A stretch of 64,000 nt of DNA from Nitrospinae bacterium CG11_big_fil_rev_8_21_14_0_20_45_15. Its GTDB lineage: Bacteria > Nitrospinota > Nitrospinia > Nitrospinales > VA-1. Below the pieces are notes generated by a model. That model had not been told where the DNA came from. It searched no databases and was given only the letters and a program-made list of their open reading frames with translations. Where the stretch lies: positions 1 to 64,000 of the forward strand of contig PCWG01000035.1 of NCBI GenBank assembly GCA_002787235.1, in the 5' to 3' direction. Every line of letters starts with the position of its first letter. Within the stretch, counting starts at the first letter, position 1. The position numbers were made by a program, and so were the translations under genes. This document shows positions 1 through 64,000 of the stretch, in pieces.

Positions 1-40
1 TGATTGCGGATTCTTAACCACAGGCTATCAAGAGATCCTA

Positions 41-2167
41 ATGGAAAAGTCACCTAAGCAACTGAACCAAGCTTCATTTTTATCAAAACTGGGGATTTCA
101 TTCCTCCTTATTTTAATCTATGGGCTGGTTCATATTGGCCCTGCTCTGACACCGTTGTCTTCAAACGGAGTAACGCTGAACTTTGGCGCCTTGTCCTCAG
201 CTTACGCACAAGATGAAGACGAGGAAGAGGAAGAAGATGAAGGCGGCGAGGAAGAAGGCGGTGAAAGTGAAGCCGCAGGCGATAGTGCCGGTACCGAAGA
301 GGGTGCTGCCGAAGAGGAAGACTTATCTTACCTGACCGATATCGGCCCGGCAAAAGATCACAAATTCTCCGAGTTTTCCTTCCTGGGCACAAGCAACCGA
401 AAATTCACCTGGTTTGCCGCACAGCTTCACATCCTTTTCGCATCCTTTATTTTGGGTTGCCCCATGTTCGTCGTCATCATGGAAGTCATGGGCGCACGCC
501 GAACACAGGGAGTAAGGAAATCCATTATTCTATCAAACGTCTTTTTGGGAGTCCTCATAGGCGTTGTCATAGGTATCGTTGGGGAAATCATCGTCGGGAT
601 TCATCACGGTGTGCTTTATGGATTATGGGCCTGCGCATTTGGCGCATTGCTAGTGAGCTTCCTGAACTATTTCCACCGCTTGATGAATTTAAAGGTATCT
701 GCGGCAGTGGGTGCCGTATTTGGAACATTGATCGCGATTCCCTTAACGCCCGTCGATCACTTGGCAACCTCCGCTATCGTACTTGCAATCATCAACGGTG
801 CAGTGGGTGGTGCCCTTTCCAACTTCATCATGTTCGCCAAAGCCGACTTCAAGTTCGAGCGTCTGGCACATGAAATCACCAAAGTTATCGGTATTTGTTA
901 CAGCTTCACAGCCCTGACCGGTGGATTGTTCCTGTTCATTATGTTGATCGCCTACCAAGACTTCATTGGCTATCTCATACAATCCTTCCCTGTCTTGTTC
1001 ATGGTGGCTTACCCCACGCTGTTCATACTCGAAACCATAATCATGTACATTTATGTGTATTCATGGGATCCGCTGAACAAGAGCAACAAAAAGGGTCGAC
1101 ATATTGTAGTCGGTATCATCCTCAATATCTTGGGACTCACACTGCTCTGCGCGCTCGACGGCCCGGCGACTTTCATGCAAACACCGCCGAAACCGTTGGA
1201 CAACTTGATGGAAATCTCTGAATGGGCACGACTGACAACCCCGACCTGGATGCCTCTCAACTACCATCGTCTGGTGGGTAACGGTACTTTTGGCGGATAC
1301 ATGGTGTGCATCATCGGTGCTTACATGTACCTCTGGTCCAAGAGCAAAGAAGAAAAAGAATATTACGACTGGGTGGGCTACATTGGCAACCTCATCGGCG
1401 TCGGTATCATGATTCCTCTGCCAGCAATGGGTTACATCTTCGTTAGAGAAATTTACGAATACGATGCCACCATCGGCATGTACATCATGTCCGATCGTGA
1501 ATCCATGTTCATGCTCGTACAAGGACTCCTTGTCGGAACCATGTTCACTATGAGTAATATCTATATGTGGGTCAGTATGAAACGTATAGAAAATGCCCAA
1601 CGTTTCTTCCCGGCAATGAAATTTGGTTTCATATTGATCGTCTGCGCCGCCGCAATTTGGTTCACGCCCCGACGGTTCTATGCCACGATGATGCCAGAAC
1701 CCGGAATGAATGATGCAATGGTTCTGCCTGACAACCTGGCCTTCTTGGCACTGATGATTTCCAAAAACACAGCCGCGTTTGCCCTGGTGACAGTCACCTT
1801 CATCAACTACATTTTTTATACCATCGCCACACGAACCGGAAAAGTTCATTACGGCAAAATCAATCCCCTTGGATTGTATGCCCTGATCTTCCTGGGATTT
1901 GCCGACATCTGGCTCATGAGCTGGATGGGAACCATCCGCGAATTGTCGCGCATGAACTGGCACATCTATAAAGTATTTAAAGACGTCACCCCGGAGAAGT
2001 TTGCGCCTACCCTGGCCGAAGCCGGATTCCACGTCACCACCATCGTGTGGACCTTTTTCATCATCATGACCGCCATTATTTGGCTGGGCATCAAGTATCC
2101 CAAATCATCTAAAAAGAAAAAAGCCGAAACGACTTCATTGGAAGCCGCACCACAACCGGCAGAATAA
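41..2167 (+). CDS. Cytochrome bd-oxidase-like polytopic membrane protein
   Basis: A 708-residue inner-membrane protein. An N-terminal hydrophobic segment (about residues 15-40) is followed by a very acidic Glu/Asp/Gly-rich stretch (about 58-93), then many membrane segments from about residue 122 to 690 and a Lys-rich tail. The first core helix, around H130 (motif AAQLHILFASFILG), resembles the start of the CydA family, and H188/H189 lie in a later helix; these are candidate haem ligands. A membrane diheme cytochrome c follows after 19 bases, so the pair probably forms one respiratory complex. bd-like oxidases of this kind have been described in nitrite-oxidising bacteria. Whether it reduces oxygen or only carries electrons cannot be decided here. 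Confidence 0.7.
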   Translation: MEKSPKQLNQASFLSKLGISFLLILIYGLVHIGPALTPLSSNGVTLNFGALSSAYAQDEDEEEEEDEGGEEEGGESEAAGDSAGTEEGAAEEEDLSYLTDIGPAKDHKFSEFSFLGTSNRKFTWFAAQLHILFASFILGCPMFVVIMEVMGARRTQGVRKSIILSNVFLGVLIGVVIGIVGEIIVGIHHGVLYGLWACAFGALLVSFLNYFHRLMNLKVSAAVGAVFGTLIAIPLTPVDHLATSAIVLAIINGAVGGALSNFIMFAKADFKFERLAHEITKVIGICYSFTALTGGLFLFIMLIAYQDFIGYLIQSFPVLFMVAYPTLFILETIIMYIYVYSWDPLNKSNKKGRHIVVGIILNILGLTLLCALDGPATFMQTPPKPLDNLMEISEWARLTTPTWMPLNYHRLVGNGTFGGYMVCIIGAYMYLWSKSKEEKEYYDWVGYIGNLIGVGIMIPLPAMGYIFVREIYEYDATIGMYIMSDRESMFMLVQGLLVGTMFTMSNIYMWVSMKRIENAQRFFPAMKFGFILIVCAAAIWFTPRRFYATMMPEPGMNDAMVLPDNLAFLALMISKNTAAFALVTVTFINYIFYTIATRTGKVHYGKINPLGLYALIFLGFADIWLMSWMGTIRELSRMNWHIYKVFKDVTPEKFAPTLAEAGFHVTTIVWTFFIIMTAIIWLGIKYPKSSKKKKAETTSLEAAPQPAE

Positions 2168-2186
2168 ACTTCAGGAGCTCTAAAGG

Positions 2187-3485
2187 ATGGAAGAAAAACC
2201 CTTTTTGAAAAAATTAGGTTTCATCGTAGCAGTTGCCTCGGGAGCCGCTGTAGGTATCTGGCTACTCTCAGGTCTATTGGGACTGGCTCACGCCGCACGA
2301 TTGGGTAGCGTCGCAATCGTTGCTGTTGCCATGACCTACGCTATTCTTCTGGCACTCCCTAAAAGGGAACTGAAGGAGAAAAGCTTTCTACAAAATATCA
2401 AGATCAAAGTACCGGTCTTCCTCGTCATCGCTACAGCGATCTGGTTTGCGGCGGGGGCGGCGGGGTTTCCGATATGGTGGCAAATTGAATTTGTTGCCTT
2501 CGCATTCGTAGGTCTGACCTATTTTGTCATTCTAGACCTGAAGGCCATGCAACCGGAGCAGAACCACATCAGCTGGATAACCCGGTTGATTGCGACTTAT
2601 GCTCTGGCATCTCTGATATTTATCAATATCACAGGACAGCTTCCCCAATTCGACCCAGAGGTTGAAGTAGCGAAACTGGACAGGCCACCGATTAAACTGA
2701 GCGGATTGGCGGGTCCCGAAGTCATCGCCGCCGGTCGATCAGTTTTTGAAGAAAACAAATGCTTCAACTGCCACAAGGTTTTCTGGGAAGGCAACTCCGA
2801 TCGCGGTCCAAACCTGGGAACCAAGCAAATCGGATTATATGATGAAGCGTACATCAAAGAGCAGATTGTAAAACCAAGAGTAAAACAATCTCCCGGCTTT
2901 GATGATCCAAAATCCAAAAAAGCGATGCCGACATATTATGGTGAAGATTTGGATGATGACTCAATGCACGCTCTCATCTCTTACCTGAAAACCTTGCGTG
3001 ACCCTGAGCATGCACCTATCGAAGGAAAGCTTGGGGAGCAATGGTCCTGGTTTGACGATAAAGACATCATCGCCGAAGGCGAAAAGATATTCAATGGCGA
3101 AGGAACAGGGGCTGCTGAGGGTCTCAACTGTTCGGTATGTCACGGTAAAGATGGTACACCCATGATGACCGGTGCTCTCGATTTCAGAGATGCCAACAAA
3201 ATGGATACCCAGAAAATGCCCGATCGTCTGGACGGTGTTCCTTTGAAAGATTGGCCCGATGGACTTTGGTACAAACGCGTCACACGTGGCGTGGACGGAA
3301 CTCCAATGGCCGCGTGGGGAACGGTTTTCCCGCATCTCATACTCTGGAAAGCTGAATCCTATGCGCGAACCTTCCACTCTCCGCTTGAGTCCAGAGCTGG
3401 GAAATCGCCTATTCCGCCTGTACCGACCAAGGAAGACATTGAACGGTGGAAAACTGATGGCTTGTTCATGGATCCACTGCTGTAA
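2187..3485 (+). CDS. Membrane-anchored diheme cytochrome c
   Basis: A 432-residue protein with about four to five membrane helices in the first 150 residues and a periplasmic C-terminal half holding two c-type haem sites: C192-x2-C195-H196 (CFNCH) and C315-x2-C318-H319 (CSVCH). Methionines in KKAMPTYYG and GTPMAAWG are plausible sixth ligands. It lies 19 bases after the bd-like protein and is followed by a strong terminator, so the two genes form a bicistron. Likely role: electron transfer between the quinone or cytochrome c pool and the upstream subunit. The cytochrome c assignment is firm; the redox partner is inferred. Confidence 0.85.
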   Translation: MEEKPFLKKLGFIVAVASGAAVGIWLLSGLLGLAHAARLGSVAIVAVAMTYAILLALPKRELKEKSFLQNIKIKVPVFLVIATAIWFAAGAAGFPIWWQIEFVAFAFVGLTYFVILDLKAMQPEQNHISWITRLIATYALASLIFINITGQLPQFDPEVEVAKLDRPPIKLSGLAGPEVIAAGRSVFEENKCFNCHKVFWEGNSDRGPNLGTKQIGLYDEAYIKEQIVKPRVKQSPGFDDPKSKKAMPTYYGEDLDDDSMHALISYLKTLRDPEHAPIEGKLGEQWSWFDDKDIIAEGEKIFNGEGTGAAEGLNCSVCHGKDGTPMMTGALDFRDANKMDTQKMPDRLDGVPLKDWPDGLWYKRVTRGVDGTPMAAWGTVFPHLILWKAESYARTFHSPLESRAGKSPIPPVPTKEDIERWKTDGLFMDPLL

Positions 3486-3502
3486 GAAAATTTGCTTATC
3501 AG

Positions 3503-3538
3503 AGCAGGGAAACCTTCGGGTTTCTCTGCTTTTTTTTT
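3503..3538 (+). terminator. Rho-independent terminator after cytochrome c
   Basis: A 12-bp stem (arms 3503-3514 and 3519-3530, one G-T pair) closes a TTCG tetraloop and is followed by eight to nine T residues. It ends the bd-like/cytochrome c transcript. Confidence 0.93.
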
Positions 3539-3692
3539 GCCTTGAAAATGAACTTCGACCTTTGATACAAACTTGGAAAATATTTCCTTTATTGTGATAT
3601 TCTTAATTTACCATCAAAACAATTTTTTCGGATACTTCTGCATCTCAAACAAGCAGAAAAAAGCCGTTGTCATCTAAATTAAGGAGTTTGTA

Positions 3693-4175
3693 ATGAGCAA
3701 GCGCGTAGACGATTTGATAAAAGAAGGGCTCTCTGAAAATGGGGAAATCCTCAACTTGAGAGATAAATTTCTTGGCTTGAGGGGTTCTATAGAACTGGCC
3801 AACAATCCCATCCTAAAAAACGTAAAGGAATTGATCTTGCCCAGCAATCAATGCGCCGATGAAGGAGCCGAAGCACTCGCAAACTCGCCCTACCTGGAAA
3901 ATCTTGAAATCCTCAACCTGAATCACAATGAGATCGGGGACGATGGGGCCATCGCTCTAGCAAACTCCACCAAATTACCGAAACTCAATAATCTATCTGT
4001 ATTTGGTAACGTCATTGGAGATTCAGGCGCACAAGCCTTTGCCAATTCCGAGCAAAGTAAGAAATACATCAAACTCGATCTCTACAAAAATCAATTTGGC
4101 AGTATTGGTTACAAGGCACTCACGGAATCGCCCAATTTAAAGAATTGTGAAGAACTGGAAGTGTATCGCGACTAG
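3693..4175 (+). CDS. Leucine-rich repeat protein, ribonuclease-inhibitor type
   Basis: 160 residues, no signal peptide, preceded by an AAGGAG ribosome site. After an N-terminal cap (about 5-38) come four repeats of about 28 residues with the pattern L..L.L..N.I.D.GA.A.A.S, typical of RI-like LRRs (LRR_6/LRR_RI). Such solenoids bind other proteins; no catalytic part is present, so this is probably a cytoplasmic adaptor. The cap and repeats are shared with the LRR proteins at 40248 and 40837. It stands as a single gene between two terminator-like hairpins. Partner unknown. Confidence 0.82.
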   Translation: MSKRVDDLIKEGLSENGEILNLRDKFLGLRGSIELANNPILKNVKELILPSNQCADEGAEALANSPYLENLEILNLNHNEIGDDGAIALANSTKLPKLNNLSVFGNVIGDSGAQAFANSEQSKKYIKLDLYKNQFGSIGYKALTESPNLKNCEELEVYRD

Positions 4176-4203
4176 AAAACGCAGGCAAGGCCTGCTGTGA
4201 ACA

Positions 4204-4226
4204 GGGCTTGTCAAAAGCCCGGTTTT
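4204..4226 (+). terminator. Probable terminator after LRR gene
   Basis: Stem gggctt/aagccc (4204-4209 and 4215-4220) followed by GGTTTT. A second small hairpin (gcaggc/gcctgc, 4181-4195) precedes it. It is moderate in strength because the T tract is short. Confidence 0.55.
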
Positions 4227-4329
4227 AAAATTCAGAAAACCAAAAACAGAACACCAACTCCGACGAAGCTTTTATATCAAATAAAAACGTTACGAAACCG
4301 GCTTTTCTGCCTCCGGTGAATCGTCTGAC

Positions 4330-4743
4330 TTATAAGGTTTCGTCGGGATTGATAGGTTGTTGTACGGTCGAAATGTTAAAATTCAAACTCGACGGCAATT
4401 TTGATGGATCTTTTCCAAAAGCCGTTCTCGAATCGGTTTCCAGCCCGATATAAATAAAATTCCCTTTCGTGCGCACCGGGTAAACGTTTGTCCTGAGTTC
4501 TGGATTTTGCAAGCTTCCACCCGTTTCCAGCTTGAAACGCCATTCGTGATTGGGGCAGATCACAATACACTCCTCAATCCGCCCTTCTCCCAACGGGGCA
4601 CCTTTATGCGGACATTTATTATCTACCGCATAATACTTGCCTTTGTAATTGAATAAGGCGATTTCCTTTTCCCCAATGCGAATGATCGCAGATTTGCCTA
4701 TTGGCAAATCTTCAGAATCCATAACCTTTACAAATTTGGCCAC
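4330..4743 (-). CDS. Rieske [2Fe-2S] ferredoxin
   Basis: A 137-residue soluble protein with both halves of a Rieske site: C44-P-H46 (CPHKGAPLG) and C63-x2-H66 (CPNHEWRF). The spacing and lack of a signal or anchor fit the cytoplasmic NirD/biphenyl-dioxygenase-ferredoxin type rather than bc1 Rieske proteins. The last 35 residues extend beyond the usual fold and show no recognised domain. It stands alone, divergent from the adhesin gene, so its redox partner is unknown. Confidence 0.88.
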   Translation of the reverse strand: MAKFVKVMDSEDLPIGKSAIIRIGEKEIALFNYKGKYYAVDNKCPHKGAPLGEGRIEECIVICPNHEWRFKLETGGSLQNPELRTNVYPVRTKGNFIYIGLETDSRTAFGKDPSKLPSSLNFNISTVQQPINPDETL

Positions 4744-5084
4744 AGTTGGCTCCCTTCCTTCAGTTTCAATTTTAGAACTTCCTATTATAAGACCCGTTCG
4801 ATCTTTTCACAAGGATTGCCAACGATCGGCAAGAAAACCTGGTCACATTTTTATAAACATAAGCATTTTTATTCAAGCAACAAGCTCGATAAAAATAGCA
4901 AGTTACCCGCACATCAAAACACATCTTACTATTAAATAACGAGTTACGGACTATTAAATAAAATGGCCCATTTATTGCTTAGTTAAATGATGACAATACA
5001 ATGATTTTGGTTTCTTAAATTTAAAAAACAGTTCTCGTTTTCGGAAATTATCCAACGATCAACCTCTCAAATGGCAGGATCGCT
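4744..5084. other. AT-rich divergent intergenic region
   Basis: 341 bases between the divergent Rieske and adhesin genes. Very AT-rich on the adhesin side. It must hold both promoters, but I could not assign clear -35/-10 boxes, and I see no hairpin, repeat or convincing small ORF. Confidence 0.5.
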
Positions 5085-8000
5085 ATGATGAAAAGTGACT
5101 GGTTAAAAACAACGATTCAAACGGGGCTTTACAGTTCACTGCTCTTTTTACTGATGTCCGCTGATCTGGCTTTTTCGAATCCAGAAGGGGGCGTTGTTCA
5201 ATCGGGCAATATCAATATAGAACAAGCCTCTCCCACTCGCTTGAACGTGATCCAGAGCTCCAATAAGGCCATCATTGATTGGCGATCCTTCAGTATCGAT
5301 ACTTCCGAACATACCGATTTTCAGATGCCTTCCTCAAACTCGGTGAACCTCAGTCGGGTCACCGGGGACAATCCTTCCAACATATTCGGGAAATTGACCG
5401 CTAATGGGAGGTTGATGCTCGTCAATCCCAACGGAATTCTATTTGGCAAAGATTCGCAGGTTGATGTCAACGGCTTGATTGCAACCACAAGCGACATTGA
5501 TAATAGGAACTTTCTTAAGGGTTTCTACTCGTTCCAACAAGCACCTCACTCAAGCAACACCATCATCAACCGTGGAGCCATCAACGTTGCTGATGGGGGT
5601 TTGCTGGCCCTTGTCGCCCCTGGAGTTGAGCATTTGGGAACCATCAACGCCAGATTCGCTCGTGTCACCCTCGCCTCAGGAACACAGTTCACCGTGGACT
5701 TGTACGGCGACGGTCTCATCAACCTGGGAGTGCGATATGTCTACAGAGATGCGGATTCATACGTTCCCCCGATCATCCAGTCGATTGAAAACTCCGGTCA
5801 GATCAATGCTCAAGGTGGAACGGTGGTGTTGGATATCAAATCAGCGCAAGATGTATTGAGCAACGTTGTCAATATGTCCGGTGTCGTCAACGCAAATTCC
5901 TTCTTCTCCCAAAAAGGAAAAATCATATTGAATGGAGACTCCCAAAGCATGGTTCGTGTTGCGGGAACCTTAAACGCTTCTGGCTCAGGAAACAATGAGC
6001 AAGCGGGCGAAATCGATATTTACGGCAATAAAATAGGACTGCTCGACACCGCCAAAATCGATGTGTCCAGCAACAATCATGGCGGCAAAGTCTTTATAGG
6101 GAGCAAAGCTTTCGGAATCTCACAACCGAACGGCAGGCAAGCTTCGCGTACCTACATGGCGTCTTCTGCAAGCATTGACGCATCCTCCTACGAAGCTGGC
6201 CCCGCAGGGGAGGTCAGTCTTTGGGGTGATTCCAGCCAGATTCTTGGAACCATCAAGGCACACGGAGGCTCTTTCGACGGTGTGGGTGGCAAAGTGACCA
6301 CGGCAGGCACAACCCATCTCGAAATCACCCAGGCCCCCAATGTATCCTCTGATTCGGGCAAAGCCGGTACTTGGGATATCATTTCAGATAATGTTGAAAT
6401 TGTTCGCAAACAAGCTCCACCAACAACCAACCCAGACCTCAGCGTTTTTGAATTTTCTGATTCCCCCACAAAATTAGCCGCCAGCATCCTGGAAGATGCT
6501 CTGAACACAGGAGCCCAAGTGAAGGTATCAAAGGGTTACTTTGGGAATCAACAGCCTGGTGGGAAAATCACCGTCAACGCGCCGATCAATTTTAGCGGAG
6601 GCGGCAGTCTCGCACTTGAGTCTGGTGGCGATGTGCAAATCAATGAAAATATCACTCTGGATCCTGTCGGGGAATCCCGCCCCACTCTCTCCATTTTTGC
6701 AGATACGAATCGGGATGGAGAAGGTGACTTTAACCTGGCAGAAGGAAAAACAATTTCATCATACAACGGTGTCATCAGGATTCAAGCAAGCGTTATTAAT
6801 CTTGAAGGCACCATAGACAATACGCGTGGTTATACCCACTTCCAAAATTCCACCGAAGATTCGGTGCACCTGGGCCGTGGAACCGGTGGATTTGTTTTAA
6901 ATGGCGAGGAACTGCAAAATATTTCGGGGAACATAATCTCGTTTAACAGTTACAACTTAGGGGATATTTACATTGATGGCCTGACCGAACAGAACACTCA
7001 AAATATCAATTATTTCCAAATCACCAGTTCAGACGAGTTGAGTTTTGTAAATAACGCATCCATTTTTAACACATTGTCCGCATCTGCCCATGGTAATTTA
7101 GCAGTCAAAGCCGACTTGACAATGAAAGGTTATGGCTCTTCCTTTTACAGCTTTGAAAAAGGGGCTAAATTTTATTTGGCTTCAGGAAGCACCATTAGAC
7201 ATACCAGTTATGGACTCACCTCTCTCTTTGCAGGAGATTTTGATATTCAAGGAAACATCCAAACTTCGAATTTGAATATAAACACCTATAAGAGCCAATC
7301 CTTGGGATTTGGGCAAGCCCATTGTGGAGGTTCTTGCGACGCACTTCTGGACAATCAGGAACTCACAAATATATCAACAAACAAAATGACTTTATTTGAT
7401 CCATATAAAGAGGAACTATCGATATATTTTGATGGCGTCACAGAAGAAGCTTTTTCCAACATCAACGAGTTCACCCTTCATGGGATGCCCAAGTATTACA
7501 AGGATTATAAGCAAACCAATATTATCTTTACCGGTGCCACCAATTTTTTACCGCGTGGGAAAATTGACCGCTGGGCAGATATCACTGTGGACTCTGAAGT
7601 CGTGGCAAAAGATATTCAGTGGTCGGTAGAAAATATAGACTTCACCCAGGCCGGGAAAATCACCGCCAGCCAATCCGCAAAACTCTCAACGGAAAAATGG
7701 GCGGAGGAAAATCAGGGAAATATAACAATGCACCAGAATTCCGTTATAGCCTCTCCGTATATCAACCTCGCCGCAAAAGAAGACATTACCTTGGGTTTGC
7801 TGGATGCGACGACTAACCCCACCCAATCCCCTCGTATCACTTTAAGTTCTCAAAACGGGTCCATTTACGACGGCGATACCAATGGTGCGCTGGACATCAA
7901 CGCGGGAAAAGGATTTCTCAAGGTATCAACCCCAAACAACTTTGGAACCGATGAGAACCCCATTGAAGTCATTGCCGGAAACGCAGATTTTTCCGACGTT

Positions 8001-9122
8001 GCGGGAACTGTCGGAACCCAATTGAGTTCCGAAAACGGCATCAATATTTTCAAAAACGCCAACTTTTCAGAATCGACGTCTATTGATGCCGATACAGATC
8101 GTGATGGCGAGGGAACGTTCAAAGTCTTCCGTCAAGCGACCGTATCGACTGCCAACAATCCCTTAAATATCACTGCGGGAGAAGTTGTGCTGGAGGGCAA
8201 GCTGGACAGTGGCTCGGCTAAAACCGCAATCACCTTGACGAAGAAAAATAATACGGGGATTGGGAATTCAAACTGCAATGGACCTTGTGGCAGTTCGATA
8301 AATAATACTGAGCTTCAACAAATCACCGCTGGCGAGCTGGAGATCACCACAACGGGTCAGACCTTCGTCAACGGCGTTTCCGAACAGTCCGCTTCAAAAT
8401 CAAACCTCAATGCCATCAAAAGCGAAAATAACATAGTCATTGCAGAATCCTCTTCGAGCTTCAAAAATATACTGATTGAAACCAGTGCCAATATCAATGT
8501 CGAAGCTTCGGTTTCTGCCCAGGCTGAATTATCCCTCAATGCCACAAACGTTGCATTTTCATCTCTAGGAAAAGCAACCGCTGAGACAGTGAACATCATC
8601 GCTAAAGAAAACCCACTGGCTCAGGGAGGATCGTTGACACAGGCTCCGCAATCTTCCATCAATGGCAACACCGTCAACCTGACTACCGATCAAAACATCG
8701 TTCTCGCCCAGGTCAATGTCTTGCCGGAAACTGAAAAAATGGGGTCTATTAATCTGATTTCAAACAAAGGGGATATTCTCAACGGTCTGAATACCGGCAT
8801 CAACATCAATGCCTCACAAGGCAATTTGAATGTTCAAAAAGCCAACAGTGTGGGAACCCAGAATAAAGCGATTGAGGTACTAGCGAGAAAATTGAGCATT
8901 GAGGATCCCGCAAAATTTACTCTTGTCCATATCATCAACCGTATCAACGAGAGCAACGCAGAAAAAACAATTTTTGGATTCGGTGCATCTGCAGAAGTCA
9001 TCAACCTGCAACCTTCTTCACCGCTTCCCAACGATCCTACCGATGGAGGCGCGTTCATTGTAGATCCTCTGGGACTCCTGGGACCTCAAGACGATTCTTT
9101 CAGCACAATAGGCCTGCCATAG
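5085..9122 (+). CDS. Filamentous-haemagglutinin-like exoprotein (TpsA type)
   Basis: 1345 residues. A signal peptide (about 1-31) is followed by a TPS secretion domain (about 32-160) with the diagnostic VNPNGILFG motif and nearby N-T-I-INRGAI-type segments. The remainder is low-complexity beta-helix sequence. Three related modules start near residues 594, 740 and 1057; the second and third carry paired Cys (HCGGSC, NCNGPC). Two DxNxDGxG loops, at about 540 (DTNRDGEGDF) and 1003 (DTDRDGEGTF), look like calcium-binding turns. Such proteins cross the outer membrane through a TpsB pore and act as adhesins; no TpsB gene lies in the window. The C-terminus lacks an autotransporter barrel. The ligand is unknown. 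Confidence 0.88.
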   Translation: MMKSDWLKTTIQTGLYSSLLFLLMSADLAFSNPEGGVVQSGNINIEQASPTRLNVIQSSNKAIIDWRSFSIDTSEHTDFQMPSSNSVNLSRVTGDNPSNIFGKLTANGRLMLVNPNGILFGKDSQVDVNGLIATTSDIDNRNFLKGFYSFQQAPHSSNTIINRGAINVADGGLLALVAPGVEHLGTINARFARVTLASGTQFTVDLYGDGLINLGVRYVYRDADSYVPPIIQSIENSGQINAQGGTVVLDIKSAQDVLSNVVNMSGVVNANSFFSQKGKIILNGDSQSMVRVAGTLNASGSGNNEQAGEIDIYGNKIGLLDTAKIDVSSNNHGGKVFIGSKAFGISQPNGRQASRTYMASSASIDASSYEAGPAGEVSLWGDSSQILGTIKAHGGSFDGVGGKVTTAGTTHLEITQAPNVSSDSGKAGTWDIISDNVEIVRKQAPPTTNPDLSVFEFSDSPTKLAASILEDALNTGAQVKVSKGYFGNQQPGGKITVNAPINFSGGGSLALESGGDVQINENITLDPVGESRPTLSIFADTNRDGEGDFNLAEGKTISSYNGVIRIQASVINLEGTIDNTRGYTHFQNSTEDSVHLGRGTGGFVLNGEELQNISGNIISFNSYNLGDIYIDGLTEQNTQNINYFQITSSDELSFVNNASIFNTLSASAHGNLAVKADLTMKGYGSSFYSFEKGAKFYLASGSTIRHTSYGLTSLFAGDFDIQGNIQTSNLNINTYKSQSLGFGQAHCGGSCDALLDNQELTNISTNKMTLFDPYKEELSIYFDGVTEEAFSNINEFTLHGMPKYYKDYKQTNIIFTGATNFLPRGKIDRWADITVDSEVVAKDIQWSVENIDFTQAGKITASQSAKLSTEKWAEENQGNITMHQNSVIASPYINLAAKEDITLGLLDATTNPTQSPRITLSSQNGSIYDGDTNGALDINAGKGFLKVSTPNNFGTDENPIEVIAGNADFSDVAGTVGTQLSSENGINIFKNANFSESTSIDADTDRDGEGTFKVFRQATVSTANNPLNITAGEVVLEGKLDSGSAKTAITLTKKNNTGIGNSNCNGPCGSSINNTELQQITAGELEITTTGQTFVNGVSEQSASKSNLNAIKSENNIVIAESSSSFKNILIETSANINVEASVSAQAELSLNATNVAFSSLGKATAETVNIIAKENPLAQGGSLTQAPQSSINGNTVNLTTDQNIVLAQVNVLPETEKMGSINLISNKGDILNGLNTGININASQGNLNVQKANSVGTQNKAIEVLARKLSIEDPAKFTLVHIINRINESNAEKTIFGFGASAEVINLQPSSPLPNDPTDGGAFIVDPLGLLGPQDDSFSTIGLP

Positions 9123-9360
9123 ATCCAGAAGTCCTTCAGCCTGGTGAATCAATTTCAATAATCTGATGAAATCCTTATCAGTAAAAATCGTCCGACAGAT
9201 CAAAGAATTCTGTTATAACTGACGTTCTCAGCCACATTTCATCAGGAATGTCTCATCACTGAAATATTTTTTCTGTTATTTAGTCGCAATTTGTAATAAA
9301 ACAGAGTCAGCAGGTCGCTGTAAAACCTTCGCAACGCCTCGCTCATGAAAGTTTTCGACA

Positions 9361-9642
9361 ATGGACCCTTCCGACAAACTCGAAGTTCTGGAATCCGTTG
9401 CGCAAAAACTCTCCATTACCATAGAAACGCACCATCTGGCGAACAATGAAATTGAGACCCGTAGTGGTCATTGTAAAATACGAGGGCGTCACTGGATCAT
9501 ATTGGACCAGAGCCTCCCTCTTCTTGAAAAAATAGCAATCATATCGCAGACACTTAAAAAATTTGATTTGGAATCCATCTACCTTCCCGCCTGGTTGCGC
9601 GAGGAAATGGAAAACCATCCCTTTGACGAACCGAAACCATGA
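9361..9642 (+). CDS. Conserved small protein of unknown function
   Basis: 93 residues, soluble, mixed alpha/beta in appearance, without Cys and without membrane segments. I recognise no domain. Its stop overlaps the start of the PEP mutase gene by four bases (ATGA), so the two are very probably translationally coupled and co-transcribed with proS downstream. The tight linkage and reasonable composition support a real gene. It could be a small accessory or regulatory protein; no function is claimed. Confidence 0.65.
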   Translation: MDPSDKLEVLESVAQKLSITIETHHLANNEIETRSGHCKIRGRHWIILDQSLPLLEKIAIISQTLKKFDLESIYLPAWLREEMENHPFDEPKP

Positions 9643-11399
9643 CACTCCTTAACAACACATTACCCGAACAAAGAAGAGGTAAATTAAAATCTCTTTTAAA
9701 GCAGAGAGCATTGGTCCGCGTATTGGAAGCCCACAACGGCTTGAGTGGCATTTTGGCCAACAACGTTTACGTAGAAGGTCAAACTGAAAATGGAACCATT
9801 CGTCATGAATACGATGCCATTTGGGAAAGTAGTTTGACCGACTCGGCATCCAAAGGTCACCCCGATATCGAAGTCATCAGTTTCGACTCGCGACTGGCAA
9901 CTATCAGTGAAATTCTCGCCGTTACTAACAAACCCATGATCGTGGATGGAGACACCGGCGGCGACCCGAATAATTTTGAATACATGGTTTCCAAGCTCGA
10001 ACGAGCAGGAGTCTCCGCCGTTATCATTGAAGACAAAGTTTTTCCCAAAAGGAACAGTCTCGAAACCGGAGCGCAACAAACTCTTGAAGACCCACAGGTC
10101 TTTGCCCAGAAAATCAAACGCGGAAAAAATATTTGCATGACCAATGACTTCCTGATCATCGCCCGCATCGAAAGCCTGATCGCCGGGAAAGATATGGATA
10201 CCGCCGTTCAGCGCGCAAAAATTTATCTGTCCGCAGGTGTAGATGGCATCATGATTCATTCTAAATCAAAACAACCCAACGAGGTTTTGGAATTTGCCAA
10301 AAGGTACAAGGCACTTCCTGAAAACCTGACAAAAGGCAAACCACTCGTTTGTGTGCCGACCACCTACAACACGATCACCGAGGATGAATTGGCAAAAGCA
10401 GGATTCAATATAGTGATCCACGCCAACCACCTGCTACGCAGTGCGTACAAGGCGATGGAAGAAACCGCGAAAATCATCCTCAGCAATCAACGTTCTTTCG
10501 AAGCCGATCCGCATTGCGCACTGGTACGCGATATTTTCTCAACCGTAGGTTTTCTTGATGTCAAAAAGAAAGACGAAGAAAATGAATTAACGACCAACAT
10601 CCCGACCATCATCCCAGCCGCAGGTGAAGACCCCACTTTAAAAGCCGAACTCAACGGCAAGCCCAAGGCCATGCTCGAAATCGGAGGGAAAACTTTATTA
10701 CAAAGACAGATCGAAGCATTGAATCATAACGATCTGACCGACATCACAGTCGTCACAGGCTACGCCGCAGATCAAATGAAAGCCGAAGGGGTTACATTTG
10801 TTGAGAACAAAAATTACCGGAATGGAACTTCTTTGCAGAGCATCCTTACCGCAAAAAATAAAATTCAACACGGTTGGCTCATGCTCTATGCCGACATTGT
10901 TTTACAGGATAATATTCTTCCCAAAATACTGGAATGCAAGGAAGACATCGTGTTGGTCGTAGACAGTGCCCCGCAATACCATCCCGGCGATAAGAGGACC
11001 ACGCTGGATTACGTTATCAGCAAACACAAGGCAAAACCCGCACGCCGGAAAATAAGCTTTGTTCATGAAAATATCATTGCCAAAATTGGCAACAAAATTA
11101 ATCCAGAAACGGCGACTCACGAATTCATCGGACTGGCAAAATTTTCAAAAACAGGAGCTGAACAATTTCTCCAAACTTATCAGGATTGCATACAAAACTA
11201 CAAAGGCAAGTTTCAGGAAGCCGACGACATCACACGGTTCAATTTCACAGACCTTATTCAGGAAATGATCGATAGGGGTTTTACCGTCAATTTTGTTGAG
11301 ATTCAACAAGGCTGGCTCGAAATCCATCAGCCTGAAGACATCGAGCTTGCCAACAAACTCTTTCAACAATCCGCATCCGAGCTCATTCAAACTCATTGA
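9639..11399 (+). CDS. PEP mutase fused to a nucleotidyltransferase
   Basis: 586 residues in two domains. Residues about 20-300 are a phosphoenolpyruvate phosphomutase of the isocitrate-lyase superfamily: EAHNGLSG (30-37), W62/S64, the metal-binding D103/D105 in VDGDTGG, and the mutase signature EDKVFPKRNS (131-140). The reaction is PEP to phosphonopyruvate, the entry step to C-P compounds. Residues about 320-580 resemble sugar/phosphonate nucleotidyltransferases (IIPAAGEDP at 324, then PKAMLEIGGKTLL); the usual G-x-G-x-R loop is altered. Activation of a phosphonate by CMP for attachment to lipid or glycan is the likely second role. No phosphonopyruvate decarboxylase or transaminase is nearby. 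Confidence 0.85.
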   Translation: MTLLNNTLPEQRRGKLKSLLKQRALVRVLEAHNGLSGILANNVYVEGQTENGTIRHEYDAIWESSLTDSASKGHPDIEVISFDSRLATISEILAVTNKPMIVDGDTGGDPNNFEYMVSKLERAGVSAVIIEDKVFPKRNSLETGAQQTLEDPQVFAQKIKRGKNICMTNDFLIIARIESLIAGKDMDTAVQRAKIYLSAGVDGIMIHSKSKQPNEVLEFAKRYKALPENLTKGKPLVCVPTTYNTITEDELAKAGFNIVIHANHLLRSAYKAMEETAKIILSNQRSFEADPHCALVRDIFSTVGFLDVKKKDEENELTTNIPTIIPAAGEDPTLKAELNGKPKAMLEIGGKTLLQRQIEALNHNDLTDITVVTGYAADQMKAEGVTFVENKNYRNGTSLQSILTAKNKIQHGWLMLYADIVLQDNILPKILECKEDIVLVVDSAPQYHPGDKRTTLDYVISKHKAKPARRKISFVHENIIAKIGNKINPETATHEFIGLAKFSKTGAEQFLQTYQDCIQNYKGKFQEADDITRFNFTDLIQEMIDRGFTVNFVEIQQGWLEIHQPEDIELANKLFQQSASELIQTH

Positions 11400-13111
11400 A
11401 CATGAAATACAGCCAACTATTCATACCAACATTAAAAGAAGCACCTGCCGACGCTGAAACTGCCAGCCATCAGTACATGGTTCGCGCCGGGTTGATCCGT
11501 CAACTTGCATCCGGAATCTATTCCACACTGCCACTGGGCTTGCGCGTCCTGCGAAAAATCGAGAACATCATTCGAGAAGAAATGAATAACATCGGTGGGC
11601 AGGAATTGTTTCTTCCCAGCATCCAACCCGCAGAATTGTGGAAGGAAAGTGGACGTTGGGATTTTTACGGGAAAGAGCTTCTCCGCATTCGAGACCGTCA
11701 CGACCGCGAGTTCTGCTATGGCCCCACCCACGAAGAAGTTATTACAGACCTCGTGCGCAAAGAAGTACACTCCTACAAACAACTGCCGCTGACCTTTTAT
11801 CAAATTCAGACCAAGTTCAGAGACGAAGTGAGGCCCCGATTCGGCATCATGCGAGGACGCGAATTTTCGATGAAGGATGCCTACAGTTTCCACGCCGACG
11901 AAGAAAGCGTCAATAAAACTTACGACGACATGGCCCGCGCCTACTCCAACATCTTCGAGCGGTGTGGTCTCGAATACAAAAAAGTGGAGGCTGATACCGG
12001 CTCCATCGGTGGTGCCCGTTCGCATGAATTCCATGTTCTGGCCGACTCCGGCGAAGACGAAATCGGGTTTTGCAACACCTGTGATTTTGCATCCAATCTT
12101 GAAATGGCTCAACGATGCTTGCCAACCAAGACAAATGCAAGCGAAAACCAAACACCTCCTGTTGTAAAAGAAATTTCAACACCCGGAAAGAAAACCATCG
12201 AAGAAGTTACAAACTTTCTTTCCATCACCCCGCAGGAAGTCATCAAAACAATCGTATTTGAAAGCGATGCAGGTTTAGTGGCAGGATTGTGCCGGGGAGA
12301 TCGAGAAATCAACCCCATTAAATTGAAAAAATTGATCGATTGCGAATGGCTGCATTCTGCCGACCAAAGCAAACAGGCAGACGACATTGCCTACGGCTAC
12401 ATAGGACCGATAGGTCTCAAAATGCCCATCTATGCCGATGCCGAAATCATGCAAATGCCACAAGCCGTGGCAGGAGCGAATAAGACAGACTTTCATCTCA
12501 CCGGCATCGCTCCCCAAAGAGACCTCAGCCAAGTCATAACAGGTGATTTATGCTTTGCCAGGGCAGATGACCCCTGCCCCCAATGCTCTTCAGGTAAACT
12601 TCAAGTCAAACGTGGAATCGAACTGGGACATATTTTCGTACTTGGAGATAAGTACAGCAAAGCCATGAAAGCCAATTTTCTCGATTCAAATGGCAAGGAA
12701 CAAACCATGGTCATGGGATGTTACGGCATTGGCGTCGGCAGAACAGCCGCCGCCGCGATAGAACAACTGCATGACGAAAAAGGCATTTGCTGGCCCAAAA
12801 GCATTGCCCCATTCCAGATAGAAATCATACCCGTCAACATGAAAGACGAGGAAACCGTCACCGTTTCCGAAAATCTTTACTACTCCTTTCGCGAAAAGGG
12901 CCTTGAAATCCTGCTCGACGACCGTGCCGATCGAGCCGGAATAAAATTTAAGGACGCCGATTTGTTGGGACTCCCCGTTCAAATCATCATAGGTCCCAAA
13001 ACCCTACAGGAAGGGTTGATTGAGATACGCATCCGCAAAACTGGCGAAAGCATCTCCTCCCCTGTCACCCAAGCTATAGAAGAAACACAAAGAATTCTTG
13101 CAACACTTTAG
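11396..13111 (+). CDS. proS: Prolyl-tRNA synthetase
   Basis: 571 residues, the usual length of bacterial-type ProRS. The class II catalytic core holds motif 1 near residues 20-65 and the GPTHEEV and FRDEVRPRFG motifs at about 108-150. An inserted editing (INS) domain spans about 225-400, and a C-terminal anticodon-binding domain starts near 470. It charges tRNA-Pro in the cytoplasm. The ATG overlaps the preceding stop by four bases, so proS is coupled to the phosphonate gene. A terminator at 13204 separates it from rimP. Confidence 0.97.
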   Translation: MNMKYSQLFIPTLKEAPADAETASHQYMVRAGLIRQLASGIYSTLPLGLRVLRKIENIIREEMNNIGGQELFLPSIQPAELWKESGRWDFYGKELLRIRDRHDREFCYGPTHEEVITDLVRKEVHSYKQLPLTFYQIQTKFRDEVRPRFGIMRGREFSMKDAYSFHADEESVNKTYDDMARAYSNIFERCGLEYKKVEADTGSIGGARSHEFHVLADSGEDEIGFCNTCDFASNLEMAQRCLPTKTNASENQTPPVVKEISTPGKKTIEEVTNFLSITPQEVIKTIVFESDAGLVAGLCRGDREINPIKLKKLIDCEWLHSADQSKQADDIAYGYIGPIGLKMPIYADAEIMQMPQAVAGANKTDFHLTGIAPQRDLSQVITGDLCFARADDPCPQCSSGKLQVKRGIELGHIFVLGDKYSKAMKANFLDSNGKEQTMVMGCYGIGVGRTAAAAIEQLHDEKGICWPKSIAPFQIEIIPVNMKDEETVTVSENLYYSFREKGLEILLDDRADRAGIKFKDADLLGLPVQIIIGPKTLQEGLIEIRIRKTGESISSPVTQAIEETQRILATL

Positions 13112-13203
13112 TAGACCAGTGTTTGATTGAAAATAGCAAATTTAGCTTGCAACCCCATTCCCGGTTTAGTAGACTCTTAGCACAAACAGGACCTGCGGGA
13201 TTT

Positions 13204-13229
13204 GCGGGCTCAAAAGGCCCGCTTTTTTT
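13204..13229 (+). terminator. Terminator after proS
   Basis: Stem gcgggct/ggcccgc (13204-13210 and 13216-13222) followed by seven T residues. It lies about 90 bases after the proS stop. Confidence 0.85.
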
Positions 13230-13242
13230 GTGTTTGGGCCGG

Positions 13243-13270
13243 AAAGGTCAAAGCGTAGCTTTGCCTTTTT
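13243..13270 (+). promoter_or_regulatory. Second hairpin with T run in the rimP leader
   Basis: Arms aaaggtcaaagc (13243-13254) and gctttgccttt (13258-13268) pair over 11 bp with one bulged T, followed immediately by more T residues. It sits about 70 bases before rimP and could be an attenuator or the second half of a tandem terminator. Function is inferred. Confidence 0.5.
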
Positions 13271-13341
13271 CTCAAGAAATTATAAAAAAGAATCAAATAT
13301 TGGTCTGCCTTGATGGGCGTACGGCCTCCGGGCTGGTTTGA

Positions 13342-13806
13342 ATGGCGATTAAAACCCCTATTGTTCAAAAAGTTACTCAAATCGTAGACCCAATCATTTT
13401 GGAAGAAGGGTTGGAGCTTGTTGATGTCGAATACTTCAAAGCAGGAAAAAACTGGCTTTTAAGATTATACATTGACAAACCCGGCGGGGTTCTGCTCGAA
13501 GATTGCCAGAATATAAGTCGTCAGTTGAGCGACTTGATTGATATAAACGAAATCATAACGGTACCCTTTACATTGGAAGTGTCCTCCCCCGGCCTGGATC
13601 GGCCTTTAAAAAAAGAAGAGGACTTCAGAAGATTTATTGGCAAAAAGGCACGAGTGCAAACCTTCTCTCCGATTGACGGACAGAAGAAATTTGTCGGTGT
13701 CATCTCAGACGTATCGAATAGCGTCCTAAAGTTACAGATTGACGATGCCTCGAAAGAAATTTCGTTGGATAAAATATCCAAAGCCCGGCTTGAAATTGAG
13801 TTTTAG
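13342..13806 (+). CDS. rimP: Ribosome maturation factor RimP
   Basis: 154 residues, the standard length. The N-terminal domain has LELVDVEYFKAGKNWLLRLY and the family sequence VSSPGLDRPL; the C-terminal part is an Sm-like barrel. It assists assembly of the 30S subunit. It is the first gene of the rimP-nusA-infB transcription/translation cluster, the conserved order in most bacteria. It begins with ATG at 13342 after a leader containing a hairpin. Confidence 0.95.
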   Translation: MAIKTPIVQKVTQIVDPIILEEGLELVDVEYFKAGKNWLLRLYIDKPGGVLLEDCQNISRQLSDLIDINEIITVPFTLEVSSPGLDRPLKKEEDFRRFIGKKARVQTFSPIDGQKKFVGVISDVSNSVLKLQIDDASKEISLDKISKARLEIEF

Positions 13807-13876
13807 TTACATCCTAATAAACCCATTCGAAGCACAGTTTATACCGTCTGTAAAATGCCACTAAGGAAAAGAAAAA

Positions 13877-15487
13877 ATGAATGTTGAAGCACTATCACTT
13901 TTAGAGCAAATCAGTCGGGAAAAAGGCATTGACCCCGAAACGCTGATCAATGCCCTGAAAAGTGCCGTGGAAGCTGCGGCAAGAAGACGCTGGCCGGAGC
14001 TACAGCAAATGCACAGCGAATTCAATAAATCCACGGGCGAAGTCGAAATTTTCCTGGAAAAAACGATTGTAGAATCTGTAGAAGATGATCGCACTGAAGT
14101 TTCCTTGAAAGATGCAAAAAAAATCAATCCTCTGGCCGATATGGGTGAAACCCTGCTCGTTCGTCAAGTGCTGGAAGACTATGGTCGAGTGGCCGCGCAA
14201 TTAGCAAAGCAAGTTATTTTGCAAAAAGTACGGGAAGCCGAGATTGAAATAACTTATAATGACTACATAGGCAAAAAAGATGAATTGGTCAATGGCATCG
14301 CCCAGCGTTTTGATCGCGGCGACCTGATCGTTGACTTGGGCAAAGCCGAAGGCATCTTGCCGCGCCGGGAACAAGTGTTCCGAGAAACATTCAACCGTGG
14401 CGAAAGAATTCGTGCCTATGTTGTAGACGTTAAGAAAACTTCCAAAAGTGCGGTTGTCATGTTATCCCGCACGCATGTTGGATTGGTCAGACGCCTGTTC
14501 GAACTGGAAGTGCCAGAAATCAGTGAAGGCATGGTAGAGATTATGGGAATAGTCAGAGAACCCAATGGGCGAACCAAAATAGCCGTACGCACAAGCGATC
14601 GAGACATCGACGCTGTAGGAGCCTGCGTTGGAATGAGAGGGATGCGCGTTCAATCCATCGTTCAAGAGCTACGCGGGGAAAAAATTGACATTGTTGAGTA
14701 CTCCGATGACCCTGAAGTATTCGTTCGCAATGCCCTCAGTCCCGCAAAGATCACAAGAGTGATACGCAACGATACGACCAAGCACATGGCAGTCATCGTC
14801 GCAGACGACCAAATGTCTTTAGCGATCGGCAAAAAAGGCCAAAATGTACGGCTTGCGGCCAAGCTGGTAAAGTGGAAAGTAGACATTACTGGCGAATCCG
14901 AAGCTTCTGATCTGCGTAGTGCAACTGCTTTACTGTCCATGTCGGCACCACATAAAGTCGATTTTTTAGATATTGTTAAAAATGCCAAGGGGCTTGGTGC
15001 TAAAATAATGACCATCCTCTTCTCCCACGATATCGTGAGCGTAGAAGAAGTTCTCAAAAGAGGACTGGAAGGTTTGCTCGAAATTCCAGGCATTGGTCCA
15101 AGAAAAGCAGAAGCGATCATTGAAGTCGCCAATGAGCACAATGTGCCGCAGGACTTGGTTGCCCCTATTGAGCAAGACGGTTCTGTCTATTACAAAGAAC
15201 CCGGAGAAGCGGCAACAAAAGCATCAACCTTTTTGGGTTTGAATCAGGCTCAGGAAACCGCTGAAGAACAGGAAGAACCCGAAGAAGCAGAAATACCACT
15301 GTCGCAACTCGCGGGTATTGCCCCTGAAATTGTATCACTTTTGGATGCAAGCGGATTTGAAACCTTGGCCGAATTATCCGTGACACCCGTTGAAGAATTG
15401 CTCGAAATAGAAGGTATTGATGAAGAAACCGGTCGCCAGATCATTGCTCAGGCGAAAGAACAAATTGGAACAACAGAGGATTCCTGA
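13877..15487 (+). CDS. nusA: Transcription termination/antitermination factor NusA
   Basis: 536 residues, preceded by AAGGAAAAG. Order: N-terminal RNA-polymerase-binding domain (about 1-130), S1 domain (about 135-200), two KH domains (GMRGMRVQSIV and AIGKKGQNVRLA as RNA-contact loops), then helix-hairpin-helix segments (EIPGIGPRKAEAI; EIEGIDEETGRQI) that resemble the repeated C-terminal acidic domains of long NusA forms. It controls pausing, termination and antitermination, and often represses its own operon. Located between rimP and infB as usual. Confidence 0.96.
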   Translation: MNVEALSLLEQISREKGIDPETLINALKSAVEAAARRRWPELQQMHSEFNKSTGEVEIFLEKTIVESVEDDRTEVSLKDAKKINPLADMGETLLVRQVLEDYGRVAAQLAKQVILQKVREAEIEITYNDYIGKKDELVNGIAQRFDRGDLIVDLGKAEGILPRREQVFRETFNRGERIRAYVVDVKKTSKSAVVMLSRTHVGLVRRLFELEVPEISEGMVEIMGIVREPNGRTKIAVRTSDRDIDAVGACVGMRGMRVQSIVQELRGEKIDIVEYSDDPEVFVRNALSPAKITRVIRNDTTKHMAVIVADDQMSLAIGKKGQNVRLAAKLVKWKVDITGESEASDLRSATALLSMSAPHKVDFLDIVKNAKGLGAKIMTILFSHDIVSVEEVLKRGLEGLLEIPGIGPRKAEAIIEVANEHNVPQDLVAPIEQDGSVYYKEPGEAATKASTFLGLNQAQETAEEQEEPEEAEIPLSQLAGIAPEIVSLLDASGFETLAELSVTPVEELLEIEGIDEETGRQIIAQAKEQIGTTEDS

Positions 15488-15550
15488 TAACTTCTCAGGA
15501 TCACTAAAGTGTAATATGATGCCTTATACCAACAAGGCAGGAGGTTTTAT

Positions 15551-18004
15551 TTGGCCAGGATCAGAATTAACAAGTTAGCCGTCGAACTCAACGTTCAAAA
15601 TGATCAAATCATAGACGCGTTGCAAAAAAAGAATGTTACCGTCAAGAACTTCATGAGTTCGATTGATGAGGAAGCTACGGCCTACATCCGTGAGCTTTTT
15701 TCTCCAAAAGGTGCTAAAAAACCTGCGGCGACAACAGCAAAACCCAAAGCCAAAGCAAAATCCAAGGCCAAAGCCAAGGCTAATGTAAAGTTTCAGTCTC
15801 CCGCAAGAAAGCGTGTCGAACCCGAGCCGGAACCCGAAGAAAAGCCCGCCCCTCCACCGGAGGTCAAAGAACAAAAAGTTCAAAAAGGCCCCAAAGAATC
15901 TGCCAATAAGCCAGTAAAAGAAAAATCTTCAGGCGGTGTATCCGAGCTCACCACTCTCGAGTCCTTGCGGAAGGCAGCTCCAAAGATAACTACCTTAAAG
16001 AGAAACGTAAATAAGGCACTTCCAAAACCGATCAAACTAGAGCTTGATGAACCACAAAAACCGGTAAAAAAGACAAGCCTCAAGATCATTAAGACAGAAG
16101 ACAAACCTCATTTCGAAACAAAAAAGCTGGTACATCAAAAATCAAAACCCAAACCAGTTCACGTCGAACAAAGCAAAACTCAAAAACGGAAAAAAGCAAA
16201 AGCAATTATCGAAGAACCCAAAATTGTGGAGCCTGTCGGCGATGCACAACAGGAAACATTTGAAGTCGTCCAGTTGACCGACAATATACCCGTTCGAGAT
16301 TTAGCTGAAAAACTAAAATGCACAGCGAATAATATCATCAAAGAGTTGATGCTGTTTGGCATCATGTCCAACATCAATCAATGTTTGGACTTTGATCTTG
16401 CCTGCAAGGTCGCCGACAAACTTGGATTTGAAGTAGAGCGGGTCCAAAAAGCATCTGATTTGGATTTTGAAGAAGATGAACAAGATTTAGAAGCTGATCG
16501 TACGCTTCGACCCGCTATCGTGACCATCATGGGACACGTCGATCACGGTAAAACCTCACTTCTTGACGCAATACATAAAACCAACGTCACCCAGGGCGAA
16601 GCGGGAGGAATCACACAGCATATTGGAGCTTACCAAGTCCAGTTGAAACACTCTGCGATAACTTTTCTCGATACCCCCGGACATGAAGCCTTCACCGCCA
16701 TGCGGGCACGCGGGGCTCAAGTCACCGACATCGTTGTATTGGTGGTTGCCGCCGATGACGGGATCAAACCGCAAACAAAAGAAGCCATTGACCACGCAAA
16801 TGCCGCAGGCGTACCAATCATGGTAGCTATCAACAAAATCGACAAACCCGACGCAAATCCAGCCGAAGTCAAAAAACAATTGGCCAATCTTGGACTGCTT
16901 CCAGAAGAATGGGGTGGACAAACCATCTATTCTGAAATATCCGCACTTGTGGGAACCGGAATCGAACATCTCCTGGAAGTCATCACCTTGCAAGCCGAAA
17001 TCATGGAGCTCAAGGCGAACAATCACATTCGAGCCAAGGGAACGGTCATCGAATCGAAACTGGATCGAGGGCGTGGTCCTGTCGCGACTGTCATCGTTCA
17101 ACAAGGCGTCCTTTCCGTTGGCGACCCTTTTATAGTCGGCCCCTATTTCGGTAAAGTGCGCTCCCTGATCAATGATAAAGGACACAAATTAAAAAAAGCA
17201 GGTCCTTCTACCCCTGTAGAAGTCATCGGCATACCTTCTGTTCCGAATCCAGGTGAGCAATTTATTGTAGTCAACGACGAGAAAAAAGCCCGTCAGTTCA
17301 GCTTGATGCGAATTCAGGAAAAACGAGAATCACATCTTGCCGAGTCGACCCGCGTCACCATGGACGACTTGCATCAACAAATTTCTGAAGGAAAGATTCA
17401 GCAATTAAATCTGATCATCAAAGCCGATGTCCAAGGCTCCATTCACGCGATTGAAGAATCATTCACCAAACTTGAATCTGAATTGATCAAAATAAAGACC
17501 ATCCACGCCGGCGTGGGCGGCATCACAGAATCCGATGTTTTGCTGGCAAGCGCATCCAATGCCATAATCATTGGATTCAGCGTTCGGCCCACAGATAAAG
17601 CTTCTCAATTAGCCGCGCGCGAAGAAGTCGACATTCGACTCTATAGCATCATTTATGAAGCCATCAACGATATGAAATTGGCCATGGATGGTATGCTGGA
17701 ACCCAAATTCAAAGAAGTTATTTTGGGAAAAGTCGAAGTGCGCGAAGTCTTCACTGTTCCCAAAGTGGGCACCATTGCGGGCTGTAAAGTTGCCTCAGGA
17801 AAAGTCGAGAAAAATGTACAAGCTCGGTTGATTCGAGACAATGTGGTGGTTTACGATGGTAAAATACTGAGCCTGAGACGTTTCAAAGACGATGTCAAAG
17901 AGGTACAATCTGGCTATGAATGCGGACTTTGCCTCGACAAGTTTCAAGACCTTAAGCAAGGTGATATCGTTGAGCCTTATATGCTCGAAGAAATCACACG
18001 CTGA
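15551..18004 (+). CDS. infB: Translation initiation factor IF-2
   Basis: 817 residues from a TTG start preceded by GGCAGGAGG. An IF2_N domain (about 1-52) is followed by a long Lys/Ala/Pro-rich linker (about 53-235), a second IF2_N domain (about 243-300), and the GTPase domain from about 318 with GHVDHGKT (G1, near 327), DTPGHE (G3) and NKID (G4). C-terminal beta-barrel and fMet-tRNA-binding domains follow. It delivers initiator tRNA to the 30S subunit. TTG starts are also used for truB here. The linker is low-complexity and explains extra ORFs in other frames. Confidence 0.96.
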
Positions 18005-18041
18005 TCCGGTTCGAAGCATCAGACAAAAATGAGATTGACGG

Positions 18042-18350
18042 ATGCGAGTTGCCTGTTGCTCTATTAAATTTCATCTACACGGTGCACATTCTTTAAAAGA
18101 AAAGCGTCGTGTGGCAAAGAGCATCAAAGATCGACTTAAAAACAAATTCAACGTCTCGGTATCTGAAATAGGCAATCAGGATATTTGGCAAAGCCTGCAT
18201 TTAGGGATCGTCGCCGTAGGAACCGACACACAATATCTGGACGGGCTTATGAATAAATTGGTGACCGCCGTGGAACAAATGCATTTGGCAGAAATCACGG
18301 ACAGCCAGATTCAAATCCTGACCATGGACCCTGAATGGGGTTCCCGTTAG
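18042..18350 (+). CDS. DUF503 family protein (YlxP-like)
   Basis: 102 residues with the family signature near the start (CSIKFHLHGAHSLKEKRR) and NVSVSEIGNQDIWQ in the middle. DUF503 proteins sit between infB and rbfA in many genomes and are thought to assist ribosome maturation. It starts 37 bases after infB and ends 7 bases before rbfA, so it is part of the same operon. Confidence 0.9.
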   Translation: MRVACCSIKFHLHGAHSLKEKRRVAKSIKDRLKNKFNVSVSEIGNQDIWQSLHLGIVAVGTDTQYLDGLMNKLVTAVEQMHLAEITDSQIQILTMDPEWGSR

Positions 18351-18357
18351 ACAAAAA

Positions 18358-18702
18358 ATGAGATTCAAGAGATCACAAAGAGTTCAAGAATTATTGCTGG
18401 AAGAAATTTCACGATTGATCCAAAAGGGTCTGAAAGATCCTCGCGTCGGATTTATAACTATCACAGCAGTTCAACTGACAGACAACCTGAAAAACGCCAA
18501 AGTTTTTATCAGTGCGATGGGCGACAAGGAAAAAGCCGCCGACGCTGTTAAGGGTCTGAGAAGCGCGCAAGGATATATCCGCAGGGAATTGGGGAGAAAT
18601 CTATACCTGCGATATATACCCGAGCTTGATTTTCGAGTTGATGAGCTAAACGAGAAGGCCGAAAGAATCGACCGTCTCCTGAACGAAATGCACTTTGAAT
18701 AA
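18358..18702 (+). CDS. rbfA: Ribosome-binding factor A
   Basis: 114 residues, standard length. A KH-like fold is indicated by DPRVGFITITAVQLTDNLKNA and by RRELGRNLYLRYIPELDFRVDE (only part needed for recognition: LRYIPELDFRVD). It matures the 30S subunit and is important at low temperature. Its last eight bases overlap the TTG start of truB, which indicates translational coupling. Confidence 0.95.
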   Translation: MRFKRSQRVQELLLEEISRLIQKGLKDPRVGFITITAVQLTDNLKNAKVFISAMGDKEKAADAVKGLRSAQGYIRRELGRNLYLRYIPELDFRVDELNEKAERIDRLLNEMHFE

Positions 18703-19624
18703 AGTCGTCAATCTTTACAAACCCAAAGGGCCGACATCCTTTGACATGGTTCAAAGAGTCAAAGGCATACTCGGTGTTAAAAAAGCCGGGCATATAGGGA
18801 CGCTTGACCCCGAAGCCGAAGGTATGCTACCTATTTGCCTCGACCGCTCGACACGCATTATCCCCTTTCTTACCGCACAGTTCAAAGTTTACGAAGCCGA
18901 AATGACACTGGGATCCGCCACCGATACACAGGATGCAACCGGGACGGTGATCGCCGAAGGCTCTGCCGAAGGCATCAACGAAAGCATTTTGCGCGCCACA
19001 CTCAAAGAATTTGAAGGCCCTCAAAACCAAATACCCCCCATGTATTCGGCCAAGAAGAAAAATGGAATTCCCCTTTACAAATTAGCCAGAAGTGGTATTA
19101 CTATCGACAGAAATCCGGTTCCAATTCATGTTTATTCTATTGATTTGATTGATAAGAATGCGGATCGGGCATCCATCTCCGTGCAATGTTCCTCAGGAAC
19201 ATATATTCGCACTCTATGCAACGATATAGGAGAGCGAATGGGATGTTTTGCACATATGAGTCGATTGATCAGGACACAAGTTGGTATTTTTAAAAGAGAG
19301 ACTTCCATCACACTGGAAACACTGGAGCGCGCCGTCAAAGACGGCAACGTTTCCTCTGTTCTTATGCATCAGGATGATGCACTCAGGTTTCTCCCATCAG
19401 TAACGATAAAAAATGAATTCTCGAAATTGCTCATAAATGGAATTGCCATGAATCGCAAATTCATTGAATCAATTTCCGAGCCAGTCAGAACAGAAGCCCT
19501 TTACCGGGCAATAGGAGAAGACGGTCGATTGCTCGCAATTGTGGAATCAAAGTACAATGAAAAAGACTTTGCCGCAGTAGAGCCCGAAACCGTCGTTTTT
19601 AAAATAAAACGAGTTTTAATTTAA
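18695..19624 (+). CDS. truB: tRNA pseudouridine-55 synthase
   Basis: 309 residues from a TTG start inside the end of rbfA. The N-terminus NKVVNLYKPKGPTSFDMV and the catalytic segment HIGTLDPEAEGMLPICL (catalytic Asp about residue 37) are diagnostic. SSGTYIRTLCNDIG and a C-terminal PUA-like part follow. It makes pseudouridine 55 in tRNA. No better ATG start is available that would keep the conserved N-terminus. Confidence 0.95.
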   Translation: MNKVVNLYKPKGPTSFDMVQRVKGILGVKKAGHIGTLDPEAEGMLPICLDRSTRIIPFLTAQFKVYEAEMTLGSATDTQDATGTVIAEGSAEGINESILRATLKEFEGPQNQIPPMYSAKKKNGIPLYKLARSGITIDRNPVPIHVYSIDLIDKNADRASISVQCSSGTYIRTLCNDIGERMGCFAHMSRLIRTQVGIFKRETSITLETLERAVKDGNVSSVLMHQDDALRFLPSVTIKNEFSKLLINGIAMNRKFIESISEPVRTEALYRAIGEDGRLLAIVESKYNEKDFAAVEPETVVFKIKRVLI

Positions 19625-19661
19625 TATTATTATATTGACGACTATGCGGAGAAACGATGCG

Positions 19662-19733
19662 GAATGTTTTCGCAGGGGAATGTGCTTGCAATGCTCTGGT
19701 TTTAATATCGGACATTCCTCTACGAAAACATTC
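19662..19733 (+). promoter_or_regulatory. Long hairpin in the rpsO leader
   Basis: Arms 19662-19683 and 19712-19733 pair almost continuously over about 22 bp (11 perfect outer pairs, one C-A mismatch, about 10 inner pairs with one G-T), closing a loop of about 28 bases. It ends 47 bases before the rpsO start and has no T tract, so it is not a simple terminator. S15 binds its own leader in several bacteria and RNase III processes the rpsO-pnp region in enterics; either role would fit, but is inferred. Confidence 0.65.
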
Positions 19734-19780
19734 ACCCATCCTTCCTCGCAAAACCGTCGAGTAACCCAGAGGAAAGGATA

Positions 19781-20050
19781 ATGTCATTTAACAAGGAACA
19801 GAAAACTGCAATTATCAACGAGTACAAATTGCATGATAACGACACCGGATCAGCAGAAGTTCAAATCGCAATTTTGACCACCCGATTGAACGATCTGACA
19901 GATCACTTCAAGAGCCATTCCAAAGACCATCATTCTCGCAGAGGTTTGCTGAAGATCGTTAGCAGACGACGTAAACTTCTGGACCATTTGAAGCGAGAAG
20001 ATTCGAGCCGATATCAACAAATAATAACCCGGCTCAGCATCCGACGATAA
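19781..20050 (+). CDS. rpsO: 30S ribosomal protein S15
   Basis: 89 residues, the canonical length. Conserved residues include [25 protein letters not shown] and the 16S contact region [26 protein letters not shown] gives a strong ribosome site. It is the primary binder of the 16S central domain. It lies 20 bases before pnp, the conserved arrangement. Confidence 0.98.
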
Positions 20051-20070
20051 TCAGACATTGGAGATAATTA

Positions 20071-22203
20071 ATGGAAAAAGTAGCAGTAGATATTGACGGA
20101 AAAAATATATCGATAGAGGCCGGAGATTTAGCAAGGCAAGCGGGCGGTGCCGTCGTAATCCGTCTCGGAGACACCATGGTTTTAGTGACTGCAACCATGG
20201 CAAAAAAAGCCCGTGAAGGTGCAGATTTTTTTCCCCTGACTGTAGACTACCGAGAAAAAACTTACGCCGCGGGGAAAATTCCCGGAGGATTTTTTAAACG
20301 TGAAGCACGACCCAGCGACTTGGAAACCTTGATCTGCCGCCTGATTGACAGACCTCATCGGCCCATGTTTCCAGAGGGTTTTTTGAACGACACTCAAATA
20401 GTCTGTATGCCTTTATCACACGACCTGCTGAATCCTGCCGACGTAATAGCCATCACCGGTACTTCAGCCGCCTTGATGATCTCAGACATTCCCTTCACGA
20501 CCCCACTTGCAGGGGCACGAATCGGACGTTTGAATGGTACGTTCATATTCAACCCAACGCATGCAGAAATTCCTTTATGCGACCTGAATATGATTATGGC
20601 CGCAACCGCCGACAGCATCGTTATGGTTGAAGCCGGTGCCACGGGCCTCAGCGAACAGGTCATGATGGACGCATTAGAGTTTGGGCACGAACGGATCAAG
20701 AAACTCGTAGAAATGCAACACGAACTACGCAAATTGCTCGGAAAAGAAAAAGCCGTCGTTGAGCCAGTTCAGGTGAATAAAGATCTCGAAGCCAAACTTC
20801 GAAGCGAGGCACTTGCACCGCTTGAAGCCGCAATGGAGATCGTTGGCAAACACGAACGAACTGACAAAATTTCAGCGATTAAAGATGCCGCAAAAGCCTC
20901 TTTGAATCCTGAAGGTGACGCTGAAATCGCAACACAATTTGGCAATCTGTTTCACGATCTCGAAAAAGAAGTCGTACGCCAAATGATCCTGAAAAAGAAA
21001 GTCCGCGTTGATGGTCGAAAACTCGATCAAGTTCGACCCATTTCAATCATGACAGGTTATTTGCCCCGTACCCACGGTTCGGCAATCTTTACTCGAGGTG
21101 AAACCCAGGCTCTCGTTACCACGACTCTTGGAACCTCTGCCGATGAGCAACGCATGGATACACTGGAATTCCAAGGCAAACGAACCTTCATGTTGCATTA
21201 CAATTTCCCGGCTTTTTGTACCGGTGAAACAAAATTTATGGCAGGTCCCGGACGGCGCGAAATAGGCCACGGCATGCTCGCAGAGCGTGCCTTGATTCCT
21301 GTATTGCCACACAAAGACAATTTCCCTTATACCATACGTATCGTATCTGAAATTTTGGAATCCAACGGATCCTCTTCCATGGCCTCTGTTTGCGGAGGAA
21401 GTCTCTCCATGATGGATGCCGGCGTTCCCATCTCCGCACCTGTAGCGGGAATCGCAATGGGATTGATTCAGGAAAAAGACGATATTGCCATCCTTTCAGA
21501 TATCCTCGGTTCCGAAGATCATTTGGGAGACATGGACTTTAAAGTCGCGGGTACGGCAGAGGGAATCACTGCCTTGCAGATGGACATTAAAGTCAAGGGA
21601 CTTGACAAGAGTACGATGGCGAAGGCACTGGAGCAGGCCAAAGAGGGAAGAATTCATATCCTCGGTGAAATGAAAAAAGCTCTCGAAACACCGCGTAACG
21701 AAATGTCCAAATACGCCCCAAGAATCGTCACCATGATTGTCCCGAAAGACAAGATTCGTGATGTTATTGGACCGGGCGGCAAGGTCATTCGTGAAATCAT
21801 TGAGAAGACAGGCGTAAGCATCGACATCAATGACGACGGTGTGGTTTCGATTGCGTCTTCAGATGAAGCCGCCGCTAAAGCCGCTCAGGACTATATCGAA
21901 CGACTGACCCAGGAAGTCGAAATTGGACGCATTTATCTTGGCAAGGTCAAGAAAATAGTCGATTTCGGTGCCTTTGTTGAAATACTCCCTGGAACGGACG
22001 GTCTCGTGCATATTTCTCAAGTCTGCGACCGAAGAATTCGAAGCGTCAGCGACGAAATTCAGGAAGGTGATGAGATCAACGTCAAAGTAATAGACATTGA
22101 TTCTCATGGCAAAGTCAAACTCAGCCGCAAAGAAGCTTTGAAAGAAATGGCAGATGCCGAAGCAGAAGCCAAAGCTAAGGCAGAAGCAAACGCCGCTTCC
22201 TAA
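20071..22203 (+). CDS. pnp: Polyribonucleotide nucleotidyltransferase (PNPase)
   Basis: 710 residues with two RNase PH domains separated by a helical domain, then a KH domain (KIRDVIGPGGKVIREI, about residues 560-620) and an S1 domain (about 625-695, GRIYLGKVKKIVDFGAFVEI). The second PH core holds the TRGETQALVTTTLG and MDFKVAGTAEGIT segments that bind phosphate and metal. It degrades mRNA 3' to 5' by phosphorolysis. A short Ala/Glu/Lys-rich tail follows. Co-transcribed with rpsO and closed by a perfect terminator. Confidence 0.97.
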   Translation: MEKVAVDIDGKNISIEAGDLARQAGGAVVIRLGDTMVLVTATMAKKAREGADFFPLTVDYREKTYAAGKIPGGFFKREARPSDLETLICRLIDRPHRPMFPEGFLNDTQIVCMPLSHDLLNPADVIAITGTSAALMISDIPFTTPLAGARIGRLNGTFIFNPTHAEIPLCDLNMIMAATADSIVMVEAGATGLSEQVMMDALEFGHERIKKLVEMQHELRKLLGKEKAVVEPVQVNKDLEAKLRSEALAPLEAAMEIVGKHERTDKISAIKDAAKASLNPEGDAEIATQFGNLFHDLEKEVVRQMILKKKVRVDGRKLDQVRPISIMTGYLPRTHGSAIFTRGETQALVTTTLGTSADEQRMDTLEFQGKRTFMLHYNFPAFCTGETKFMAGPGRREIGHGMLAERALIPVLPHKDNFPYTIRIVSEILESNGSSSMASVCGGSLSMMDAGVPISAPVAGIAMGLIQEKDDIAILSDILGSEDHLGDMDFKVAGTAEGITALQMDIKVKGLDKSTMAKALEQAKEGRIHILGEMKKALETPRNEMSKYAPRIVTMIVPKDKIRDVIGPGGKVIREIIEKTGVSIDINDDGVVSIASSDEAAAKAAQDYIERLTQEVEIGRIYLGKVKKIVDFGAFVEILPGTDGLVHISQVCDRRIRSVSDEIQEGDEINVKVIDIDSHGKVKLSRKEALKEMADAEAEAKAKAEANAAS

Positions 22204-22217
22204 CAAAAGGTTTGTTA

Positions 22218-22256
22218 ACACGGCATCTCTTTATAGAGATGCCGTGTTCTTTTTAG
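22218..22256 (+). terminator. Terminator after pnp
   Basis: A perfect 12-bp stem (22218-22229 and 22236-22247) with a 6-base loop, followed by TCTTTTT. It closes the rimP-pnp cluster. Confidence 0.96.
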
Positions 22257-22282
22257 TTTCTACTTTTTCTTGAAAGCCTTTT

Positions 22283-22306
22283 AGGGGTCAAATCTCTATT
22301 TCATAC
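22283..22306 (+). repeat. Short dispersed repeat, copy 1
   Basis: A 24-base element beginning aggggtcaaatct matches 55217-55240 at 22 of 24 positions. Both copies are intergenic. It may be a remnant end of a mobile element; that is inference. Confidence 0.5.
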
Positions 22307-22351
22307 TAAAAAGTAAAAAATTACCGACGCCACCCCTCTCAAACTCAAGAT

Positions 22352-23110
22352 TTATTCCAGAGACAGGTTCCAGGATTTCAATTCGGTTAGAAATTCATGG
22401 CGCGTCAAATCAAATTGAACGGGTGTGATTGAAATATAATTGTCCGCAACTCTTCTGCAATCGGCATCTTCATCGACTTCGTCAAATCGCATTTCCCCTG
22501 CCAGCCAGTAATATACATTGTTTCGGGGATCGATGCGTTTATCAAACGTTTCAATCACTCTCGATTTTCCCTGTCGAGTTATCGCGACCCCTTTCAATTC
22601 ACTTTTAGGGACTGCAGGCACGTTCACGTTCAATGCAACGCCAGCGGGCAAACCTCTTTTCAATATTTGAGGTATCAAATTCCTGATGAATTCTGCAGAT
22701 GCCGAAAAATCGGGATTCACAAATGTATTCAAAGAAACTGCGATCGCAGGAATCCCCATGATTGCCGCTTCAGTGGCCGCGGATACGGTTCCAGAATAAA
22801 TGGCGCATGTTCCGAGATTTCCTCCCAGATTGATGCCGGAAATAACCAATTCAGGTGTTTCCTCTAACAAAACAGTCGTCGCCACTTTGATACAATCGGC
22901 GGGCGTTCCATTCACCGCATAGCCAATCAAACAGCCCTCTTCTTTAACTTCGCGAACTCTCAGGGGTGCTGAAAGGGTGATGGCATGCCCCATTGCGCTT
23001 TGTTCTACTTCGGGCGCAACGATCATCACATCATATACTTTAGCCAGTTCGCGCCACAGAATCTGAATTCCATCTGCGTTGAAACCATCGTCGTTGGATA
23101 AAAGAATCAT
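22352..23110 (-). CDS. surE: 5'/3'-nucleotidase SurE
   Basis: 252 residues with the family's start MILLSNDDGFNADGI (metal ligands D7/D8), a conserved Ser-Asn region and the loop SGINLGGNLGTC. SurE hydrolyses nucleoside monophosphates and acts in stationary-phase stress. Its ATG lies 9 bases after the stem of the peroxiredoxin terminator, so it is probably read from its own promoter or by readthrough. Length and motifs are standard. Confidence 0.94.
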   Translation of the reverse strand: MILLSNDDGFNADGIQILWRELAKVYDVMIVAPEVEQSAMGHAITLSAPLRVREVKEEGCLIGYAVNGTPADCIKVATTVLLEETPELVISGINLGGNLGTCAIYSGTVSAATEAAIMGIPAIAVSLNTFVNPDFSASAEFIRNLIPQILKRGLPAGVALNVNVPAVPKSELKGVAITRQGKSRVIETFDKRIDPRNNVYYWLAGEMRFDEVDEDADCRRVADNYISITPVQFDLTRHEFLTELKSWNLSLE

Positions 23111-23112
23111 AA

Positions 23113-23147
23113 TAAAAAGGGGCGGTACCTTTCAAGGTAACCGCCCC
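23113..23147 (-). terminator. Terminator after peroxiredoxin
   Basis: Arms 23119-23131 and 23136-23147 form a strong G/C-rich stem (ggggcggt/accgcccc core) with a T run on the minus strand (A run 23114-23118). It terminates the minus-strand peroxiredoxin transcript just upstream of surE. Confidence 0.85.
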
Positions 23148-23172
23148 AAAAACAAAGCCTTATTTTAATAGA

Positions 23173-23760
23173 TCAATTGTGTTTTTCAAAATAGGTTTTG
23201 GAACCTTTTGGATCAGGCTTCATTCCGTCCGAACCCTTGCTCCAGTTGGCTGGACAAACCTCACCATTGTTCTCAAAAAACTGAAGCGCATCTACCATTC
23301 TCAGTGCTTCGTCGATGTTGCGACCCAAAGGCAGATTATTGACAACTTGATGTTGTACAACACCCGCTTTATCGATCAAAAACAAACCTCGGAAGGCGAT
23401 CCCGGCTTCGTGCATAACGCCATAATCACTGGTGATTTTTTTAGTGATATCTGCGATGAGAGGATATTTGATTTCACCCAATCCACCTTGTTTTCGATCC
23501 AAATTACGCCACGCCAAATGCGAAAATTGACTGTCGATGGAAACACCCAGAACAGCAGTATTTCGACTCTCGAACTCAGCTATTTTGTCACTGAAACTGA
23601 TGATTTCCGTGGGGCAAACAAAGGTAAAATCTAAAGGATAAAAGAACAATACAACGTACTTTCCCTTGTAATCAGACAATTGAACTTCTTTAAAACTTCC
23701 ATCCGGCATAACAGCCTGTGCCTTGAAACAGGGTGCTTGCTTCGCTACCAAGGTAGACAT
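23173..23760 (-). CDS. Typical 2-Cys peroxiredoxin (AhpC/Prx1 type)
   Basis: 195 residues with the peroxidatic Cys C49 in [10 protein letters not shown] and the resolving Cys C169 in GEVCPANW near the C-terminus. Both are present, as in typical 2-Cys enzymes that reduce H2O2 and alkyl hydroperoxides with thioredoxin or AhpF. TAAGAGGAG lies just before the ATG. It is a single gene with its own terminator. No reductase is adjacent. Confidence 0.95.
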
Positions 23761-23918
23761 ATGTTGCTCCTCTTAAAAAAGATTTGGGTTTAATTTAAAC
23801 AGTCAATCTAACACAATTTACCAGCTTCGTTCAATTTTTGTCACATTCACAGCATGAAACAGTGCGCCTGCATGTCATGCGTGACCTGTGCATCTCTACT
23901 CATTGGCATGAATCAATC

Positions 23919-25259
23919 TCAATTGCCTGACAGTGTTTCATCAGGTTCCGTATTTTTCTCCGCTTTCTCTTCTTGTGCCCATTGAGCCCGGGCGATACGT
24001 TCTTGAATTTCTCGCTCCGCTTTTTCTTTTTCCAGACGTTTCTTCTTTAATTGATGCTCAATAATCATCTGAGGTTTTATTTTTATGGCTACAGGAATGT
24101 TCACAGCACTACAGGAATGGGCGCACACTCCACATCCTGTGCAGATATTTTTATGTATGGTGGGCTGGTTGTCCTGATTTTGGGTGATCGCACCCGGAAT
24201 CGGGCAATCAATCACACATTGCTGGCAAAAGGTATCGCCATAAGCCTGACATCGGTGTTTGTCCAGGATAGCGTAGCCCATTTTAACATCTGCGGGGCTA
24301 TCCAAAGGCTCCAGTGCTCCATCTGGACAAGCGGATATACAGGGCAATCCATCACACATGACACAGGGATTTTTCAATGGTTCGATATAAGGCGTGCCCA
24401 TGATGAAGAATCCCATCTTTTTGGGAACCTTTTTAATCGCGTCTTTGGGGCAGGCGTGAATGCATTTGTCGCATCTTGTGCATGCGTTCAAAAAATCTTT
24501 TTCTGACAGGGCTCCCGGTGGGCGTATGAGAGGGATTCTCTTGGTGATCTTGTCGACCGTTTCGTTGACTCGATCTATTTTGCTTTGCACAGAATCCATT
24601 GCGGGTTTTGCAAAAAAATGGATGCCCTGCTTCAACAAATTCCGTCGATCGTATTCCGCCTCGGGTTCCTCTTGGACAATCTCCTCTTCGGGCTCTTCTT
24701 CATACGATTCGTGCATGGCAGAGCGCGCATTTTCTGCAAAGCCAGCCACTGCAGGAGCCACATCCTCGGAAACTTCTTCGGAAACTGATTTTTTTCCCGG
24801 TCGGATTTTGTCCACCATCCTTCTAAAGAATCCTTTTTGCACAGCGGGCTCTTCCGGCTCTTCTTCCAATACGGCTATGGATTCCTGTTGTTGTTGTTCA
24901 TCTCCTTCTGCACACTCTTCGAGTTCAGCAGAATCTTCAGTACGATCTTTGCCCTTCCTTTTTGTTTTACGTTTTTTCTCTTCCTCTTCTTCAACGGCTT
25001 CGGCAAATTCGCCCACGCGCATGAACGAAAACAGATCACGCCGGGACATTTCTCTTTGCTCGTCGTTCTTTTTCTTGATTTCCGCCCGGTTGGCATTGGA
25101 TATGGCATCATGATCCAATGACAAAACATCACCCGAACCGCTGGAGTGATCGCCTTTTTGGTCTTCGTCAATGTGTGACTGATCCCAGCCAGGCATCCGC
25201 TTGGGAGCGACTTTTTTATTCTTGAACGTTTTTTTATCGAGTTTATAACGAAAGCGCAT
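23919..25259 (-). CDS. Ferredoxin-type protein with four 4Fe-4S motifs and charged N-terminus
   Basis: 446 residues. The C-terminal half (about 255-400) has four Cys clusters: CTRCDKCIHACP, CVMCDGLPCISACP, CQAYGDTFCQQCVIDCP and CTGCGVCAHSC, an arrangement like NapG/MauM proteins. The first 200 residues are highly charged (Glu/Lys-rich) and contain two Arg-Arg segments, SRRDLFSFM (about 72) and DRRNLLKQG (about 204), which resemble the N-terminal signature of Nap ferredoxins but sit internally. A charged tail follows the clusters. Likely a cytoplasmic or membrane-associated electron carrier; partner unknown. It lies behind an unknown gene in the same direction. Confidence 0.8.
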   Translation of the reverse strand: MRFRYKLDKKTFKNKKVAPKRMPGWDQSHIDEDQKGDHSSGSGDVLSLDHDAISNANRAEIKKKNDEQREMSRRDLFSFMRVGEFAEAVEEEEEKKRKTKRKGKDRTEDSAELEECAEGDEQQQQESIAVLEEEPEEPAVQKGFFRRMVDKIRPGKKSVSEEVSEDVAPAVAGFAENARSAMHESYEEEPEEEIVQEEPEAEYDRRNLLKQGIHFFAKPAMDSVQSKIDRVNETVDKITKRIPLIRPPGALSEKDFLNACTRCDKCIHACPKDAIKKVPKKMGFFIMGTPYIEPLKNPCVMCDGLPCISACPDGALEPLDSPADVKMGYAILDKHRCQAYGDTFCQQCVIDCPIPGAITQNQDNQPTIHKNICTGCGVCAHSCSAVNIPVAIKIKPQMIIEHQLKKKRLEKEKAEREIQERIARAQWAQEEKAEKNTEPDETLSGN

Positions 25260-25307
25260 ATCGATTGAATGGTTACTGGAGCGTTGAATTTTTAAGAACT
25301 ACTGACT

Positions 25308-25802
25308 TCAAATCCATCGATTCTCGTAAGCGATGTGCTGATAATCTTTCCAGTTCTGAGCGTTGGAATTTTCCAGCATGTACTCGTCTGCGGCCAGTAC
25401 CAGCGGATGACCTTTGTTTACGAAAGACTGTACGGTCGGGAATCGTAACATAAAAACGATGACGGCTCCTTTTGCCAGTTCCAGAATATTTTCGTCTTCC
25501 ATGATTTGCTTCAGAATTTCCTCGGCGTTATCGGCATTCACCTTTTGGAACAATTCCGCTGTCGTTGCTTCTAATTCAGGATGCGTATCACAGACCATAG
25601 CGGCCTTCAGTTGCCATTCCAAAATGTTTTGATAATCGACCTCATCATATTCGCCATCCATCTTGCCATCGTCCCAGCCTGAACCATCCAGAGTTCGCTT
25701 GCCTTTTTCATCTTTACGTTCAGCCGTTTCACAAAATGCCAGATTTGCTTCATCCAGAAGGATTTTGGCTATCGTTTCGGTGTTGGGTATTTGAGCCGAC
25801 AT
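25308..25802 (-). CDS. Unknown soluble protein upstream of ferredoxin
   Basis: 164 residues from the chosen ATG (SAQIPNTETIAKILL), which follows GGGAG at a long spacing; an ATG 23 codons upstream is also possible but has a less protein-like extension. The chain is acidic and mostly helical, rich in Glu, Asn and Trp, with no membrane segment and no domain I recognise. It ends 48 bases before the four-cluster ferredoxin gene on the same strand, so the two may work together. No function is assigned. Confidence 0.62.
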   Translation of the reverse strand: MSAQIPNTETIAKILLDEANLAFCETAERKDEKGKRTLDGSGWDDGKMDGEYDEVDYQNILEWQLKAAMVCDTHPELEATTAELFQKVNADNAEEILKQIMEDENILELAKGAVIVFMLRFPTVQSFVNKGHPLVLAADEYMLENSNAQNWKDYQHIAYENRWI

Positions 25803-26089
25803 AAGTTCAATTTGTCTCCCGCTACAGGTTTTATTTGAGTCCCTTCCCATTACACAGGCATCCCTATACATGAGGGTTGCCGACAGAGGAAAGACATAAT
25901 TGGAAATTCTTTTATGGTATCATCTTAACTTTACTTATCCCACCGAAAATTAAGGTTTCGATAGGTATTGGAAATAACGGGGGGTAGTCTGTTATCATCT
26001 GATTGTTAGATTCTTTGCCTGGCTTTTTGGATTCAAACGGTTTGTGGTACCATTCTGCAATTATCCTGCTCAGCACTGGAAACGTGATT

Positions 26090-27907
26090 ATGAAAAAAGT
26101 GATGTTATTATTTCCGCCGGAATGGGTGCCAACCGCACCTTATCTGGCTTTGCCCAGTTTGACCGCCGTCCTGCGTCAAAACGGTATAGAAGTCGTCCAA
26201 AAAGATATCAATGTAGAAATGTTCGATCACTTCTTTACACGGGAATTCCTTGAGTTTGTTAAAGAAAAAATAAAGCACCGAATCGACGTTTTGAAAAAGA
26301 AGGAAATACAGGCGACGGCAACGGAAGAGGATCGGGGTCTTCGATCCACGCTCAAGGAATACCTGACGGTTGACTTTGAGCATCATATTCATAAGGTGAC
26401 TCGGGCCAAGGAAATCATGCGGTCGGAGGAGTTTTATAACGTGGATAAGTGCGAATGGGCCCTGAACGCGTTTCGTGAAGTCATGGAATTCATATCCATT
26501 GCCTATTATCCCGCCAACATCAATTTTTATCCTGTCGAAAGCAATCTGAATGTCTATCAGCCCTGGATATCCGGCGACCTTGTCAAGGCACCCTTCGATG
26601 ACACGGTCAATATTTATGCCGATATTTGCCGACGCCTTGTGTTCCCCTCTATTGACGAGGAGAGTCCCGATATCATAGGCATTTCGATTGGAACGCCCGT
26701 TCAGTTGATGGCGGGAATCACATTTTCCACATTGATCAAGAAACAATACCCCAACATTCACGTCACCATTGGCGGTAACATCGTCACTCGACTCAAAAAT
26801 GACTTGCCGTATAAAGCAAATCTGTTGGGCGATGCCTTTGATTCCATGATCTGTTACGAAGGTGAAAATTCCATCGTGCGGCTCGTTGAGGCCATAGACG
26901 GCAATATCCCTATGTCTCAGGTCACCAATCTCATTTACAAGGATGAAACCGGGCAGGTACACGTCAATGAATTGCATCAGGAGCGTGTCAGCGAATTGCC
27001 TCCGCCGGATTTTGATGGCTTCCCTTGGGAGAAGTATTTTTCCCCCGAAAAGCTGGTTCCCTATTTAGGCACGCGCGGTTGCTATTGGGGCAAGTGTACG
27101 TTCTGCGATCACGGTGCAGGCTATATTGACCAGTTTCGCGCAAAACACGCGGATCAGATTGTGGAAGAGCTTGCATTCCTTAAAAAGAAATACAATGCCA
27201 GGCATTTTCTGTTTACGGACGAATCCTTCCCGCCTGCTTTGTTCCAAAAAATTCCTGCAATCATGATTGAAAACAAACTCGACATTTTCTGGACCACGTT
27301 GATCCGCTTTGAAGAAAGTCTGCTGGAACCGGAAATCTGGGATAAAGCGGCGCAGGCGGGTTGTCGCTCTTTATATTTCGGGTTGGAGTCTGCCAATGAG
27401 CGCATCATCAAGCTGGTGAAAAAAGACACGAAAATTGATGCGGCGATTGTGAATCTATCTGAAGCCAAGCGGGTCGGCATCTGGAGTCACGTCATGGCCT
27501 TTTATGGTTTTCCCTCGGAAACAGAGGAGGAAGCTGAGGATACGCGACGTTTCCTTTTACAAAATCAGGATAAAATCAATTCCGTCGAGATGTATTTCTT
27601 TGTGCTTTACAAAAATGCTCCCGTTTTCAAAAACACCGATCACTTCAAGATCACGCCAGAGGTAAATCCCAATCACGATCTGGCTCTGGACTACTATTAC
27701 ACTCCAGAATCCGGTTTGACGGTCGAAGAGGCCATGGAGCGTTACCAGAATTTTTACCGCGACGACTTTGACCCCTGGGCGATGCGCATCAATGCACGCG
27801 AGCATGTGTTTTTATACATTACCCACTATGGAGCCAGCGACTTGCCCAATCTCTACGTCAAAAATCAAAAGGGATTGCGGGAACTCACCCCTGAATTGAT
27901 GATGTGA
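26090..27907 (+). CDS. B12-binding-domain radical SAM protein
   Basis: About 605 residues from ATG 26090 (KKVMLLFPPEWVPTAPYLAL); an in-frame start 29 codons upstream is less likely. Residues about 1-280 form a B12-binding-like Rossmann region, with an unusual helical insertion around 45-150. The radical SAM core starts near 320 with C331-x4-C336-x2-C339 (CYWGKCTFC), one residue longer than the classic CxxxCxxC. FGLESANERI and MAFYGFPSETEEE are typical downstream motifs. Substrate unknown; methylation or rearrangement of a lipid, pigment or natural product is possible. Its end overlaps the convergent lipid kinase gene. Confidence 0.85.
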   Translation: MKKVMLLFPPEWVPTAPYLALPSLTAVLRQNGIEVVQKDINVEMFDHFFTREFLEFVKEKIKHRIDVLKKKEIQATATEEDRGLRSTLKEYLTVDFEHHIHKVTRAKEIMRSEEFYNVDKCEWALNAFREVMEFISIAYYPANINFYPVESNLNVYQPWISGDLVKAPFDDTVNIYADICRRLVFPSIDEESPDIIGISIGTPVQLMAGITFSTLIKKQYPNIHVTIGGNIVTRLKNDLPYKANLLGDAFDSMICYEGENSIVRLVEAIDGNIPMSQVTNLIYKDETGQVHVNELHQERVSELPPPDFDGFPWEKYFSPEKLVPYLGTRGCYWGKCTFCDHGAGYIDQFRAKHADQIVEELAFLKKKYNARHFLFTDESFPPALFQKIPAIMIENKLDIFWTTLIRFEESLLEPEIWDKAAQAGCRSLYFGLESANERIIKLVKKDTKIDAAIVNLSEAKRVGIWSHVMAFYGFPSETEEEAEDTRRFLLQNQDKINSVEMYFFVLYKNAPVFKNTDHFKITPEVNPNHDLALDYYYTPESGLTVEEAMERYQNFYRDDFDPWAMRINAREHVFLYITHYGASDLPNLYVKNQKGLRELTPELMM

Positions 27908-28835
27908 GCCTGGTGCATTCAACGGGGGATTTGAAACGCACTCTTTCCGTTACGAGTACTCGGGGGATGATCAGCCGCAGAGGTTGCCGACTGACTTCCA
28001 CCACAGCAGGCAATGGTCCGACAAAGTCGCCATCCACTTGCATGACGCCATCCTCTCCACTCAGATTAACATTTTTTGCTGACAACATCCTTGCCCCCCA
28101 GGGAACGCCCGATCGGTTGATCGCAACACCCAGTATATCCCGGATACGCCCCCATGGAGTTTGACTGGTAAATAATGTAACGACAAAGCCTGAAGTTTCA
28201 ATATGAGCGGAGGGTGCCATGCAAAAGGAGCCTCCATAAAAACAAATATTGGAAACAACGATCCAGCTTGCGCTATGCGTGGAACCGTTGATTTCCGCTT
28301 GTATCACGGGGGACGGACCACTGAAAATTTCCGTCAATGCTGAAATGATATAGGCTCCGGACCCAAAATATTTTTTGAGTTTCTGGGAAACTCTGGACAC
28401 CACCCGCCCATCAAATCCGGCACCTGCCATCATAAGGAAAACCCGGCCATTGACCAGACCCGGGTAAATGCTGATATCCGCCCCACTTTGCAAAGTTCGC
28501 GCGATGCCTTGCGCCTCCATCGGCAAATGGATTTCCCGGGCCAGCACATTCGCTGTCCCAACAGGGATAATCCCCAGAGGAAGTTCGGAGCCTATGAGAC
28601 CGTTCGCGGCTTCGTTCAACGTGCCGTCCCCTCCAGCAACTGCCAGAACATCCCACTCATTTGCTTCAGCCGCGTTTCGGGCGATCTCTTCCGCATGGCC
28701 GGCACTTTGTGTTTCGATGACTTCGAGTCTTTGTGCGGTTTCTTGTAAAGCACACATCGTATTTTCAAACAAACGGGAGCCTTGACCGGCCTTCGGATTA
28801 CGAACCACTAAAATATTTTTTTTGGCTTGCATCAC
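27885..28835 (-). CDS. Diacylglycerol/lipid kinase family protein
   Basis: 316 residues of the DAGK-catalytic family (YegS/DgkB/LCB5 type). NPKAGQGSRLFENT (about 13-26) and the nucleotide-binding GGDGTLNEAANGL (G68-G69-D70-G71-T72) are intact, followed by PLGIIPVGTANVLARE. It phosphorylates a lipid such as diacylglycerol at the inner membrane. The C-terminal 23 bases overlap the end of the radical SAM gene on the other strand. It faces away from the LTA-synthase-like gene, which also handles lipid-linked glycerol phosphate. Confidence 0.9.
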   Translation of the reverse strand: MMQAKKNILVVRNPKAGQGSRLFENTMCALQETAQRLEVIETQSAGHAEEIARNAAEANEWDVLAVAGGDGTLNEAANGLIGSELPLGIIPVGTANVLAREIHLPMEAQGIARTLQSGADISIYPGLVNGRVFLMMAGAGFDGRVVSRVSQKLKKYFGSGAYIISALTEIFSGPSPVIQAEINGSTHSASWIVVSNICFYGGSFCMAPSAHIETSGFVVTLFTSQTPWGRIRDILGVAINRSGVPWGARMLSAKNVNLSGEDGVMQVDGDFVGPLPAVVEVSRQPLRLIIPRVLVTERVRFKSPVECTRLTSSIQG

Positions 28836-29130
28836 AACGTCAACATGAAACGAAAGAGGAATATTTCACACAAGTATTCATCAACACCGCTAAAATATAG
28901 CAAGGATTGATCATTTTGGCTAATCCTGTAAGAATAAAAACAAGCCAAAAGATCCTAAAGCTGGAAATTCACCACAAAACCGCGAAATATTACTGGAAGT
29001 GCCGTTGCCGTAAAAGCAATAATTGACCTGGTAGCCGTTTAACATAATATTTTTACAATCCTAACACGATTGGTTATGATAAATTTCTTGCAACGCTCAC
29101 AATAAACCACAGAAGAATACCCCCCACACA

Positions 29131-31077
29131 ATGTTTCTTTTAAAGAAAATCTCCAGTCTTTCTGCCCCATTGGGTCGATTCCAGCTCGTTCTACTTTTCT
29201 ATTTTTATTGTATTCTGATCAATCTCATCATCCGGACTGTTCTTACCATCAACGCCTTTTCATCGTTGGACACGCCTATGGTGGACATCGTAAAAATTTT
29301 CTTCATTGGAATTTACAACGACAGTCTTTTTTTCAGTTACTTTTTGATCCTGCCTGTTTTCTTTTTAGCGGCGATTCCAAATGCCGTTTTCAATCATTCT
29401 CTGTATAAAAAATTTACGCTTTTGTTGTGTTTTCTGACCTTGATATTTTTCACATTCATCGCGCATTCCGAGTGGTTTTTCTGGGAGGAATTCACCAATC
29501 GATTTAATTTTATAGCTGTCGATTACCTTATTTACACTCAGGAAGTCGTGGGGAATATTCAAGAGTCCTATCCCATGCATTGGGTTTACACCTCGGTTCT
29601 CACCTGTTCCATCATTCTCTTTTACAGCACTCGGAAATGGATTGTCCAAATCGCACAGAGCTCTTGCACAATGGCTTTTAAGAAAAGGATGATCGTTGCC
29701 TCCGGCTTTGCTCTCCTTCCAATCATCACCTTTTTTACTTTTGGAGCCATGGACAGGACTTTTTCGCACAACCGCATCACCGACCAGTTGGCTCGTAACG
29801 GGTTGTACGAAGCTTTCTCCGCCTTCCGCAAAAATGTATTGGAATACAAACTGTTTTACCCGACCCTCCCGGAATCCGAGGTTGTGGCAAATATGAAGAA
29901 ACAATTGGCCACACCCAACAGCCATTTCATACCCGAAAGCGGAAACCGCTTGTACCGACAAATCGAAAATCCCGGCCCTGAGAAAAAATACAATGTCGTC
30001 CTCATCGCAGTCGAAAGTTTGAGTGCCTCTTTCATGGCGACGTTTGGCAACACCTACAACCTGACCCCCAATCTGGATGAGTTGGTCAATCGGTCCCTGT
30101 TTTTCCCGCAACTTTACGCAACCGGGAAACGTACCGTAAGAGGCCTGGAAGCACTCATGCTATCGCTTCCTCCTACAGCTGGCTACTCTGTGGTGAAACG
30201 GCCTGAAAATGAAAATCTTTTCAATCTGGGCACTCCATTCAAAAATCGTGGATACGATTTAAAATTCATTTACGGGGGTTTTGGCTATTTTGACAACATG
30301 AATTATTTTTTTGAGCACAATGGATTTGCTCCTATAGATCGTAGTTCCTTCAAAGAAGAAGAGATAACATTTTCCAATATCTGGGGTGTCTCCGACGAAA
30401 ATCTATTTGATAAGGTATTGTCAGAATCCGACGCATCTCATCAAGCCCAAAAACCTTTCTTCAACTTCGTGTTGACCACCTCTAATCATCGTCCTTACAC
30501 CTATCCAGAAGGACGCATTGACATCCCGTCTAAAACCGGACGGGACGGTGCTGTTAAATACACGGACTTTGCCATTGCACAATTTTTGAAGCAGGCTGAG
30601 AGCCATCCCTGGTTTGACAACACCATTTTTATTATTGTCGCCGATCATTGCGCTTCGGGCAGTGGTAAAACAAATATCCCCGTACAGGATTATCATATTC
30701 CACTTTGGTTCTATGCACCCAAGTTGATCCCTGCCCAAAAAGTCGACACCTTGACGAGCCAGATTGATATTGGCCCGACTCTTTTGGGACTGCTTAATTT
30801 TTCTTATCCCACTAAATTTTTAGGGCAAGATGTTTTGAAGCTGAATCCAGAAAAAGGCCAGGCCTTTTTGGGGACTTACCAGAACCTTGGACTCTACCGG
30901 AATGGAGTTTTGCTGACCTTATCGCCCAAACAACAATCTGATTTTGTACGCTATGACAGAAAAACACACCAGGCAGTAGACATCGAACCCGATCCAAAAC
31001 TTTTAAACGACGGGATTGCCTATTATCAATTTTCGAGTTTCTTACTGCGTCAACATTATCTGGGAAAAGATTTTTGA
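29131..31077 (+). CDS. LTA-synthase-like sulfatase-fold membrane enzyme
   Basis: 648 residues. About five membrane helices (about 15-210) precede a periplasmic alkaline-phosphatase/sulfatase domain (about 280-610). Visible metal and nucleophile positions: VESLSA (Glu), GKRTVRG (nucleophilic Thr), ADHCAS (Asp-His) and DYHIPL (His). The family includes lipoteichoic-acid synthase and OpgB-type phosphoglycerol transferases. In a Gram-negative cell it would add phosphoglycerol or phosphoethanolamine to periplasmic glycans or lipids. It is followed after 55 bases by an HtrA protease. Confidence 0.88.
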   Translation: MFLLKKISSLSAPLGRFQLVLLFYFYCILINLIIRTVLTINAFSSLDTPMVDIVKIFFIGIYNDSLFFSYFLILPVFFLAAIPNAVFNHSLYKKFTLLLCFLTLIFFTFIAHSEWFFWEEFTNRFNFIAVDYLIYTQEVVGNIQESYPMHWVYTSVLTCSIILFYSTRKWIVQIAQSSCTMAFKKRMIVASGFALLPIITFFTFGAMDRTFSHNRITDQLARNGLYEAFSAFRKNVLEYKLFYPTLPESEVVANMKKQLATPNSHFIPESGNRLYRQIENPGPEKKYNVVLIAVESLSASFMATFGNTYNLTPNLDELVNRSLFFPQLYATGKRTVRGLEALMLSLPPTAGYSVVKRPENENLFNLGTPFKNRGYDLKFIYGGFGYFDNMNYFFEHNGFAPIDRSSFKEEEITFSNIWGVSDENLFDKVLSESDASHQAQKPFFNFVLTTSNHRPYTYPEGRIDIPSKTGRDGAVKYTDFAIAQFLKQAESHPWFDNTIFIIVADHCASGSGKTNIPVQDYHIPLWFYAPKLIPAQKVDTLTSQIDIGPTLLGLLNFSYPTKFLGQDVLKLNPEKGQAFLGTYQNLGLYRNGVLLTLSPKQQSDFVRYDRKTHQAVDIEPDPKLLNDGIAYYQFSSFLLRQHYLGKDF

Positions 31078-31132
31078 TTCTCATTGCAAAAAATATTGAG
31101 CGTTCAATGAAAGCCCGCAACCAGTCACGACC

Positions 31133-32305
31133 ATGAAACAAGATACCTTCTACGATCTTTTCAAACGTTTGCTGATATGGGCAATGATCCTTGTCCTTGG
31201 AACCTGGACGTTTGATCACTGGGAAGAAATCAATTACAAAATTTTTGGGCGACCGGGAGCCGCTGATCTCGATTTTAATAAAGTCGAAAATTTACCGCGA
31301 CCTGCGCCGCTCATTTCAAATGACGAGCTAATCACCACTCGGGTCTTTGAGCAAGCACACTCTGCGGTCGTCAATATCACCTCAACCACTTTGACCATCG
31401 ATTCCTGGCGCAGGGTCATGCCCCAGCAGGGCCAGGGCACGGGCGTCGTCATTGACAAGGAAGGGTATATCCTGACCAACCACCATGTGGTCGATGGTGC
31501 GAACAAAGTGGTTGTCACGCTGGAAGGTGGAAAAAGAATCCCCGCCGCACTGATCGGGACCGCTCCATCAGTCGATCTCGCGGTTCTCAAAATCCCAGGC
31601 AGATATGTCGAAAATGTTGCACGCCTCGGCGATTCGGCCTCAATACGTGTCGGACAAAAAGCCATCGCTATAGGCAACCCCTTCGGCCTTTCGCACACAC
31701 TCACTTCAGGCATTGTCAGTGCCATCAATCGCCAATTGCAAAATGGGGATGGCAGTGTGCTGGAAAATTTAATTCAAACAGACGCCGCAATCAACCCGGG
31801 AAATTCTGGTGGACCGCTTCTGAATTCCAGCGGAGAAGTGATCGGCATCAACACGGCGATCTTCAGTCTTTCTGGAGGCTATCAGGGAATCGGCTTCGCG
31901 ATCCCAATCAACCGCGCCCGCGAGGTAGCCTCCCAATTGATCACATCGGGCCGGTTCGCCCAGCCATGGTTGGGTGTTTCTGGATTGGCGATGACCAAAG
32001 ACCTTGCTGAAATGATTGGAGAAACCACAGAAACAGGAATACTGGTCGTTGAAGTGGTTTCAGGAAGCCCCGCCGATCTGGGAGGAGTGCGTGGCGGACA
32101 AAAGGAATTGATCATCGGCAACATACGCCTCGCAGTCGGAGGCGATATCGTGTTGACTCTGGATCACAAAAAAGTCGAATCCATGGAAGATTTGACCCGA
32201 GAGATAGGGAAAAGAAAAATCGGAGAGACTGTACAACTTCAGATACTTCGCAATGGACGTCCCCTCGTGCTTGAAATCACACTACAAGAAAACCCAAAGC
32301 ACTAA
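31133..32305 (+). CDS. HtrA/DegS-type serine protease with one PDZ domain
   Basis: 390 residues. An N-terminal membrane anchor (about 11-27) without a clear cleavage site is followed by a trypsin-like domain with the full triad H118 (TNHHVVDG), D148 (SVDLAVL) and S225 (GNSGGPLL), then one PDZ domain (about 275-380). The layout matches DegS/HhoB/HtrA. It degrades or processes misfolded or regulatory envelope proteins. It converges with a second trypsin-type protease gene. Confidence 0.94.
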   Translation: MKQDTFYDLFKRLLIWAMILVLGTWTFDHWEEINYKIFGRPGAADLDFNKVENLPRPAPLISNDELITTRVFEQAHSAVVNITSTTLTIDSWRRVMPQQGQGTGVVIDKEGYILTNHHVVDGANKVVVTLEGGKRIPAALIGTAPSVDLAVLKIPGRYVENVARLGDSASIRVGQKAIAIGNPFGLSHTLTSGIVSAINRQLQNGDGSVLENLIQTDAAINPGNSGGPLLNSSGEVIGINTAIFSLSGGYQGIGFAIPINRAREVASQLITSGRFAQPWLGVSGLAMTKDLAEMIGETTETGILVVEVVSGSPADLGGVRGGQKELIIGNIRLAVGGDIVLTLDHKKVESMEDLTREIGKRKIGETVQLQILRNGRPLVLEITLQENPKH

Positions 32306-32350
32306 CGATAAAAATATCACACAGCCCCAGTGTTGTTCTTTAGAAAGGAG

Positions 32351-33730
32351 CTATCGATCATCGCCCATTTCCTTGAGTGCCTTTTCGTTCTCAGGATCTA
32401 TTTGCAAAATAATTGAAAGTTGCTGTTTTACTTTTTCGGACGCGCCCTGTTTTTTATAAATCTCATAGAGTTTCCAATGCAGGGAAAGAAAATCCACGCC
32501 GAGTGCCACCGCACGATTGAACGAATTCTCTGAGGACTCCCACTTCTTCAAATCAAAATAAGAATTCCCTAAATTAAAATACGCCATTTCGAATTCAGGA
32601 TCGACCTTCACCGCCCTTTGCAAATAAGACAACGCCTTCTCAGGCTCACCCAACTTGTTTAAAGTCGCGCCAAGATTGGACAGGGCCTGTACAAAATTTG
32701 GAAACTGTTTGACCGCTTTGTCGAAAAGGTCTTTGGCTTCTGCAATTTTTCCGGCTCTAAAATAAAAACTTCCCAGATTGGTCAAAGCTTCTGCAAATCG
32801 CGGATTTAATTCCAAAACTTTTTTATAATTCGCAATCGCCTTATCTGTATCCCCCAAGTCCCTGTATGCCGTAGCGAGATCGTTGTAGGCAGGAACCCAG
32901 TCTGGTTTTTGTGCAATGACTTTGTTGAAGGATTCAATGGCTTCTTCAGGCTCGCCTTTTTCATAAAGGTAGAAATTGCCACGAAAATAATCTGCTTCTG
33001 GAAATTGCAAATCCTGTTCGACGAACGTAGCCAGAGAAATATCCTTTTTTTCGTTCAAGAAGGGTTTGATCTCATCAATCGGCAGAGCAAGATTGAGGGA
33101 ACGACCGTCAATCGTAGCGATACCCACCACGCGATTGTCTTTGTCCAGTAAAGGCCCCCCGCTGAATCCTGAATCAAAGTCGGCGGTTGTATAGATGTAA
33201 GAAAAATCTGGATTCGCCTGCGGCAACACACCCACAATAAATCCATACGTTTGGAAAAGGCGTCCCGATGTATTTCCTTTATCACTGATGACCCTTTGAG
33301 TGGGATAGCCCAATGCCTGCGTGAACTGAAACACCTCAAGTCCTGCAGAATTTCCCAATTCCAAAGTAGAATAAAAATCCTCTTGAAGTTTTAAAATCGC
33401 AAAATCCTTGACTCGATCGACTTTGATCACCCTTTCGACACGTGCACTTCTCCCATCTGGGAAAACAGCATCAATACGAGCCGCATCAACCAGAACATGG
33501 TAGTTGGTAACCAAAATACCGGAAGGATCCACAACAAATCCCGTGCCCGTACTCAAATCGTTTCCATTCTTATCTTTTGCGAGAAGAAGAGTCACCGCCC
33601 CTTTATTAACTTCAATCGCCCATGCCGTGGGATAAAGAAAGGTTACCTGAAGCGCAAAGCCAAGAAGGAAAAAATAAAGGATCTGCTTAAAGCGACTAAA
33701 ATTCATTGTCATTGACCGTGAAAGGAACAT
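32351..33730 (-). CDS. Trypsin-like protease with TPR repeats
   Basis: 459 residues from ATG 33730; ATG 33712 is equally possible and gives a cleaner signal peptide (ending near Ala-Trp-Ala). The serine protease domain has H78 (TNYHVL), D109 (VKDFAIL) and S180 (SGFSGGPLL). From about residue 240 there are five to six TPR motifs (for example PDWVPAYNDLATAYRDLGDT). PDZ is absent; TPRs may recruit substrates instead. Exported to the periplasm. It is convergent with the HtrA gene, with 45 bases between stops. Confidence 0.88.
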   Translation of the reverse strand: MFLSRSMTMNFSRFKQILYFFLLGFALQVTFLYPTAWAIEVNKGAVTLLLAKDKNGNDLSTGTGFVVDPSGILVTNYHVLVDAARIDAVFPDGRSARVERVIKVDRVKDFAILKLQEDFYSTLELGNSAGLEVFQFTQALGYPTQRVISDKGNTSGRLFQTYGFIVGVLPQANPDFSYIYTTADFDSGFSGGPLLDKDNRVVGIATIDGRSLNLALPIDEIKPFLNEKKDISLATFVEQDLQFPEADYFRGNFYLYEKGEPEEAIESFNKVIAQKPDWVPAYNDLATAYRDLGDTDKAIANYKKVLELNPRFAEALTNLGSFYFRAGKIAEAKDLFDKAVKQFPNFVQALSNLGATLNKLGEPEKALSYLQRAVKVDPEFEMAYFNLGNSYFDLKKWESSENSFNRAVALGVDFLSLHWKLYEIYKKQGASEKVKQQLSIILQIDPENEKALKEMGDDR

Positions 33731-33869
33731 GTTTCCAGTGAGTTCGTTTTAGAAATTCCCCAAATACCAGCTTTCTCCATTATTTACACGGAGGCCAGCC
33801 TAACGTAATTGTAAGTTCGCCATCCTCTGAAAACAATCTTTTTTCTGGGGACAGGCATTCTAAAATGCG

Positions 33870-33903
33870 AAAAAAAAACCGCCTCCGAAAATCTCGGAGG
33901 CGG
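33870..33903 (-). terminator. Terminator after DUF4399 gene
   Basis: A perfect 10-bp stem (33879-33888 and 33894-33903) with a 5-base loop, followed on the minus strand by eight T residues. Confidence 0.92.
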
Positions 33904-33924
33904 CCGGACTGTTCTAAAAATTAT

Positions 33925-34332
33925 TTACTTAACTTCGATCGAGATAGAATCCGTGATCGCTGGATCATAAGGAACATGATTTCCCATTGCGAACAAAGCC
34001 TTGATCGTGTGATGACCATGAGAAAGAGTCAGCTCTTTACATGTTGAACCATCGCCCATATGAATATGGTGATCGTCCTTGCCAATCGGCTTGGACAGAT
34101 CATGAGGAACATCGGTATCGACTAACAAATGATGATGTCCTTTGCCTTTATGAACGCCCTCTTTTGCAGGTTGCACTTCCACGCCATGTGTTTCCATACA
34201 TACTTTCACAGGGCTGGAAACCGTGCTACCGTCCTTCGGTTCAACAATTTTCACGCTATCCATTGCAAATGCAACAGAACTTCCAATACTGAATACAGAA
34301 ACCAATGCAACCGCCGCTACTAACCTTTTCAT
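33925..34332 (-). CDS. DUF4399 periplasmic protein
   Basis: 135 residues with a signal peptide (about 1-23, ending near Ala-Phe-Ala). The mature part has the family's His-rich segment GKGHHHLLVDTD (about 63-74) and a second DDHHIHMGDGS segment, followed by LSHGHHTIKALF. DUF4399 proteins are small exported proteins of unknown role; the clustered His could bind metal, which is inference. It has its own terminator and a purine-rich AAAGGAG ribosome site, so it is a monocistron. Confidence 0.88.
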   Translation of the reverse strand: MKRLVAAVALVSVFSIGSSVAFAMDSVKIVEPKDGSTVSSPVKVCMETHGVEVQPAKEGVHKGKGHHHLLVDTDVPHDLSKPIGKDDHHIHMGDGSTCKELTLSHGHHTIKALFAMGNHVPYDPAITDSISIEVK

Positions 34333-34722
34333 TCAAAAACTCCTTTTTTTTTATAAAAAATTTAAAATTGTCGAGTACTAAACCTAACGAGGCTTTGCCT
34401 AAAACCTCTTGGCTAACTATAGATTAACAGAAGAATATCAAGGACTGTTATAATTTTTTAACGAAAAATAACACTTCCCTTTCCACTTTTTAGCAATAAC
34501 AAATTTCTTATAAGTAGGCAAATCCAATTTTCAAAAAAGTAGAATTTTCTTTCCATTAACGCTTCAAAAATGGTTAAATACCTCCTATAGGTTATTTTTC
34601 AGAAAAATTTATGGGGTGCTTTGAAAGCCGTATTTTGACATGGTTTCATAGTCGCAAGTTTAAGTTGAACAACTTTCCATAATTTCCATAAACGATGTGC
34701 TTTTAGATTTTGGAGGATTTTG
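34333..34722. other. AT-rich divergent intergenic region
   Basis: 390 bases between the divergent DUF4399 and Mrp genes. Strongly AT-rich with short direct repeats (tttccataa twice near 34675-34690) before the Mrp start. It should contain two promoters, but none could be assigned securely; no ORF or stable hairpin was seen. Confidence 0.5.
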
Positions 34723-35619
34723 ATGGCTGTTACGGGTGAATGCAGGTTACTTCATACTTGCGAAATGTGTGAATTTAACAACGATACCGATTGCAAAGCA
34801 GACAAGAATGAACACAACCGCTGGCTCGTCAACAAGCGAATGGGCGACATTAAATTCAAGTTGATCATCGGCAGTAACAAAGGTGGCGTGGGCAAAAGTA
34901 CCGTGACCACCAACCTGGCAATCGCTCTCGCTGAAAAAGGTTTCAAAGTGGGGCTTGCCGATGCCGACTTGCACGGCCCCAATATTCCCAAACTATTGAA
35001 CATTGAATCTGTTCGTTTACGTTCTACAGATGAAGGCATTGATCCTTATGAAACTAAAAATGGATTGAAAGTTGCCTCATTGGGTTTTTTGATTGAAGAT
35101 CCTAATATGCATATCGCCTGGCGCGATGCTGTAAAGTATGATTTCATCATTGAACTGCTCGGCAATATCAATTGGGGTCCCTTGGATTATCTTCTTTTCG
35201 ACTTGCCACCTGGTACCGGAAATGAGCAAATCACGATCATAGATTTCATTGGCGATGTTGATGGTTGCGTGGTCGTAACCACACCGCAAGATCTTGCGGT
35301 ACTCGATGCCAGAAAGATGATTTCATTTGCCAGAGACAGCAACGTGCCCATTGTCGGTGTTATAGAAAATATGAGCACAATGACGTGTCCACACTGTCAT
35401 GAAGATGTGGATGTCTTCAAAAAAGGCGGTGGAAAAAGACTCGCAGAAGAACTCGCTCTCCCCTATCTGGGAAGCATACCACTCGACGTCGATATCACGA
35501 TTCGTTCTGATAGCGGAGACCCTGTTACGATTTCAAAACCAGATTCTCCGTCTGCACAAGCATTTTTCAAGCTGGCTGAAAACTGCCACAAGTTTTTGAA
35601 TCCTGAAGAATCCCTTTAA
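34723..35619 (+). CDS. Mrp/Nbp35-type Fe-S carrier ATPase
   Basis: 298 residues from ATG 34723, placed 5 bases after TGGAGGA; a TTG one codon earlier is less likely. An N-terminal Cys cluster C7-x5-C13-x2-C16-x7-C24 precedes the deviant Walker A GSNKGGVGKST (about 50-60). The family's C-terminal CxxC is C222-C225 (CPHC). Mrp proteins bind a bridging 4Fe-4S cluster and deliver it to target enzymes. The N-terminal cluster recalls eukaryotic Nbp35 and is absent from most bacterial Mrp. Single gene, followed by a perfect terminator. Confidence 0.9.
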   Translation: MAVTGECRLLHTCEMCEFNNDTDCKADKNEHNRWLVNKRMGDIKFKLIIGSNKGGVGKSTVTTNLAIALAEKGFKVGLADADLHGPNIPKLLNIESVRLRSTDEGIDPYETKNGLKVASLGFLIEDPNMHIAWRDAVKYDFIIELLGNINWGPLDYLLFDLPPGTGNEQITIIDFIGDVDGCVVVTTPQDLAVLDARKMISFARDSNVPIVGVIENMSTMTCPHCHEDVDVFKKGGGKRLAEELALPYLGSIPLDVDITIRSDSGDPVTISKPDSPSAQAFFKLAENCHKFLNPEESL

Positions 35620-35631
35620 AATACAGGTACA

Positions 35632-35686
35632 TTTAAAGCTTTAGCCTGTCAATAGAACCCGACAGGCTAAAGCTTTAAAAATTTTT
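35632..35686 (+). terminator. Terminator after Mrp gene
   Basis: A perfect 19-bp stem (35632-35650 and 35661-35679) with a 10-base loop, then a TTTTT run. It is symmetrical enough to work on either strand. Confidence 0.95.
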
Positions 35687-35834
35687 ATAGATAAGTTTTG
35701 ACCCAACAATCCATTTGCTCTTTATCTTTTTGTTAGAGATAATATGAATGAGTGGTGTCAAGTTAACTCCTACCGGAAAGTTTTCTCAGTCGCTTGTCGC
35801 CCGAAAAATTTCTGACTTCCACACACAAATACCC

Positions 35835-36896
35835 ATGAGAATATCTACTATCATTCTTTTGCTCATTCTCCTTGGCATATCAGTCGGCTCTGCCAATGCC
35901 GATATTCCCGCCAATGAAAAGTTTCAGAACAATCCTGTCATCGCTATTGTGGATGGGAAAGTACTGAAGATGGATGACATCAAGTCTGCCCAAATGCACG
36001 ATGCAATGGAACAGTTGTATCGGATGCAGATACAGGCTCTGAAAAGAAAAGCTCTGGAACAGCTTGCAGTAGCCCATCCAGAATTGACAAAAGAGGCTCC
36101 CGCAAAAGTGACCGAAGAAGATATTGAGACCTTTTATAAAACTGCAATGAACCCGGAGTCCGGTGATTTTGAAACGATAAAAGACGATATTCGAAAATAT
36201 CTGATCAATGTCAGTCGACTGAACTTTATTGAGCAACAATACCAGACCGCTGTGGATAAAGGTTGGGTCACTGCATTCCTTTCTCCCCCCACCGATTTTC
36301 ATCTGTCGGCCGAAGTGGGTGACGGAGATTTCTTTTTTAATGAAAATGATGGTGCGGATAGAAAAATTTTTCTGCTTGAGTTTTCCGACTTTCAATGCCC
36401 ATTTTGTCAACGTGTCCAATCAACTTTAGCTGACCTTCGCAAACGATACGGCCATGAAGTCCAGTTTGGCTATCGCCACTTTCCACTTCCGTTTCACAAG
36501 GAAGCGGTTTCTTTGGCGGAAGCTTCCGAATGCGCCCGCGATCAAGGAAAATTTTGGGAATTGCAGGCCTTGTTTTATGACAGGACGTCGCAAGCATCCG
36601 ATTTGAATCGCGTGATAGGATTGGCAAAAACCGTTGGTATAAAGCGTATCAACGAATTCAAGCAATGCTGGATGAGTGGCAAATACAAAGCGCGCGTCGA
36701 AAATGACATTCGAGATGGTCGTGCTATTGGCATTCAGGGAACACCTACCTTTATTCTTGGTCTCTACGATAAAGACCAGAAAATCGTAACAGGAGAAATG
36801 TTTTCAGGAGCCGTTCCCGAGGAACGCTTTTCAATGTCCATCGAAAAATTTCTCAAACAAATACGTAGCGAAGACAAAACAAAATCAGAACGGTGA
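35835..36896 (+). CDS. DsbA-like thioredoxin-fold protein with chaperone-like N-domain
   Basis: 353 residues from ATG 35835, which directly starts a signal peptide (RISTIILLLILL..SANA); an upstream in-frame ATG at 35748 would add 29 residues before it. Residues about 35-150 are helical and begin with PVIAIVDGKVLKMDDIK, resembling the N-terminal region of SurA/PpiC-type proteins. The DsbA-like domain follows, with active site C188-P-F-C191 and cis-Pro in GIQGTPTFIL. It probably forms or isomerises disulfides in the periplasm. A DsbD-N-like gene starts three bases downstream. Confidence 0.85.
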   Translation: MRISTIILLLILLGISVGSANADIPANEKFQNNPVIAIVDGKVLKMDDIKSAQMHDAMEQLYRMQIQALKRKALEQLAVAHPELTKEAPAKVTEEDIETFYKTAMNPESGDFETIKDDIRKYLINVSRLNFIEQQYQTAVDKGWVTAFLSPPTDFHLSAEVGDGDFFFNENDGADRKIFLLEFSDFQCPFCQRVQSTLADLRKRYGHEVQFGYRHFPLPFHKEAVSLAEASECARDQGKFWELQALFYDRTSQASDLNRVIGLAKTVGIKRINEFKQCWMSGKYKARVENDIRDGRAIGIQGTPTFILGLYDKDQKIVTGEMFSGAVPEERFSMSIEKFLKQIRSEDKTKSER

Positions 36897-36899
36897 TTT

Positions 36900-37445
36900 T
36901 TGATGTCTATAAAAACAGCTTTTCTGGTGATTGTATTTTTTTTACAAACGGTTCCCCTGCAAGCTTTTCAAACATTTTCGGAATTTCCACAGGAACCCTC
37001 TGACCCATACCATTTATCCGCGAATATCGTAGTCGAACCCAAAGCCGTTCGTCCCGGCGATTCATTTGAGTTGCGAGTTTGGCTCGACCTCGATGAGGGC
37101 TGGCATATATACTCGATGAAAGCATCGTCAGAGAGTGAAGATTACCCCACACAGATCACTCTCGACAATTCGCTCTTTTTAGGTCAAGGCCAATGGAAAG
37201 AACCCAAACCCGAAATAATATTTGACGGGGCACTGGGGAAAATGGTCAAAACACATAAAAATGTGATCGAATTCAGGCGGTTTTATTGGGCCCCCCGCGA
37301 CTTGAAAGAAAAATTTTACAATCTATCTGGCTCTATCATATACCGAGCCTGCGACAATAGAATTTGTACCCTGCCCAGAAAACTGACATTTTCTGCGCCT
37401 TTGGAAATATTAAATCCCACAATGAAACTGGAGAGGCCCGAATAG
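36900..37445 (+). CDS. Stand-alone DsbD N-terminal-domain protein
   Basis: 181 residues with a signal peptide (about 1-21). The mature domain matches the immunoglobulin-like N-terminal domain of DsbD: DEGWHIYSM and the Cys pair in YRACDNRICTLP. In DsbD this domain passes electrons to periplasmic oxidised proteins, but the membrane and thioredoxin domains are missing here. Its start lies 3 bases after the DsbA-like gene, so both probably act in one periplasmic thiol pathway with a DsbD or CcdA encoded elsewhere. Confidence 0.85.
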   Translation: MMSIKTAFLVIVFFLQTVPLQAFQTFSEFPQEPSDPYHLSANIVVEPKAVRPGDSFELRVWLDLDEGWHIYSMKASSESEDYPTQITLDNSLFLGQGQWKEPKPEIIFDGALGKMVKTHKNVIEFRRFYWAPRDLKEKFYNLSGSIIYRACDNRICTLPRKLTFSAPLEILNPTMKLERPE

Positions 37446-37477
37446 CCAAACTCCCACACACTGCCCCCTTTTGACTC

Positions 37478-38752
37478 ATGAAGTCATTTAAAGATCGGCT
37501 CCCCACTAAACTCATTTCGCTATTTCATACTCTGGCTGAAGTTGCAAACGCTCAGGGTATCGAAGCCTATCTGGTGGGAGGCTTTGTTCGCGACTTGGTC
37601 CTTGAAAAAGAAAATGAGGACATTGACGTCGTCGTTTCAAATTCGGGTGACACATTTTCCAAGGCTGTCGCCCTGCATTTCAAATCACAGGTGGATAAAC
37701 GTTCGCAATTTGGGACCTATTCCATCTGCCTTGCTGATGAAGGCATTCAGCTCGATATTGCCACCGCAAGGAGCGAAAGCTATGCCTCACCCTCTGCTCT
37801 GCCCGACGTTGTGCCCGGAGATTTAAAAGCCGATCTGTTCCGAAGAGATTTCACTATCAACAGTCTGGCCCTCGGTCTCAACGCTTCCTCCGCTTTTACG
37901 CTGATTGATTATTTTGGAGGTTATGAAGACTTGAGCAATGGCATCATCCGCGCGCATCACGAAAATAGTTTTATCGACGATCCGTGCCGAATTTTTCGCG
38001 CACTGCGATTTGAAACACGATTCAATTTTCGATTGGAAACAAAAACCCAGGCCTGGCTAAAAAATTCAATCGCTCAAAAAATTCCCGATCTGCTGAGCGG
38101 TCACCGTCTCTGGAATGAAATCCAGCGGACCTTGCAGGAAAATGACCTTTATGCAAATATCAATATTTTGCATGAATATTCCTTGTTGCCACTACTCAAC
38201 ACAAAGATTGAAAGCCTCTTGCAAAAGCCCGATTTCCTGAAAAATATTGTTCGCCAACTCGCATGGGTTCAAGAGAGAGACTCTGAAGCCCACATTGAAA
38301 GATGGATCGTACATTGCCTGGCCTTGGTGACACCTTTGACTGATGAAGAAATCGAAGAGCTGGCCCAAAAATGTCAATGGAGCAATTTCCTCAAAGATAA
38401 AATTCTTTGCGGTCACTCTGCCATCCAGACTGCTCTGCCCGAATTGATGAACGAGTGTGAAAAAAGCCCGAATAAAATTTTCGAGCTGTTCCATCTCCTT
38501 TCACCCGAAGCTCTGGTCGTGGCACTGGCTCAATCTGATACGCCAAAAGCTAATCATGCCACTGAATTGTATTTAAACAAAATCAGGCAGGCCGGGCGCA
38601 TCGAACTGAATGGGGACGATTTGATTCGACTCGGCATTTCCCCCGGCCCCATGTTCAAAAATATTTTCTCAGCACTGCGGCGGGCAAGACTGGATGAACA
38701 AATCACCAGTCGGGCAGAAGAGGAATCTTTCGTCAAAAAGAATTTCATTTAA
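37478..38752 (+). CDS. CCA-adding enzyme / poly(A) polymerase family protein
   Basis: 424 residues. The class II nucleotidyltransferase head shows YLVGGFVRDLVL (about 31-42) and the metal-binding D-x-D in EDIDVVVS, followed by RRDFTINSLAL and RIFRALRFETRF, which are typical of bacterial tRNA nucleotidyltransferases. The remaining helical region binds tRNA; no HD domain is visible. It adds or repairs the CCA end of tRNA. A CC- or A-only specialised form cannot be excluded from sequence alone. Confidence 0.9.
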   Translation: MKSFKDRLPTKLISLFHTLAEVANAQGIEAYLVGGFVRDLVLEKENEDIDVVVSNSGDTFSKAVALHFKSQVDKRSQFGTYSICLADEGIQLDIATARSESYASPSALPDVVPGDLKADLFRRDFTINSLALGLNASSAFTLIDYFGGYEDLSNGIIRAHHENSFIDDPCRIFRALRFETRFNFRLETKTQAWLKNSIAQKIPDLLSGHRLWNEIQRTLQENDLYANINILHEYSLLPLLNTKIESLLQKPDFLKNIVRQLAWVQERDSEAHIERWIVHCLALVTPLTDEEIEELAQKCQWSNFLKDKILCGHSAIQTALPELMNECEKSPNKIFELFHLLSPEALVVALAQSDTPKANHATELYLNKIRQAGRIELNGDDLIRLGISPGPMFKNIFSALRRARLDEQITSRAEEESFVKKNFI

Positions 38753-38806
38753 AAATGCGTTAAAGATTCGTCCTTAAACCCATCTCAAATCAAGGACACA
38801 AAAACC

Positions 38807-40153
38807 ATGACGCAACTTTCAGAAAAAATACATAACCGCCTGGACGCCTGGTTTCTGCTCAAAGAAAATAAAACCAATGCGTGGGTCGAGTTGCGCGCCG
38901 GACTCACAACCTTTATCACTGCATCCTATATAATCTTTGTCCAGCCCACAGTATTAGCCCAGGCAGGAATGGATTTTGGTGCCGTGATGACGGCCACATG
39001 TCTCGCATCTGCCTTCGCCTGTATCCTCATGGGCACCCTCGCCAACTATCCCATCGCTCTGGCACCGGGCATGGGGATCAACTTTTATTTCACCTACACG
39101 GTCGTGATTGGGACGGGTCTGCCCTGGCAAACTGCCCTGGGAGCTGTTTTCCTTGCCGGGTTAATTCTGGTGGCTCTCACCCTCTGCAAAGTTCGCGAAT
39201 TCATCATCAATATTATCCCGGCTTCAATGAAAAGTGGAATTGCCGCCGGCATTGGTTTGTTCATCACCTTCATAGGACTCGTTCAAGGCGGATTGGTAAC
39301 ATCGCATTCCGGGGCACTCTTGCAGATGGGTGACCCGCATTCCCTTCCCGCCGTATTTACATTTTTCGGAATCATTTTGATAGGAGGTCTCCTCTTCCGC
39401 AAAGTTCCGGGAGCCTTGCTCATAGGATTGCTGGTTCTATCTGCGATAGGCATTCCCCTGGGGTTGATCTCCTACAAGGGTTTGATTTCGGCCCCCCCCA
39501 GTCTGGCTCCCAGTTTTTTGCAAATGGATGTCGCTGGTGCAATGACAATGGAAGTCTTGACCATTGTGACTGTTTTTGTATTTGTGAATATTTTTGACAC
39601 TGCGGGAACTCTCGTCGCCGTCGGACGACAAGCGGGACTGTTGGAAAATGGCAAACTTCCCCGCCTCAATCGCGCCCTGTTACCCGATGGACTGGCAACG
39701 ACATTGGGGGCGACGCTGGGTATCTCTACGGTCACCTGCTACATCGAAAGCTCGGCGGGAGTCGCCGAAGGGGGACGTACAGGTCTGACCAGCATCACCG
39801 TTGGTATATTATTTTTACTGTCTATTTTCTTTTTTCCACTGGCTGAAATGATCGGTGGCGGATACAAACACGGCGAAATCACCCTCTATCCCATCACCGC
39901 TCCCGTATTAGTGGTCGTCGGATGCCTCATGACCTCGCAAACCCTTCATATTGACTGGAGTCGGTGGGACACTTCTCTGCCATCGTTTCTGATCCTGTGC
40001 GGGATACCTTTAACTCACAACATCGCCGATGGAATGGCCTTTGGCTTCATCGCCTATCCGCTCATCAAACTTGTGGGCAAACAAGGCGGCGAGGTTCATT
40101 GGGGACTCTACCTCATAGCGGCCCTGTTTCTCTTGCGCTATGGATTCATGTAA
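38807..40153 (+). CDS. NCS2-family purine permease (AzgA/PbuG type)
   Basis: 448 residues with about 12-14 membrane helices. The start WVELRAGLTTFITASYIIFV and the TLANYPIALAPGMGINFYF segment are typical of the AzgA-like branch, which carries guanine, hypoxanthine or adenine with protons. FVNIFDTAGTLVAVGRQAGL is the second conserved block. It stands as a single gene following the CCA enzyme by 54 bases. The substrate within the purines is not predictable here. Confidence 0.92.
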   Translation: MTQLSEKIHNRLDAWFLLKENKTNAWVELRAGLTTFITASYIIFVQPTVLAQAGMDFGAVMTATCLASAFACILMGTLANYPIALAPGMGINFYFTYTVVIGTGLPWQTALGAVFLAGLILVALTLCKVREFIINIIPASMKSGIAAGIGLFITFIGLVQGGLVTSHSGALLQMGDPHSLPAVFTFFGIILIGGLLFRKVPGALLIGLLVLSAIGIPLGLISYKGLISAPPSLAPSFLQMDVAGAMTMEVLTIVTVFVFVNIFDTAGTLVAVGRQAGLLENGKLPRLNRALLPDGLATTLGATLGISTVTCYIESSAGVAEGGRTGLTSITVGILFLLSIFFFPLAEMIGGGYKHGEITLYPITAPVLVVVGCLMTSQTLHIDWSRWDTSLPSFLILCGIPLTHNIADGMAFGFIAYPLIKLVGKQGGEVHWGLYLIAALFLLRYGFM

Positions 40154-40247
40154 ACACGCGTCAATAAGCTCTTTTAAAAACCAGATTGTGATATACTTAG
40201 CTCTTCTCATAAAGCACAACAAGACTATCCATTTACTGGAGTGATTC

Positions 40248-40844
40248 GTGGCCAGCGTCGAATATTTGATCAAACAGTTTCTAACACCCGATAAAAAAAT
40301 TCTTAATTTGAGTAATCAAAAGTTGGGCGATAAAGGAGCGATTGCTATCGCTAATTCTAAGGTTTTGAGTAAACTCAAACGCTTGAGTTTGCCCAATAAC
40401 AGTATCAGCGATGAAGGAATACTGGCTATTGCCGAGTCCGAATATTTCAAAAACCTCACCGAACTCGACATCTACGGAAACTTGATTGGAGACGACGGCG
40501 TCAAAGCCATTGCCGCATCCCCATATTTTAAAAAGCTGAACAAACTGTCCCTGTACAGCAATCTCGTTGAAGATGACGGTGCCATCGCTATTGCAGAATC
40601 AACCACTTTGATAAAATTAAAACATCTCTTTTTGACAGGCAACCGGATAAGGCGAGAAGGCGTCGAAGCACTTCGAGCGGCAAAATGCCGATCCCGATTG
40701 TGTCATCTTCATCTGGATGAAATTGAAGATTTCATTTACGAAGATGATATCGATGACGATGATGACGAGATCGCCATCACAAGCCTTGAGGATCTGAAAA
40801 GAATCAAAGAAAAAATGGCTGAAAGAAAAATTAAAAATGCCTGA
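40248..40844 (+). CDS. Leucine-rich repeat protein with acidic tail
   Basis: 198 residues from a GTG start preceded by TGGAG. An N-terminal cap (VEYLIKQFL..KKILNL) leads into about four RI-type repeats (L..L.L..N.I.DEG..AIAES), then an acidic stretch YEDDIDDDDDE (about 164-174) and a Lys-rich end. No signal peptide, so cytoplasmic. Closely related in cap and repeats to the proteins at 3693 and 40837. Its stop overlaps the next LRR gene by eight bases. Likely a protein-binding adaptor. Confidence 0.82.
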   Translation: MASVEYLIKQFLTPDKKILNLSNQKLGDKGAIAIANSKVLSKLKRLSLPNNSISDEGILAIAESEYFKNLTELDIYGNLIGDDGVKAIAASPYFKKLNKLSLYSNLVEDDGAIAIAESTTLIKLKHLFLTGNRIRREGVEALRAAKCRSRLCHLHLDEIEDFIYEDDIDDDDDEIAITSLEDLKRIKEKMAERKIKNA

Positions 40845-41415
40845 CGTTTTCGTCCCAACATTCCGCAAGAAATCATTCGCTATCTTATTAGCAATACTTC
40901 TTTGCGCGTTTCTTGGATCGATCTCTCATGCTCAAACTTTTCATAAAACAGCACCTGTCGATTATGCAGAGCTTTTTAAAAAGAACTTGAAAAAAGGTGG
41001 GCAATATTTAAATTTGAACGGGCAGAAAATCGGCGACGATGGCATTGCCGCTCTGGTCAAAAATCCTCTCATTCAAAATCTTGTTAAAATAGACTTGCGC
41101 TACAACGGCATCTCCACCGAGGGTGCCCGTATGCTTGCGCAAGCATCCTTTCCAAAACTGAAAGAACTGATTCTCAGACACAATATTTTAGGTGATGAGG
41201 GTGCAGAAGCGATCGCACTGTCAGAAGGCTTTCCAAAGCTTGAAGCCTTGCAATTGGGTTGGGCGGAAGTGCGCGACCGGGGGGCACTTGCATTTATAGA
41301 CCGCAAAATCACTGCGCTGGAGAAGCTGGATTTGCGTGGAAACTTTCTCGCAGACAGCACGAAGGACACTCTCAATAAAAAACTTTCCCACTTGAAGTCT
41401 TTAAAACTCTACTGA
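40837..41415 (+). CDS. Exported leucine-rich repeat protein
   Basis: 192 residues with a signal peptide (about 10-32, ending SISHAQ). The cap YAELFKKNLKKGGQYLNL matches that of its cytoplasmic neighbours, followed by four RI-type repeats (L..L.L..N.L.DEGAEAIAL). It therefore places the same fold in the periplasm or outside the cell. The start is inside the end of the preceding LRR gene, so the two are translationally coupled. Confidence 0.83.
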   Translation: MPDVFVPTFRKKSFAILLAILLCAFLGSISHAQTFHKTAPVDYAELFKKNLKKGGQYLNLNGQKIGDDGIAALVKNPLIQNLVKIDLRYNGISTEGARMLAQASFPKLKELILRHNILGDEGAEAIALSEGFPKLEALQLGWAEVRDRGALAFIDRKITALEKLDLRGNFLADSTKDTLNKKLSHLKSLKLY

Positions 41416-41505
41416 GCATAATAGGAGCTTCGGATAAACCAAAGTTAAAACCACTGGTTGAATCCAAACGTCCTGTATAGCATCCCGCATAAAAATAAAA
41501 TTCAT

Positions 41506-42495
41506 TCAGGAATCGATTTTATTTTTTGAGTTCAATGTGCTCTGGATATTGTTGAATACTGAAAGTGCCTGAGCTACCATCGACCCGGCATCACCCGTAT
41601 TTGCAGGAAGCAAGATGGTGTTTGTTTCCTTTGCCAATTTTGAAAATGCCGAAATGTACTGTTCGGCCAATCTCAACGCGACCGCCTTTTCACCCCCTGT
41701 TTTTTGAACAGACGCAGCAACCATTTCAATACCATCAGCAGTCGCACGGGCAACAGTTAGAATAGCCTCGGCTTCTCCTTTTGCCCTGTTTATTTGATCC
41801 GTCATAGCCGCTTCTGATTTTAAAACCACTTCTTGTTTGTAACCTTCTGCAATATTGATCTGCGATTGTCTTTGCCCCTCTGACTTCAATACCTCGGCCC
41901 TTTTTTGCCTTTCCGCCGCAACTTGAAGCTCCATTGCCTGTCGAACATTGTCAGGGGGTGTTATGTCTTTGATCTCATAGCGCAAGCACTGAATGCCCCA
42001 TGCAACAGAAGCTTCATTAATACTCTGAACAATATTGACATTTAGCATATCCCGTTCCAGAAAGGTTCTATCGAGAGTGATTTTTCCTAATTCTGACCTC
42101 ATGGTGGTTTGTGCCATTTGGGAAATAGCGTACCGGGCATCAGCCACACCATAGGAAGCCTGTTTGGGATCGGTAATTTTAAAGTATAGAATGCCGTCAA
42201 TAATCAAGGTGACATTATCATTCGTGATGGCACTTTGGCTGGGAATATCTACCGCTGTTTCCTTAAGAGAATGCTTATAAGCGACACTGTCGAGATAAGG
42301 AATGATAAAATTCAGACCAGGAATCAAAACTTCGTTAAACTTACCCAATCTCTCAATGACCCATGCCTGCTGTTGAGGGACAAGCCTGACCCCTTTTGTA
42401 ACCGTTAGGAAGATAAAAAATGCAACAACAAGATAGAAGGTAGATATCGAATCCATATCTTTAATGGCCTCAAGTAGAAAGTATATAATGTCCAT
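41506..42495 (-). CDS. SPFH/band 7 (stomatin-like) membrane protein
   Basis: 329 residues. A single N-terminal membrane segment (about 15-35) is followed by the band 7 domain with VPQQQAWVIERLGKFNEVL and FNI-type strands, then a long coiled coil containing RQKRAEVLKSEGQRQ and AEG/AKGEAEA motifs typical of slipin/QmcA proteins. Such proteins scaffold membrane microdomains and often regulate proteases. It shares one base with the NfeD gene upstream, the standard NfeD-stomatin pair. Confidence 0.93.
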   Translation of the reverse strand: MDIIYFLLEAIKDMDSISTFYLVVAFFIFLTVTKGVRLVPQQQAWVIERLGKFNEVLIPGLNFIIPYLDSVAYKHSLKETAVDIPSQSAITNDNVTLIIDGILYFKITDPKQASYGVADARYAISQMAQTTMRSELGKITLDRTFLERDMLNVNIVQSINEASVAWGIQCLRYEIKDITPPDNVRQAMELQVAAERQKRAEVLKSEGQRQSQINIAEGYKQEVVLKSEAAMTDQINRAKGEAEAILTVARATADGIEMVAASVQKTGGEKAVALRLAEQYISAFSKLAKETNTILLPANTGDAGSMVAQALSVFNNIQSTLNSKNKIDS

Positions 42496-42968
42496 TATTT
42501 TTGAGATTTTTCTTCCACAATCAAAATTCCCTTGCAGACTTCCCTTATAACGACCTCTTCTCCAACTTCAATAATTAGATTATCATCGCCCTCTGAGTGA
42601 AGTTCACACTTCATTATTGCTCCCGACCATTTCACTTCGCCGGATTTCCCCTTTTTCAAGGCAACTCCATAAACAATCGCGGTACTACCCACAATATCGT
42701 CAAACCCGGAATCTTTCACTTCAATAAATTTCTTTAAAGGCTTCCACAAACAAATGGCCCATGCACCGGTTGAAAGGAAGAACAATATAAACTGAGAGCT
42801 TGCAGTGTCAATCCATCCCGTTAACAAAACCCCTCCAACTGTGACGGCACCCAGGCCCGCAAACACCAAACCAATCCCTGGAATAAAAAAAACTTCAAAA
42901 ATAATGAGGAAAACACCAAAGGCTAGCCAGATTGAGCTTATTGGAAAATCGAAAGTCAAAGGATTCAT
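42495..42968 (-). CDS. NfeD-like membrane protein
   Basis: 157 residues with about three to four N-terminal membrane helices (for example WLAFGVFLIIFEVFFIPGIG) and a C-terminal OB-fold of about 60 residues (GSTAIVYGVALKKGKSGEVKW; ending in VVIREVCKGILIVEE). This is the short NfeD1b form without a protease domain. It partners stomatin-type proteins; its stop touches the start of the band 7 gene, which shows translational coupling. Confidence 0.92.
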   Translation of the reverse strand: MNPLTFDFPISSIWLAFGVFLIIFEVFFIPGIGLVFAGLGAVTVGGVLLTGWIDTASSQFILFFLSTGAWAICLWKPLKKFIEVKDSGFDDIVGSTAIVYGVALKKGKSGEVKWSGAIMKCELHSEGDDNLIIEVGEEVVIREVCKGILIVEEKSQK

Positions 42969-43181
42969 CCTCTATAAAATTAGCTGAACTGAAAATGATT
43001 GCATGACGCTGAATCAAAACATCCCAATATTAAAGTAACATAAATTACAATCTATTAGTCACTCCAATTTAGACTTACCTGATTTGTTAACGTAAATTAA
43101 ACAGCCTTTAATAATTAAATATTCCAAGAGTTCATTCAAATGCATGCTCTGTTAGTCCTCGCCTCCACTGCACGACAAGTC

Positions 43182-44747
43182 CTAATTTTTTGAAATGTTT
43201 TCGAATTCCTCAATGCGTTCCATAAGTCGATGCATCTTTTTGTCCAGGGTCGTAATATGGCGACCGATCTCGTCGATCTCTTTTCTTTCCTTGGATAAAT
43301 AAACCGTCCGGCATTTTTCCAAATGTTGCCCGATATGTTCGATCATATCGTGCACCTCTGTGCTTTCAAGCGACAGGTCCTCTGCCGTTTCCTGAAGCTC
43401 GATCATCGTTTCTTCAACCTCTTCCTGATTGGATAAGAGTAATTTCTTTTTACGCCCTCGGTTTCTTTGATAAAGAATCCAAAATCCTGAAAAAACAAGA
43501 CCCAGTAAACCCAGAGTGGCAAGATCAACCAACAATACAAAATAGGAACCAAAAAAACGTCCGGTATGAATTTCTGTGATCAGTTTGACCAAATCCATTT
43601 TGCGATCTTCTGACGCAAGTTTTTCACTGTTAGTTTCCAGCTCAGGCACACGCCAGGTTTTACCTTCATCAGAAGAAACGATCAATCCCTGGTCACTTGC
43701 CAACAATAAAACCGAATGGTTTACCTCCCCAAGATAAAGCAAATCCCCGATTTTAATCGGAGCATTTAACTCATCTTTGACATCGCTCAAAGAGATCTCT
43801 TTCCATTCATCACCCCCATTTTTCGTTTGAAAAATCTGATCTATTGAAGCTACGATCAAATGAGAAATATTTTTTTCAGACGATTGTATGAGATGAACCG
43901 ACTCAATATCGTTGTTTCGATCACGAACCCATGATCTGCCACCATTGAAAGATTTATATAATCCTTCTTGAGTCCCCGCATAAAAAAATTCGGGTTCTGC
44001 GGAAAGTGAAATCAAAGAATGTGGAATGGGCAACCGATCTTCCCAGACATTTTCCCAATCCGATTCTTCATTTTTTCTATAAACCCCCTGATTTGTCAGT
44101 AAATATACGGTATCCAGATCGACTGAGGAAAATACAACTTGATGAATGGTTGGTGGAGAATCGGAATTTTTTCCTGCAAAAGAGAGTTTCCAGCTTTCAC
44201 CCCCATCGTCGCTTGAATAAAGCCCCCCATTGGTCACTGCGTAGACAATGTCAGGGTCCTTTTGGTGAACTGCCAGGTGACTTACAACGGGATGAGCCAG
44301 GCCGCTCGCGACATCGAACCAGTCACTCCAATGCTCGCCGCCATCTTCCGATTTGAAAATTCCCTGCGGAGAACCCGCATAAACAATGTCCGGCATTTGA
44401 GGAGACAAAGCAAGGGCGCGGATGTCTTGAGAGAACAAACCTTCTTTAAGATGCGTCCATGTTTTGCCCCGATCGACCGATCGAAACAAACCGTGACGGG
44501 CACCCACGAATAATTTTGTTCCCTCTGGCGTTCCCGCAAGTGCTTGAACTTGTCTTTTACCAGATTCAATTTGAAAATATTTATCAGGAAGAAATGCGCC
44601 ATCCACCTCTTTGTGATTGAGACCCAGCTCATCGTAATGCATGAGCAATACACCTGTAACAGATAAAATCACCAGGAAGAAAGCACAAACCACACCCACC
44701 CAACGGTGTAAAAACCGTGAATTTTTAAACAAGGAGCGCACGTTCAA
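43182..44747 (-). CDS. PepSY-TM-like protein with BNR/Ycf48-type repeats
   Basis: 521 residues. An N-terminal helix with the PepSY-TM signature [19 protein letters not shown] (about 14-32) is followed by a periplasmic domain with at least four BNR Asp-box repeats ([40 protein letters not shown]), like photosynthesis-assembly factor Ycf48. [10 protein letters not shown] (about 397) leads into a second helix (about 405-425), and a cytoplasmic helical tail (about 445-515) contains H466, H471, H475, C479, H497 and H506. The tail is homologous to that of the upstream FTR1 protein, with which it overlaps by four bases. PepSY-TM proteins often reduce ferric siderophores in Fur regulons; a similar role is inferred. 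Confidence 0.82.
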
Positions 44748-46867
44748 ACCAATCCCTTATTTCCTTCCGTCGATACATTCAGCCGAGTCAAGCGTTCGAA
44801 CTCGCTGGACAATTGGTCTTCAACGGAGTGGACGTGGTTATACAGCTCATGAACTTTCTCATCGATCTCCTTCAAATGCTCTGATAATTCTTTGAGATCC
44901 TGATCTTTGGTGTCCTTTAAAAACACTTCACATCGTTTCGCGTGTTGCGAAATATGAGCGACCAGATCGTGAACGATAGCGATGTCTTGTTGAATCTTCC
45001 CAGCTTCTGCATGCAATTGTTTGTTTTCCACTTCGGGCTTGAACACAAAGGTATAAAGAAGTGCGAGGATATAAGCCAGAGCCAGAACCATTTGACCTGA
45101 GAAAGTCTCCCATGAAGGGTACATACCCAACCAGGAAATCTCTGGAGCAAAATCAGCCGCCGTCAAAGACAACTGCTCACCCATTTGCAACTCATGCAAT
45201 CCTTTTCCCATGAACACGAAAGCCATGAAATACAGAAAAACACTGGTCACCGCAAAGAACCATTTGATAGGAATTTTCATACCGGCTTTGGAGATCAGGT
45301 AGTAAATACCTGCAAGAATTAAACTTCCCACAAGAAATCCTGGAATGATTCCAGCCGTCCCCGGTCCCGCATACAAATAAAGAGCTTTGTAAAAAAGAAC
45401 AGTCTCAAATCCTTCTCGGTAGACTGATAAAAAGGCCACCATGCCCAGCGTGAGCAGACTTCCCTCTGACACCGCTTGTCGCATTTTCCCAGAAATATAA
45501 CTTTGCCATTTCGCCGCTTCTATTTTTGTCACCAGCCAATAACTGACCCAAAACAAGGCGACAACCGCGACAAGCATGATCCAGCCTTCCAGCAATTCCT
45601 GGCTGACTCGACTGATTTTAAGCACTTCGTGAAGAACATAAGCAGTGATAAAACTCGCCACAATACCAATGCCGGCCCCATAATAAATTGATTTTACCTT
45701 ATCTTCATTGCGGGATTTTGTTAGAAAAGTTATCAGTGCCGCGATGATAAGAATCGCCTCAAAACCTTCACGCACGATGATGGATAACGATTGCAGGAAA
45801 AGCCCGACAAACCCAATATTCTCTACCAGAACGTCGCTCGCCTGAGTCAAATCCTCATGTATATTCTTATGAATGCCTTCGACCAGATCCTGCGGGGCCT
45901 TGCGTTTGATTTCCGCACGATATCGGCTGAAAGAGGATTCCAGTCGCAGACCGAGTTCCTTGCGTTTGTTGACCAGCCCACCCTCAATCGATTCGTAGAC
46001 CATGTAAGCGTCGAATGCCATCTCCGACGCCGTATCTGCATCACCTTCCTTGAATAGTTGCAAACTTTGATCTAGCAGAGTGCGTGTCTCAGCAATTGTG
46101 TCCAATGCGTTTTTATCGCCAGAAGACGCTTCCGCCACTTTCGCAACGTCAGGCAAAGGAAGCTGAACATCTGCATTAGAAAATGAACGAATGTAATAAG
46201 TCACATCCCATATTTCCGCTTCCGTCAAGAACTCCGCCCAGGCAACCATTGCGGTATTCGCAATGCCAACGTTGATGACCTGGAAATTATCGTAAGGTCG
46301 CGTATCCGCATTGCCCGTAAACTTGGGATCGGACAAATCGGTGGGAGGCGGTGTGAGAGTAGCCGCAAGTGGACCGTTGCCCTTGCCTTCGAGACCATGA
46401 CACAATACACATCGGCTTTGATAAATCAGCTTGCCATTGTCCAAATTGACCGCTTGAGCCGGGGTAAATTTGATCTCAACTTGAAACTGTTTCTGAAGAT
46501 TTTCGTTGATCGCGTTGATTTCCGCCCGAACTTTTCCAGGATCTATTTTCGTTCGACTGCTTTCCTCCAACGCATCAAACGCCGCTATCAACGCCGACGA
46601 TTCAGCTCCCGGATGTTTCGCAGCCAGCGATTTGAAACGAGTCGAGGCCTGTCCTAAAAAAATAAGACTTTCCTCATATTCCGCTGAATTTATAATTTTG
46701 CCGTCCGCAATACCCTCGTGATATTCCTTGGCCGCGATATTCAACATCATGACTATTTTTTTAACCTTCATTTCCACCTCTGCCGTCGAAGCAGAAGACA
46801 AAACAGGGTGACCGAGCGAAAGGAAGATTAAAAATAATAAGGATAAAGCAGACTTCAATGAATTCAT
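44744..46867 (-). CDS. FTR1 iron permease with periplasmic cytochrome c domain
   Basis: 707 residues. Signal peptide (about 1-27), a helical periplasmic region, a c-type haem site C153-x2-C156-H157 ([13 protein letters not shown]), a further helical part, then the FTR1/EfeU permease with seven or so helices and two REGFE iron-binding motifs ([10 protein letters not shown] and [10 protein letters not shown]). A cytoplasmic C-terminal tail (about 620-707) carries H633, H638, H642, C646, H664 and H673 and matches the tail of the downstream gene. It should import iron across the inner membrane, with the cytochrome domain handling electron transfer to or from iron. A Fur box lies 69 bases upstream. 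Confidence 0.93.
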
Positions 46868-46935
46868 AAGTTTAGGTTTCCTGAAAGCTTGAAAAAGTGT
46901 CGTAAAATGTGCTGGCTACACATTATAAATAAAAA

Positions 46936-46950
46936 TGATAATTATTATCA
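46936..46950 (-). promoter_or_regulatory. Fur box upstream of FTR1 operon
   Basis: The sequence tgataattattatca is a near-perfect inverted repeat that matches the core of the classic Fur consensus (GATAATGATAATCATTATC). It lies 69-83 bases upstream of the FTR1 start, in AT-rich DNA where the promoter would be. Iron-dependent repression of the two-gene operon is the expected outcome. Confidence 0.8.
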
Positions 46951-47146
46951 ATAAAAATTAAAGCAACAAATGGCGTTTTTACTCACTTACTATAAAGGAT
47001 TCAAAAATTATTGCCCCCTGAGTGCCCTTTTACTTTCCATAAATTGAGTGGGCCTCAAAATTTTTCTTTATTCTAAAAATCCACTATTTGCAACAAATCT
47101 CAGGCAGTCCGACAATCACCAAGCGTTCAAAAATCAACCTGCAGAT

Positions 47147-48007
47147 TCATCGTATCCTTGAAAAAAGAGGAGAGTTTTTATTCGCAAATAGATAATTTCT
47201 TCTCCTTAAAGGGAAACTTAGCCCCTTCAATGGACTCAAAGAGTCCTTTTTAAATTCATAAACGCTATACCCTTTCGCCGCAAAAAACTCATCTACACCT
47301 CTCACCATACTTTCACTAGAGTCCTTAAGTTCAATCATAATCAGTGGAAGATGCTTTTGAATCAGTGCCTCTCCCCCTTTAATAACATCAAATTGCAAAC
47401 CCTCCACATCAATTTTCATAAATACGGGGGGGGGCAGGATTTCCAGGAAATTATCCATCTTATCCGTTTCAATTTTCTCGACTTTATCGTATCCATCAAT
47501 TTTTAATAGCGACGCCGTCCCTTGCCCAATTTCCATATTTTGAAAATATAATTCGGCAATCCCTTTCTTTTCTCCCAATCCCTTTTGCACCAATTCAACG
47601 TTATCAAAGTGGTTTAATTCTATATTTTCACGCAAAAATTTCATCGTAAAAGAACTCGGCTCAAAAGAGACGACTTTTCCAAGCGGCCCGACTGATTGGG
47701 CAAAAAAACATGTGTAGAATCCGATATTTCCTCCAATGTCCCAGCAAACGTCTCCCGGTCTCAGAAGCCTTGAAATGTTATTTATCTCGTAGCGTTCATC
47801 ATGACTTCCGTAAAAATAATAGTGTTGATGCTCGGGATTTTTAAGACAAACTTTTAGTTTGAATTTATGCTTTGTTGTGAAGGTAACAAAGGAATCATCC
47901 GGCAAGACCATTCGTCTTGTCAAATTCAACAAACCCGCCTTTCCATCAGTGATTGGGGAGTACTGCAAATAAAATCTAACGATCCCGTTCAATATTTTTT
48001 TTAACAT
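47147..48007 (-). CDS. FkbM-family methyltransferase
   Basis: 286 residues. The SAM-binding core has DVCWDIGGNIGFYTCFFA (motif I, about 92-109), VVSFEPSSFT (acidic loop) and FMKIDVEGLQFDVIKGG (motif IV/V), all standard for FkbM-type O-methyltransferases, which often modify surface glycans or natural products. The start codon overlaps the stop of an upstream reading frame as TAATG, so it may once have been, or still be, coupled to another gene. Substrate unknown. Confidence 0.88.
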   Translation of the reverse strand: MLKKILNGIVRFYLQYSPITDGKAGLLNLTRRMVLPDDSFVTFTTKHKFKLKVCLKNPEHQHYYFYGSHDERYEINNISRLLRPGDVCWDIGGNIGFYTCFFAQSVGPLGKVVSFEPSSFTMKFLRENIELNHFDNVELVQKGLGEKKGIAELYFQNMEIGQGTASLLKIDGYDKVEKIETDKMDNFLEILPPPVFMKIDVEGLQFDVIKGGEALIQKHLPLIMIELKDSSESMVRGVDEFFAAKGYSVYEFKKDSLSPLKGLSFPLRRRNYLFANKNSPLFSRIR

Positions 48008-48119
48008 TATAGAAAGCCATCCTTGATTTGATTTAAAAAGCGATCAGGCCGAAGTCGTTCAATATTATCAGGATCGCGTTTCGGCAATCGCCCTTTTAAA
48101 TTCGCATAACGACGTCGTG
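48007..48119 (-). pseudogene. Possible C-terminal gene remnant upstream of FkbM gene
   Basis: A minus-strand frame that begins after a TGA near 48120 and ends at the TAA overlapping the FkbM ATG. It encodes about 36 residues of a protein-like, Arg/Asp/Pro-rich sequence (for example YANLKGRLPKRDPDNIERL) without a usual start codon; a TTG could give 25 residues. The TAATG junction argues that this is a decayed end of a real gene, but chance cannot be excluded. Confidence 0.3.
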
Positions 48120-48153
48120 CGACTCATGTCAGGTTTGGAAAAATTTGAGACCG

Positions 48154-48858
48154 TTAGGGGCTGAACATATAGCCTTTTTCTCGGATGGTAAGAATACGGC
48201 GTGGTTTTTGTGGGTTTTTTTCGAAATACTTTCTCAATTTGGCAATGAAATTGTCCACCGTCCGTGTCTCGGTTTTGGGATCATAGCCCCACACACGTTC
48301 GAGCAATTCCTCCCGAGCCACAACCTCCCCTTTATTGGAAACCAATAGTTTCATGACCATTGTTTCCTTGGCCGTCAGAAAAAATTCGCCATCTTTCCCA
48401 CGCGCCCGCCCTGCCCCGAAATTGATCCACATATCGTCGAAATGGAAAATTTCCTGGTCGTGCACCGGCTCCTTGTACCATTCCAAACGACGAAGGATGC
48501 CCTTGACACGCAACAAAAGTTCAGGAAGATGGAAGGGTTTTGTCATATAGTCATCCGCCCCTGCTTCCAGACCCTGCTCGCGATCTTCATCGGTAGACTT
48601 GGCGGACAACATCAGAATAGGAAATCGTATGTTCGTTTTGCGAATGCGTTTGGCAACTTCCATGCCACCAACTTTTGGAAGCATGAGGTCTAGAATCACC
48701 AGATCAAAATCTTCTTTGGCCAGAAGATCCAAAGCTTCCTGACCATCTCCTGCAAGAGCGGTCACATAACCTTCCTGCTCAAGATTGAATTTAAGGCCTC
48801 GCGCCAAATGCGTTTCGTCTTCGACCAAAAGAATGCGCTTTCCCTGAGTTGTGTTCAA
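48154..48858 (-). CDS. OmpR/PhoB-type response regulator
   Basis: 234 residues from a TTG at 48858, chosen because GGAG precedes it at a normal distance and the receiver domain starts at once (KRILLVEDE); ATG 48924 would add 22 residues that do not fit the family. Acidic pocket E13/D14, phosphoacceptor D57 (LVILDLMLP), and a C-terminal winged-helix DNA-binding domain (about 135-234, with ETRTVDNFIAKLRKYFE). No sensor kinase is adjacent, so it is an orphan here. Confidence 0.9.
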   Translation of the reverse strand: MNTTQGKRILLVEDETHLARGLKFNLEQEGYVTALAGDGQEALDLLAKEDFDLVILDLMLPKVGGMEVAKRIRKTNIRFPILMLSAKSTDEDREQGLEAGADDYMTKPFHLPELLLRVKGILRRLEWYKEPVHDQEIFHFDDMWINFGAGRARGKDGEFFLTAKETMVMKLLVSNKGEVVAREELLERVWGYDPKTETRTVDNFIAKLRKYFEKNPQKPRRILTIREKGYMFSP

Positions 48859-48924
48859 AATCGGATCACTCCTTCGACTCCGGGGCAACCGCCCCGCCAA
48901 CTGCTGATTAAAAAATGTTTCCAA

Positions 48925-49313
48925 AATTTCGAGGTATCAAACTAAAATCCTCCCAGCACACTCACACTCAATGGCCGATAACACCTGACCCTCAGGCAAA
49001 ATCAAGCCTCTAGCGCGATCGGTAAACAGTTTATTGCTACCTATCAATCGATCTATGATCTCAAATGATTTTATAAAATCACCTAAGATTCTACTCCCAT
49101 TAAAACTTTTTCCCAAATGTCTTTTAAGCTTGATCTGCACAGACTTAAGGATATTCCAAAAGGGTTGAAATAACGCCGATCCGGAAAAACCAAGCACCGT
49201 TTTTTAATGGCAGGAAAGAATACCCTATCTGACAAGTAAGAGGCAGGCGAATGCTGGACTGGATCAAGATGGTTGATATTGCTCGAATTGTTTTATTAAA
49301 AGGTTACAACTTA
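48925..49313. other. Intergenic region with a doubtful small ORF
   Basis: About 390 bases between the response regulator and the M28 peptidase. It contains a minus-strand frame of 86 codons (48937-49197, GTG start immediately after an in-frame stop) with no clear ribosome site and no recognised domain; its composition is not impossible for a protein. I see no terminator, repeat or RNA gene. Confidence 0.35.
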
Positions 49314-50315
49314 TTACTGCGTCTCCAGCCATTCTGTGACGACAAAAAAAACAGCAGCCAAACTTTCTTCAGAGCATTTGTCCAGAGTATCGCTGAGCTT
49401 ATGCCAGTCGGGGTAATCCATATCGATCAAAACGGCAGAAGGAATACCTATTTTTAAGAAGGGATAATGATCGTCATAAATCGAATATTTGCTCCTATCT
49501 TTGAATTGCGATATGTCGTTGCGTTTGGCAATGGAAAAAAGGGATTCCACCATGTCCGGAGCGGATTTAAGAGAATAGTTTTCCTTGAAAATTTCCAGAT
49601 GGCTATCCGCAAGCATGTCCAAAATCAGGACACCACGGGGAGTCCCTTCTCCGCCTCGGCCCTGAATTGTGGTAGCCATGTGAATGGAGCCCAGCAACAT
49701 CTGCCCCGATTTTAGCATTCCATAATCTTCACCGTCAAAAAACACAAGATGAACCGGCTGTCGGGGAGGGTGCGATTTCAACCACTCGGCCAATCCCAAC
49801 AATAAAGCCGTTCCCGATCCCCCATCATTGGCTCCTAAAATGGGTTGCTTTGCCCTATCGGGATTGCTTTCCTCATCCGCAAAAGGCCGGGTGTCGTAAT
49901 GCGCGCCGATCAACAAAGGTTTTCCCCCCGGCTCTGAACCATTGAATTTTAAAATCAGATTTTGGAATTTGCCTTCGTTTCCACGGAGCGATTCAATGGG
50001 ATAAAATGACTGGGATTCCACTTCATCGGCATACTTCAATCCGGTATCCTGAATCAGCTGGATGGTTTTTTTGTAACCCTCACTGCCCAAATACCGGGGG
50101 CCAAAATCGCATAAGACTTTCAGGTAATCCCAAACAATTCGGGAATACGGTCGGAACTCTGGTTGGCTGAAATCATTGGCCAACCCCAGACGGGGGGAAC
50201 TCCAACTGATGCAGATAAATAGAAGTATTATCAGGGAAGTAAAATGAAGCGGTATCTGCTTCAAAAGGAGGGATAAATCAAACGGTGGGCAACGATGTCC
50301 CCGGATGATCATCAA
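49314..50315 (-). CDS. M28-family peptidase / glutaminyl cyclase-like protein
   Basis: 333 residues with an N-terminal signal or anchor (about 24-48). Zinc ligands of the M28 fold are visible: H in [10 protein letters not shown] in [13 protein letters not shown] in FFDGEDYG, D in LDMLADSH and a late His near [11 protein letters not shown]. The [10 protein letters not shown] start and the absence of extra peptidase domains are typical of secreted glutaminyl-peptide cyclotransferases, which form N-terminal pyroglutamate; an aminopeptidase is the alternative. The start overlaps the Nudix stop by four bases. Confidence 0.85.
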
Positions 50316-50725
50316 TATTTATTCTTATTTTCGATAAACTGAAAATAATCATTAAGAATTTTTGCGTGATCAAAAACCAGAGGATCGGGCAAAGTGTCCC
50401 GAGTGAAAATACCGATTTCCTTTGCATCTGTTCCGGGATTGGGTGCACCTTTAGCTCTCCCAATAAATACCGTAGAGATATTATGCTGGCGGAAATCCCG
50501 ATGCGGGTCAGAATAAGTTCTCAACTGGCCCACAAGCTCCACATCCAACGCGGTCTCCTGTTTCGCCTCACGCACTGCGGCGGTCTCCAGAGATTCGCCG
50601 TAATCGACATACCCTCCGGGTATAGCCCATCCGTGGGGCTCATTGAATCTTTTAATGAGAATAATTCCCTTGTCCTCAAATTCAATGATAACGTCAACTG
50701 TTGGAATCGGGTTTTTATATTTCAC
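50312..50725 (-). CDS. Nudix hydrolase
   Basis: 137 residues with a Nudix box at about residues 38-60: [20 protein letters not shown] then ETAL. The key G, first E and RE are present, but the usual REUxEE reads REAKQE, so one Glu is Gln, and the final Gly is Ala; activity is likely but perhaps altered. Family members hydrolyse nucleoside diphosphate derivatives such as ADP-ribose or oxidised nucleotides. Translationally coupled to the M28 gene through a four-base overlap. Confidence 0.88.
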
Positions 50726-50911
50726 GACTTTTTATCCTGCTCCAGTTTCGAAAGATTTAAATCATACCCCTATGATATTCAAAATTTTTGTAAAATCAAT
50801 CTCTTTGAGCCATAATAGATTAATTTTTCGCATTCAGAATTCTTGACACACCCCTGTTTTCGCAGTATCTTGAATCTTGTGAACTATAGGAATTTTTTTT
50901 AGCTTAGAGAC

Positions 50912-50938
50912 TAAAGTTTGACCGGTCCCTTCCGATAA
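50912..50938 (+). promoter_or_regulatory. Sigma-28 (FliA) type promoter of flgM
   Basis: TAAAGTTT at 50912-50919 and CCGATAA at 50932-50938, separated by 12 bases. This differs from the enterobacterial consensus TAAAGTTT-N11-GCCGATAA at a single position. It lies 88 bases before the flgM start, leaving a leader of about 80 bases. Class 3 flagellar control of flgM is typical. Confidence 0.82.
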
Positions 50939-51026
50939 AGAGGTAAATCTAATAGGTGAAAAGAAACTCACCTGTTCGGAAAAATTAAAATACTAAAAAC
51001 TTTCCTTATATTTAGCAGGTAGCGAA

Positions 51027-51335
51027 ATGGAAATCCCAGGAAACGACTTCAGAATAAAAAGCAAGGCCATTCAGGATCGGGCTCGAGTAGATTCGAAAGC
51101 CCCGGCAACGAAGGCTGATTCGACTTCCCCAACCGTCTCAACCTCCAGCACCGTGAATGTTTCGTCCTTTGCTAAAGATGTTCAAAAAGCACACTCAGCT
51201 GTCAATTCAGCTTCAGACATTCGTGTCGATAAAGTTGAGAAGATAAAACAACAAATAGCGAATGGCACCTATCACGTTGACAGTCAGGATTTGGCAGAAT
51301 CGGTTTTGCGAGACATCATTGGCGAAGCAGGTTAA
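51027..51335 (+). CDS. flgM: Anti-sigma-28 factor FlgM
   Basis: 102 residues. The N-terminal half is Ser/Thr/Ala-rich and looks disordered; the C-terminal part VDKVEKIKQQIANGTYHVD, then DLAESVLRDII, is the conserved sigma-28-binding helix region of FlgM. It holds FliA inactive until the flagellar hook is complete and is then exported. No flagellar genes are near, so this is a detached member of the flagellar regulon. It is preceded by a matching sigma-28 promoter, which implies negative feedback. Confidence 0.88.
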   Translation: MEIPGNDFRIKSKAIQDRARVDSKAPATKADSTSPTVSTSSTVNVSSFAKDVQKAHSAVNSASDIRVDKVEKIKQQIANGTYHVDSQDLAESVLRDIIGEAG

Positions 51336-51803
51336 ACCATCGTCATTGAGTGAGTGCTTCCTCAATCGTTCGCTTTATTTGTTCGTGAGTTGCTAGTTAG
51401 CCCCAATTAATTAGCAACTCAATTCGTTACTTGATATTGTTGGCAGTCTGGCTACTTTCAAAATCCCCTCCTTAGTTATTTCTTCCATAAAAAAAACAGC
51501 TTTCCAAATCTGTCCTAATTCTGTAATAAAATTCTACTCCGCAGAAAGAATCAGGTAAAACTGAGCCTTTCTCGGGCAAGAATCGCTTGGAATCGAAAAC
51601 AAAAAAGAATTTTTATATAAAATGGAAGCTATATGAACTATCTTTAAAATTCATAGAAGTATTTTATATAGTAGATATCTTCAGCATTCTCAGCTTTAAT
51701 CTCTCATCCCAACAAACTTTGAGAAACAAAATGCGACTTTACTTACGGTGTGCGCGATTTTCAGTGGACAATTGCCGGGGGATTTTTTTAACTAAAGCCT
51801 GTT
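51336..51803 (+). other. Intergenic region with terminator-like hairpin
   Basis: 468 bases between flgM and the histidine kinase. A 12-bp hairpin (51387-51398 and 51409-51420, one G-T pair, 10-base loop) follows flgM by about 50 bases; it lacks a clean T tract, so termination is only likely. The rest is AT-rich and should contain the kinase promoter. A 77-codon frame at 51587-51820 overlaps the kinase start and is not convincing. Confidence 0.5.
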
Positions 51804-54002
51804 ATGTCAAATTCATCTGAAAAATTTCAATTTGCAAAACCAAACTCACTTTGGCAAAACCACCGAGAAAAATTAGCCTGGTTCATTTTAATTTTAGATC
51901 TCATTCTCACTGTGGTGTTTTGGAATTCTGTCAATAACGCCATTTACCATGAAGCCGAGACAAGATTTTCGTTTAGGGTAGATTCGATCCGTTCTGCTAT
52001 CAAAGATCGGATGATGACTTATGAGCAAGTGTTACGTAGCGGGGTGGGTTTGTTTAAGGCCTCGGACAAAGTATTACGAAGTGAATGGGAAATTTTTGTA
52101 AATGATTTAATGATTGAAAAAAGATACCCCGGAATCCAGGGAATCGGCTTCTCTCTCAAAATCGATCCCAAAGACAAAGAAGAACATGTCCTGGCAATCA
52201 GGCAAGAAGGTTTTCCCGATTACAATATAAAACCAGAAGGAGAACGAGAGGAATACACCTCTATCATTTATCTGGAACCCTTTACAATTCGCAATCGCCA
52301 GGCTTTTGGATACGACATGTTTTCCGAAAGTGTTCGCAGAAAGGCTATGCAAACAGCGCGAGATACGGGAGATACGGCTATCTCTGGCAAAGTAACGCTG
52401 GTTCAAGAGATTGATGACGATGTGCAAAGTGGTTTTTTGGTTTACCTGCCCCTTTATAAAAAAAATATGCCTCTGGATACTATTGAAGAGCGTCGCAGGG
52501 CACTTCAAGGTTATGTGTACAGTCCTTTTAGAGCCAAAAACCTCATGCGTGGAATTCTAGGCCCAAAAGCAGAGGATGTAAATTTTGAATTGTACGATGG
52601 GGATAAAATGGAGGAATCCACCTTGATGTACAATACTCGCGAGAGTATAGACATCAAGGTTGATTTACAGGATTATTCCCCTCTATTTGAAAAAACATTA
52701 TCCTTGAATCTTTACGGTCATCGTTGGTCTCTCCGATTTACTTCTCGTCCTGCCTTTGAAACAACCATCAACACTCATCAGTCAAATTTTGTCCTGATAT
52801 TGGGTGGCATATTTAGCTTGCTGTGTTTCGCAGTAATTCATGGAGCTTTCACAACCCGAAGAGAAGCCATTCAAACGGCAAAAGCGTTGTTCGATAAACT
52901 GAAAAAGACTGAGGAAAGACTGAGCTTTGCGTTAGACGGAACCAACGGTGGATTTTGGGATTGGAATATTAAAAAGAAAGAAATTTTTTTTAGTCCTCAG
53001 TGGTCCACTGTACTAGGATTTGAACCCAATGACTCCTCTCCTAATGCACGATCTTGGGAAGAACTGGTACATCCTGATGACACACCCTCGTTAAATAAAC
53101 TCCACACCGAACACTTAAAAGGTGAGACTCCTTTTTATGAAATAGAATATAGGATTAGAACGAAATCAGGAAACTATGTTTGGGTGCAGGACCGAGGAAA
53201 AGTGGTCGCCCGGAATGAGGATGGCGAACCGGTTAGAGTTTATGGATTGCAGACCAATATATCCAAGCGCAAGCAGGTTGAGGATAAGATCAAGATCGCT
53301 CAAAAACAAGTATTGGCTTCTCATAAACTGGCGGCAATTGGAGAGTTGTCAGCCGGAGTCTGCCATGAGGTTTTAAATCCCGTCAATATAATTTCGGTTC
53401 TCGCTCAGATGCTACAGAGAAAGAACAAACAAGATCCCCAAATACAGCAATTCTGTTTCAAAATTGACAACGAAATAGAGCGGATAAAAAAAATTATGGG
53501 TGGGTTGTTGGAATTTTCCCGCAAAGGCAATGCAAAACTTGAAAAAGGAACCTTAAGGGAGGAGATTGAAAAAGTGTTGTCCATAGTGGAGGAAGAATTT
53601 AAATTGGACAATATTATAATCGTCAGGGATTGGTGTGGCAAAAAAGTCAAAATTAATTACGACTCAGATAGAATGAGGCAGGTATACTTGAATCTTTTGA
53701 ATAATTCTAAATATGCCATGCCAAATGGCGGCACGATAACCGTTGGCTGTTCCACGATAACAAAACATGGTAAAGAAGAATACCATCAGTTCAAGTTTAG
53801 CGATTCCGGTACGGGTATGAGCGATGAAGTCGAGTTAAAGGCTTTCGATCCGTTTTTCACTACGAAACCTCAAGGTGAGGGAACCGGTATGGGGCTATCA
53901 GTAGTCCATGGAATCATTGAAGAACATGGTGGAGAAATTTTTTTAACAAGCACCAAAGGTGAAGGCACAACAATTCTGATCAATTTGCCTGTTGCCGATT
54001 AA
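51804..54002 (+). CDS. CHASE-PAS sensor histidine kinase
   Basis: 732 residues. Membrane helix 1 (about 24-45), a periplasmic CHASE domain (about 70-290, with IQGIGFSLKI and EPFTIRNRQAFGYDMFSE), helix 2 (about 326-348), a PAS fold with PAC-type end (about 370-490, GGFWDWNIKKKEIFFSP), a HisKA domain with phosphoacceptor H521 (GVCHEVLNP) and a HATPase domain (NLLNNSKYAMPNGG; DSGTGM; GTGMGLSVVHGI). CHASE domains sense small extracellular ligands. The receiver protein 90 bases downstream is its likely partner. Confidence 0.94.
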   Translation: MSNSSEKFQFAKPNSLWQNHREKLAWFILILDLILTVVFWNSVNNAIYHEAETRFSFRVDSIRSAIKDRMMTYEQVLRSGVGLFKASDKVLRSEWEIFVNDLMIEKRYPGIQGIGFSLKIDPKDKEEHVLAIRQEGFPDYNIKPEGEREEYTSIIYLEPFTIRNRQAFGYDMFSESVRRKAMQTARDTGDTAISGKVTLVQEIDDDVQSGFLVYLPLYKKNMPLDTIEERRRALQGYVYSPFRAKNLMRGILGPKAEDVNFELYDGDKMEESTLMYNTRESIDIKVDLQDYSPLFEKTLSLNLYGHRWSLRFTSRPAFETTINTHQSNFVLILGGIFSLLCFAVIHGAFTTRREAIQTAKALFDKLKKTEERLSFALDGTNGGFWDWNIKKKEIFFSPQWSTVLGFEPNDSSPNARSWEELVHPDDTPSLNKLHTEHLKGETPFYEIEYRIRTKSGNYVWVQDRGKVVARNEDGEPVRVYGLQTNISKRKQVEDKIKIAQKQVLASHKLAAIGELSAGVCHEVLNPVNIISVLAQMLQRKNKQDPQIQQFCFKIDNEIERIKKIMGGLLEFSRKGNAKLEKGTLREEIEKVLSIVEEEFKLDNIIIVRDWCGKKVKINYDSDRMRQVYLNLLNNSKYAMPNGGTITVGCSTITKHGKEEYHQFKFSDSGTGMSDEVELKAFDPFFTTKPQGEGTGMGLSVVHGIIEEHGGEIFLTSTKGEGTTILINLPVAD

Positions 54003-54091
54003 AAAACAAAAGTCTGCGTCATCTTTTATTTCCAACTGTGTTTTGACTGGTATTAGAAATTAAATAGTTATCATCACCTTTTATAACTAAA

Positions 54092-54469
54092 ATGCAATCA
54101 AACATCCCGAAAAAAATATTAATCATAGATGATGAAAAGGAACTCTGCTCTATTCTGACGGAATTTTTTTCGACAGAGGGATTTGTAGTAGAGGTGGCTC
54201 ATAATGGAATAGAAGGCCTGTCCCAAGTAGAAAAATTCGCACCTGATGTCATTTTACTAGATATTAAAATGCCTCAGATGAGAGGCGATGAGTGTTTGGC
54301 TAAGATAGTAAAAATTACGACTTCACCCATCATTATCGTTTCAGGATCACTCAGTGAAAAAAGAAAAGAGTATTGCATGGTCTCAGGTGCATATGAATTT
54401 ATTTCCAAACCGATCAACCTGGATTTTGTTCTAGAGAAGGTACACTCAGCCCTGAAAAATAAGTGCTAG
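54092..54469 (+). CDS. Single-domain response regulator (CheY-like)
   Basis: 125 residues forming only a receiver domain: acidic pair D13/D14 (LIIDDEKEL), phosphoacceptor D57 (VILLDIKMP), Ser in PIIIVSGS and Lys in FISKPINLDF. No output domain, so it must act by binding another protein or as a phosphate relay. It follows the CHASE-PAS kinase closely in the same direction, which suggests a cognate pair. Confidence 0.93.
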   Translation: MQSNIPKKILIIDDEKELCSILTEFFSTEGFVVEVAHNGIEGLSQVEKFAPDVILLDIKMPQMRGDECLAKIVKITTSPIIIVSGSLSEKRKEYCMVSGAYEFISKPINLDFVLEKVHSALKNKC

Positions 54470-54658
54470 AAATTGATTCGTAAGGAGCTATCGATCTGAC
54501 TCTTTCTGGAAACCTTCAGTTCAGGGGAAACCATATAGCGAGTGTTGCAGAGACCGCTACCTATATCAATCAGAGAACAAATGATTGTTAAATCGCGACC
54601 AACGACCTGTTAAGAGGTTTACAGGGAGGCAACATCTAAACATTTGCTACTTAAAAAG

Positions 54659-54886
54659 CTAATTTCGCGTAGGAACAGACGCAGGAAGGGATTGCAGGAA
54701 CTCCGTCAATTTTAGAAGCAAGTTATTGACATCCATTCCGTGCATGAGAGCCCCATTTTCCAGAGTGTCAAAGTTCACGGCGAAACATTCGCCGCAACTC
54801 ATCTTCAAATCGCCAAAAAAGCGAATGGTTTCGGGGTGTGCGCTGATGATTGCGTTTATAGGAGTATCTTTATTGATGACAAGCAT
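54659..54886 (-). CDS. DUF1858-family small protein
   Basis: 75 residues with the DUF1858 layout: a hydrophobic start VINKDTPINAIISAHPETI, the Cys pair in MSCGECF (C-x2-C), and FDTLENGALMHGMDVNNLL. The domain is found alone or fused to hybrid-cluster and metabolic enzymes and may carry a redox disulfide or bind a cluster, but its function is not established. Single gene, divergent from rpmB. Confidence 0.8.
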   Translation of the reverse strand: MLVINKDTPINAIISAHPETIRFFGDLKMSCGECFAVNFDTLENGALMHGMDVNNLLLKLTEFLQSLPASVPTRN

Positions 54887-54977
54887 GAATTAGTCTCTTT
54901 ATTTTACTTGCCGTTAGTATCACCATATGCTAGCATTGAATCCATTCTGAAACAATGATTTTTTATTGGAGTTTGTG

Positions 54978-55169
54978 ATGTCAAAGAAGTGTGAAGTTTG
55001 CGATAAAGGGCCGATGTTTGGCAACAACGTCAGTCATGCAAATAACAAAACCCGCCGACGCTGGAATCCTAATTTGAGAAAAATCAAGGGTATAGTCAAG
55101 GGTGTCGTTAAGTCTATGAAAGTTTGTACCCGCTGTCTCAAAAAAGGAAAAGTAACAAAGGTTCTTTAA
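54978..55169 (+). CDS. rpmB: 50S ribosomal protein L28
   Basis: 63 residues from ATG 54978 preceded by TTGGAG; the frame is open four codons further upstream but the family begins MSKKCEVC. Cys pairs CEVC and CTRC form the zinc ribbon of the C+ type of L28. [20 protein letters not shown] is the rRNA-binding core. It is a small gene on its own between divergent DUF1858 and convergent rel. Confidence 0.95.
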
Positions 55170-55216
55170 GTCGTTCCGGGTCGATATTCCCCTGGAACGT
55201 TAGGCCTGTCTCATTA

Positions 55217-55240
55217 AGGGGTCAAATCTTTATTTAATAC
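55217..55240 (+). repeat. Short dispersed repeat, copy 2
   Basis: Matches 22283-22306 at 22 of 24 positions (shared start aggggtcaaatct). It lies between rpmB and rel, with no transposase gene beside it. Confidence 0.5.
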
Positions 55241-55303
55241 ATAATTCGACATACTACGCCGTCGGGATTGCAACAGGACAGGTTTTTCCCCTGTCAATGG
55301 CAC

Positions 55304-57493
55304 CTAGCTTCTGTGCGCAGTCCCCGCATTGGCTTTGATTCGCTCGACGTGAATCACACCTGAAACGGCATTGATGGCCGACATGGTTTTGTCCAGTTGC
55401 CCTAAATCGGAAATTTCGATCAAGAAATCAAAATACGCTCGTTTGTTTGGCCCCTGCTTGATATTTGCTCGTGTGATATTGGTCATGCAATCAGCTACGG
55501 CTTGGGTGATTTCTGCAAGTTGGCCCGGCTTGTCCTCCGCTACGATACTGATACGCACTTCAAAACGAGTCTGCCCCTCTTCTCCCCACTCCACCGCCAC
55601 GAGACGTTCGGATTCTCCACCCAGATCTCTAACGCTGGGACAATCGATATGATGTACCGTCACACCTCTGGCACGTGTGATATAACCTGCGATGGGCTCG
55701 CCCAACACGGGATTACAACATTTTCCAATTCGCAAGTGAATATCTTCATTCAAGCACTTGACACGAATAGGACTGGCCGAGTTCTTATAGGGGCTGATCT
55801 CTTTTAGCTTAACCTGATGCAAACCTTCAATTCTACGAGCCTCCAGAACCTCGTGAGGCACCAACTTTTGAACGATTTGCAGGGGTGCTATTTTACCCAC
55901 GCCGACTCCTAGAAACAAGCCTTCCAGATTCATCACTCCGGCCCCTTGCAGAACTTCGCCCATGTGTTGCTCATTGATCAATAACGATGGGTCCATTCCA
56001 AATTCACAAATGACTTTTTCCAACAACTCGCGTCCCAATTTCAAACTGCGTTCTTTATCCATGGCATTGATGTAATGAGTGATCTTGCCTTTGGCCTTGG
56101 ACGTTTTTACGAAGGAAAGCCATTCCCGGCTTGGGGAGTTTTCCTTTGAAGATGTGATTTCAACCTGGTCTCCATTGCGTAATTTAATGCGAAGGGATAC
56201 TGGCTTTCCGTTGACCTTGGCGGAATGGCAGTGGTTACCGATATCTGTGTGGACGGCATAAGCAAAGTCCACCGGCGTAGCACCGCGCGGCAATGCAAGC
56301 ACTTCTCCCGCAGGGGTGAACGCATAGACTTCCGTCGAAAAGAGATCGATTTTAAATGCGTTCAAAAAATCTTTCGGATTTTTTATGTCTTTTTGGTTTT
56401 CAATCAGATGCCGTACCCAGTTCAATCGGGAATCCGTAGAACCTTCATTTTCATGCCCGATCTTCTCTTTGTATTGCCAATGCGCCGCAATGCCTTCCTC
56501 ACAAATTTTGTGCATCTCCTGCGTTCTTATTTGCACTTCGATACGCTCCCCTTCAGGGCCTATCACCGTTGTATGCAAGGATTGATACTGGTTTGGTTTT
56601 GGCATCGCAATATAATCTTTGAATCGCCCCGGAATCGGTTTCCACAAAGAGTGAATCAATCCTAAAACCGCGTAACAATCTCTCAGAGAGTTTGTTAAAA
56701 TACGAATACCAATCAGGTCGTAGATCTCTTCAAACGTAATGTTCTGTTCGACCATTTTTTTGTAAATGCTGTAATCTTGCTTGGTTCGACCTTGAATCAC
56801 TCCCTCAATACCGGACTCCTTCAACTCATCTTCGATGAGAACGCAAACCTTCTCGACATAGACGGACCTAAACTCTCTTCCACGTTCCATCTTCTCGCGT
56901 ATGAGAGCATAAGCTTCCGGGGCTACATGCGGCAAACAACCACTTTCCAATTCATTTTTTATCCAGCTGATTCCCAGGCGATGAGCAATGGGTGCATAGA
57001 TATCCAAAGTCTCACGCGCGATGCGGTAGCGGCTTGCTTCGGACAAAGAATCCAGCGTTTGAATATTATGAGCGCGATCTGCAAGCTTGATCAACACCAC
57101 TCTAATGTCTTTGGACATGGCCAGAATCATTTTTCGATAATTTTCCGCCTGACTTTCTTCTTTGCTTGAAAACTGAATCTTGCTGATTTTGGTAACGCCG
57201 TCTACAAGCTGACAGACCTCGTCCCCAAAACGCTCCATGATTTCTTCTTTAGTGGCAAGAGTGTCTTCTATGGTATCGTGCAGTAACCCTGCGGCAACGG
57301 ATTTCTCATCCATTCGCAAACGCGTGAGGTTCCAGGCGACTTCCACAGGATGAGAAAAGTACGCCTCTCCTGATTTACGACTCTGGTTCCTGTGAGCTTT
57401 CGCGGAATAAAAATACGCATCGAAAACCACATCTATTTCAGCGGTTGGATGATACGCCAAAATCGCATCAGCTATGTCATTCAGCTTTCTCAT
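55304..57493 (-). CDS. Bifunctional (p)ppGpp synthetase/hydrolase
   Basis: 729 residues, the length of long RSH proteins. The hydrolase domain has the intact HD pair H72-D73 (LLHDTIEDT); the synthetase domain (about 230-350) has RFKDYIAMPKPN, whose RxKD motif is typical of bifunctional Rel/SpoT enzymes; then TGS (about 390-450, VYAFTPAGEVLALPRGATPVDFA in part), a helical/zinc-finger part with CCNPV, and a C-terminal ACT domain. It sets the stringent-response alarmone level. It is probably the only long RSH enzyme, but that cannot be checked here. Confidence 0.95.
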   Translation of the reverse strand: MRKLNDIADAILAYHPTAEIDVVFDAYFYSAKAHRNQSRKSGEAYFSHPVEVAWNLTRLRMDEKSVAAGLLHDTIEDTLATKEEIMERFGDEVCQLVDGVTKISKIQFSSKEESQAENYRKMILAMSKDIRVVLIKLADRAHNIQTLDSLSEASRYRIARETLDIYAPIAHRLGISWIKNELESGCLPHVAPEAYALIREKMERGREFRSVYVEKVCVLIEDELKESGIEGVIQGRTKQDYSIYKKMVEQNITFEEIYDLIGIRILTNSLRDCYAVLGLIHSLWKPIPGRFKDYIAMPKPNQYQSLHTTVIGPEGERIEVQIRTQEMHKICEEGIAAHWQYKEKIGHENEGSTDSRLNWVRHLIENQKDIKNPKDFLNAFKIDLFSTEVYAFTPAGEVLALPRGATPVDFAYAVHTDIGNHCHSAKVNGKPVSLRIKLRNGDQVEITSSKENSPSREWLSFVKTSKAKGKITHYINAMDKERSLKLGRELLEKVICEFGMDPSLLINEQHMGEVLQGAGVMNLEGLFLGVGVGKIAPLQIVQKLVPHEVLEARRIEGLHQVKLKEISPYKNSASPIRVKCLNEDIHLRIGKCCNPVLGEPIAGYITRARGVTVHHIDCPSVRDLGGESERLVAVEWGEEGQTRFEVRISIVAEDKPGQLAEITQAVADCMTNITRANIKQGPNKRAYFDFLIEISDLGQLDKTMSAINAVSGVIHVERIKANAGTAHRS

Positions 57494-57675
57494 ATACCAT
57501 CTTCAGGCTCGAATTTAACAAGCCTAACAAGTGCTCTATTTTTTTGTTTTTTTTGCCTTTATGGCTATTAAAGGATACCTAGAAGCCGTATTTTTGTCAA
57601 ATATTGTTTCCATAAACAGGCCCTGTATAATTATCATACTAACCATTTCAGCCTATTTTAATTATACTCTTGTCC

Positions 57676-59811
57676 ATGAAACCTGAGACTGCAAAAAAGA
57701 ATATTCCCTCCACCAACGATCCGCTTCAGTTTGTCAAAGGAGTTGGCCCCAAACGGGCCTTACTGTTAAAAAAACTTGGACTGGAAACCGTTGACGATGC
57801 CTTGCGTTTTCTTCCCTTCCGCTACGAAGACTTGAGCCGTGTCAAAAAAATTTCCGAACTCGTCCCGGGTGAGCACGTCACTTTGGCAGGAACCATTGCC
57901 AATACGGGAACAACATCTATGGGAATACGAAAAAAAGTTTTTGAAGTCATCGTTCAAGACGAGACCGGATTCACAAGGGCAAAATGGTTTCAGTTCACCG
58001 AAAAGTACATGAAGAAAAAATTTCCTGTCGGGAATTTTATCGTCCTTTCTGGCAAACCTGTTATCAACCGTTACGCAGGATCGGGTCTGGAATTTGTTCA
58101 TCCCGAAGCAGAATCGTTTGCCGAAGAGTTTCCGGGAGAAGAGAGCATTGGCCAGATATTTCCCGTATACCACGCGACCGAAGGTCTGCCCATCAAAGCC
58201 TTGAGAAACGTTATGAAGAACATCATCAACGTTTATCAAGACCGGATTGAAGAATTTCTTCCTGAGTATTTACTAGAAAAATACAATTTTCCAGGCCGTG
58301 CCCAGGCTCTCGCGAACGCTCATTTTCCACCCAAGGACACGGACACCGTGGAGCTGGAAAATTTTAAAACCGCAGAACAACAACGTTTGATCTTTGAAGA
58401 ATTGTTCCTCATCCAATTGGGATTGGCTTTCAAGCGCAACCTCCGAAAAAATGAAACCTTTGGACGTGCAATGACCACGCGCGGCCCACTCATTCGTCAA
58501 CTCATCAAGTTCCTTCCTTTCGAACTTACAGGCGCACAAAAAAGATCGCTTGGTGAAATCATGGAAAATCTCGAACAAAATTTTCCCATGAACCGCCTTT
58601 TACAGGGAGATGTCGGAAGCGGTAAAACCATTGTCGCCTTGACCGCACTTCTCACCGCAGTGGATAACGGCAGACAGGGCGCGATGATGGCCCCCACGGA
58701 ACTCTTGAGCGAACAGCATTTCTCCAGCCTGCTTCCCTTTTGCCAAAAGCTTGGCGTCTCCATTGAACTGGCGACGGCAACAGGAACCGCTAAAGATCGA
58801 CGTGAACTCCGCGAAAAAATAGCCAATGGAACAGCGCAGATTGTCGTTGGAACACACGCGCTCATTCAGGAAGGCGTCAACTTCAATGACCTCGGTCTCA
58901 TTGTTGTGGATGAACAGCATCGCTTCGGGGTACTGCAACGCGATGCGATTGGCAAAAAAGGCAACCAGCCACACGCGCTCATCATGACAGCCACCCCCAT
59001 CCCGCGCTCGTTGTCACTCACTCTCTACGGAGACTTCAGCGTATCCTATCTCGACGAATTGCCTGCGGGCAGACAACCCATAAAAACACAAATCTTTTAT
59101 GAAAAAACCCGCGAGAAAGCGTATGCCCTGCTCTATAAAGAAATACTGAAAGGCGGGCAGGCCTATATCGTTTGCCCTTTGATCGATGAGTCCGAAAAGT
59201 CCAGCCTCAAAGCCGTTGTTGAAACTCTGGCATATGTCAAAATGAAATTCCCAGATGTTTCCGCCGAATTGATACACGGGAAAATGAAACGTGAAGAGCG
59301 ACAAAAAATCATGTCCGATTTTCAGCTGGGACTGGTGCAGGTGCTGGTCGCCACCACCGTCATCGAGGTCGGAATCGACGTGCCCAACGCATCAGTGATC
59401 ATGATCGAACATTCGGAACGTTTCGGTCTGTCGCAATTGCACCAGTTGCGAGGGCGTGTCGGTCGCGGGGAACGTGCTTCGCACTGCCTCCTCATCGCAT
59501 ACTATCCATTGACGGAAGAAGGAAAAGCACGACTCAATGCCATGAAAGTATTTTCGGACGGATTCTCCATCGCGGAAGAAGATCTAAAAATTCGCGGGCC
59601 GGGCGATTTTCTCGGTGCGAGACAATCGGGCATGCCCTTTCTAAGAATGGCCAATTTGTTGAGAGATTTTGAATGGATAGAAATCGCTCGCAACGAAGCC
59701 AAACATATCATGGAAAATAATCCTGAATTAAACACACCCGATCTGAAAAAATTGAAACAGGCATTGGGCCATTATCTTGGTGATAAACTGGATTTGATCA
59801 ACGTGATCTGA
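57676..59811 (+). CDS. recG: ATP-dependent DNA helicase RecG
   Basis: About 711 residues from ATG 57676; a TTG two codons upstream is an alternative and no strong ribosome site marks either. The N-terminal wedge/OB domain (KGVGPKRALLLKKLG then the OB fold to about 190) is followed by helicase domain 1 with Walker A GDVGSGKTIVAL and the DEQH box VVDEQHRFGV, and domain 2 with QLRGRVGRG and the TRG motif region. It remodels stalled forks and Holliday junctions. It is divergent from rel. Confidence 0.96.
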   Translation: MKPETAKKNIPSTNDPLQFVKGVGPKRALLLKKLGLETVDDALRFLPFRYEDLSRVKKISELVPGEHVTLAGTIANTGTTSMGIRKKVFEVIVQDETGFTRAKWFQFTEKYMKKKFPVGNFIVLSGKPVINRYAGSGLEFVHPEAESFAEEFPGEESIGQIFPVYHATEGLPIKALRNVMKNIINVYQDRIEEFLPEYLLEKYNFPGRAQALANAHFPPKDTDTVELENFKTAEQQRLIFEELFLIQLGLAFKRNLRKNETFGRAMTTRGPLIRQLIKFLPFELTGAQKRSLGEIMENLEQNFPMNRLLQGDVGSGKTIVALTALLTAVDNGRQGAMMAPTELLSEQHFSSLLPFCQKLGVSIELATATGTAKDRRELREKIANGTAQIVVGTHALIQEGVNFNDLGLIVVDEQHRFGVLQRDAIGKKGNQPHALIMTATPIPRSLSLTLYGDFSVSYLDELPAGRQPIKTQIFYEKTREKAYALLYKEILKGGQAYIVCPLIDESEKSSLKAVVETLAYVKMKFPDVSAELIHGKMKREERQKIMSDFQLGLVQVLVATTVIEVGIDVPNASVIMIEHSERFGLSQLHQLRGRVGRGERASHCLLIAYYPLTEEGKARLNAMKVFSDGFSIAEEDLKIRGPGDFLGARQSGMPFLRMANLLRDFEWIEIARNEAKHIMENNPELNTPDLKKLKQALGHYLGDKLDLINVI

Positions 59812-59867
59812 ACAACAAACGCATCTTATTTTTTCGTAGGCCTCGCCTACCTGAATCGTGCTTCCAC

Positions 59868-60245
59868 ATGAAAATAAATTTTCAATTCAACCGCGCCGAT
59901 CTGGTCCTGATAACAGCACTGGCAATCTTGAATTTGTTCTTGCTGTTCCACAACCCAATGAACGAAGCCGGGAACTATGCTGTAATTCAGGTGAATCAAA
60001 AAGAATTTGCACGCGCCGCACTCTCTAATAATCAGATCATCAAAGTTCCAGGCCCTCTTGGAATCACCGAAGTACAAATTGAGGACGGTCGTGCGAGAAT
60101 CATCAAATCGCCCTGTCAAAATAAAATATGCATCAAATCAGGATACATCCAATACGCCGATCGCATTTCCGCCTGCATTCCCAATCGAGTGCTCGTACGC
60201 ATCGTCGGCGTTTCCAGAGAAACTGTCGATACCATTGTCGGATAA
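59868..60245 (+). CDS. NusG-domain-II membrane-anchored protein
   Basis: 125 residues. One N-terminal membrane helix (about 10-25) anchors an exported NusG_II domain with the family pattern ADLVLITALAILN, then IKVPGPLGITEVQIEDGRAR, the Cys pair SPCQNKICIKSGYI and ACIPNRVLVRIVG. The function of this family is unknown; it often sits next to quinone or flavin-related membrane genes. It starts 56 bases after recG and ends 30 bases before the M1-like peptidase gene. Confidence 0.85.
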   Translation: MKINFQFNRADLVLITALAILNLFLLFHNPMNEAGNYAVIQVNQKEFARAALSNNQIIKVPGPLGITEVQIEDGRARIIKSPCQNKICIKSGYIQYADRISACIPNRVLVRIVGVSRETVDTIVG

Positions 60246-60275
60246 ACCGCTAATAACTCTTTCTACCAATTAACT

Positions 60276-62381
60276 ATGCGTTCCACTTTCTTATTTCTTT
60301 TATTGTTTTTAACGTTTGGCACTGCTGGAAATGTTCTGGCTTCGCAACCCCTGCATCATCAAATTGAAATCGAGTTACAGCCCGATAGCTCCAGCCTGCA
60401 AGCGGTCGATCGCGTCACCGTCGTTTCTTCATCAAACAAGTCCAGCGACATCGTTTTTTTTCTGGATAAAAATTTAAAAATCAGTTCTCTCGAATTGCCG
60501 TCCGATCTCTCCTATTCTATTTCGCTCAAGGAGGACGAACCTTCAATCCATTTGATTCATATTCAAAAGAATTCGCAGAGCGACTGGCCCGATCCCTTGT
60601 CCCTGACATTTCATTACGCAGGGCCCTATGCGACTGAATCGGACAAACAAAATCCTGAAATATTTCTGTCCGGCTCCCATAATTTCTATCCACAATTGAA
60701 TACCGATGCGCCTGAGTTAATGACTTTCGAAATGACGACAACACTGCCCGCAGGCTGGTCGGCTGTCAGTCAGGGTGAAAAATCTCCAGGACTTGTTGCA
60801 GACACAAGAACCCGGACAACCTGGAGAAATGCGCATCCAAACAATGAGATTTTTCTCATCGCCAATCATTATTATGAGTACGAAGATATTTGGGAAAACG
60901 TGTCCCTGCAAGCCTATCTCCTGCAAGACGATCCCGAACTGGCGCAACGTTACCTGACGGCGACAAAAAAATATCTCGCCATGTTCTCCGCATTGCTTGG
61001 CGTCTACCCCTACCCCAAATTTGCACTGGTCGAAACGCCCGGGCCTGCCGGGTACGGAATGCCCTCGTTCACCTATCTTGGATCGAGAGTGATTCGCCTG
61101 CCCTTCATTCTCGAAACTTCTTACCCGCACGAGATACTCCACAATTGGTGGGGCAATGGCGTGTTTTACGATCCACGTTCTACAAACTGGTCGGAAGGTT
61201 TGACCTCTTATCTCGCCGATCATTTCCTGCAGGCCGTTAAAGGGCAGGGTCCGCAATACCGCTTTCAGGAACTGATGAAGTACGACAGTTATGTGAATGC
61301 TGAAAACGATTTTTCTATCGATCAATTTCGTTTCGCCGAGAGCCCGGCAGAGCAAGCCATAGGCTATGGAAAAACTTTGATGACTCTGCACATGCTGAGA
61401 TTGCAATTGGGAGATGCCCCCTTTCTTGAGGGATTGCGACGGTTCTACAAACAATACCGTTTTCAGTATGCCGACCTGAAGGCAATGAGAAATACTTTTG
61501 AATCGGTCTCCCACACTGACTTGAAATATTTTTTTGAACAATGGACGCAACAAATCGGCGCACCGCAAATAGAATTGAGTTCTGCGGAATTCAGCCCTGC
61601 CGGAGAAGGCTTTGAACTCAATCTGACCATCACTCAAAAAAATTCAAAACCCTATTCATTGCAACTGCCCATCGCTGTATGGGAAGAAGGCAAAGAGCAA
61701 CCCCTCTTGATACGCTTGAACGTTAAAGATGCGAGCCAATCCTTTCGCATCGAATTGCTTGCAAAACCCACCGCCGTTCTGATTGATCCGTACACAGACC
61801 TGTTTCGAAAGTTGAATGAAGGAGAAATCCCCGCTAGCATCGGGCAAACTTACGGAGCGCAAAAACAAATCGTATGGCCCTCTTCAGAGGAAGACAAATT
61901 AAACTCTGCTTATCAAAATTTAGCGGTGGGTCTGGTGGGGAATTCAGAAATGCTTACAGGCGATCCATCGACTCTGCCTGAAGGAAGTCTTTGGCTGTTG
62001 GGAAGGAACCATCCTCTGAAAGAAAAGCTGAAATCCAACTTGAGCGAACGCGGATTCCAATTCGACTCCATAGGAGTGACGATTGAAGGCAAGCATTATC
62101 CATGGGCAGAACATGGTTTCGTCTTCACCCTGCCCCGCTTTGATGGGCAAAAGGGAACGCTCAGCTGGATCGTTGCCGGAACTGAGAAAAGCGTTCCCGG
62201 ACTGATACGAAAATTACCGCATTACAGCAAATACGGCTACCTCGTATTCAAAGGAGATGCCCCCGACAACCAGGTCAAAGGCCAGTGGCAGGCCACACCC
62301 TCTGGCAGAGAAAAAGTATTCGCACCGGGCAAGCACATCCTTCCCACGCAAAAACCTCTCCATGCGGAAAGTGTCGAATGA
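60276..62381 (+). CDS. M1-like gluzincin peptidase
   Basis: 701 residues with a signal peptide (about 1-22). An N-terminal beta domain is followed by a thermolysin-like domain with H285-E286-x2-H289 (HEILHNWWGNG) and the third ligand E307 in NWSEGLTSYL. The gap to E307 is 17 residues, one less than in classic M1 enzymes, and the substrate loop reads GYGMPS instead of GxMEN, so this is a divergent aminopeptidase-like protein. The last 200 residues form a separate domain I do not recognise. Exported to the periplasm or beyond. Confidence 0.82.
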   Translation: MRSTFLFLLLFLTFGTAGNVLASQPLHHQIEIELQPDSSSLQAVDRVTVVSSSNKSSDIVFFLDKNLKISSLELPSDLSYSISLKEDEPSIHLIHIQKNSQSDWPDPLSLTFHYAGPYATESDKQNPEIFLSGSHNFYPQLNTDAPELMTFEMTTTLPAGWSAVSQGEKSPGLVADTRTRTTWRNAHPNNEIFLIANHYYEYEDIWENVSLQAYLLQDDPELAQRYLTATKKYLAMFSALLGVYPYPKFALVETPGPAGYGMPSFTYLGSRVIRLPFILETSYPHEILHNWWGNGVFYDPRSTNWSEGLTSYLADHFLQAVKGQGPQYRFQELMKYDSYVNAENDFSIDQFRFAESPAEQAIGYGKTLMTLHMLRLQLGDAPFLEGLRRFYKQYRFQYADLKAMRNTFESVSHTDLKYFFEQWTQQIGAPQIELSSAEFSPAGEGFELNLTITQKNSKPYSLQLPIAVWEEGKEQPLLIRLNVKDASQSFRIELLAKPTAVLIDPYTDLFRKLNEGEIPASIGQTYGAQKQIVWPSSEEDKLNSAYQNLAVGLVGNSEMLTGDPSTLPEGSLWLLGRNHPLKEKLKSNLSERGFQFDSIGVTIEGKHYPWAEHGFVFTLPRFDGQKGTLSWIVAGTEKSVPGLIRKLPHYSKYGYLVFKGDAPDNQVKGQWQATPSGREKVFAPGKHILPTQKPLHAESVE

Positions 62382-62391
62382 ATGTCCGTCT

Positions 62392-64000
62392 TTATCGAAT
62401 GCGATTTAAAACAGCAAGCGTTTCGTAAAGTCGAGGCAAAACAAACAATCCTGTGTTGTAGGGCGCAATGGATGTCAATCCCGTATCTTCAATCTCATGA
62501 AAAATTTTTCGCAAACCGGCAACGTCGCTTAATTCGGAATCGTTTTGCAATTCGCGCAGTTTCCGTAGTACCCAACCGCAAATTATCAACTGCCCCTCTT
62601 CCTGCAACTGTTCCAAACCTTGCGTGTCCACTTCATGATTACCCAGCGTGAGGAACGACAAACCGCGTGTTTGAATGACAACGTCTTTATTACCTCTGGA
62701 AAAATCGATACGTTCTAAACCACGCCGCCTCTGAACGACCGTTGGGAATGGATGTGTGGTTTCCTTGACTCTTCTTCCCGGTTCTTTTTTGACGATCTCT
62801 TTTGCTTCTTCCGTTACCCATCTCGGTCTATAATTTTCCATCGCAATCACTTGCGTTGCGGGTTCAAAATAGTCGCCACAGCCTCCCATGACCAACAAAA
62901 TTCCAAGACCCAGTTTTTGGTGAATCTCTTCCACACGATCCAGAAAAGGCGTGATCGGTTCCATATCGGAACGGATCAAAGCCTGCATCCGTGCGTCGCG
63001 AATCATGAAGTTGGTCGCACAGGTGTCCTCATCCATCAATAAAAATTCCGAGCCCGATTCGATCGCTTCAATGATATTCACCGCTTGAGAAGTCGAGCCG
63101 CTGGCCGAACGGGTAGTGAAATGCTGAGTGGAGGCCACCGAAGGCAATCTGCCCATAAAACCAGAAAGATCGATATCTTGTACCGGACGACCGTCTTCCG
63201 CGCGTATTTTAACCGCCGAGCTTACGGTTGCAATGCGTTCGCGTCCGTCCCCAGAAATATGTGGATGAATGGCCGACTGAATCGCATTCAGCAAAGCACT
63301 CTTGCCATGAAATCCACCGCCTACGATCAAATGGATTCCCTTGGGAATCGGCATTCCTTCCACTCTCCCCGCATGAGGCAACTCCACACAAGCCGACATT
63401 CCCTGTGGAGCTTGAAAAAGAACCGCCTGTTCTTCCAAAGGCAAATCACTGTGTCCCGCCGCTCGCGGCAGTAACGATCCGTTGGCGACGAACGCTGACC
63501 AATCGTTTTCATGCAACAAGGTTTGCAATGCCATAAAATCTTCCAGCGTGGCAATGGACCTTTCGATGCAGGCGAAATCCAGCGCATCTGGAAGCAATGA
63601 TTTTCCCCATACAGGTTGAATGAATTCTTCAAACATTCGCAAACATTCCATTTCAAGAATCGACCTGCCACTTGCGGGCAGACCTGCAAAAAAAATCAAA
63701 GTTAAGCGTTGATCTTCAATCCTCGCGCCACTCCGGCAAAGAACCGCTTGTCCTACCGGTTGCACACCAATGACTCCACTTTTACCCGTTCCTTTGATCT
63801 TTAATGTGGAATTCCTGATATTGCGATTCAATTCGCGTAGCAAGAAATCCTCCAATGCCAGCTGTCTAACCGGTGTGTCAAAATAACATTCAGGAAAACC
63901 AACAGCACCCAGATCCAATGACACCGAAAGCCGTGTCGGTTGCGCAAAAGGATCGCCTTGAACGTGTTCAAAACACACATCGAGAGGAGAAAATTTAAAA
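62392..64000 (-). CDS. ABC-class ATPase, N-terminus beyond window
   Basis: At least 535 residues; the frame is open to the end of the window and the family usually has about 30 further N-terminal residues, so the gene is partial at its 5' end. HVQGDPFAQPTRLSV is the family hallmark of the predicted ATPases of the ABC class (pfam09818). The Walker A loop is VGGGFHGKSALLNAI, and FLLMDEDTCATNFMIRD is the Walker B region. No transporter domains, so it is a soluble ATPase of unknown role. It converges on the M1-like gene with 10 bases between the stops. Confidence 0.88.
   Translation of the reverse strand, partial: FKFSPLDVCFEHVQGDPFAQPTRLSVSLDLGAVGFPECYFDTPVRQLALEDFLLRELNRNIRNSTLKIKGTGKSGVIGVQPVGQAVLCRSGARIEDQRLTLIFFAGLPASGRSILEMECLRMFEEFIQPVWGKSLLPDALDFACIERSIATLEDFMALQTLLHENDWSAFVANGSLLPRAAGHSDLPLEEQAVLFQAPQGMSACVELPHAGRVEGMPIPKGIHLIVGGGFHGKSALLNAIQSAIHPHISGDGRERIATVSSAVKIRAEDGRPVQDIDLSGFMGRLPSVASTQHFTTRSASGSTSQAVNIIEAIESGSEFLLMDEDTCATNFMIRDARMQALIRSDMEPITPFLDRVEEIHQKLGLGILLVMGGCGDYFEPATQVIAMENYRPRWVTEEAKEIVKKEPGRRVKETTHPFPTVVQRRRGLERIDFSRGNKDVVIQTRGLSFLTLGNHEVDTQGLEQLQEEGQLIICGWVLRKLRELQNDSELSDVAGLRKIFHEIEDTGLTSIAPYNTGLFVLPRLYETLAVLNRIR

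Follow-up and report, generated by a model that had tools for sequence, protein, structure and literature searches.

Two adjacent genes at the start of the window, meaning the whole stretch of 64,000 nucleotides that was analysed, appear to encode a membrane subunit and the dedicated diheme cytochrome of a putative cytochrome c-linked O2 reductase of the Nitrospinales, a reading to which we give a probability of roughly 0.6. P0001 (41..2167, on the plus strand, as are all coordinates given here) is a CydA-like membrane subunit of 708 aa of the OR-N / bd-like_1 type, and P0002 (2187..3485), on the same strand after a gap of 19 bases, has 432 aa, with five helices and then two cytochrome c domains. 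Both ORFs are as the initial annotation had placed them. An intrinsic terminator, a strong hairpin 3' of P0002 (3501..3538, z -4.0), closes the unit, and the window begins at the contig end, with just 41 bases upstream of P0001. The presence of an NxrA-like protein of 1151 aa and the fact that the named relatives are Nitrospinota bear out the suggested setting; the source organism is a nitrite oxidiser of the Nitrospinota.

P0001 matches PF01654 (Cyt_bd_oxida_I) with 30.5 bits against a cut-off of 26.2, and the ten best solved chains for its fold are all CydA of bd oxidases (Z 23.0–26.7, VIA-align, PDB). The clear fold result is that of VIA-align and not of Foldseek, the superpositions of which were poor (TM 0.25–0.39 by query, rmsd 20–22 Å in the first five rows). 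No solved relatives were found by sequence search, and a profile search for them turned up only four weak matches, of which the three shown are due to low-complexity acidic sequence. As there is no PF00115 match and the His pair of bd-like_2 is not kept, a haem-copper oxidase was rejected for P0001. H130 (428..430), invariant in 56/56 aligned rows, is the equivalent of E. coli CydA H19, which we take to be an axial haem ligand. H409 (1265..1267) aligns with H186, the ligand of haem b558 (PMC5322542), and E331 (1031..1033) with E107. The initial annotation had staked its case on conserved histidines that map to bd haem ligands, and indeed the equivalents of both H19 and H186 are fixed in 50/50 non-canonical sequences aligned and in 20/20 orthologues, these 20 window-type rows being those that passed the length filter. 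M572 (1754..1756) is paired with M393 by profile comparison (hhalign); MAFFT places K575 in that column, with M572 three residues earlier. H641 (1961..1963) is invariant in 50/50 non-canonical rows, and canonical CydA has no His there.

The position of E99 is occupied by Tyr324 in 20/20 orthologues and by Tyr in 50/50 non-canonical rows. That of E445, of haem b595, is Trp628 by MAFFT, in a column of Trp or Leu in the family, and E634 by hhalign, where the orthologues have Glu in 17/20 and Ser in 3/20 and where Ser is found throughout the 19 rows of groups N, C and O. The canonical O2-site residues are therefore not all kept, which counts against the reading as an O2 reductase. The quinol residues of the Q-loop, K252 and E257, are replaced by Gly/Ser in 20/20 orthologues, and CydB (PF02322) is without a match in the source genome, G000. 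Since E99, the quinol residues and CydB are missing, a canonical bd oxidase (CydAB) was rejected for P0001. The earlier interpretation is supported as to a CydA-like protein outside CydAB with a dedicated diheme cytochrome in a nitrite oxidiser; the residues at E99, E445 and the quinol positions speak against a simple bd oxidase.

In P0002, the motifs of haem c1 (C192, C195, H196; 2760..2774) and haem c2 (C315, C318, H319; 3129..3143) are invariant in 31/31 rows, as are M247 and M374, which are candidate distal ligands of haem c1 and haem c2, respectively. The pattern of a class I cytochrome c, CxxCH with a downstream Met, therefore occurs twice, and the protein also matches PF00034. L110, which carries a stop codon, does not figure in the structure alignment. 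A P0002 homologue lies directly downstream of the P0001 orthologue in 43/45 loci and overlaps it in the other two (L072, L095), as would be expected of the dedicated partner that had been proposed; P0002 is an old partner of P0001. Cytochrome c is, from the sequences, the most likely source of electrons for P0001.

The P0001 type (at least 59% identity) is present in 56 of the 64 genomes taken as the order (G000 and G004–G066), including all 28 that are at least 90% complete; the eight without it (G006, G014, G021, G048, G050, G054, G060, G061) are 59–84% complete. Other recognised O2 reductases are lacking in most of the near-complete genomes, 21/28 having neither full-length COX1 (haem-copper subunit I) nor CydB. 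One of these 21, G023, carries a 158-aa COX1 fragment above the cut-off, and there are sub-cut-off COX1 pieces in other genomes of the order, G000 included (E 2.8e-4). CydB was found in 5/64 order genomes, and AOX in 0/64 by a search that also matched none of its 14 control genomes. P0001 would on this evidence be a leading candidate for the Nitrospinales O2 reductase, although some D-type relatives reside in genomes that also carry haem-copper oxidases. A type found in all 28 near-complete genomes, 21 of them without full-length COX1 and CydB, is therefore a narrow, testable target.

It has been proposed that the bd-like protein of Nitrospina could serve reverse electron flow if interaction with quinone is possible (PMC3578206). 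The membrane potential would then push high-potential electrons from cytochrome c to quinone, or to some other acceptor of low potential, and not to O2. That E99 and E445 are unconserved in the family would suit such a role, as would the molybdo-oxidoreductase and FeS genes that adjoin the D-type relatives. We consider this unlikely, however, given that canonical K252 and E257 are both absent and that 21/28 near-complete genomes would be left with the C-type bd-like oxidase alone as O2 reductase. The C-type, which belongs to the NxrC cluster and is described from Nitrospina, Nitrospira and anammox bacteria (PMC3578206, PMC8026999), is also the type reported in the anaerobic anammox bacteria, rather than the P0001 type (PMC8026999).

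Reduction of O2 by P0001 remains the preferred reading. In the tree, which took 9 of the 20 window-type rows, 39 bd-like rows split from 6 canonical CydA with support of 100/100; with its CydA homology and its lack of quinol residues, P0001 belongs to the bd-like / OR-N family. It is the counterpart of Nitrospira bd-like_1, which in N. moscoviensis lies beside bd-like_2/NIDE0901 and complex III_1 (PMC6606698). Because of the neighbours of the Nitrospirota homologues, taken together with PMC12342949, it is probably OR-N1. P0001 has Leu562-Pro563 in 20/20 rows where bd-like_2 rows carry His-His. Relatives adjoin modules of the electron-transport chain, which favours the reading as an O2 reductase: Rieske and cytochrome b with bd-like_2 in six Nitrospirota loci, and in L105/L172, one of the two rows nearest the window clade (99/98), an ACIII-like cluster immediately 5' of the bd-like and diheme c pair.

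The pairing of OR-N1 and OR-N2 as CydAA' is a published hypothesis (PMC10839748, PMC12342949), and the source genome carries both types. P0001 might on this model be the non-catalytic half, a CydB- or CydA'-like subunit for electron entry and scaffolding, with the O2 site in the C-type paralogue on contig C7. This is very unlikely, since P0001 retains H130, H409 and, by profile comparison, M572, the C-type retains no more of the canonical residues among those tested, and the C-type has cytochromes and an NxrC-like neighbour of its own.

The N-terminus of P0001 carries a hydrophobic export-like segment (residues 1–56, 41..208) that ends in AYA, where cleavage would be expected, followed by an acidic tail (residues 57–93, 209..319). 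The Glu/Asp block beside the N-terminal helix, already remarked on in the initial annotation, proves to have 21 Asp/Glu in 37 residues and no Lys or Arg. In all 41 orthologue N-termini, [AV]xA precedes the block (35 by regular expression, the 6 misses being VxA), and all 49 N-termini measured have 18–32 Asp/Glu in 36 residues. At least 20 in 36 is reached by 11 of 247 ORFs (at least 100 aa, 13 loci), all of them the window protein and 10 orthologues, so the acidity is beyond chance. Such a tail is not confined to the order, an idea that was rejected: L043 has 23 Asp/Glu in 36 and L172 a mild 11 in 36. Judged by the fold of CydA and the signal-like character of the preceding segment, the tail would lie on the periplasmic side. 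P0002 is itself acidic (net charge -10) and is therefore unlikely to be bound by the tail, while docking of basic cytochromes is plausible, the source genome encoding small monohaem cytochromes of pI 9.2–9.7, with basic cytochromes on contigs C17 and C37.

An insert of about 114 residues that was not in the initial annotation sits between CydA helices 1 and 2 (approximately residues 154–267, 500..841). It forms four helices, has invariant E182, H188 and H212, and is specific to the order. It is present in 42/42 orthologues having both landmarks; 10 of the 52 rows, without the second regular-expression landmark, were not counted. There are 139 residues between the landmarks in the P0001 type, versus 26 in L043, in 10/11 D, 6/6 N and 6/8 O rows and 26–32 in 5/5 C rows, the rest being unmatched. 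None of the other family members that were examined has four helices of this kind, and across the phylum the single place beyond P0001-type frames is one weak match (33%, E 0.009, in G006). A known domain was rejected, as a Pfam search gave no match up to E 10. The insert could perhaps offer a face for assembly, a path for ions or a site for an additional cofactor. No published description of it or of the acidic tail was recognised in the available text of the literature searched.

Neutral drift could also account for these features, the tail being a loose acidic linker and the insert spare helices that take no part in electron transfer. This would be compatible with the other readings, and the length and residue order of the tail do vary freely, while invariant columns make up 27% of the insert versus 62% of the core. 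Drift is nevertheless somewhat unlikely, as the acidity is kept throughout the N-termini measured and is matched, among the 247 ORFs compared, by none outside the P0001 family, and the insert with its three invariant residues is present wherever it could be counted.

For the cytochrome c-linked reductase, electrons would pass from nitrite through NXR to a small basic periplasmic cytochrome c, which may be captured near the acidic tail and deliver them to the haems c of P0002. From there they would reach a low-spin haem b, with H409 and M572 as its ligands, and then a high-spin haem held by H130, where O2 would be reduced. The C-type paralogue is perhaps the second half of a CydAA' pair with P0001, and the four-helix insert would be an order-specific addition to the oxidase. 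A bolder version, which we regard as improbable, would see here the missing O2 reductase core, oxidising cytochrome c, of the main nitrite oxidisers in the ocean. It would be an enzyme of bd type whose electron supply has been rerouted to cytochrome c. A tethered polyanionic antenna would gather basic cytochromes, and a four-helix module (E182/H188/H212) would provide an ion path or extra cofactor, so that energy would be conserved differently than in known bd oxidases.

By what route electrons reach O2 in Nitrospinae that lack a haem-copper oxidase has been described as unclear (PMC8026999), and the enzyme behind their high O2 affinity as still to be identified (PMC8115632). P0001 and P0002 are probably part of the O2-respiring enzyme of marine nitrite oxidisers. 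If P0001 is that oxidase, it would be an enzyme of bd type linked to cytochrome c and extended by an exported acidic tail and an additional module of helices, with a bearing on nitrite oxidation in oxygen-poor waters.

Among known systems, E. coli CydA shares the fold (Z 24.6–26.7 for the E. coli chains) and H19, H186 and E107; P0001 differs in having no Q-loop residues or CydB, in Tyr for E99 and in an E445 position unconserved in the family. ActC of alternative complex III (NrfD-like) is the next best fold (Z 14.3–17.6) and ACIII-like genes adjoin one relative, but identity in structural alignments is 5–8% and no sequence match was seen. The C-type paralogue on C7 has approximately 31% identity and the H19, H186 and E107 equivalents, whereas it is separate in the tree, neighbours diheme c, monohaem c and NxrC-like genes, lacks the insert and has a mildly acidic tail (12 in 36). 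The bd-like oxidases (OR-N/CydAA') are already known, the additions here being the order-wide insert and the acidic tail. The OR-N1/OR-N2 CydAA' of Nitrospinota are from the same phylum, CydA-like and without quinol residues, and likely use cytochrome c, although experimental confirmation is lacking and tail and insert go unmentioned in the available text (PMC10839748). Nitrospira bd-like_1 has a homologous core (34.7–40.7% identity in the best BLAST piece, six Nitrospirota loci) and partner cytochrome c genes homologous to P0002, but its ORFs are of 567–587 aa without insert or acidic tail, its cytochrome is split into two monohaem proteins, and in the six loci it adjoins Rieske/cytochrome b and bd-like_2. 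L043 (G001; named copy L109), a class-level relative of 606 aa among the two rows nearest the window clade, is without the insert, but has both the acidic tail and a P0002-like diheme c downstream.

P0001, the CydA-like membrane protein, is encoded at 41-2167 (708 codons), 41 bases into the window, which begins exactly where contig C32 of its own assembly begins. Nineteen bases separate its end from the start of P0002, the membrane cytochrome c encoded at 2187-3485 (432 codons), and a strong terminator follows. The initial annotation had proposed a bd-oxidase-like protein of the CydA type with a diheme cytochrome c, and this is borne out: P0001 scores above the Pfam threshold for cytochrome bd subunit I, and P0002 has two cytochrome c domains. 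The observation was correct, its interpretation half right. P0002 also has five membrane helices, and because this number is odd and the N-terminus is basic, its haem domains are probably periplasmic.

Behind the pair is a leucine-rich-repeat protein (3693-4175; PF13516), and a protein similar in size and N-terminus is also found behind the pair in ten inspected loci of the order. The window carries a second leucine-rich-repeat protein (40248-40844), a 1345-aa protein of the two-partner secretion type with a TPS secretion domain (5085-9122; PF05860), and a cytochrome c domain fused to an FTR1 iron-permease domain (44744-46867, reverse strand).

In E. coli CydA, H19, M393 and E445 are haem ligands. 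The residue alignment contains 56 rows: 20 of the window type (P0001 orthologues), 11 D-type relatives, 6 from Nitrospirota, 5 of the C-type, 8 of bd-like_2 and 6 canonical CydA. Mapping of the conserved histidines shows the equivalents of H19 and H186 to be invariant in 56/56, so the absence of haem ligands, raised in the initial annotation, is not seen. The E107 equivalent is kept in 55/56, each of the 50 non-canonical rows has Tyr at the E99 position, and the Q-loop residues K252 and E257 are replaced. A profile alignment pairs M572 of P0001 with M393 (probability 98.1, 411 columns), MAFFT being three columns off. MAFFT aligns E445 with Trp628, the profile alignment pairs it with E634, and E634 is not conserved across the bd-like family. 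H641, invariant in 50/50 non-canonical rows and missing from canonical CydA, may be a substitute ligand. For E99 and H186 the roles are those given in PMC5322542, for K252 and E257 those in PMC13189123.

An AlphaFold model of P0001 residues 95-708 (33 rows, mean pLDDT 77.5, pTM 0.77) has CydA chains as all ten of its best solved matches (Z 23.0-26.7, 327-350 residues), followed by ActC of alternative complex III (Z 14.3-17.6); Foldseek's own scores are weak.

In a tree of 45 rows, the six canonical CydA split from all non-canonical rows (100/100) and the nine of the window type are united in a single clade (100/100), to which the relatives L043 and L172 are nearest (99/98). Two D-type rows group with the Nitrospirota bd-like_1 rows; those of bd-like_2 branch separately, and the tree gives no firm deep order for the remaining rows. 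At six Nitrospirota loci the P0001 homologue is flanked by cytochrome c genes and by a set of Rieske, cytochrome b and bd-like_2 genes, an arrangement outlined for N. moscoviensis in part of PMC6606698. A passage of PMC12342949 states that the NIDE0901-like OR-N2 subunit and an OR-N1 CydA likely form the oxidase; from this and the Nitrospirota gene arrangement, P0001 is probably OR-N1. Its protein family and the cytochrome c hypothesis for it have already been published. Proteins of the bd-like_2 type with a CxxCH cytochrome c-like C-terminus are present at L053:634-3006 and in L054, where a complex I/Mrp antiporter-like subunit comes next (L054:8708-11257 and 7240-8718).

That the cytochrome is a dedicated partner, as initially annotated, also holds: a P0002 homologue is directly downstream in 43 of the 45 window-type loci with room, and L072 and L095, the remaining two, have a cytochrome ORF that starts upstream and so overlaps the end of the gene. 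L103, L105 and L113, which are D-type relatives, show the same pairing, and in Nitrospirota the counterpart of P0002 is two monohaem proteins. The pairing therefore has a long history, and its diheme form is shared with other organisms. Two Nitrospinota genomes have a second tandem P0002-type copy behind the first (L088:9881-11146 and 11204-12385; L089:3326-4588 and 4791-5897).

In named genomes the profile search found 64 loci. The titles of the close ones read Nitrospinota, Nitrospinae, Nitrospinaceae, Nitrospinia or Nitrospina, with the sole exception of Nitrospirae bacterium SZUA-350, a MAG assigned to class Nitrospinia in a portion of PMC10839748. Some P0001 homologue is present in 72/77 genomes of the phylum. 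The window type (identity at least 59%) is found in 56/64 genomes of the order and in all 28 with completeness of at least 90%. The own genome has a 1151-aa protein labelled NxrA-like from family similarity. On its contig C7 there is also a bd-like paralogue, with the same gene neighbours as in the conserved NxrC cluster that PMC8026999 describes in nitrite oxidisers and anammox bacteria.

Among the 64 order genomes, full-length COX1 (profile about 1-435) is found in five (G004, G016, G019, G024, G029), CydB in five (G010, G011, G012, G016, G029), and AOX in none by a search without positive control. Neither full-length COX1 nor CydB is present in 21/28 near-complete genomes, including the single-contig G047 of the same genus, which leaves the P0001 type and the C-type paralogue. 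PMC8026999 reports that anaerobic anammox bacteria have the C-type. L105/L172, one of the two rows nearest the window clade, is directly behind an alternative-complex-III-like cluster (pentahaem c, molybdopterin-type protein, NrfD protein and others). Such clusters often have oxygen reductases beside them (PMC12342949), and PMC9040806 describes Ca. Manganitrophus as having bd-like terminal oxidases together with parts like those of alternative complex III. Given the scarcity of COX1 and CydB, the occurrence of the C-type in anaerobes and these neighbours of relatives, an O2 reductase is the most likely reading of P0001. At the D-type loci L103, L107 and L167 the bd-like protein is clustered with a molybdo-oxidoreductase, an FeS protein and a monohaem c, so that some oxidation may be coupled to it; the molybdo-oxidoreductase neighbours suggest that such proteins serve as a general sink for electrons from the periplasm.

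Between CydA helices 1 and 2, P0001 has an insert of ~114 residues forming four helices, an even number that preserves the CydA topology, with which the loop charges are consistent. Where both landmarks are present, it is found in 42/42 window-type proteins and 0/27 other family members; by search it is in 55/64 order genomes versus 0/13 other class members (one weak match left out). In 27 rows 32/117 positions are invariant, including E182, H188 and H212 (core 62%). No description of this insert, or of the exported acidic tail, was recognised in the available portions of published work on bd-like/OR-N oxidases.

The export-like N-terminal segment ends in [AV]xA in 41/41 N-termini (35 by regular expression, six misses being read as VxA). 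The block behind it has 18-32 Asp/Glu in 36 and is strongly acidic in 49/49 window-type N-termini, its sequence being scrambled between orthologues. At least 20 Asp/Glu in 36 is reached by just 11 of 247 ORFs (13 loci), all window-type family members. The 30 other family members (11 D-type, 6 Nitrospirota, 5 C-type, 8 bd-like_2) include one such tail, that of L043 (23), followed by the C-type pair from the own genus (12 each) and L172 (11). Because L043 is free of the insert, the tail is either older than the insert or independent of it. Among the 21 distinct cytochrome c ORFs of the own genome that were analysed (from 30 of 40 matches), three small monohaem cytochromes are strongly basic once 24 residues are removed (L189, pI 9.6; L203, 9.7; L215, 9.2). 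Four consecutive same-strand monohaem cytochrome c genes, two of them strongly basic, lie at G000:C17:4841-6652 and are candidate electron carriers. As the exported part of P0002 is acidic (net -10) and the three small cytochromes are basic, the tail, if it docks cytochromes as hypothesised, would sooner draw in soluble ones than P0002, in parallel to cytochrome bc1 complexes, where acidic segments aid cytochrome c binding.

Follow-up and report, generated by a model that had tools for sequence, protein, structure and literature searches.

The C-terminal tails of two neighbouring membrane proteins from a Nitrospinota iron operon, an FTR1 iron permease and a PepSY-BNR protein, are members of one homologous family, marked by His, Cys and Asp residues at fixed positions. 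The family was found in two phyla among the genomes searched, Nitrospinota and one second phylum, and in most of its contexts it sits within recognisable iron-import operons. Reading from sequence, we propose, with about equal weight for and against, that the tail may be a small metal-binding domain, located in the cytosol and working on the inner side of bacterial systems for Fe(II) import.

Results

An FTR1 permease and a PepSY-BNR protein under a Fur box

The window (the whole 64 kb stretch of DNA analysed) carries two minus-strand genes that overlap by 4 bases, the stop codon of FTR1 running into the TTG start of PepSY-BNR (Table 1). From N- to C-terminus, FTR1 consists of a signal peptide, a helical region, a c-type cytochrome domain, a seven-TM FTR1 domain and the tail. 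The CxxCH haem c site, whose C153, C156 and H157 are nearly invariant in the ortholog alignment, places the N-terminal half of the protein in the periplasm. Membership of the permease family is indicated by the PF03239 match, by two REGxE motifs and by seven TMs read from model and sequence; in the second motif R484, E485, G486 and E488 are invariant among FTR1 orthologues and F487 nearly so.

PepSY-BNR is laid out as TM1, a periplasmic Ycf48-like propeller, TM2 and the tail. It combines the PF03929 match with the conserved membrane histidines of the PepSY_TM family, H14, H37 and H394 being invariant in 34 sequences. A Foldseek search with its model matched Ycf48 (2.6e-14) and returned Ycf48/GH74-type propellers and unrelated helical assemblies, and nothing else.

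The Fur box precedes the FTR1 start codon by 68 bases and is the sole perfect match within the window. Among the upstream regions of 32 orthologues, 26 have a best Fur-box match of 12/14 or better, a level that shuffled regions reach in roughly 1% of trials. Inside the PepSY gene, at 44572, there is a weak Fur-like match, which was discarded as no more than chance would produce. Just downstream of the operon, on the same strand (41506-42968), are a slipin/stomatin-like gene and an NfeD-like gene.

Table 1. Positions of the features discussed, in window coordinates.
Feature	Position	Strand	Evidence
Perfect 7-1-7 Fur box TGATAATNATTATCA	46936-46950	.	0 mismatches; upstream of FTR1 gene
FTR1 iron permease, 707 aa	44744..46867	-	Pfam FTR1 PF03239 2.7e-25 (above cut-off); Cytochrom_C 4.4e-9
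CxxCH haem c site, FTR1 residues 153-157	46397..46411	-	Sequence
First REGFE iron-permease motif, FTR1 residues 366-370	45758..45772	-	Invariant among orthologues
Second REGFE iron-permease motif, FTR1 residues 484-488	45404..45418	-	Sequence, orthologues
His/Cys domain on FTR1 (predicted hairpin)	44807..44992	-	Profile match E 1.7e-26
PepSY-BNR membrane protein, 521 aa, TTG start	43182..44747	-	Pfam PepSY_TM PF03929 4.2e-12 (above cut-off); PSII_BNR 2.2e-13
His/Cys domain on PepSY-BNR (predicted hairpin)	43191..43370	-	Profile match E 3.0e-29

The two tails are homologous

A sequence-only reading of this DNA had placed the related tails at FTR1 residues 630-681 (44825-44980) and PepSY-BNR residues 463-514 (43206-43361), both on the minus strand, and had aligned them without a gap around the pattern V-H-D-x3-H-I-x-Q-H-x3-C, with a His 18 residues after the Cys and the next His 9 residues later. 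Coordinates and alignment were both reproduced, with 15/53 identities. BLASTP of one tail against the other gave an E value of 3e-8. The ungapped score of 105 compares with 27 +/- 5 for plain shuffles and with 43 +/- 11 for shuffles that keep the hydrophobic/polar pattern (maximum 89, 0/1000 reaching the observed score), and the chance coincidence of the five His between the tails has a hypergeometric P of 7e-6. Profile comparison, which the earlier reading had singled out as able to overturn the relationship, found it significant: hhalign of the FTR1-tail family against the PepSY-tail family gave a probability of 97.5% and a P of 8e-12. We conclude that the FTR1 and PepSY tails are one homologous family.

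Pfam and NCBIfam offered no model above its curated cut-off for the tail, in agreement with the earlier view of a shared module fitting no named domain. Sub-threshold matches were mostly to coiled-coil families; Pfam matches to ACBP4_C, COG5_N and laminin were rejected as coiled-coil noise, being below cut-off and different from tail to tail. No hemerythrin profile that might have pointed to a hemerythrin-like di-iron bundle was among the Pfam or NCBIfam matches. A sequence search of the PDB found no relative of the whole hairpin, the best matches being GCN4-type coiled coils that align to part of helix 2.

Conserved potential ligands on a predicted helical hairpin

Candidate ligands are H633, H638, H642, C646, H664, D669 and H673 in the FTR1 tail and H466, E470, H471, H475, C479, H497, D502 and H506 in the PepSY-BNR tail. 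The tails of 40-odd relatives were aligned, and a wider set was used for ligand counts. The motif reads H-x3-[ED]-H-x3-H-x3-C in helix 1 and H-x4-D-x3-H in helix 2, thus taking in an Asp five residues past His4 and an acidic residue directly preceding His2; the FTR1 copy in the window has Ala at the acidic position before H638.

The initial claim that five His and the Cys are invariant held in full for the His of FTR1, each present in 48/48 tails, and less strictly elsewhere. FTR1 tails have the Cys in 46/48 and the Asp in 44/48. In PepSY-BNR tails (n=37), His3, His4 and Asp are present in all, the Cys in 36, His2 in 35, His1 in 34 and His5 in 31; two genus-level groups have lost His5 along with His1 or His2. 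Conservation of His and Cys in orthologues had also been named as a point on which the idea could fail. The ligands are kept, and these counts support the proposed selection on potential ligands within the iron operon.

Five main classes, described below, comprise 103 sequences: 48 FTR1, 10 second-phylum FTR1, 37 PepSY-BNR, 5 short PepSY and 3 free proteins. His3 and His4 were found in 103/103 and the Asp in 99/103, at fixed positions within the helix-turn-helix by which the family is recognised; two weaker outliers deviate. The Cys is present in 91/95 FTR1 and PepSY-BNR tails. Short PepSY and free forms are without the Cys and free forms without His1; free or PepSY-only forms retain His2-His5. 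The losses of the Cys and of His1 across classes, and of His5 along with His1 or His2 in the two PepSY-BNR groups, are incompatible with a universal site using all ligands. A tree of the tails, built on 62 columns, mostly groups them by host protein, with low deep support and columns too few to read a history from it.

Structure prediction gives the tail as a helix-turn-helix. Helices span residues 586-650 and 656-701 in the AlphaFold model of FTR1, which is of low confidence (pTM 0.36, tail pLDDT about 65-72), and in the PepSY-BNR model a long helix at 401-483 is followed by a turn and a helix at 489-520, the tail again scoring poorly (pLDDT about 45-67). When the tail is drawn on a helical wheel as an idealised hairpin, one face carries His2, His3, the Cys and His4, and the opposite face His1, the Asp and His5; by rough geometry the Cys-His4 distance in such a hairpin is 6-8 A. 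The wheel also shows the hairpins to be amphipathic, with a regular hydrophobic stripe. Past its periplasmic CxxCH domain FTR1 has an odd TM count and positive-inside loops (read by eye), and TM2 of PepSY-BNR is followed by the basic stretch RNRGRKKK. From the seven TMs after the periplasmic cytochrome, and from this basic stretch, we infer that both tails are cytosolic.

Distribution in Nitrospinota

Profile searches detected the tail in 52/77 Nitrospinota genomes. All 40 genomes with PepSY-BNR also have a tail-bearing FTR1. In eight more the FTR1 tail was found but PepSY-BNR was not detected (G007, G012, G015, G023, G056, G060, G062 and G064); several of these assemblies are incomplete, but completeness is 94% or higher for G007, G015, G023, G056 and G062. 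A tail-less FTR1 occurs in 7 genomes, with PepSY-BNR in 0/7. All these co-occurrence counts ignore kinship. The existence of several tail-less FTR1 proteins implies that the tail is not essential to permeation.

FTR1 was not detected in four genomes of one family (G072, G073, G075 and G076; f9), which encode a tail-bearing short PepSY protein (two TMs, ~209 aa) next to a porin-like and an FMN_bind-like protein. These four operons are not clearly iron operons; analogy with one second-phylum locus (L191, below) suggests that they may be iron-related. With the FTR1 tail alone in 8 Nitrospinota genomes and the PepSY tail alone in 4, the earlier suggestion that the module specifically links the two proteins was not upheld.

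Several individual loci depart from the common layout. In G017 (L070, 608-1939) PepSY-BNR stops directly after TM2 and has lost the tail, while the neighbouring FTR1 keeps its own. The PepSY-BNR gene of G003 is split, its start lying beside FTR1 and its tail-bearing end ~1 Mb off on the other strand (C1:1411507-1411860, L045, and C1:357684-358202, L044), through either rearrangement or assembly error. G050 (L155, 4487-6970) encodes an FTR1 of ~828 aa without the tail, in which the N-terminal cytochrome region is apparently duplicated.

The tail in a second phylum and beside FeoB

A domain-wide genome sample led to G245, a tail-bearing genome outside Nitrospinota, and this was the sole match when ~310 non-Nitrospinota genomes were searched again across the domain with an improved profile. 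Relatives of G245 encode tail-bearing FTR1 proteins of ~480-500 aa, in many cases with the full set of five His plus the Cys. Several of these FTR1 operons also contain an Fer4_5 polyferredoxin, P19 (PF10634, 1.8e-62) and a porin, and other second-phylum FTR1 loci have a Fur-like gene close by. In G611 (L191) a short PepSY protein with the tail is clustered with FeoB, a DtxR-FeoA fusion, Fur, FMN_bind and a porin. Finally, in G449, G542 and G589 the motif stands on a free protein (~85 aa) whose gene immediately follows that of FeoB, in the company of a DtxR-type regulator; FeoA was confirmed in one of these three loci, and no FeoC model of Pfam or NCBIfam matched the free form. In G603 (L190, near 1876-2025) a tail-like stretch lies in a separate short frame soon after a 348-aa FTR1 frame, and the two may have been split by a frameshift or stop.

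The free form beside FeoB shows that the tail needs no fusion to FTR1 or PepSY. A private FTR1-PepSY link was rejected on the distribution as a whole, which includes second-phylum FTR1 without PepSY and PepSY beside FeoB. The tails may have a shared partner, but the common factor seen is Fe(II) import.

Discussion

Since most contexts share Fe(II) import and its regulators and no particular partner, the tail is best considered as a candidate receiver of Fe(II). Each tail would be an antiparallel hairpin. One metal site could be built from the ligands that share a face, His2, His3, Cys and His4, and a second hairpin could complete another with His1, Asp and His5 on the opposite face. Fe(II) exiting the permease would be caught by the tail and handed on or buffered, and so kept from the labile pool. 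PepSY-BNR would act in the same uptake step as a haem-dependent transmembrane electron carrier, likely filling, by analogy, the role of the polyferredoxin of the second phylum, and its tail might draw it to FTR1, buffer iron beside FTR1 or share a site. A precedent for the receiver is E. coli FeoB, whose cytosolic Cys/His C-terminus has been proposed as an acceptor of Fe(II) (PMC10647171), and published work connects PepSY proteins with iron transporters and with haem-based reduction of iron outside the cytosol (PMC8238504, PMC13038864). A bolder version, which the sequences make conceivable and which we advance only tentatively, would have the tails be an iron chaperone family docked on transporters, on FTR1, on a PepSY reductase or free beside FeoB, acting as the immediate cytosolic acceptor of Fe(II); in Nitrospinota a site split between FTR1 and PepSY would couple iron entry to electron transfer.

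The strongest competitor, which we nevertheless judge unlikely, is that the tail is mainly a dimerisation or docking helix: FTR1 and PepSY tails would pair into a four-helix bundle, free copies would sit on FeoB, and the His would be interface residues and not ligands. The amphipathic hairpins and their hydrophobic stripe would suit such a bundle, a two-TM PepSY protein must pair to reach the usual four TMs of its superfamily (PMC13038864), and among FTR1-bearing genomes loss of the tail and loss of PepSY-BNR coincide. However, the His, Cys and Asp are under tighter conservation than most of the remaining surface, the FTR1 His motif is kept in the 8 genomes without detected PepSY-BNR, and His2-His5 are kept in free or PepSY-only forms. 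The PepSY protein at L070 is without a tail although its FTR1 retains one.

A role in binding haem b or in cytosolic redox work, such as docking of a donor for the PepSY haem protein or re-reduction of iron after FTR1, seems improbable. PepSY_TM relatives do use His-ligated haem with a cytosolic donor (PMC13038864), the FTR1 described here carries cytochrome c, and a set of five His and one Cys would be able to ligate haem; against this, the free form occurs in feoA-feoB with no haem protein seen nearby, and Cys and His1 are dispensable across classes. We give similarly little credence to the tail being an iron sensor that gates the importer or signals repletion instead of relaying iron. As a small domain found on several unrelated importers, always outside the transport core, and absent from some FTR1 proteins as a regulatory add-on would predict, it has the look of one, but on PepSY a gating role for it is not evident. 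That the tail is a structural Zn(II) site without any part in iron handling is very improbable: three His and a Cys are a common Zn site and the Cys is widely kept on FTR1 and PepSY-BNR (91/95), but most contexts are iron-import genes, many with a Fur box or Fur/DtxR regulator genes.

The preferred reading of the tail as a cytosolic metal-binding domain would add to known appendages of this kind. In the VIT1 family, a helical cytosolic iron-binding domain with Glu/Met ligands is carried on an iron transporter. Compared by description, that domain and the tail are both helical and cytosolic (for the tail, as predicted) and differ in ligands and fold context. The E. coli FeoB C-terminus extends an Fe(II) importer into the cytosol and offers potential ligands, as the tail is predicted to do; again by description, it is a short Cys-rich peptide, reported for gammaproteobacteria, whereas the tail is a His-rich predicted hairpin (PMC10647171). 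FeoC and other small third feo genes resemble the free form in its place directly after feoB, but by sequence the free form belongs with the FTR1 and PepSY tails. FTR1/P19 systems (FetM-FetP, FtrABCD; PMC6083913) share the FTR1 permease, and the second-phylum loci also have P19 and the Fer4_5 polyferredoxin; the passages of PMC6083913 consulted describe no such tail for these systems. The FTR1 of the window, by comparison, has cytochrome c fused to it and PepSY-BNR as its paired gene, and P19 is not beside it. The PepSY_TM metal reductases FoxB, VciB and CrpH (PMC13038864, PMC8238504) likewise have PepSY TMs, conserved His and links to iron transporters and FMN-binding proteins; PepSY-BNR differs in having two TMs, a Ycf48-like propeller between them and a His hairpin predicted to be cytosolic. 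Transporters with metal-binding appendages in the cytosol are known, and the tail is an unnamed family with its own motif on FTR1, on PepSY and in a free FeoB-linked protein.

Across the FTR1, PepSY and FeoB contexts the tail offers a concrete candidate for the cytosolic recipient of Fe(II) from bacterial importers, and the free 85-residue form (L176:3026-3280) should be easily expressed and tested. The system also occurs in Nitrospina-type bacteria, which are marine nitrite oxidisers living in an iron-poor setting.

Other features of the window

Three small leucine-rich-repeat (RNI-like) proteins with similar repeats are encoded at 3693-4175, 40248-40844 and 40837-41415, two of them overlapping in tandem. 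The product of 5085-9122 is a 1345-aa protein resembling filamentous-haemagglutinin-like secreted proteins. That of 9639-11399 reads as a phosphoenolpyruvate mutase-nucleotidyltransferase fusion, which suggests phosphonate metabolism.
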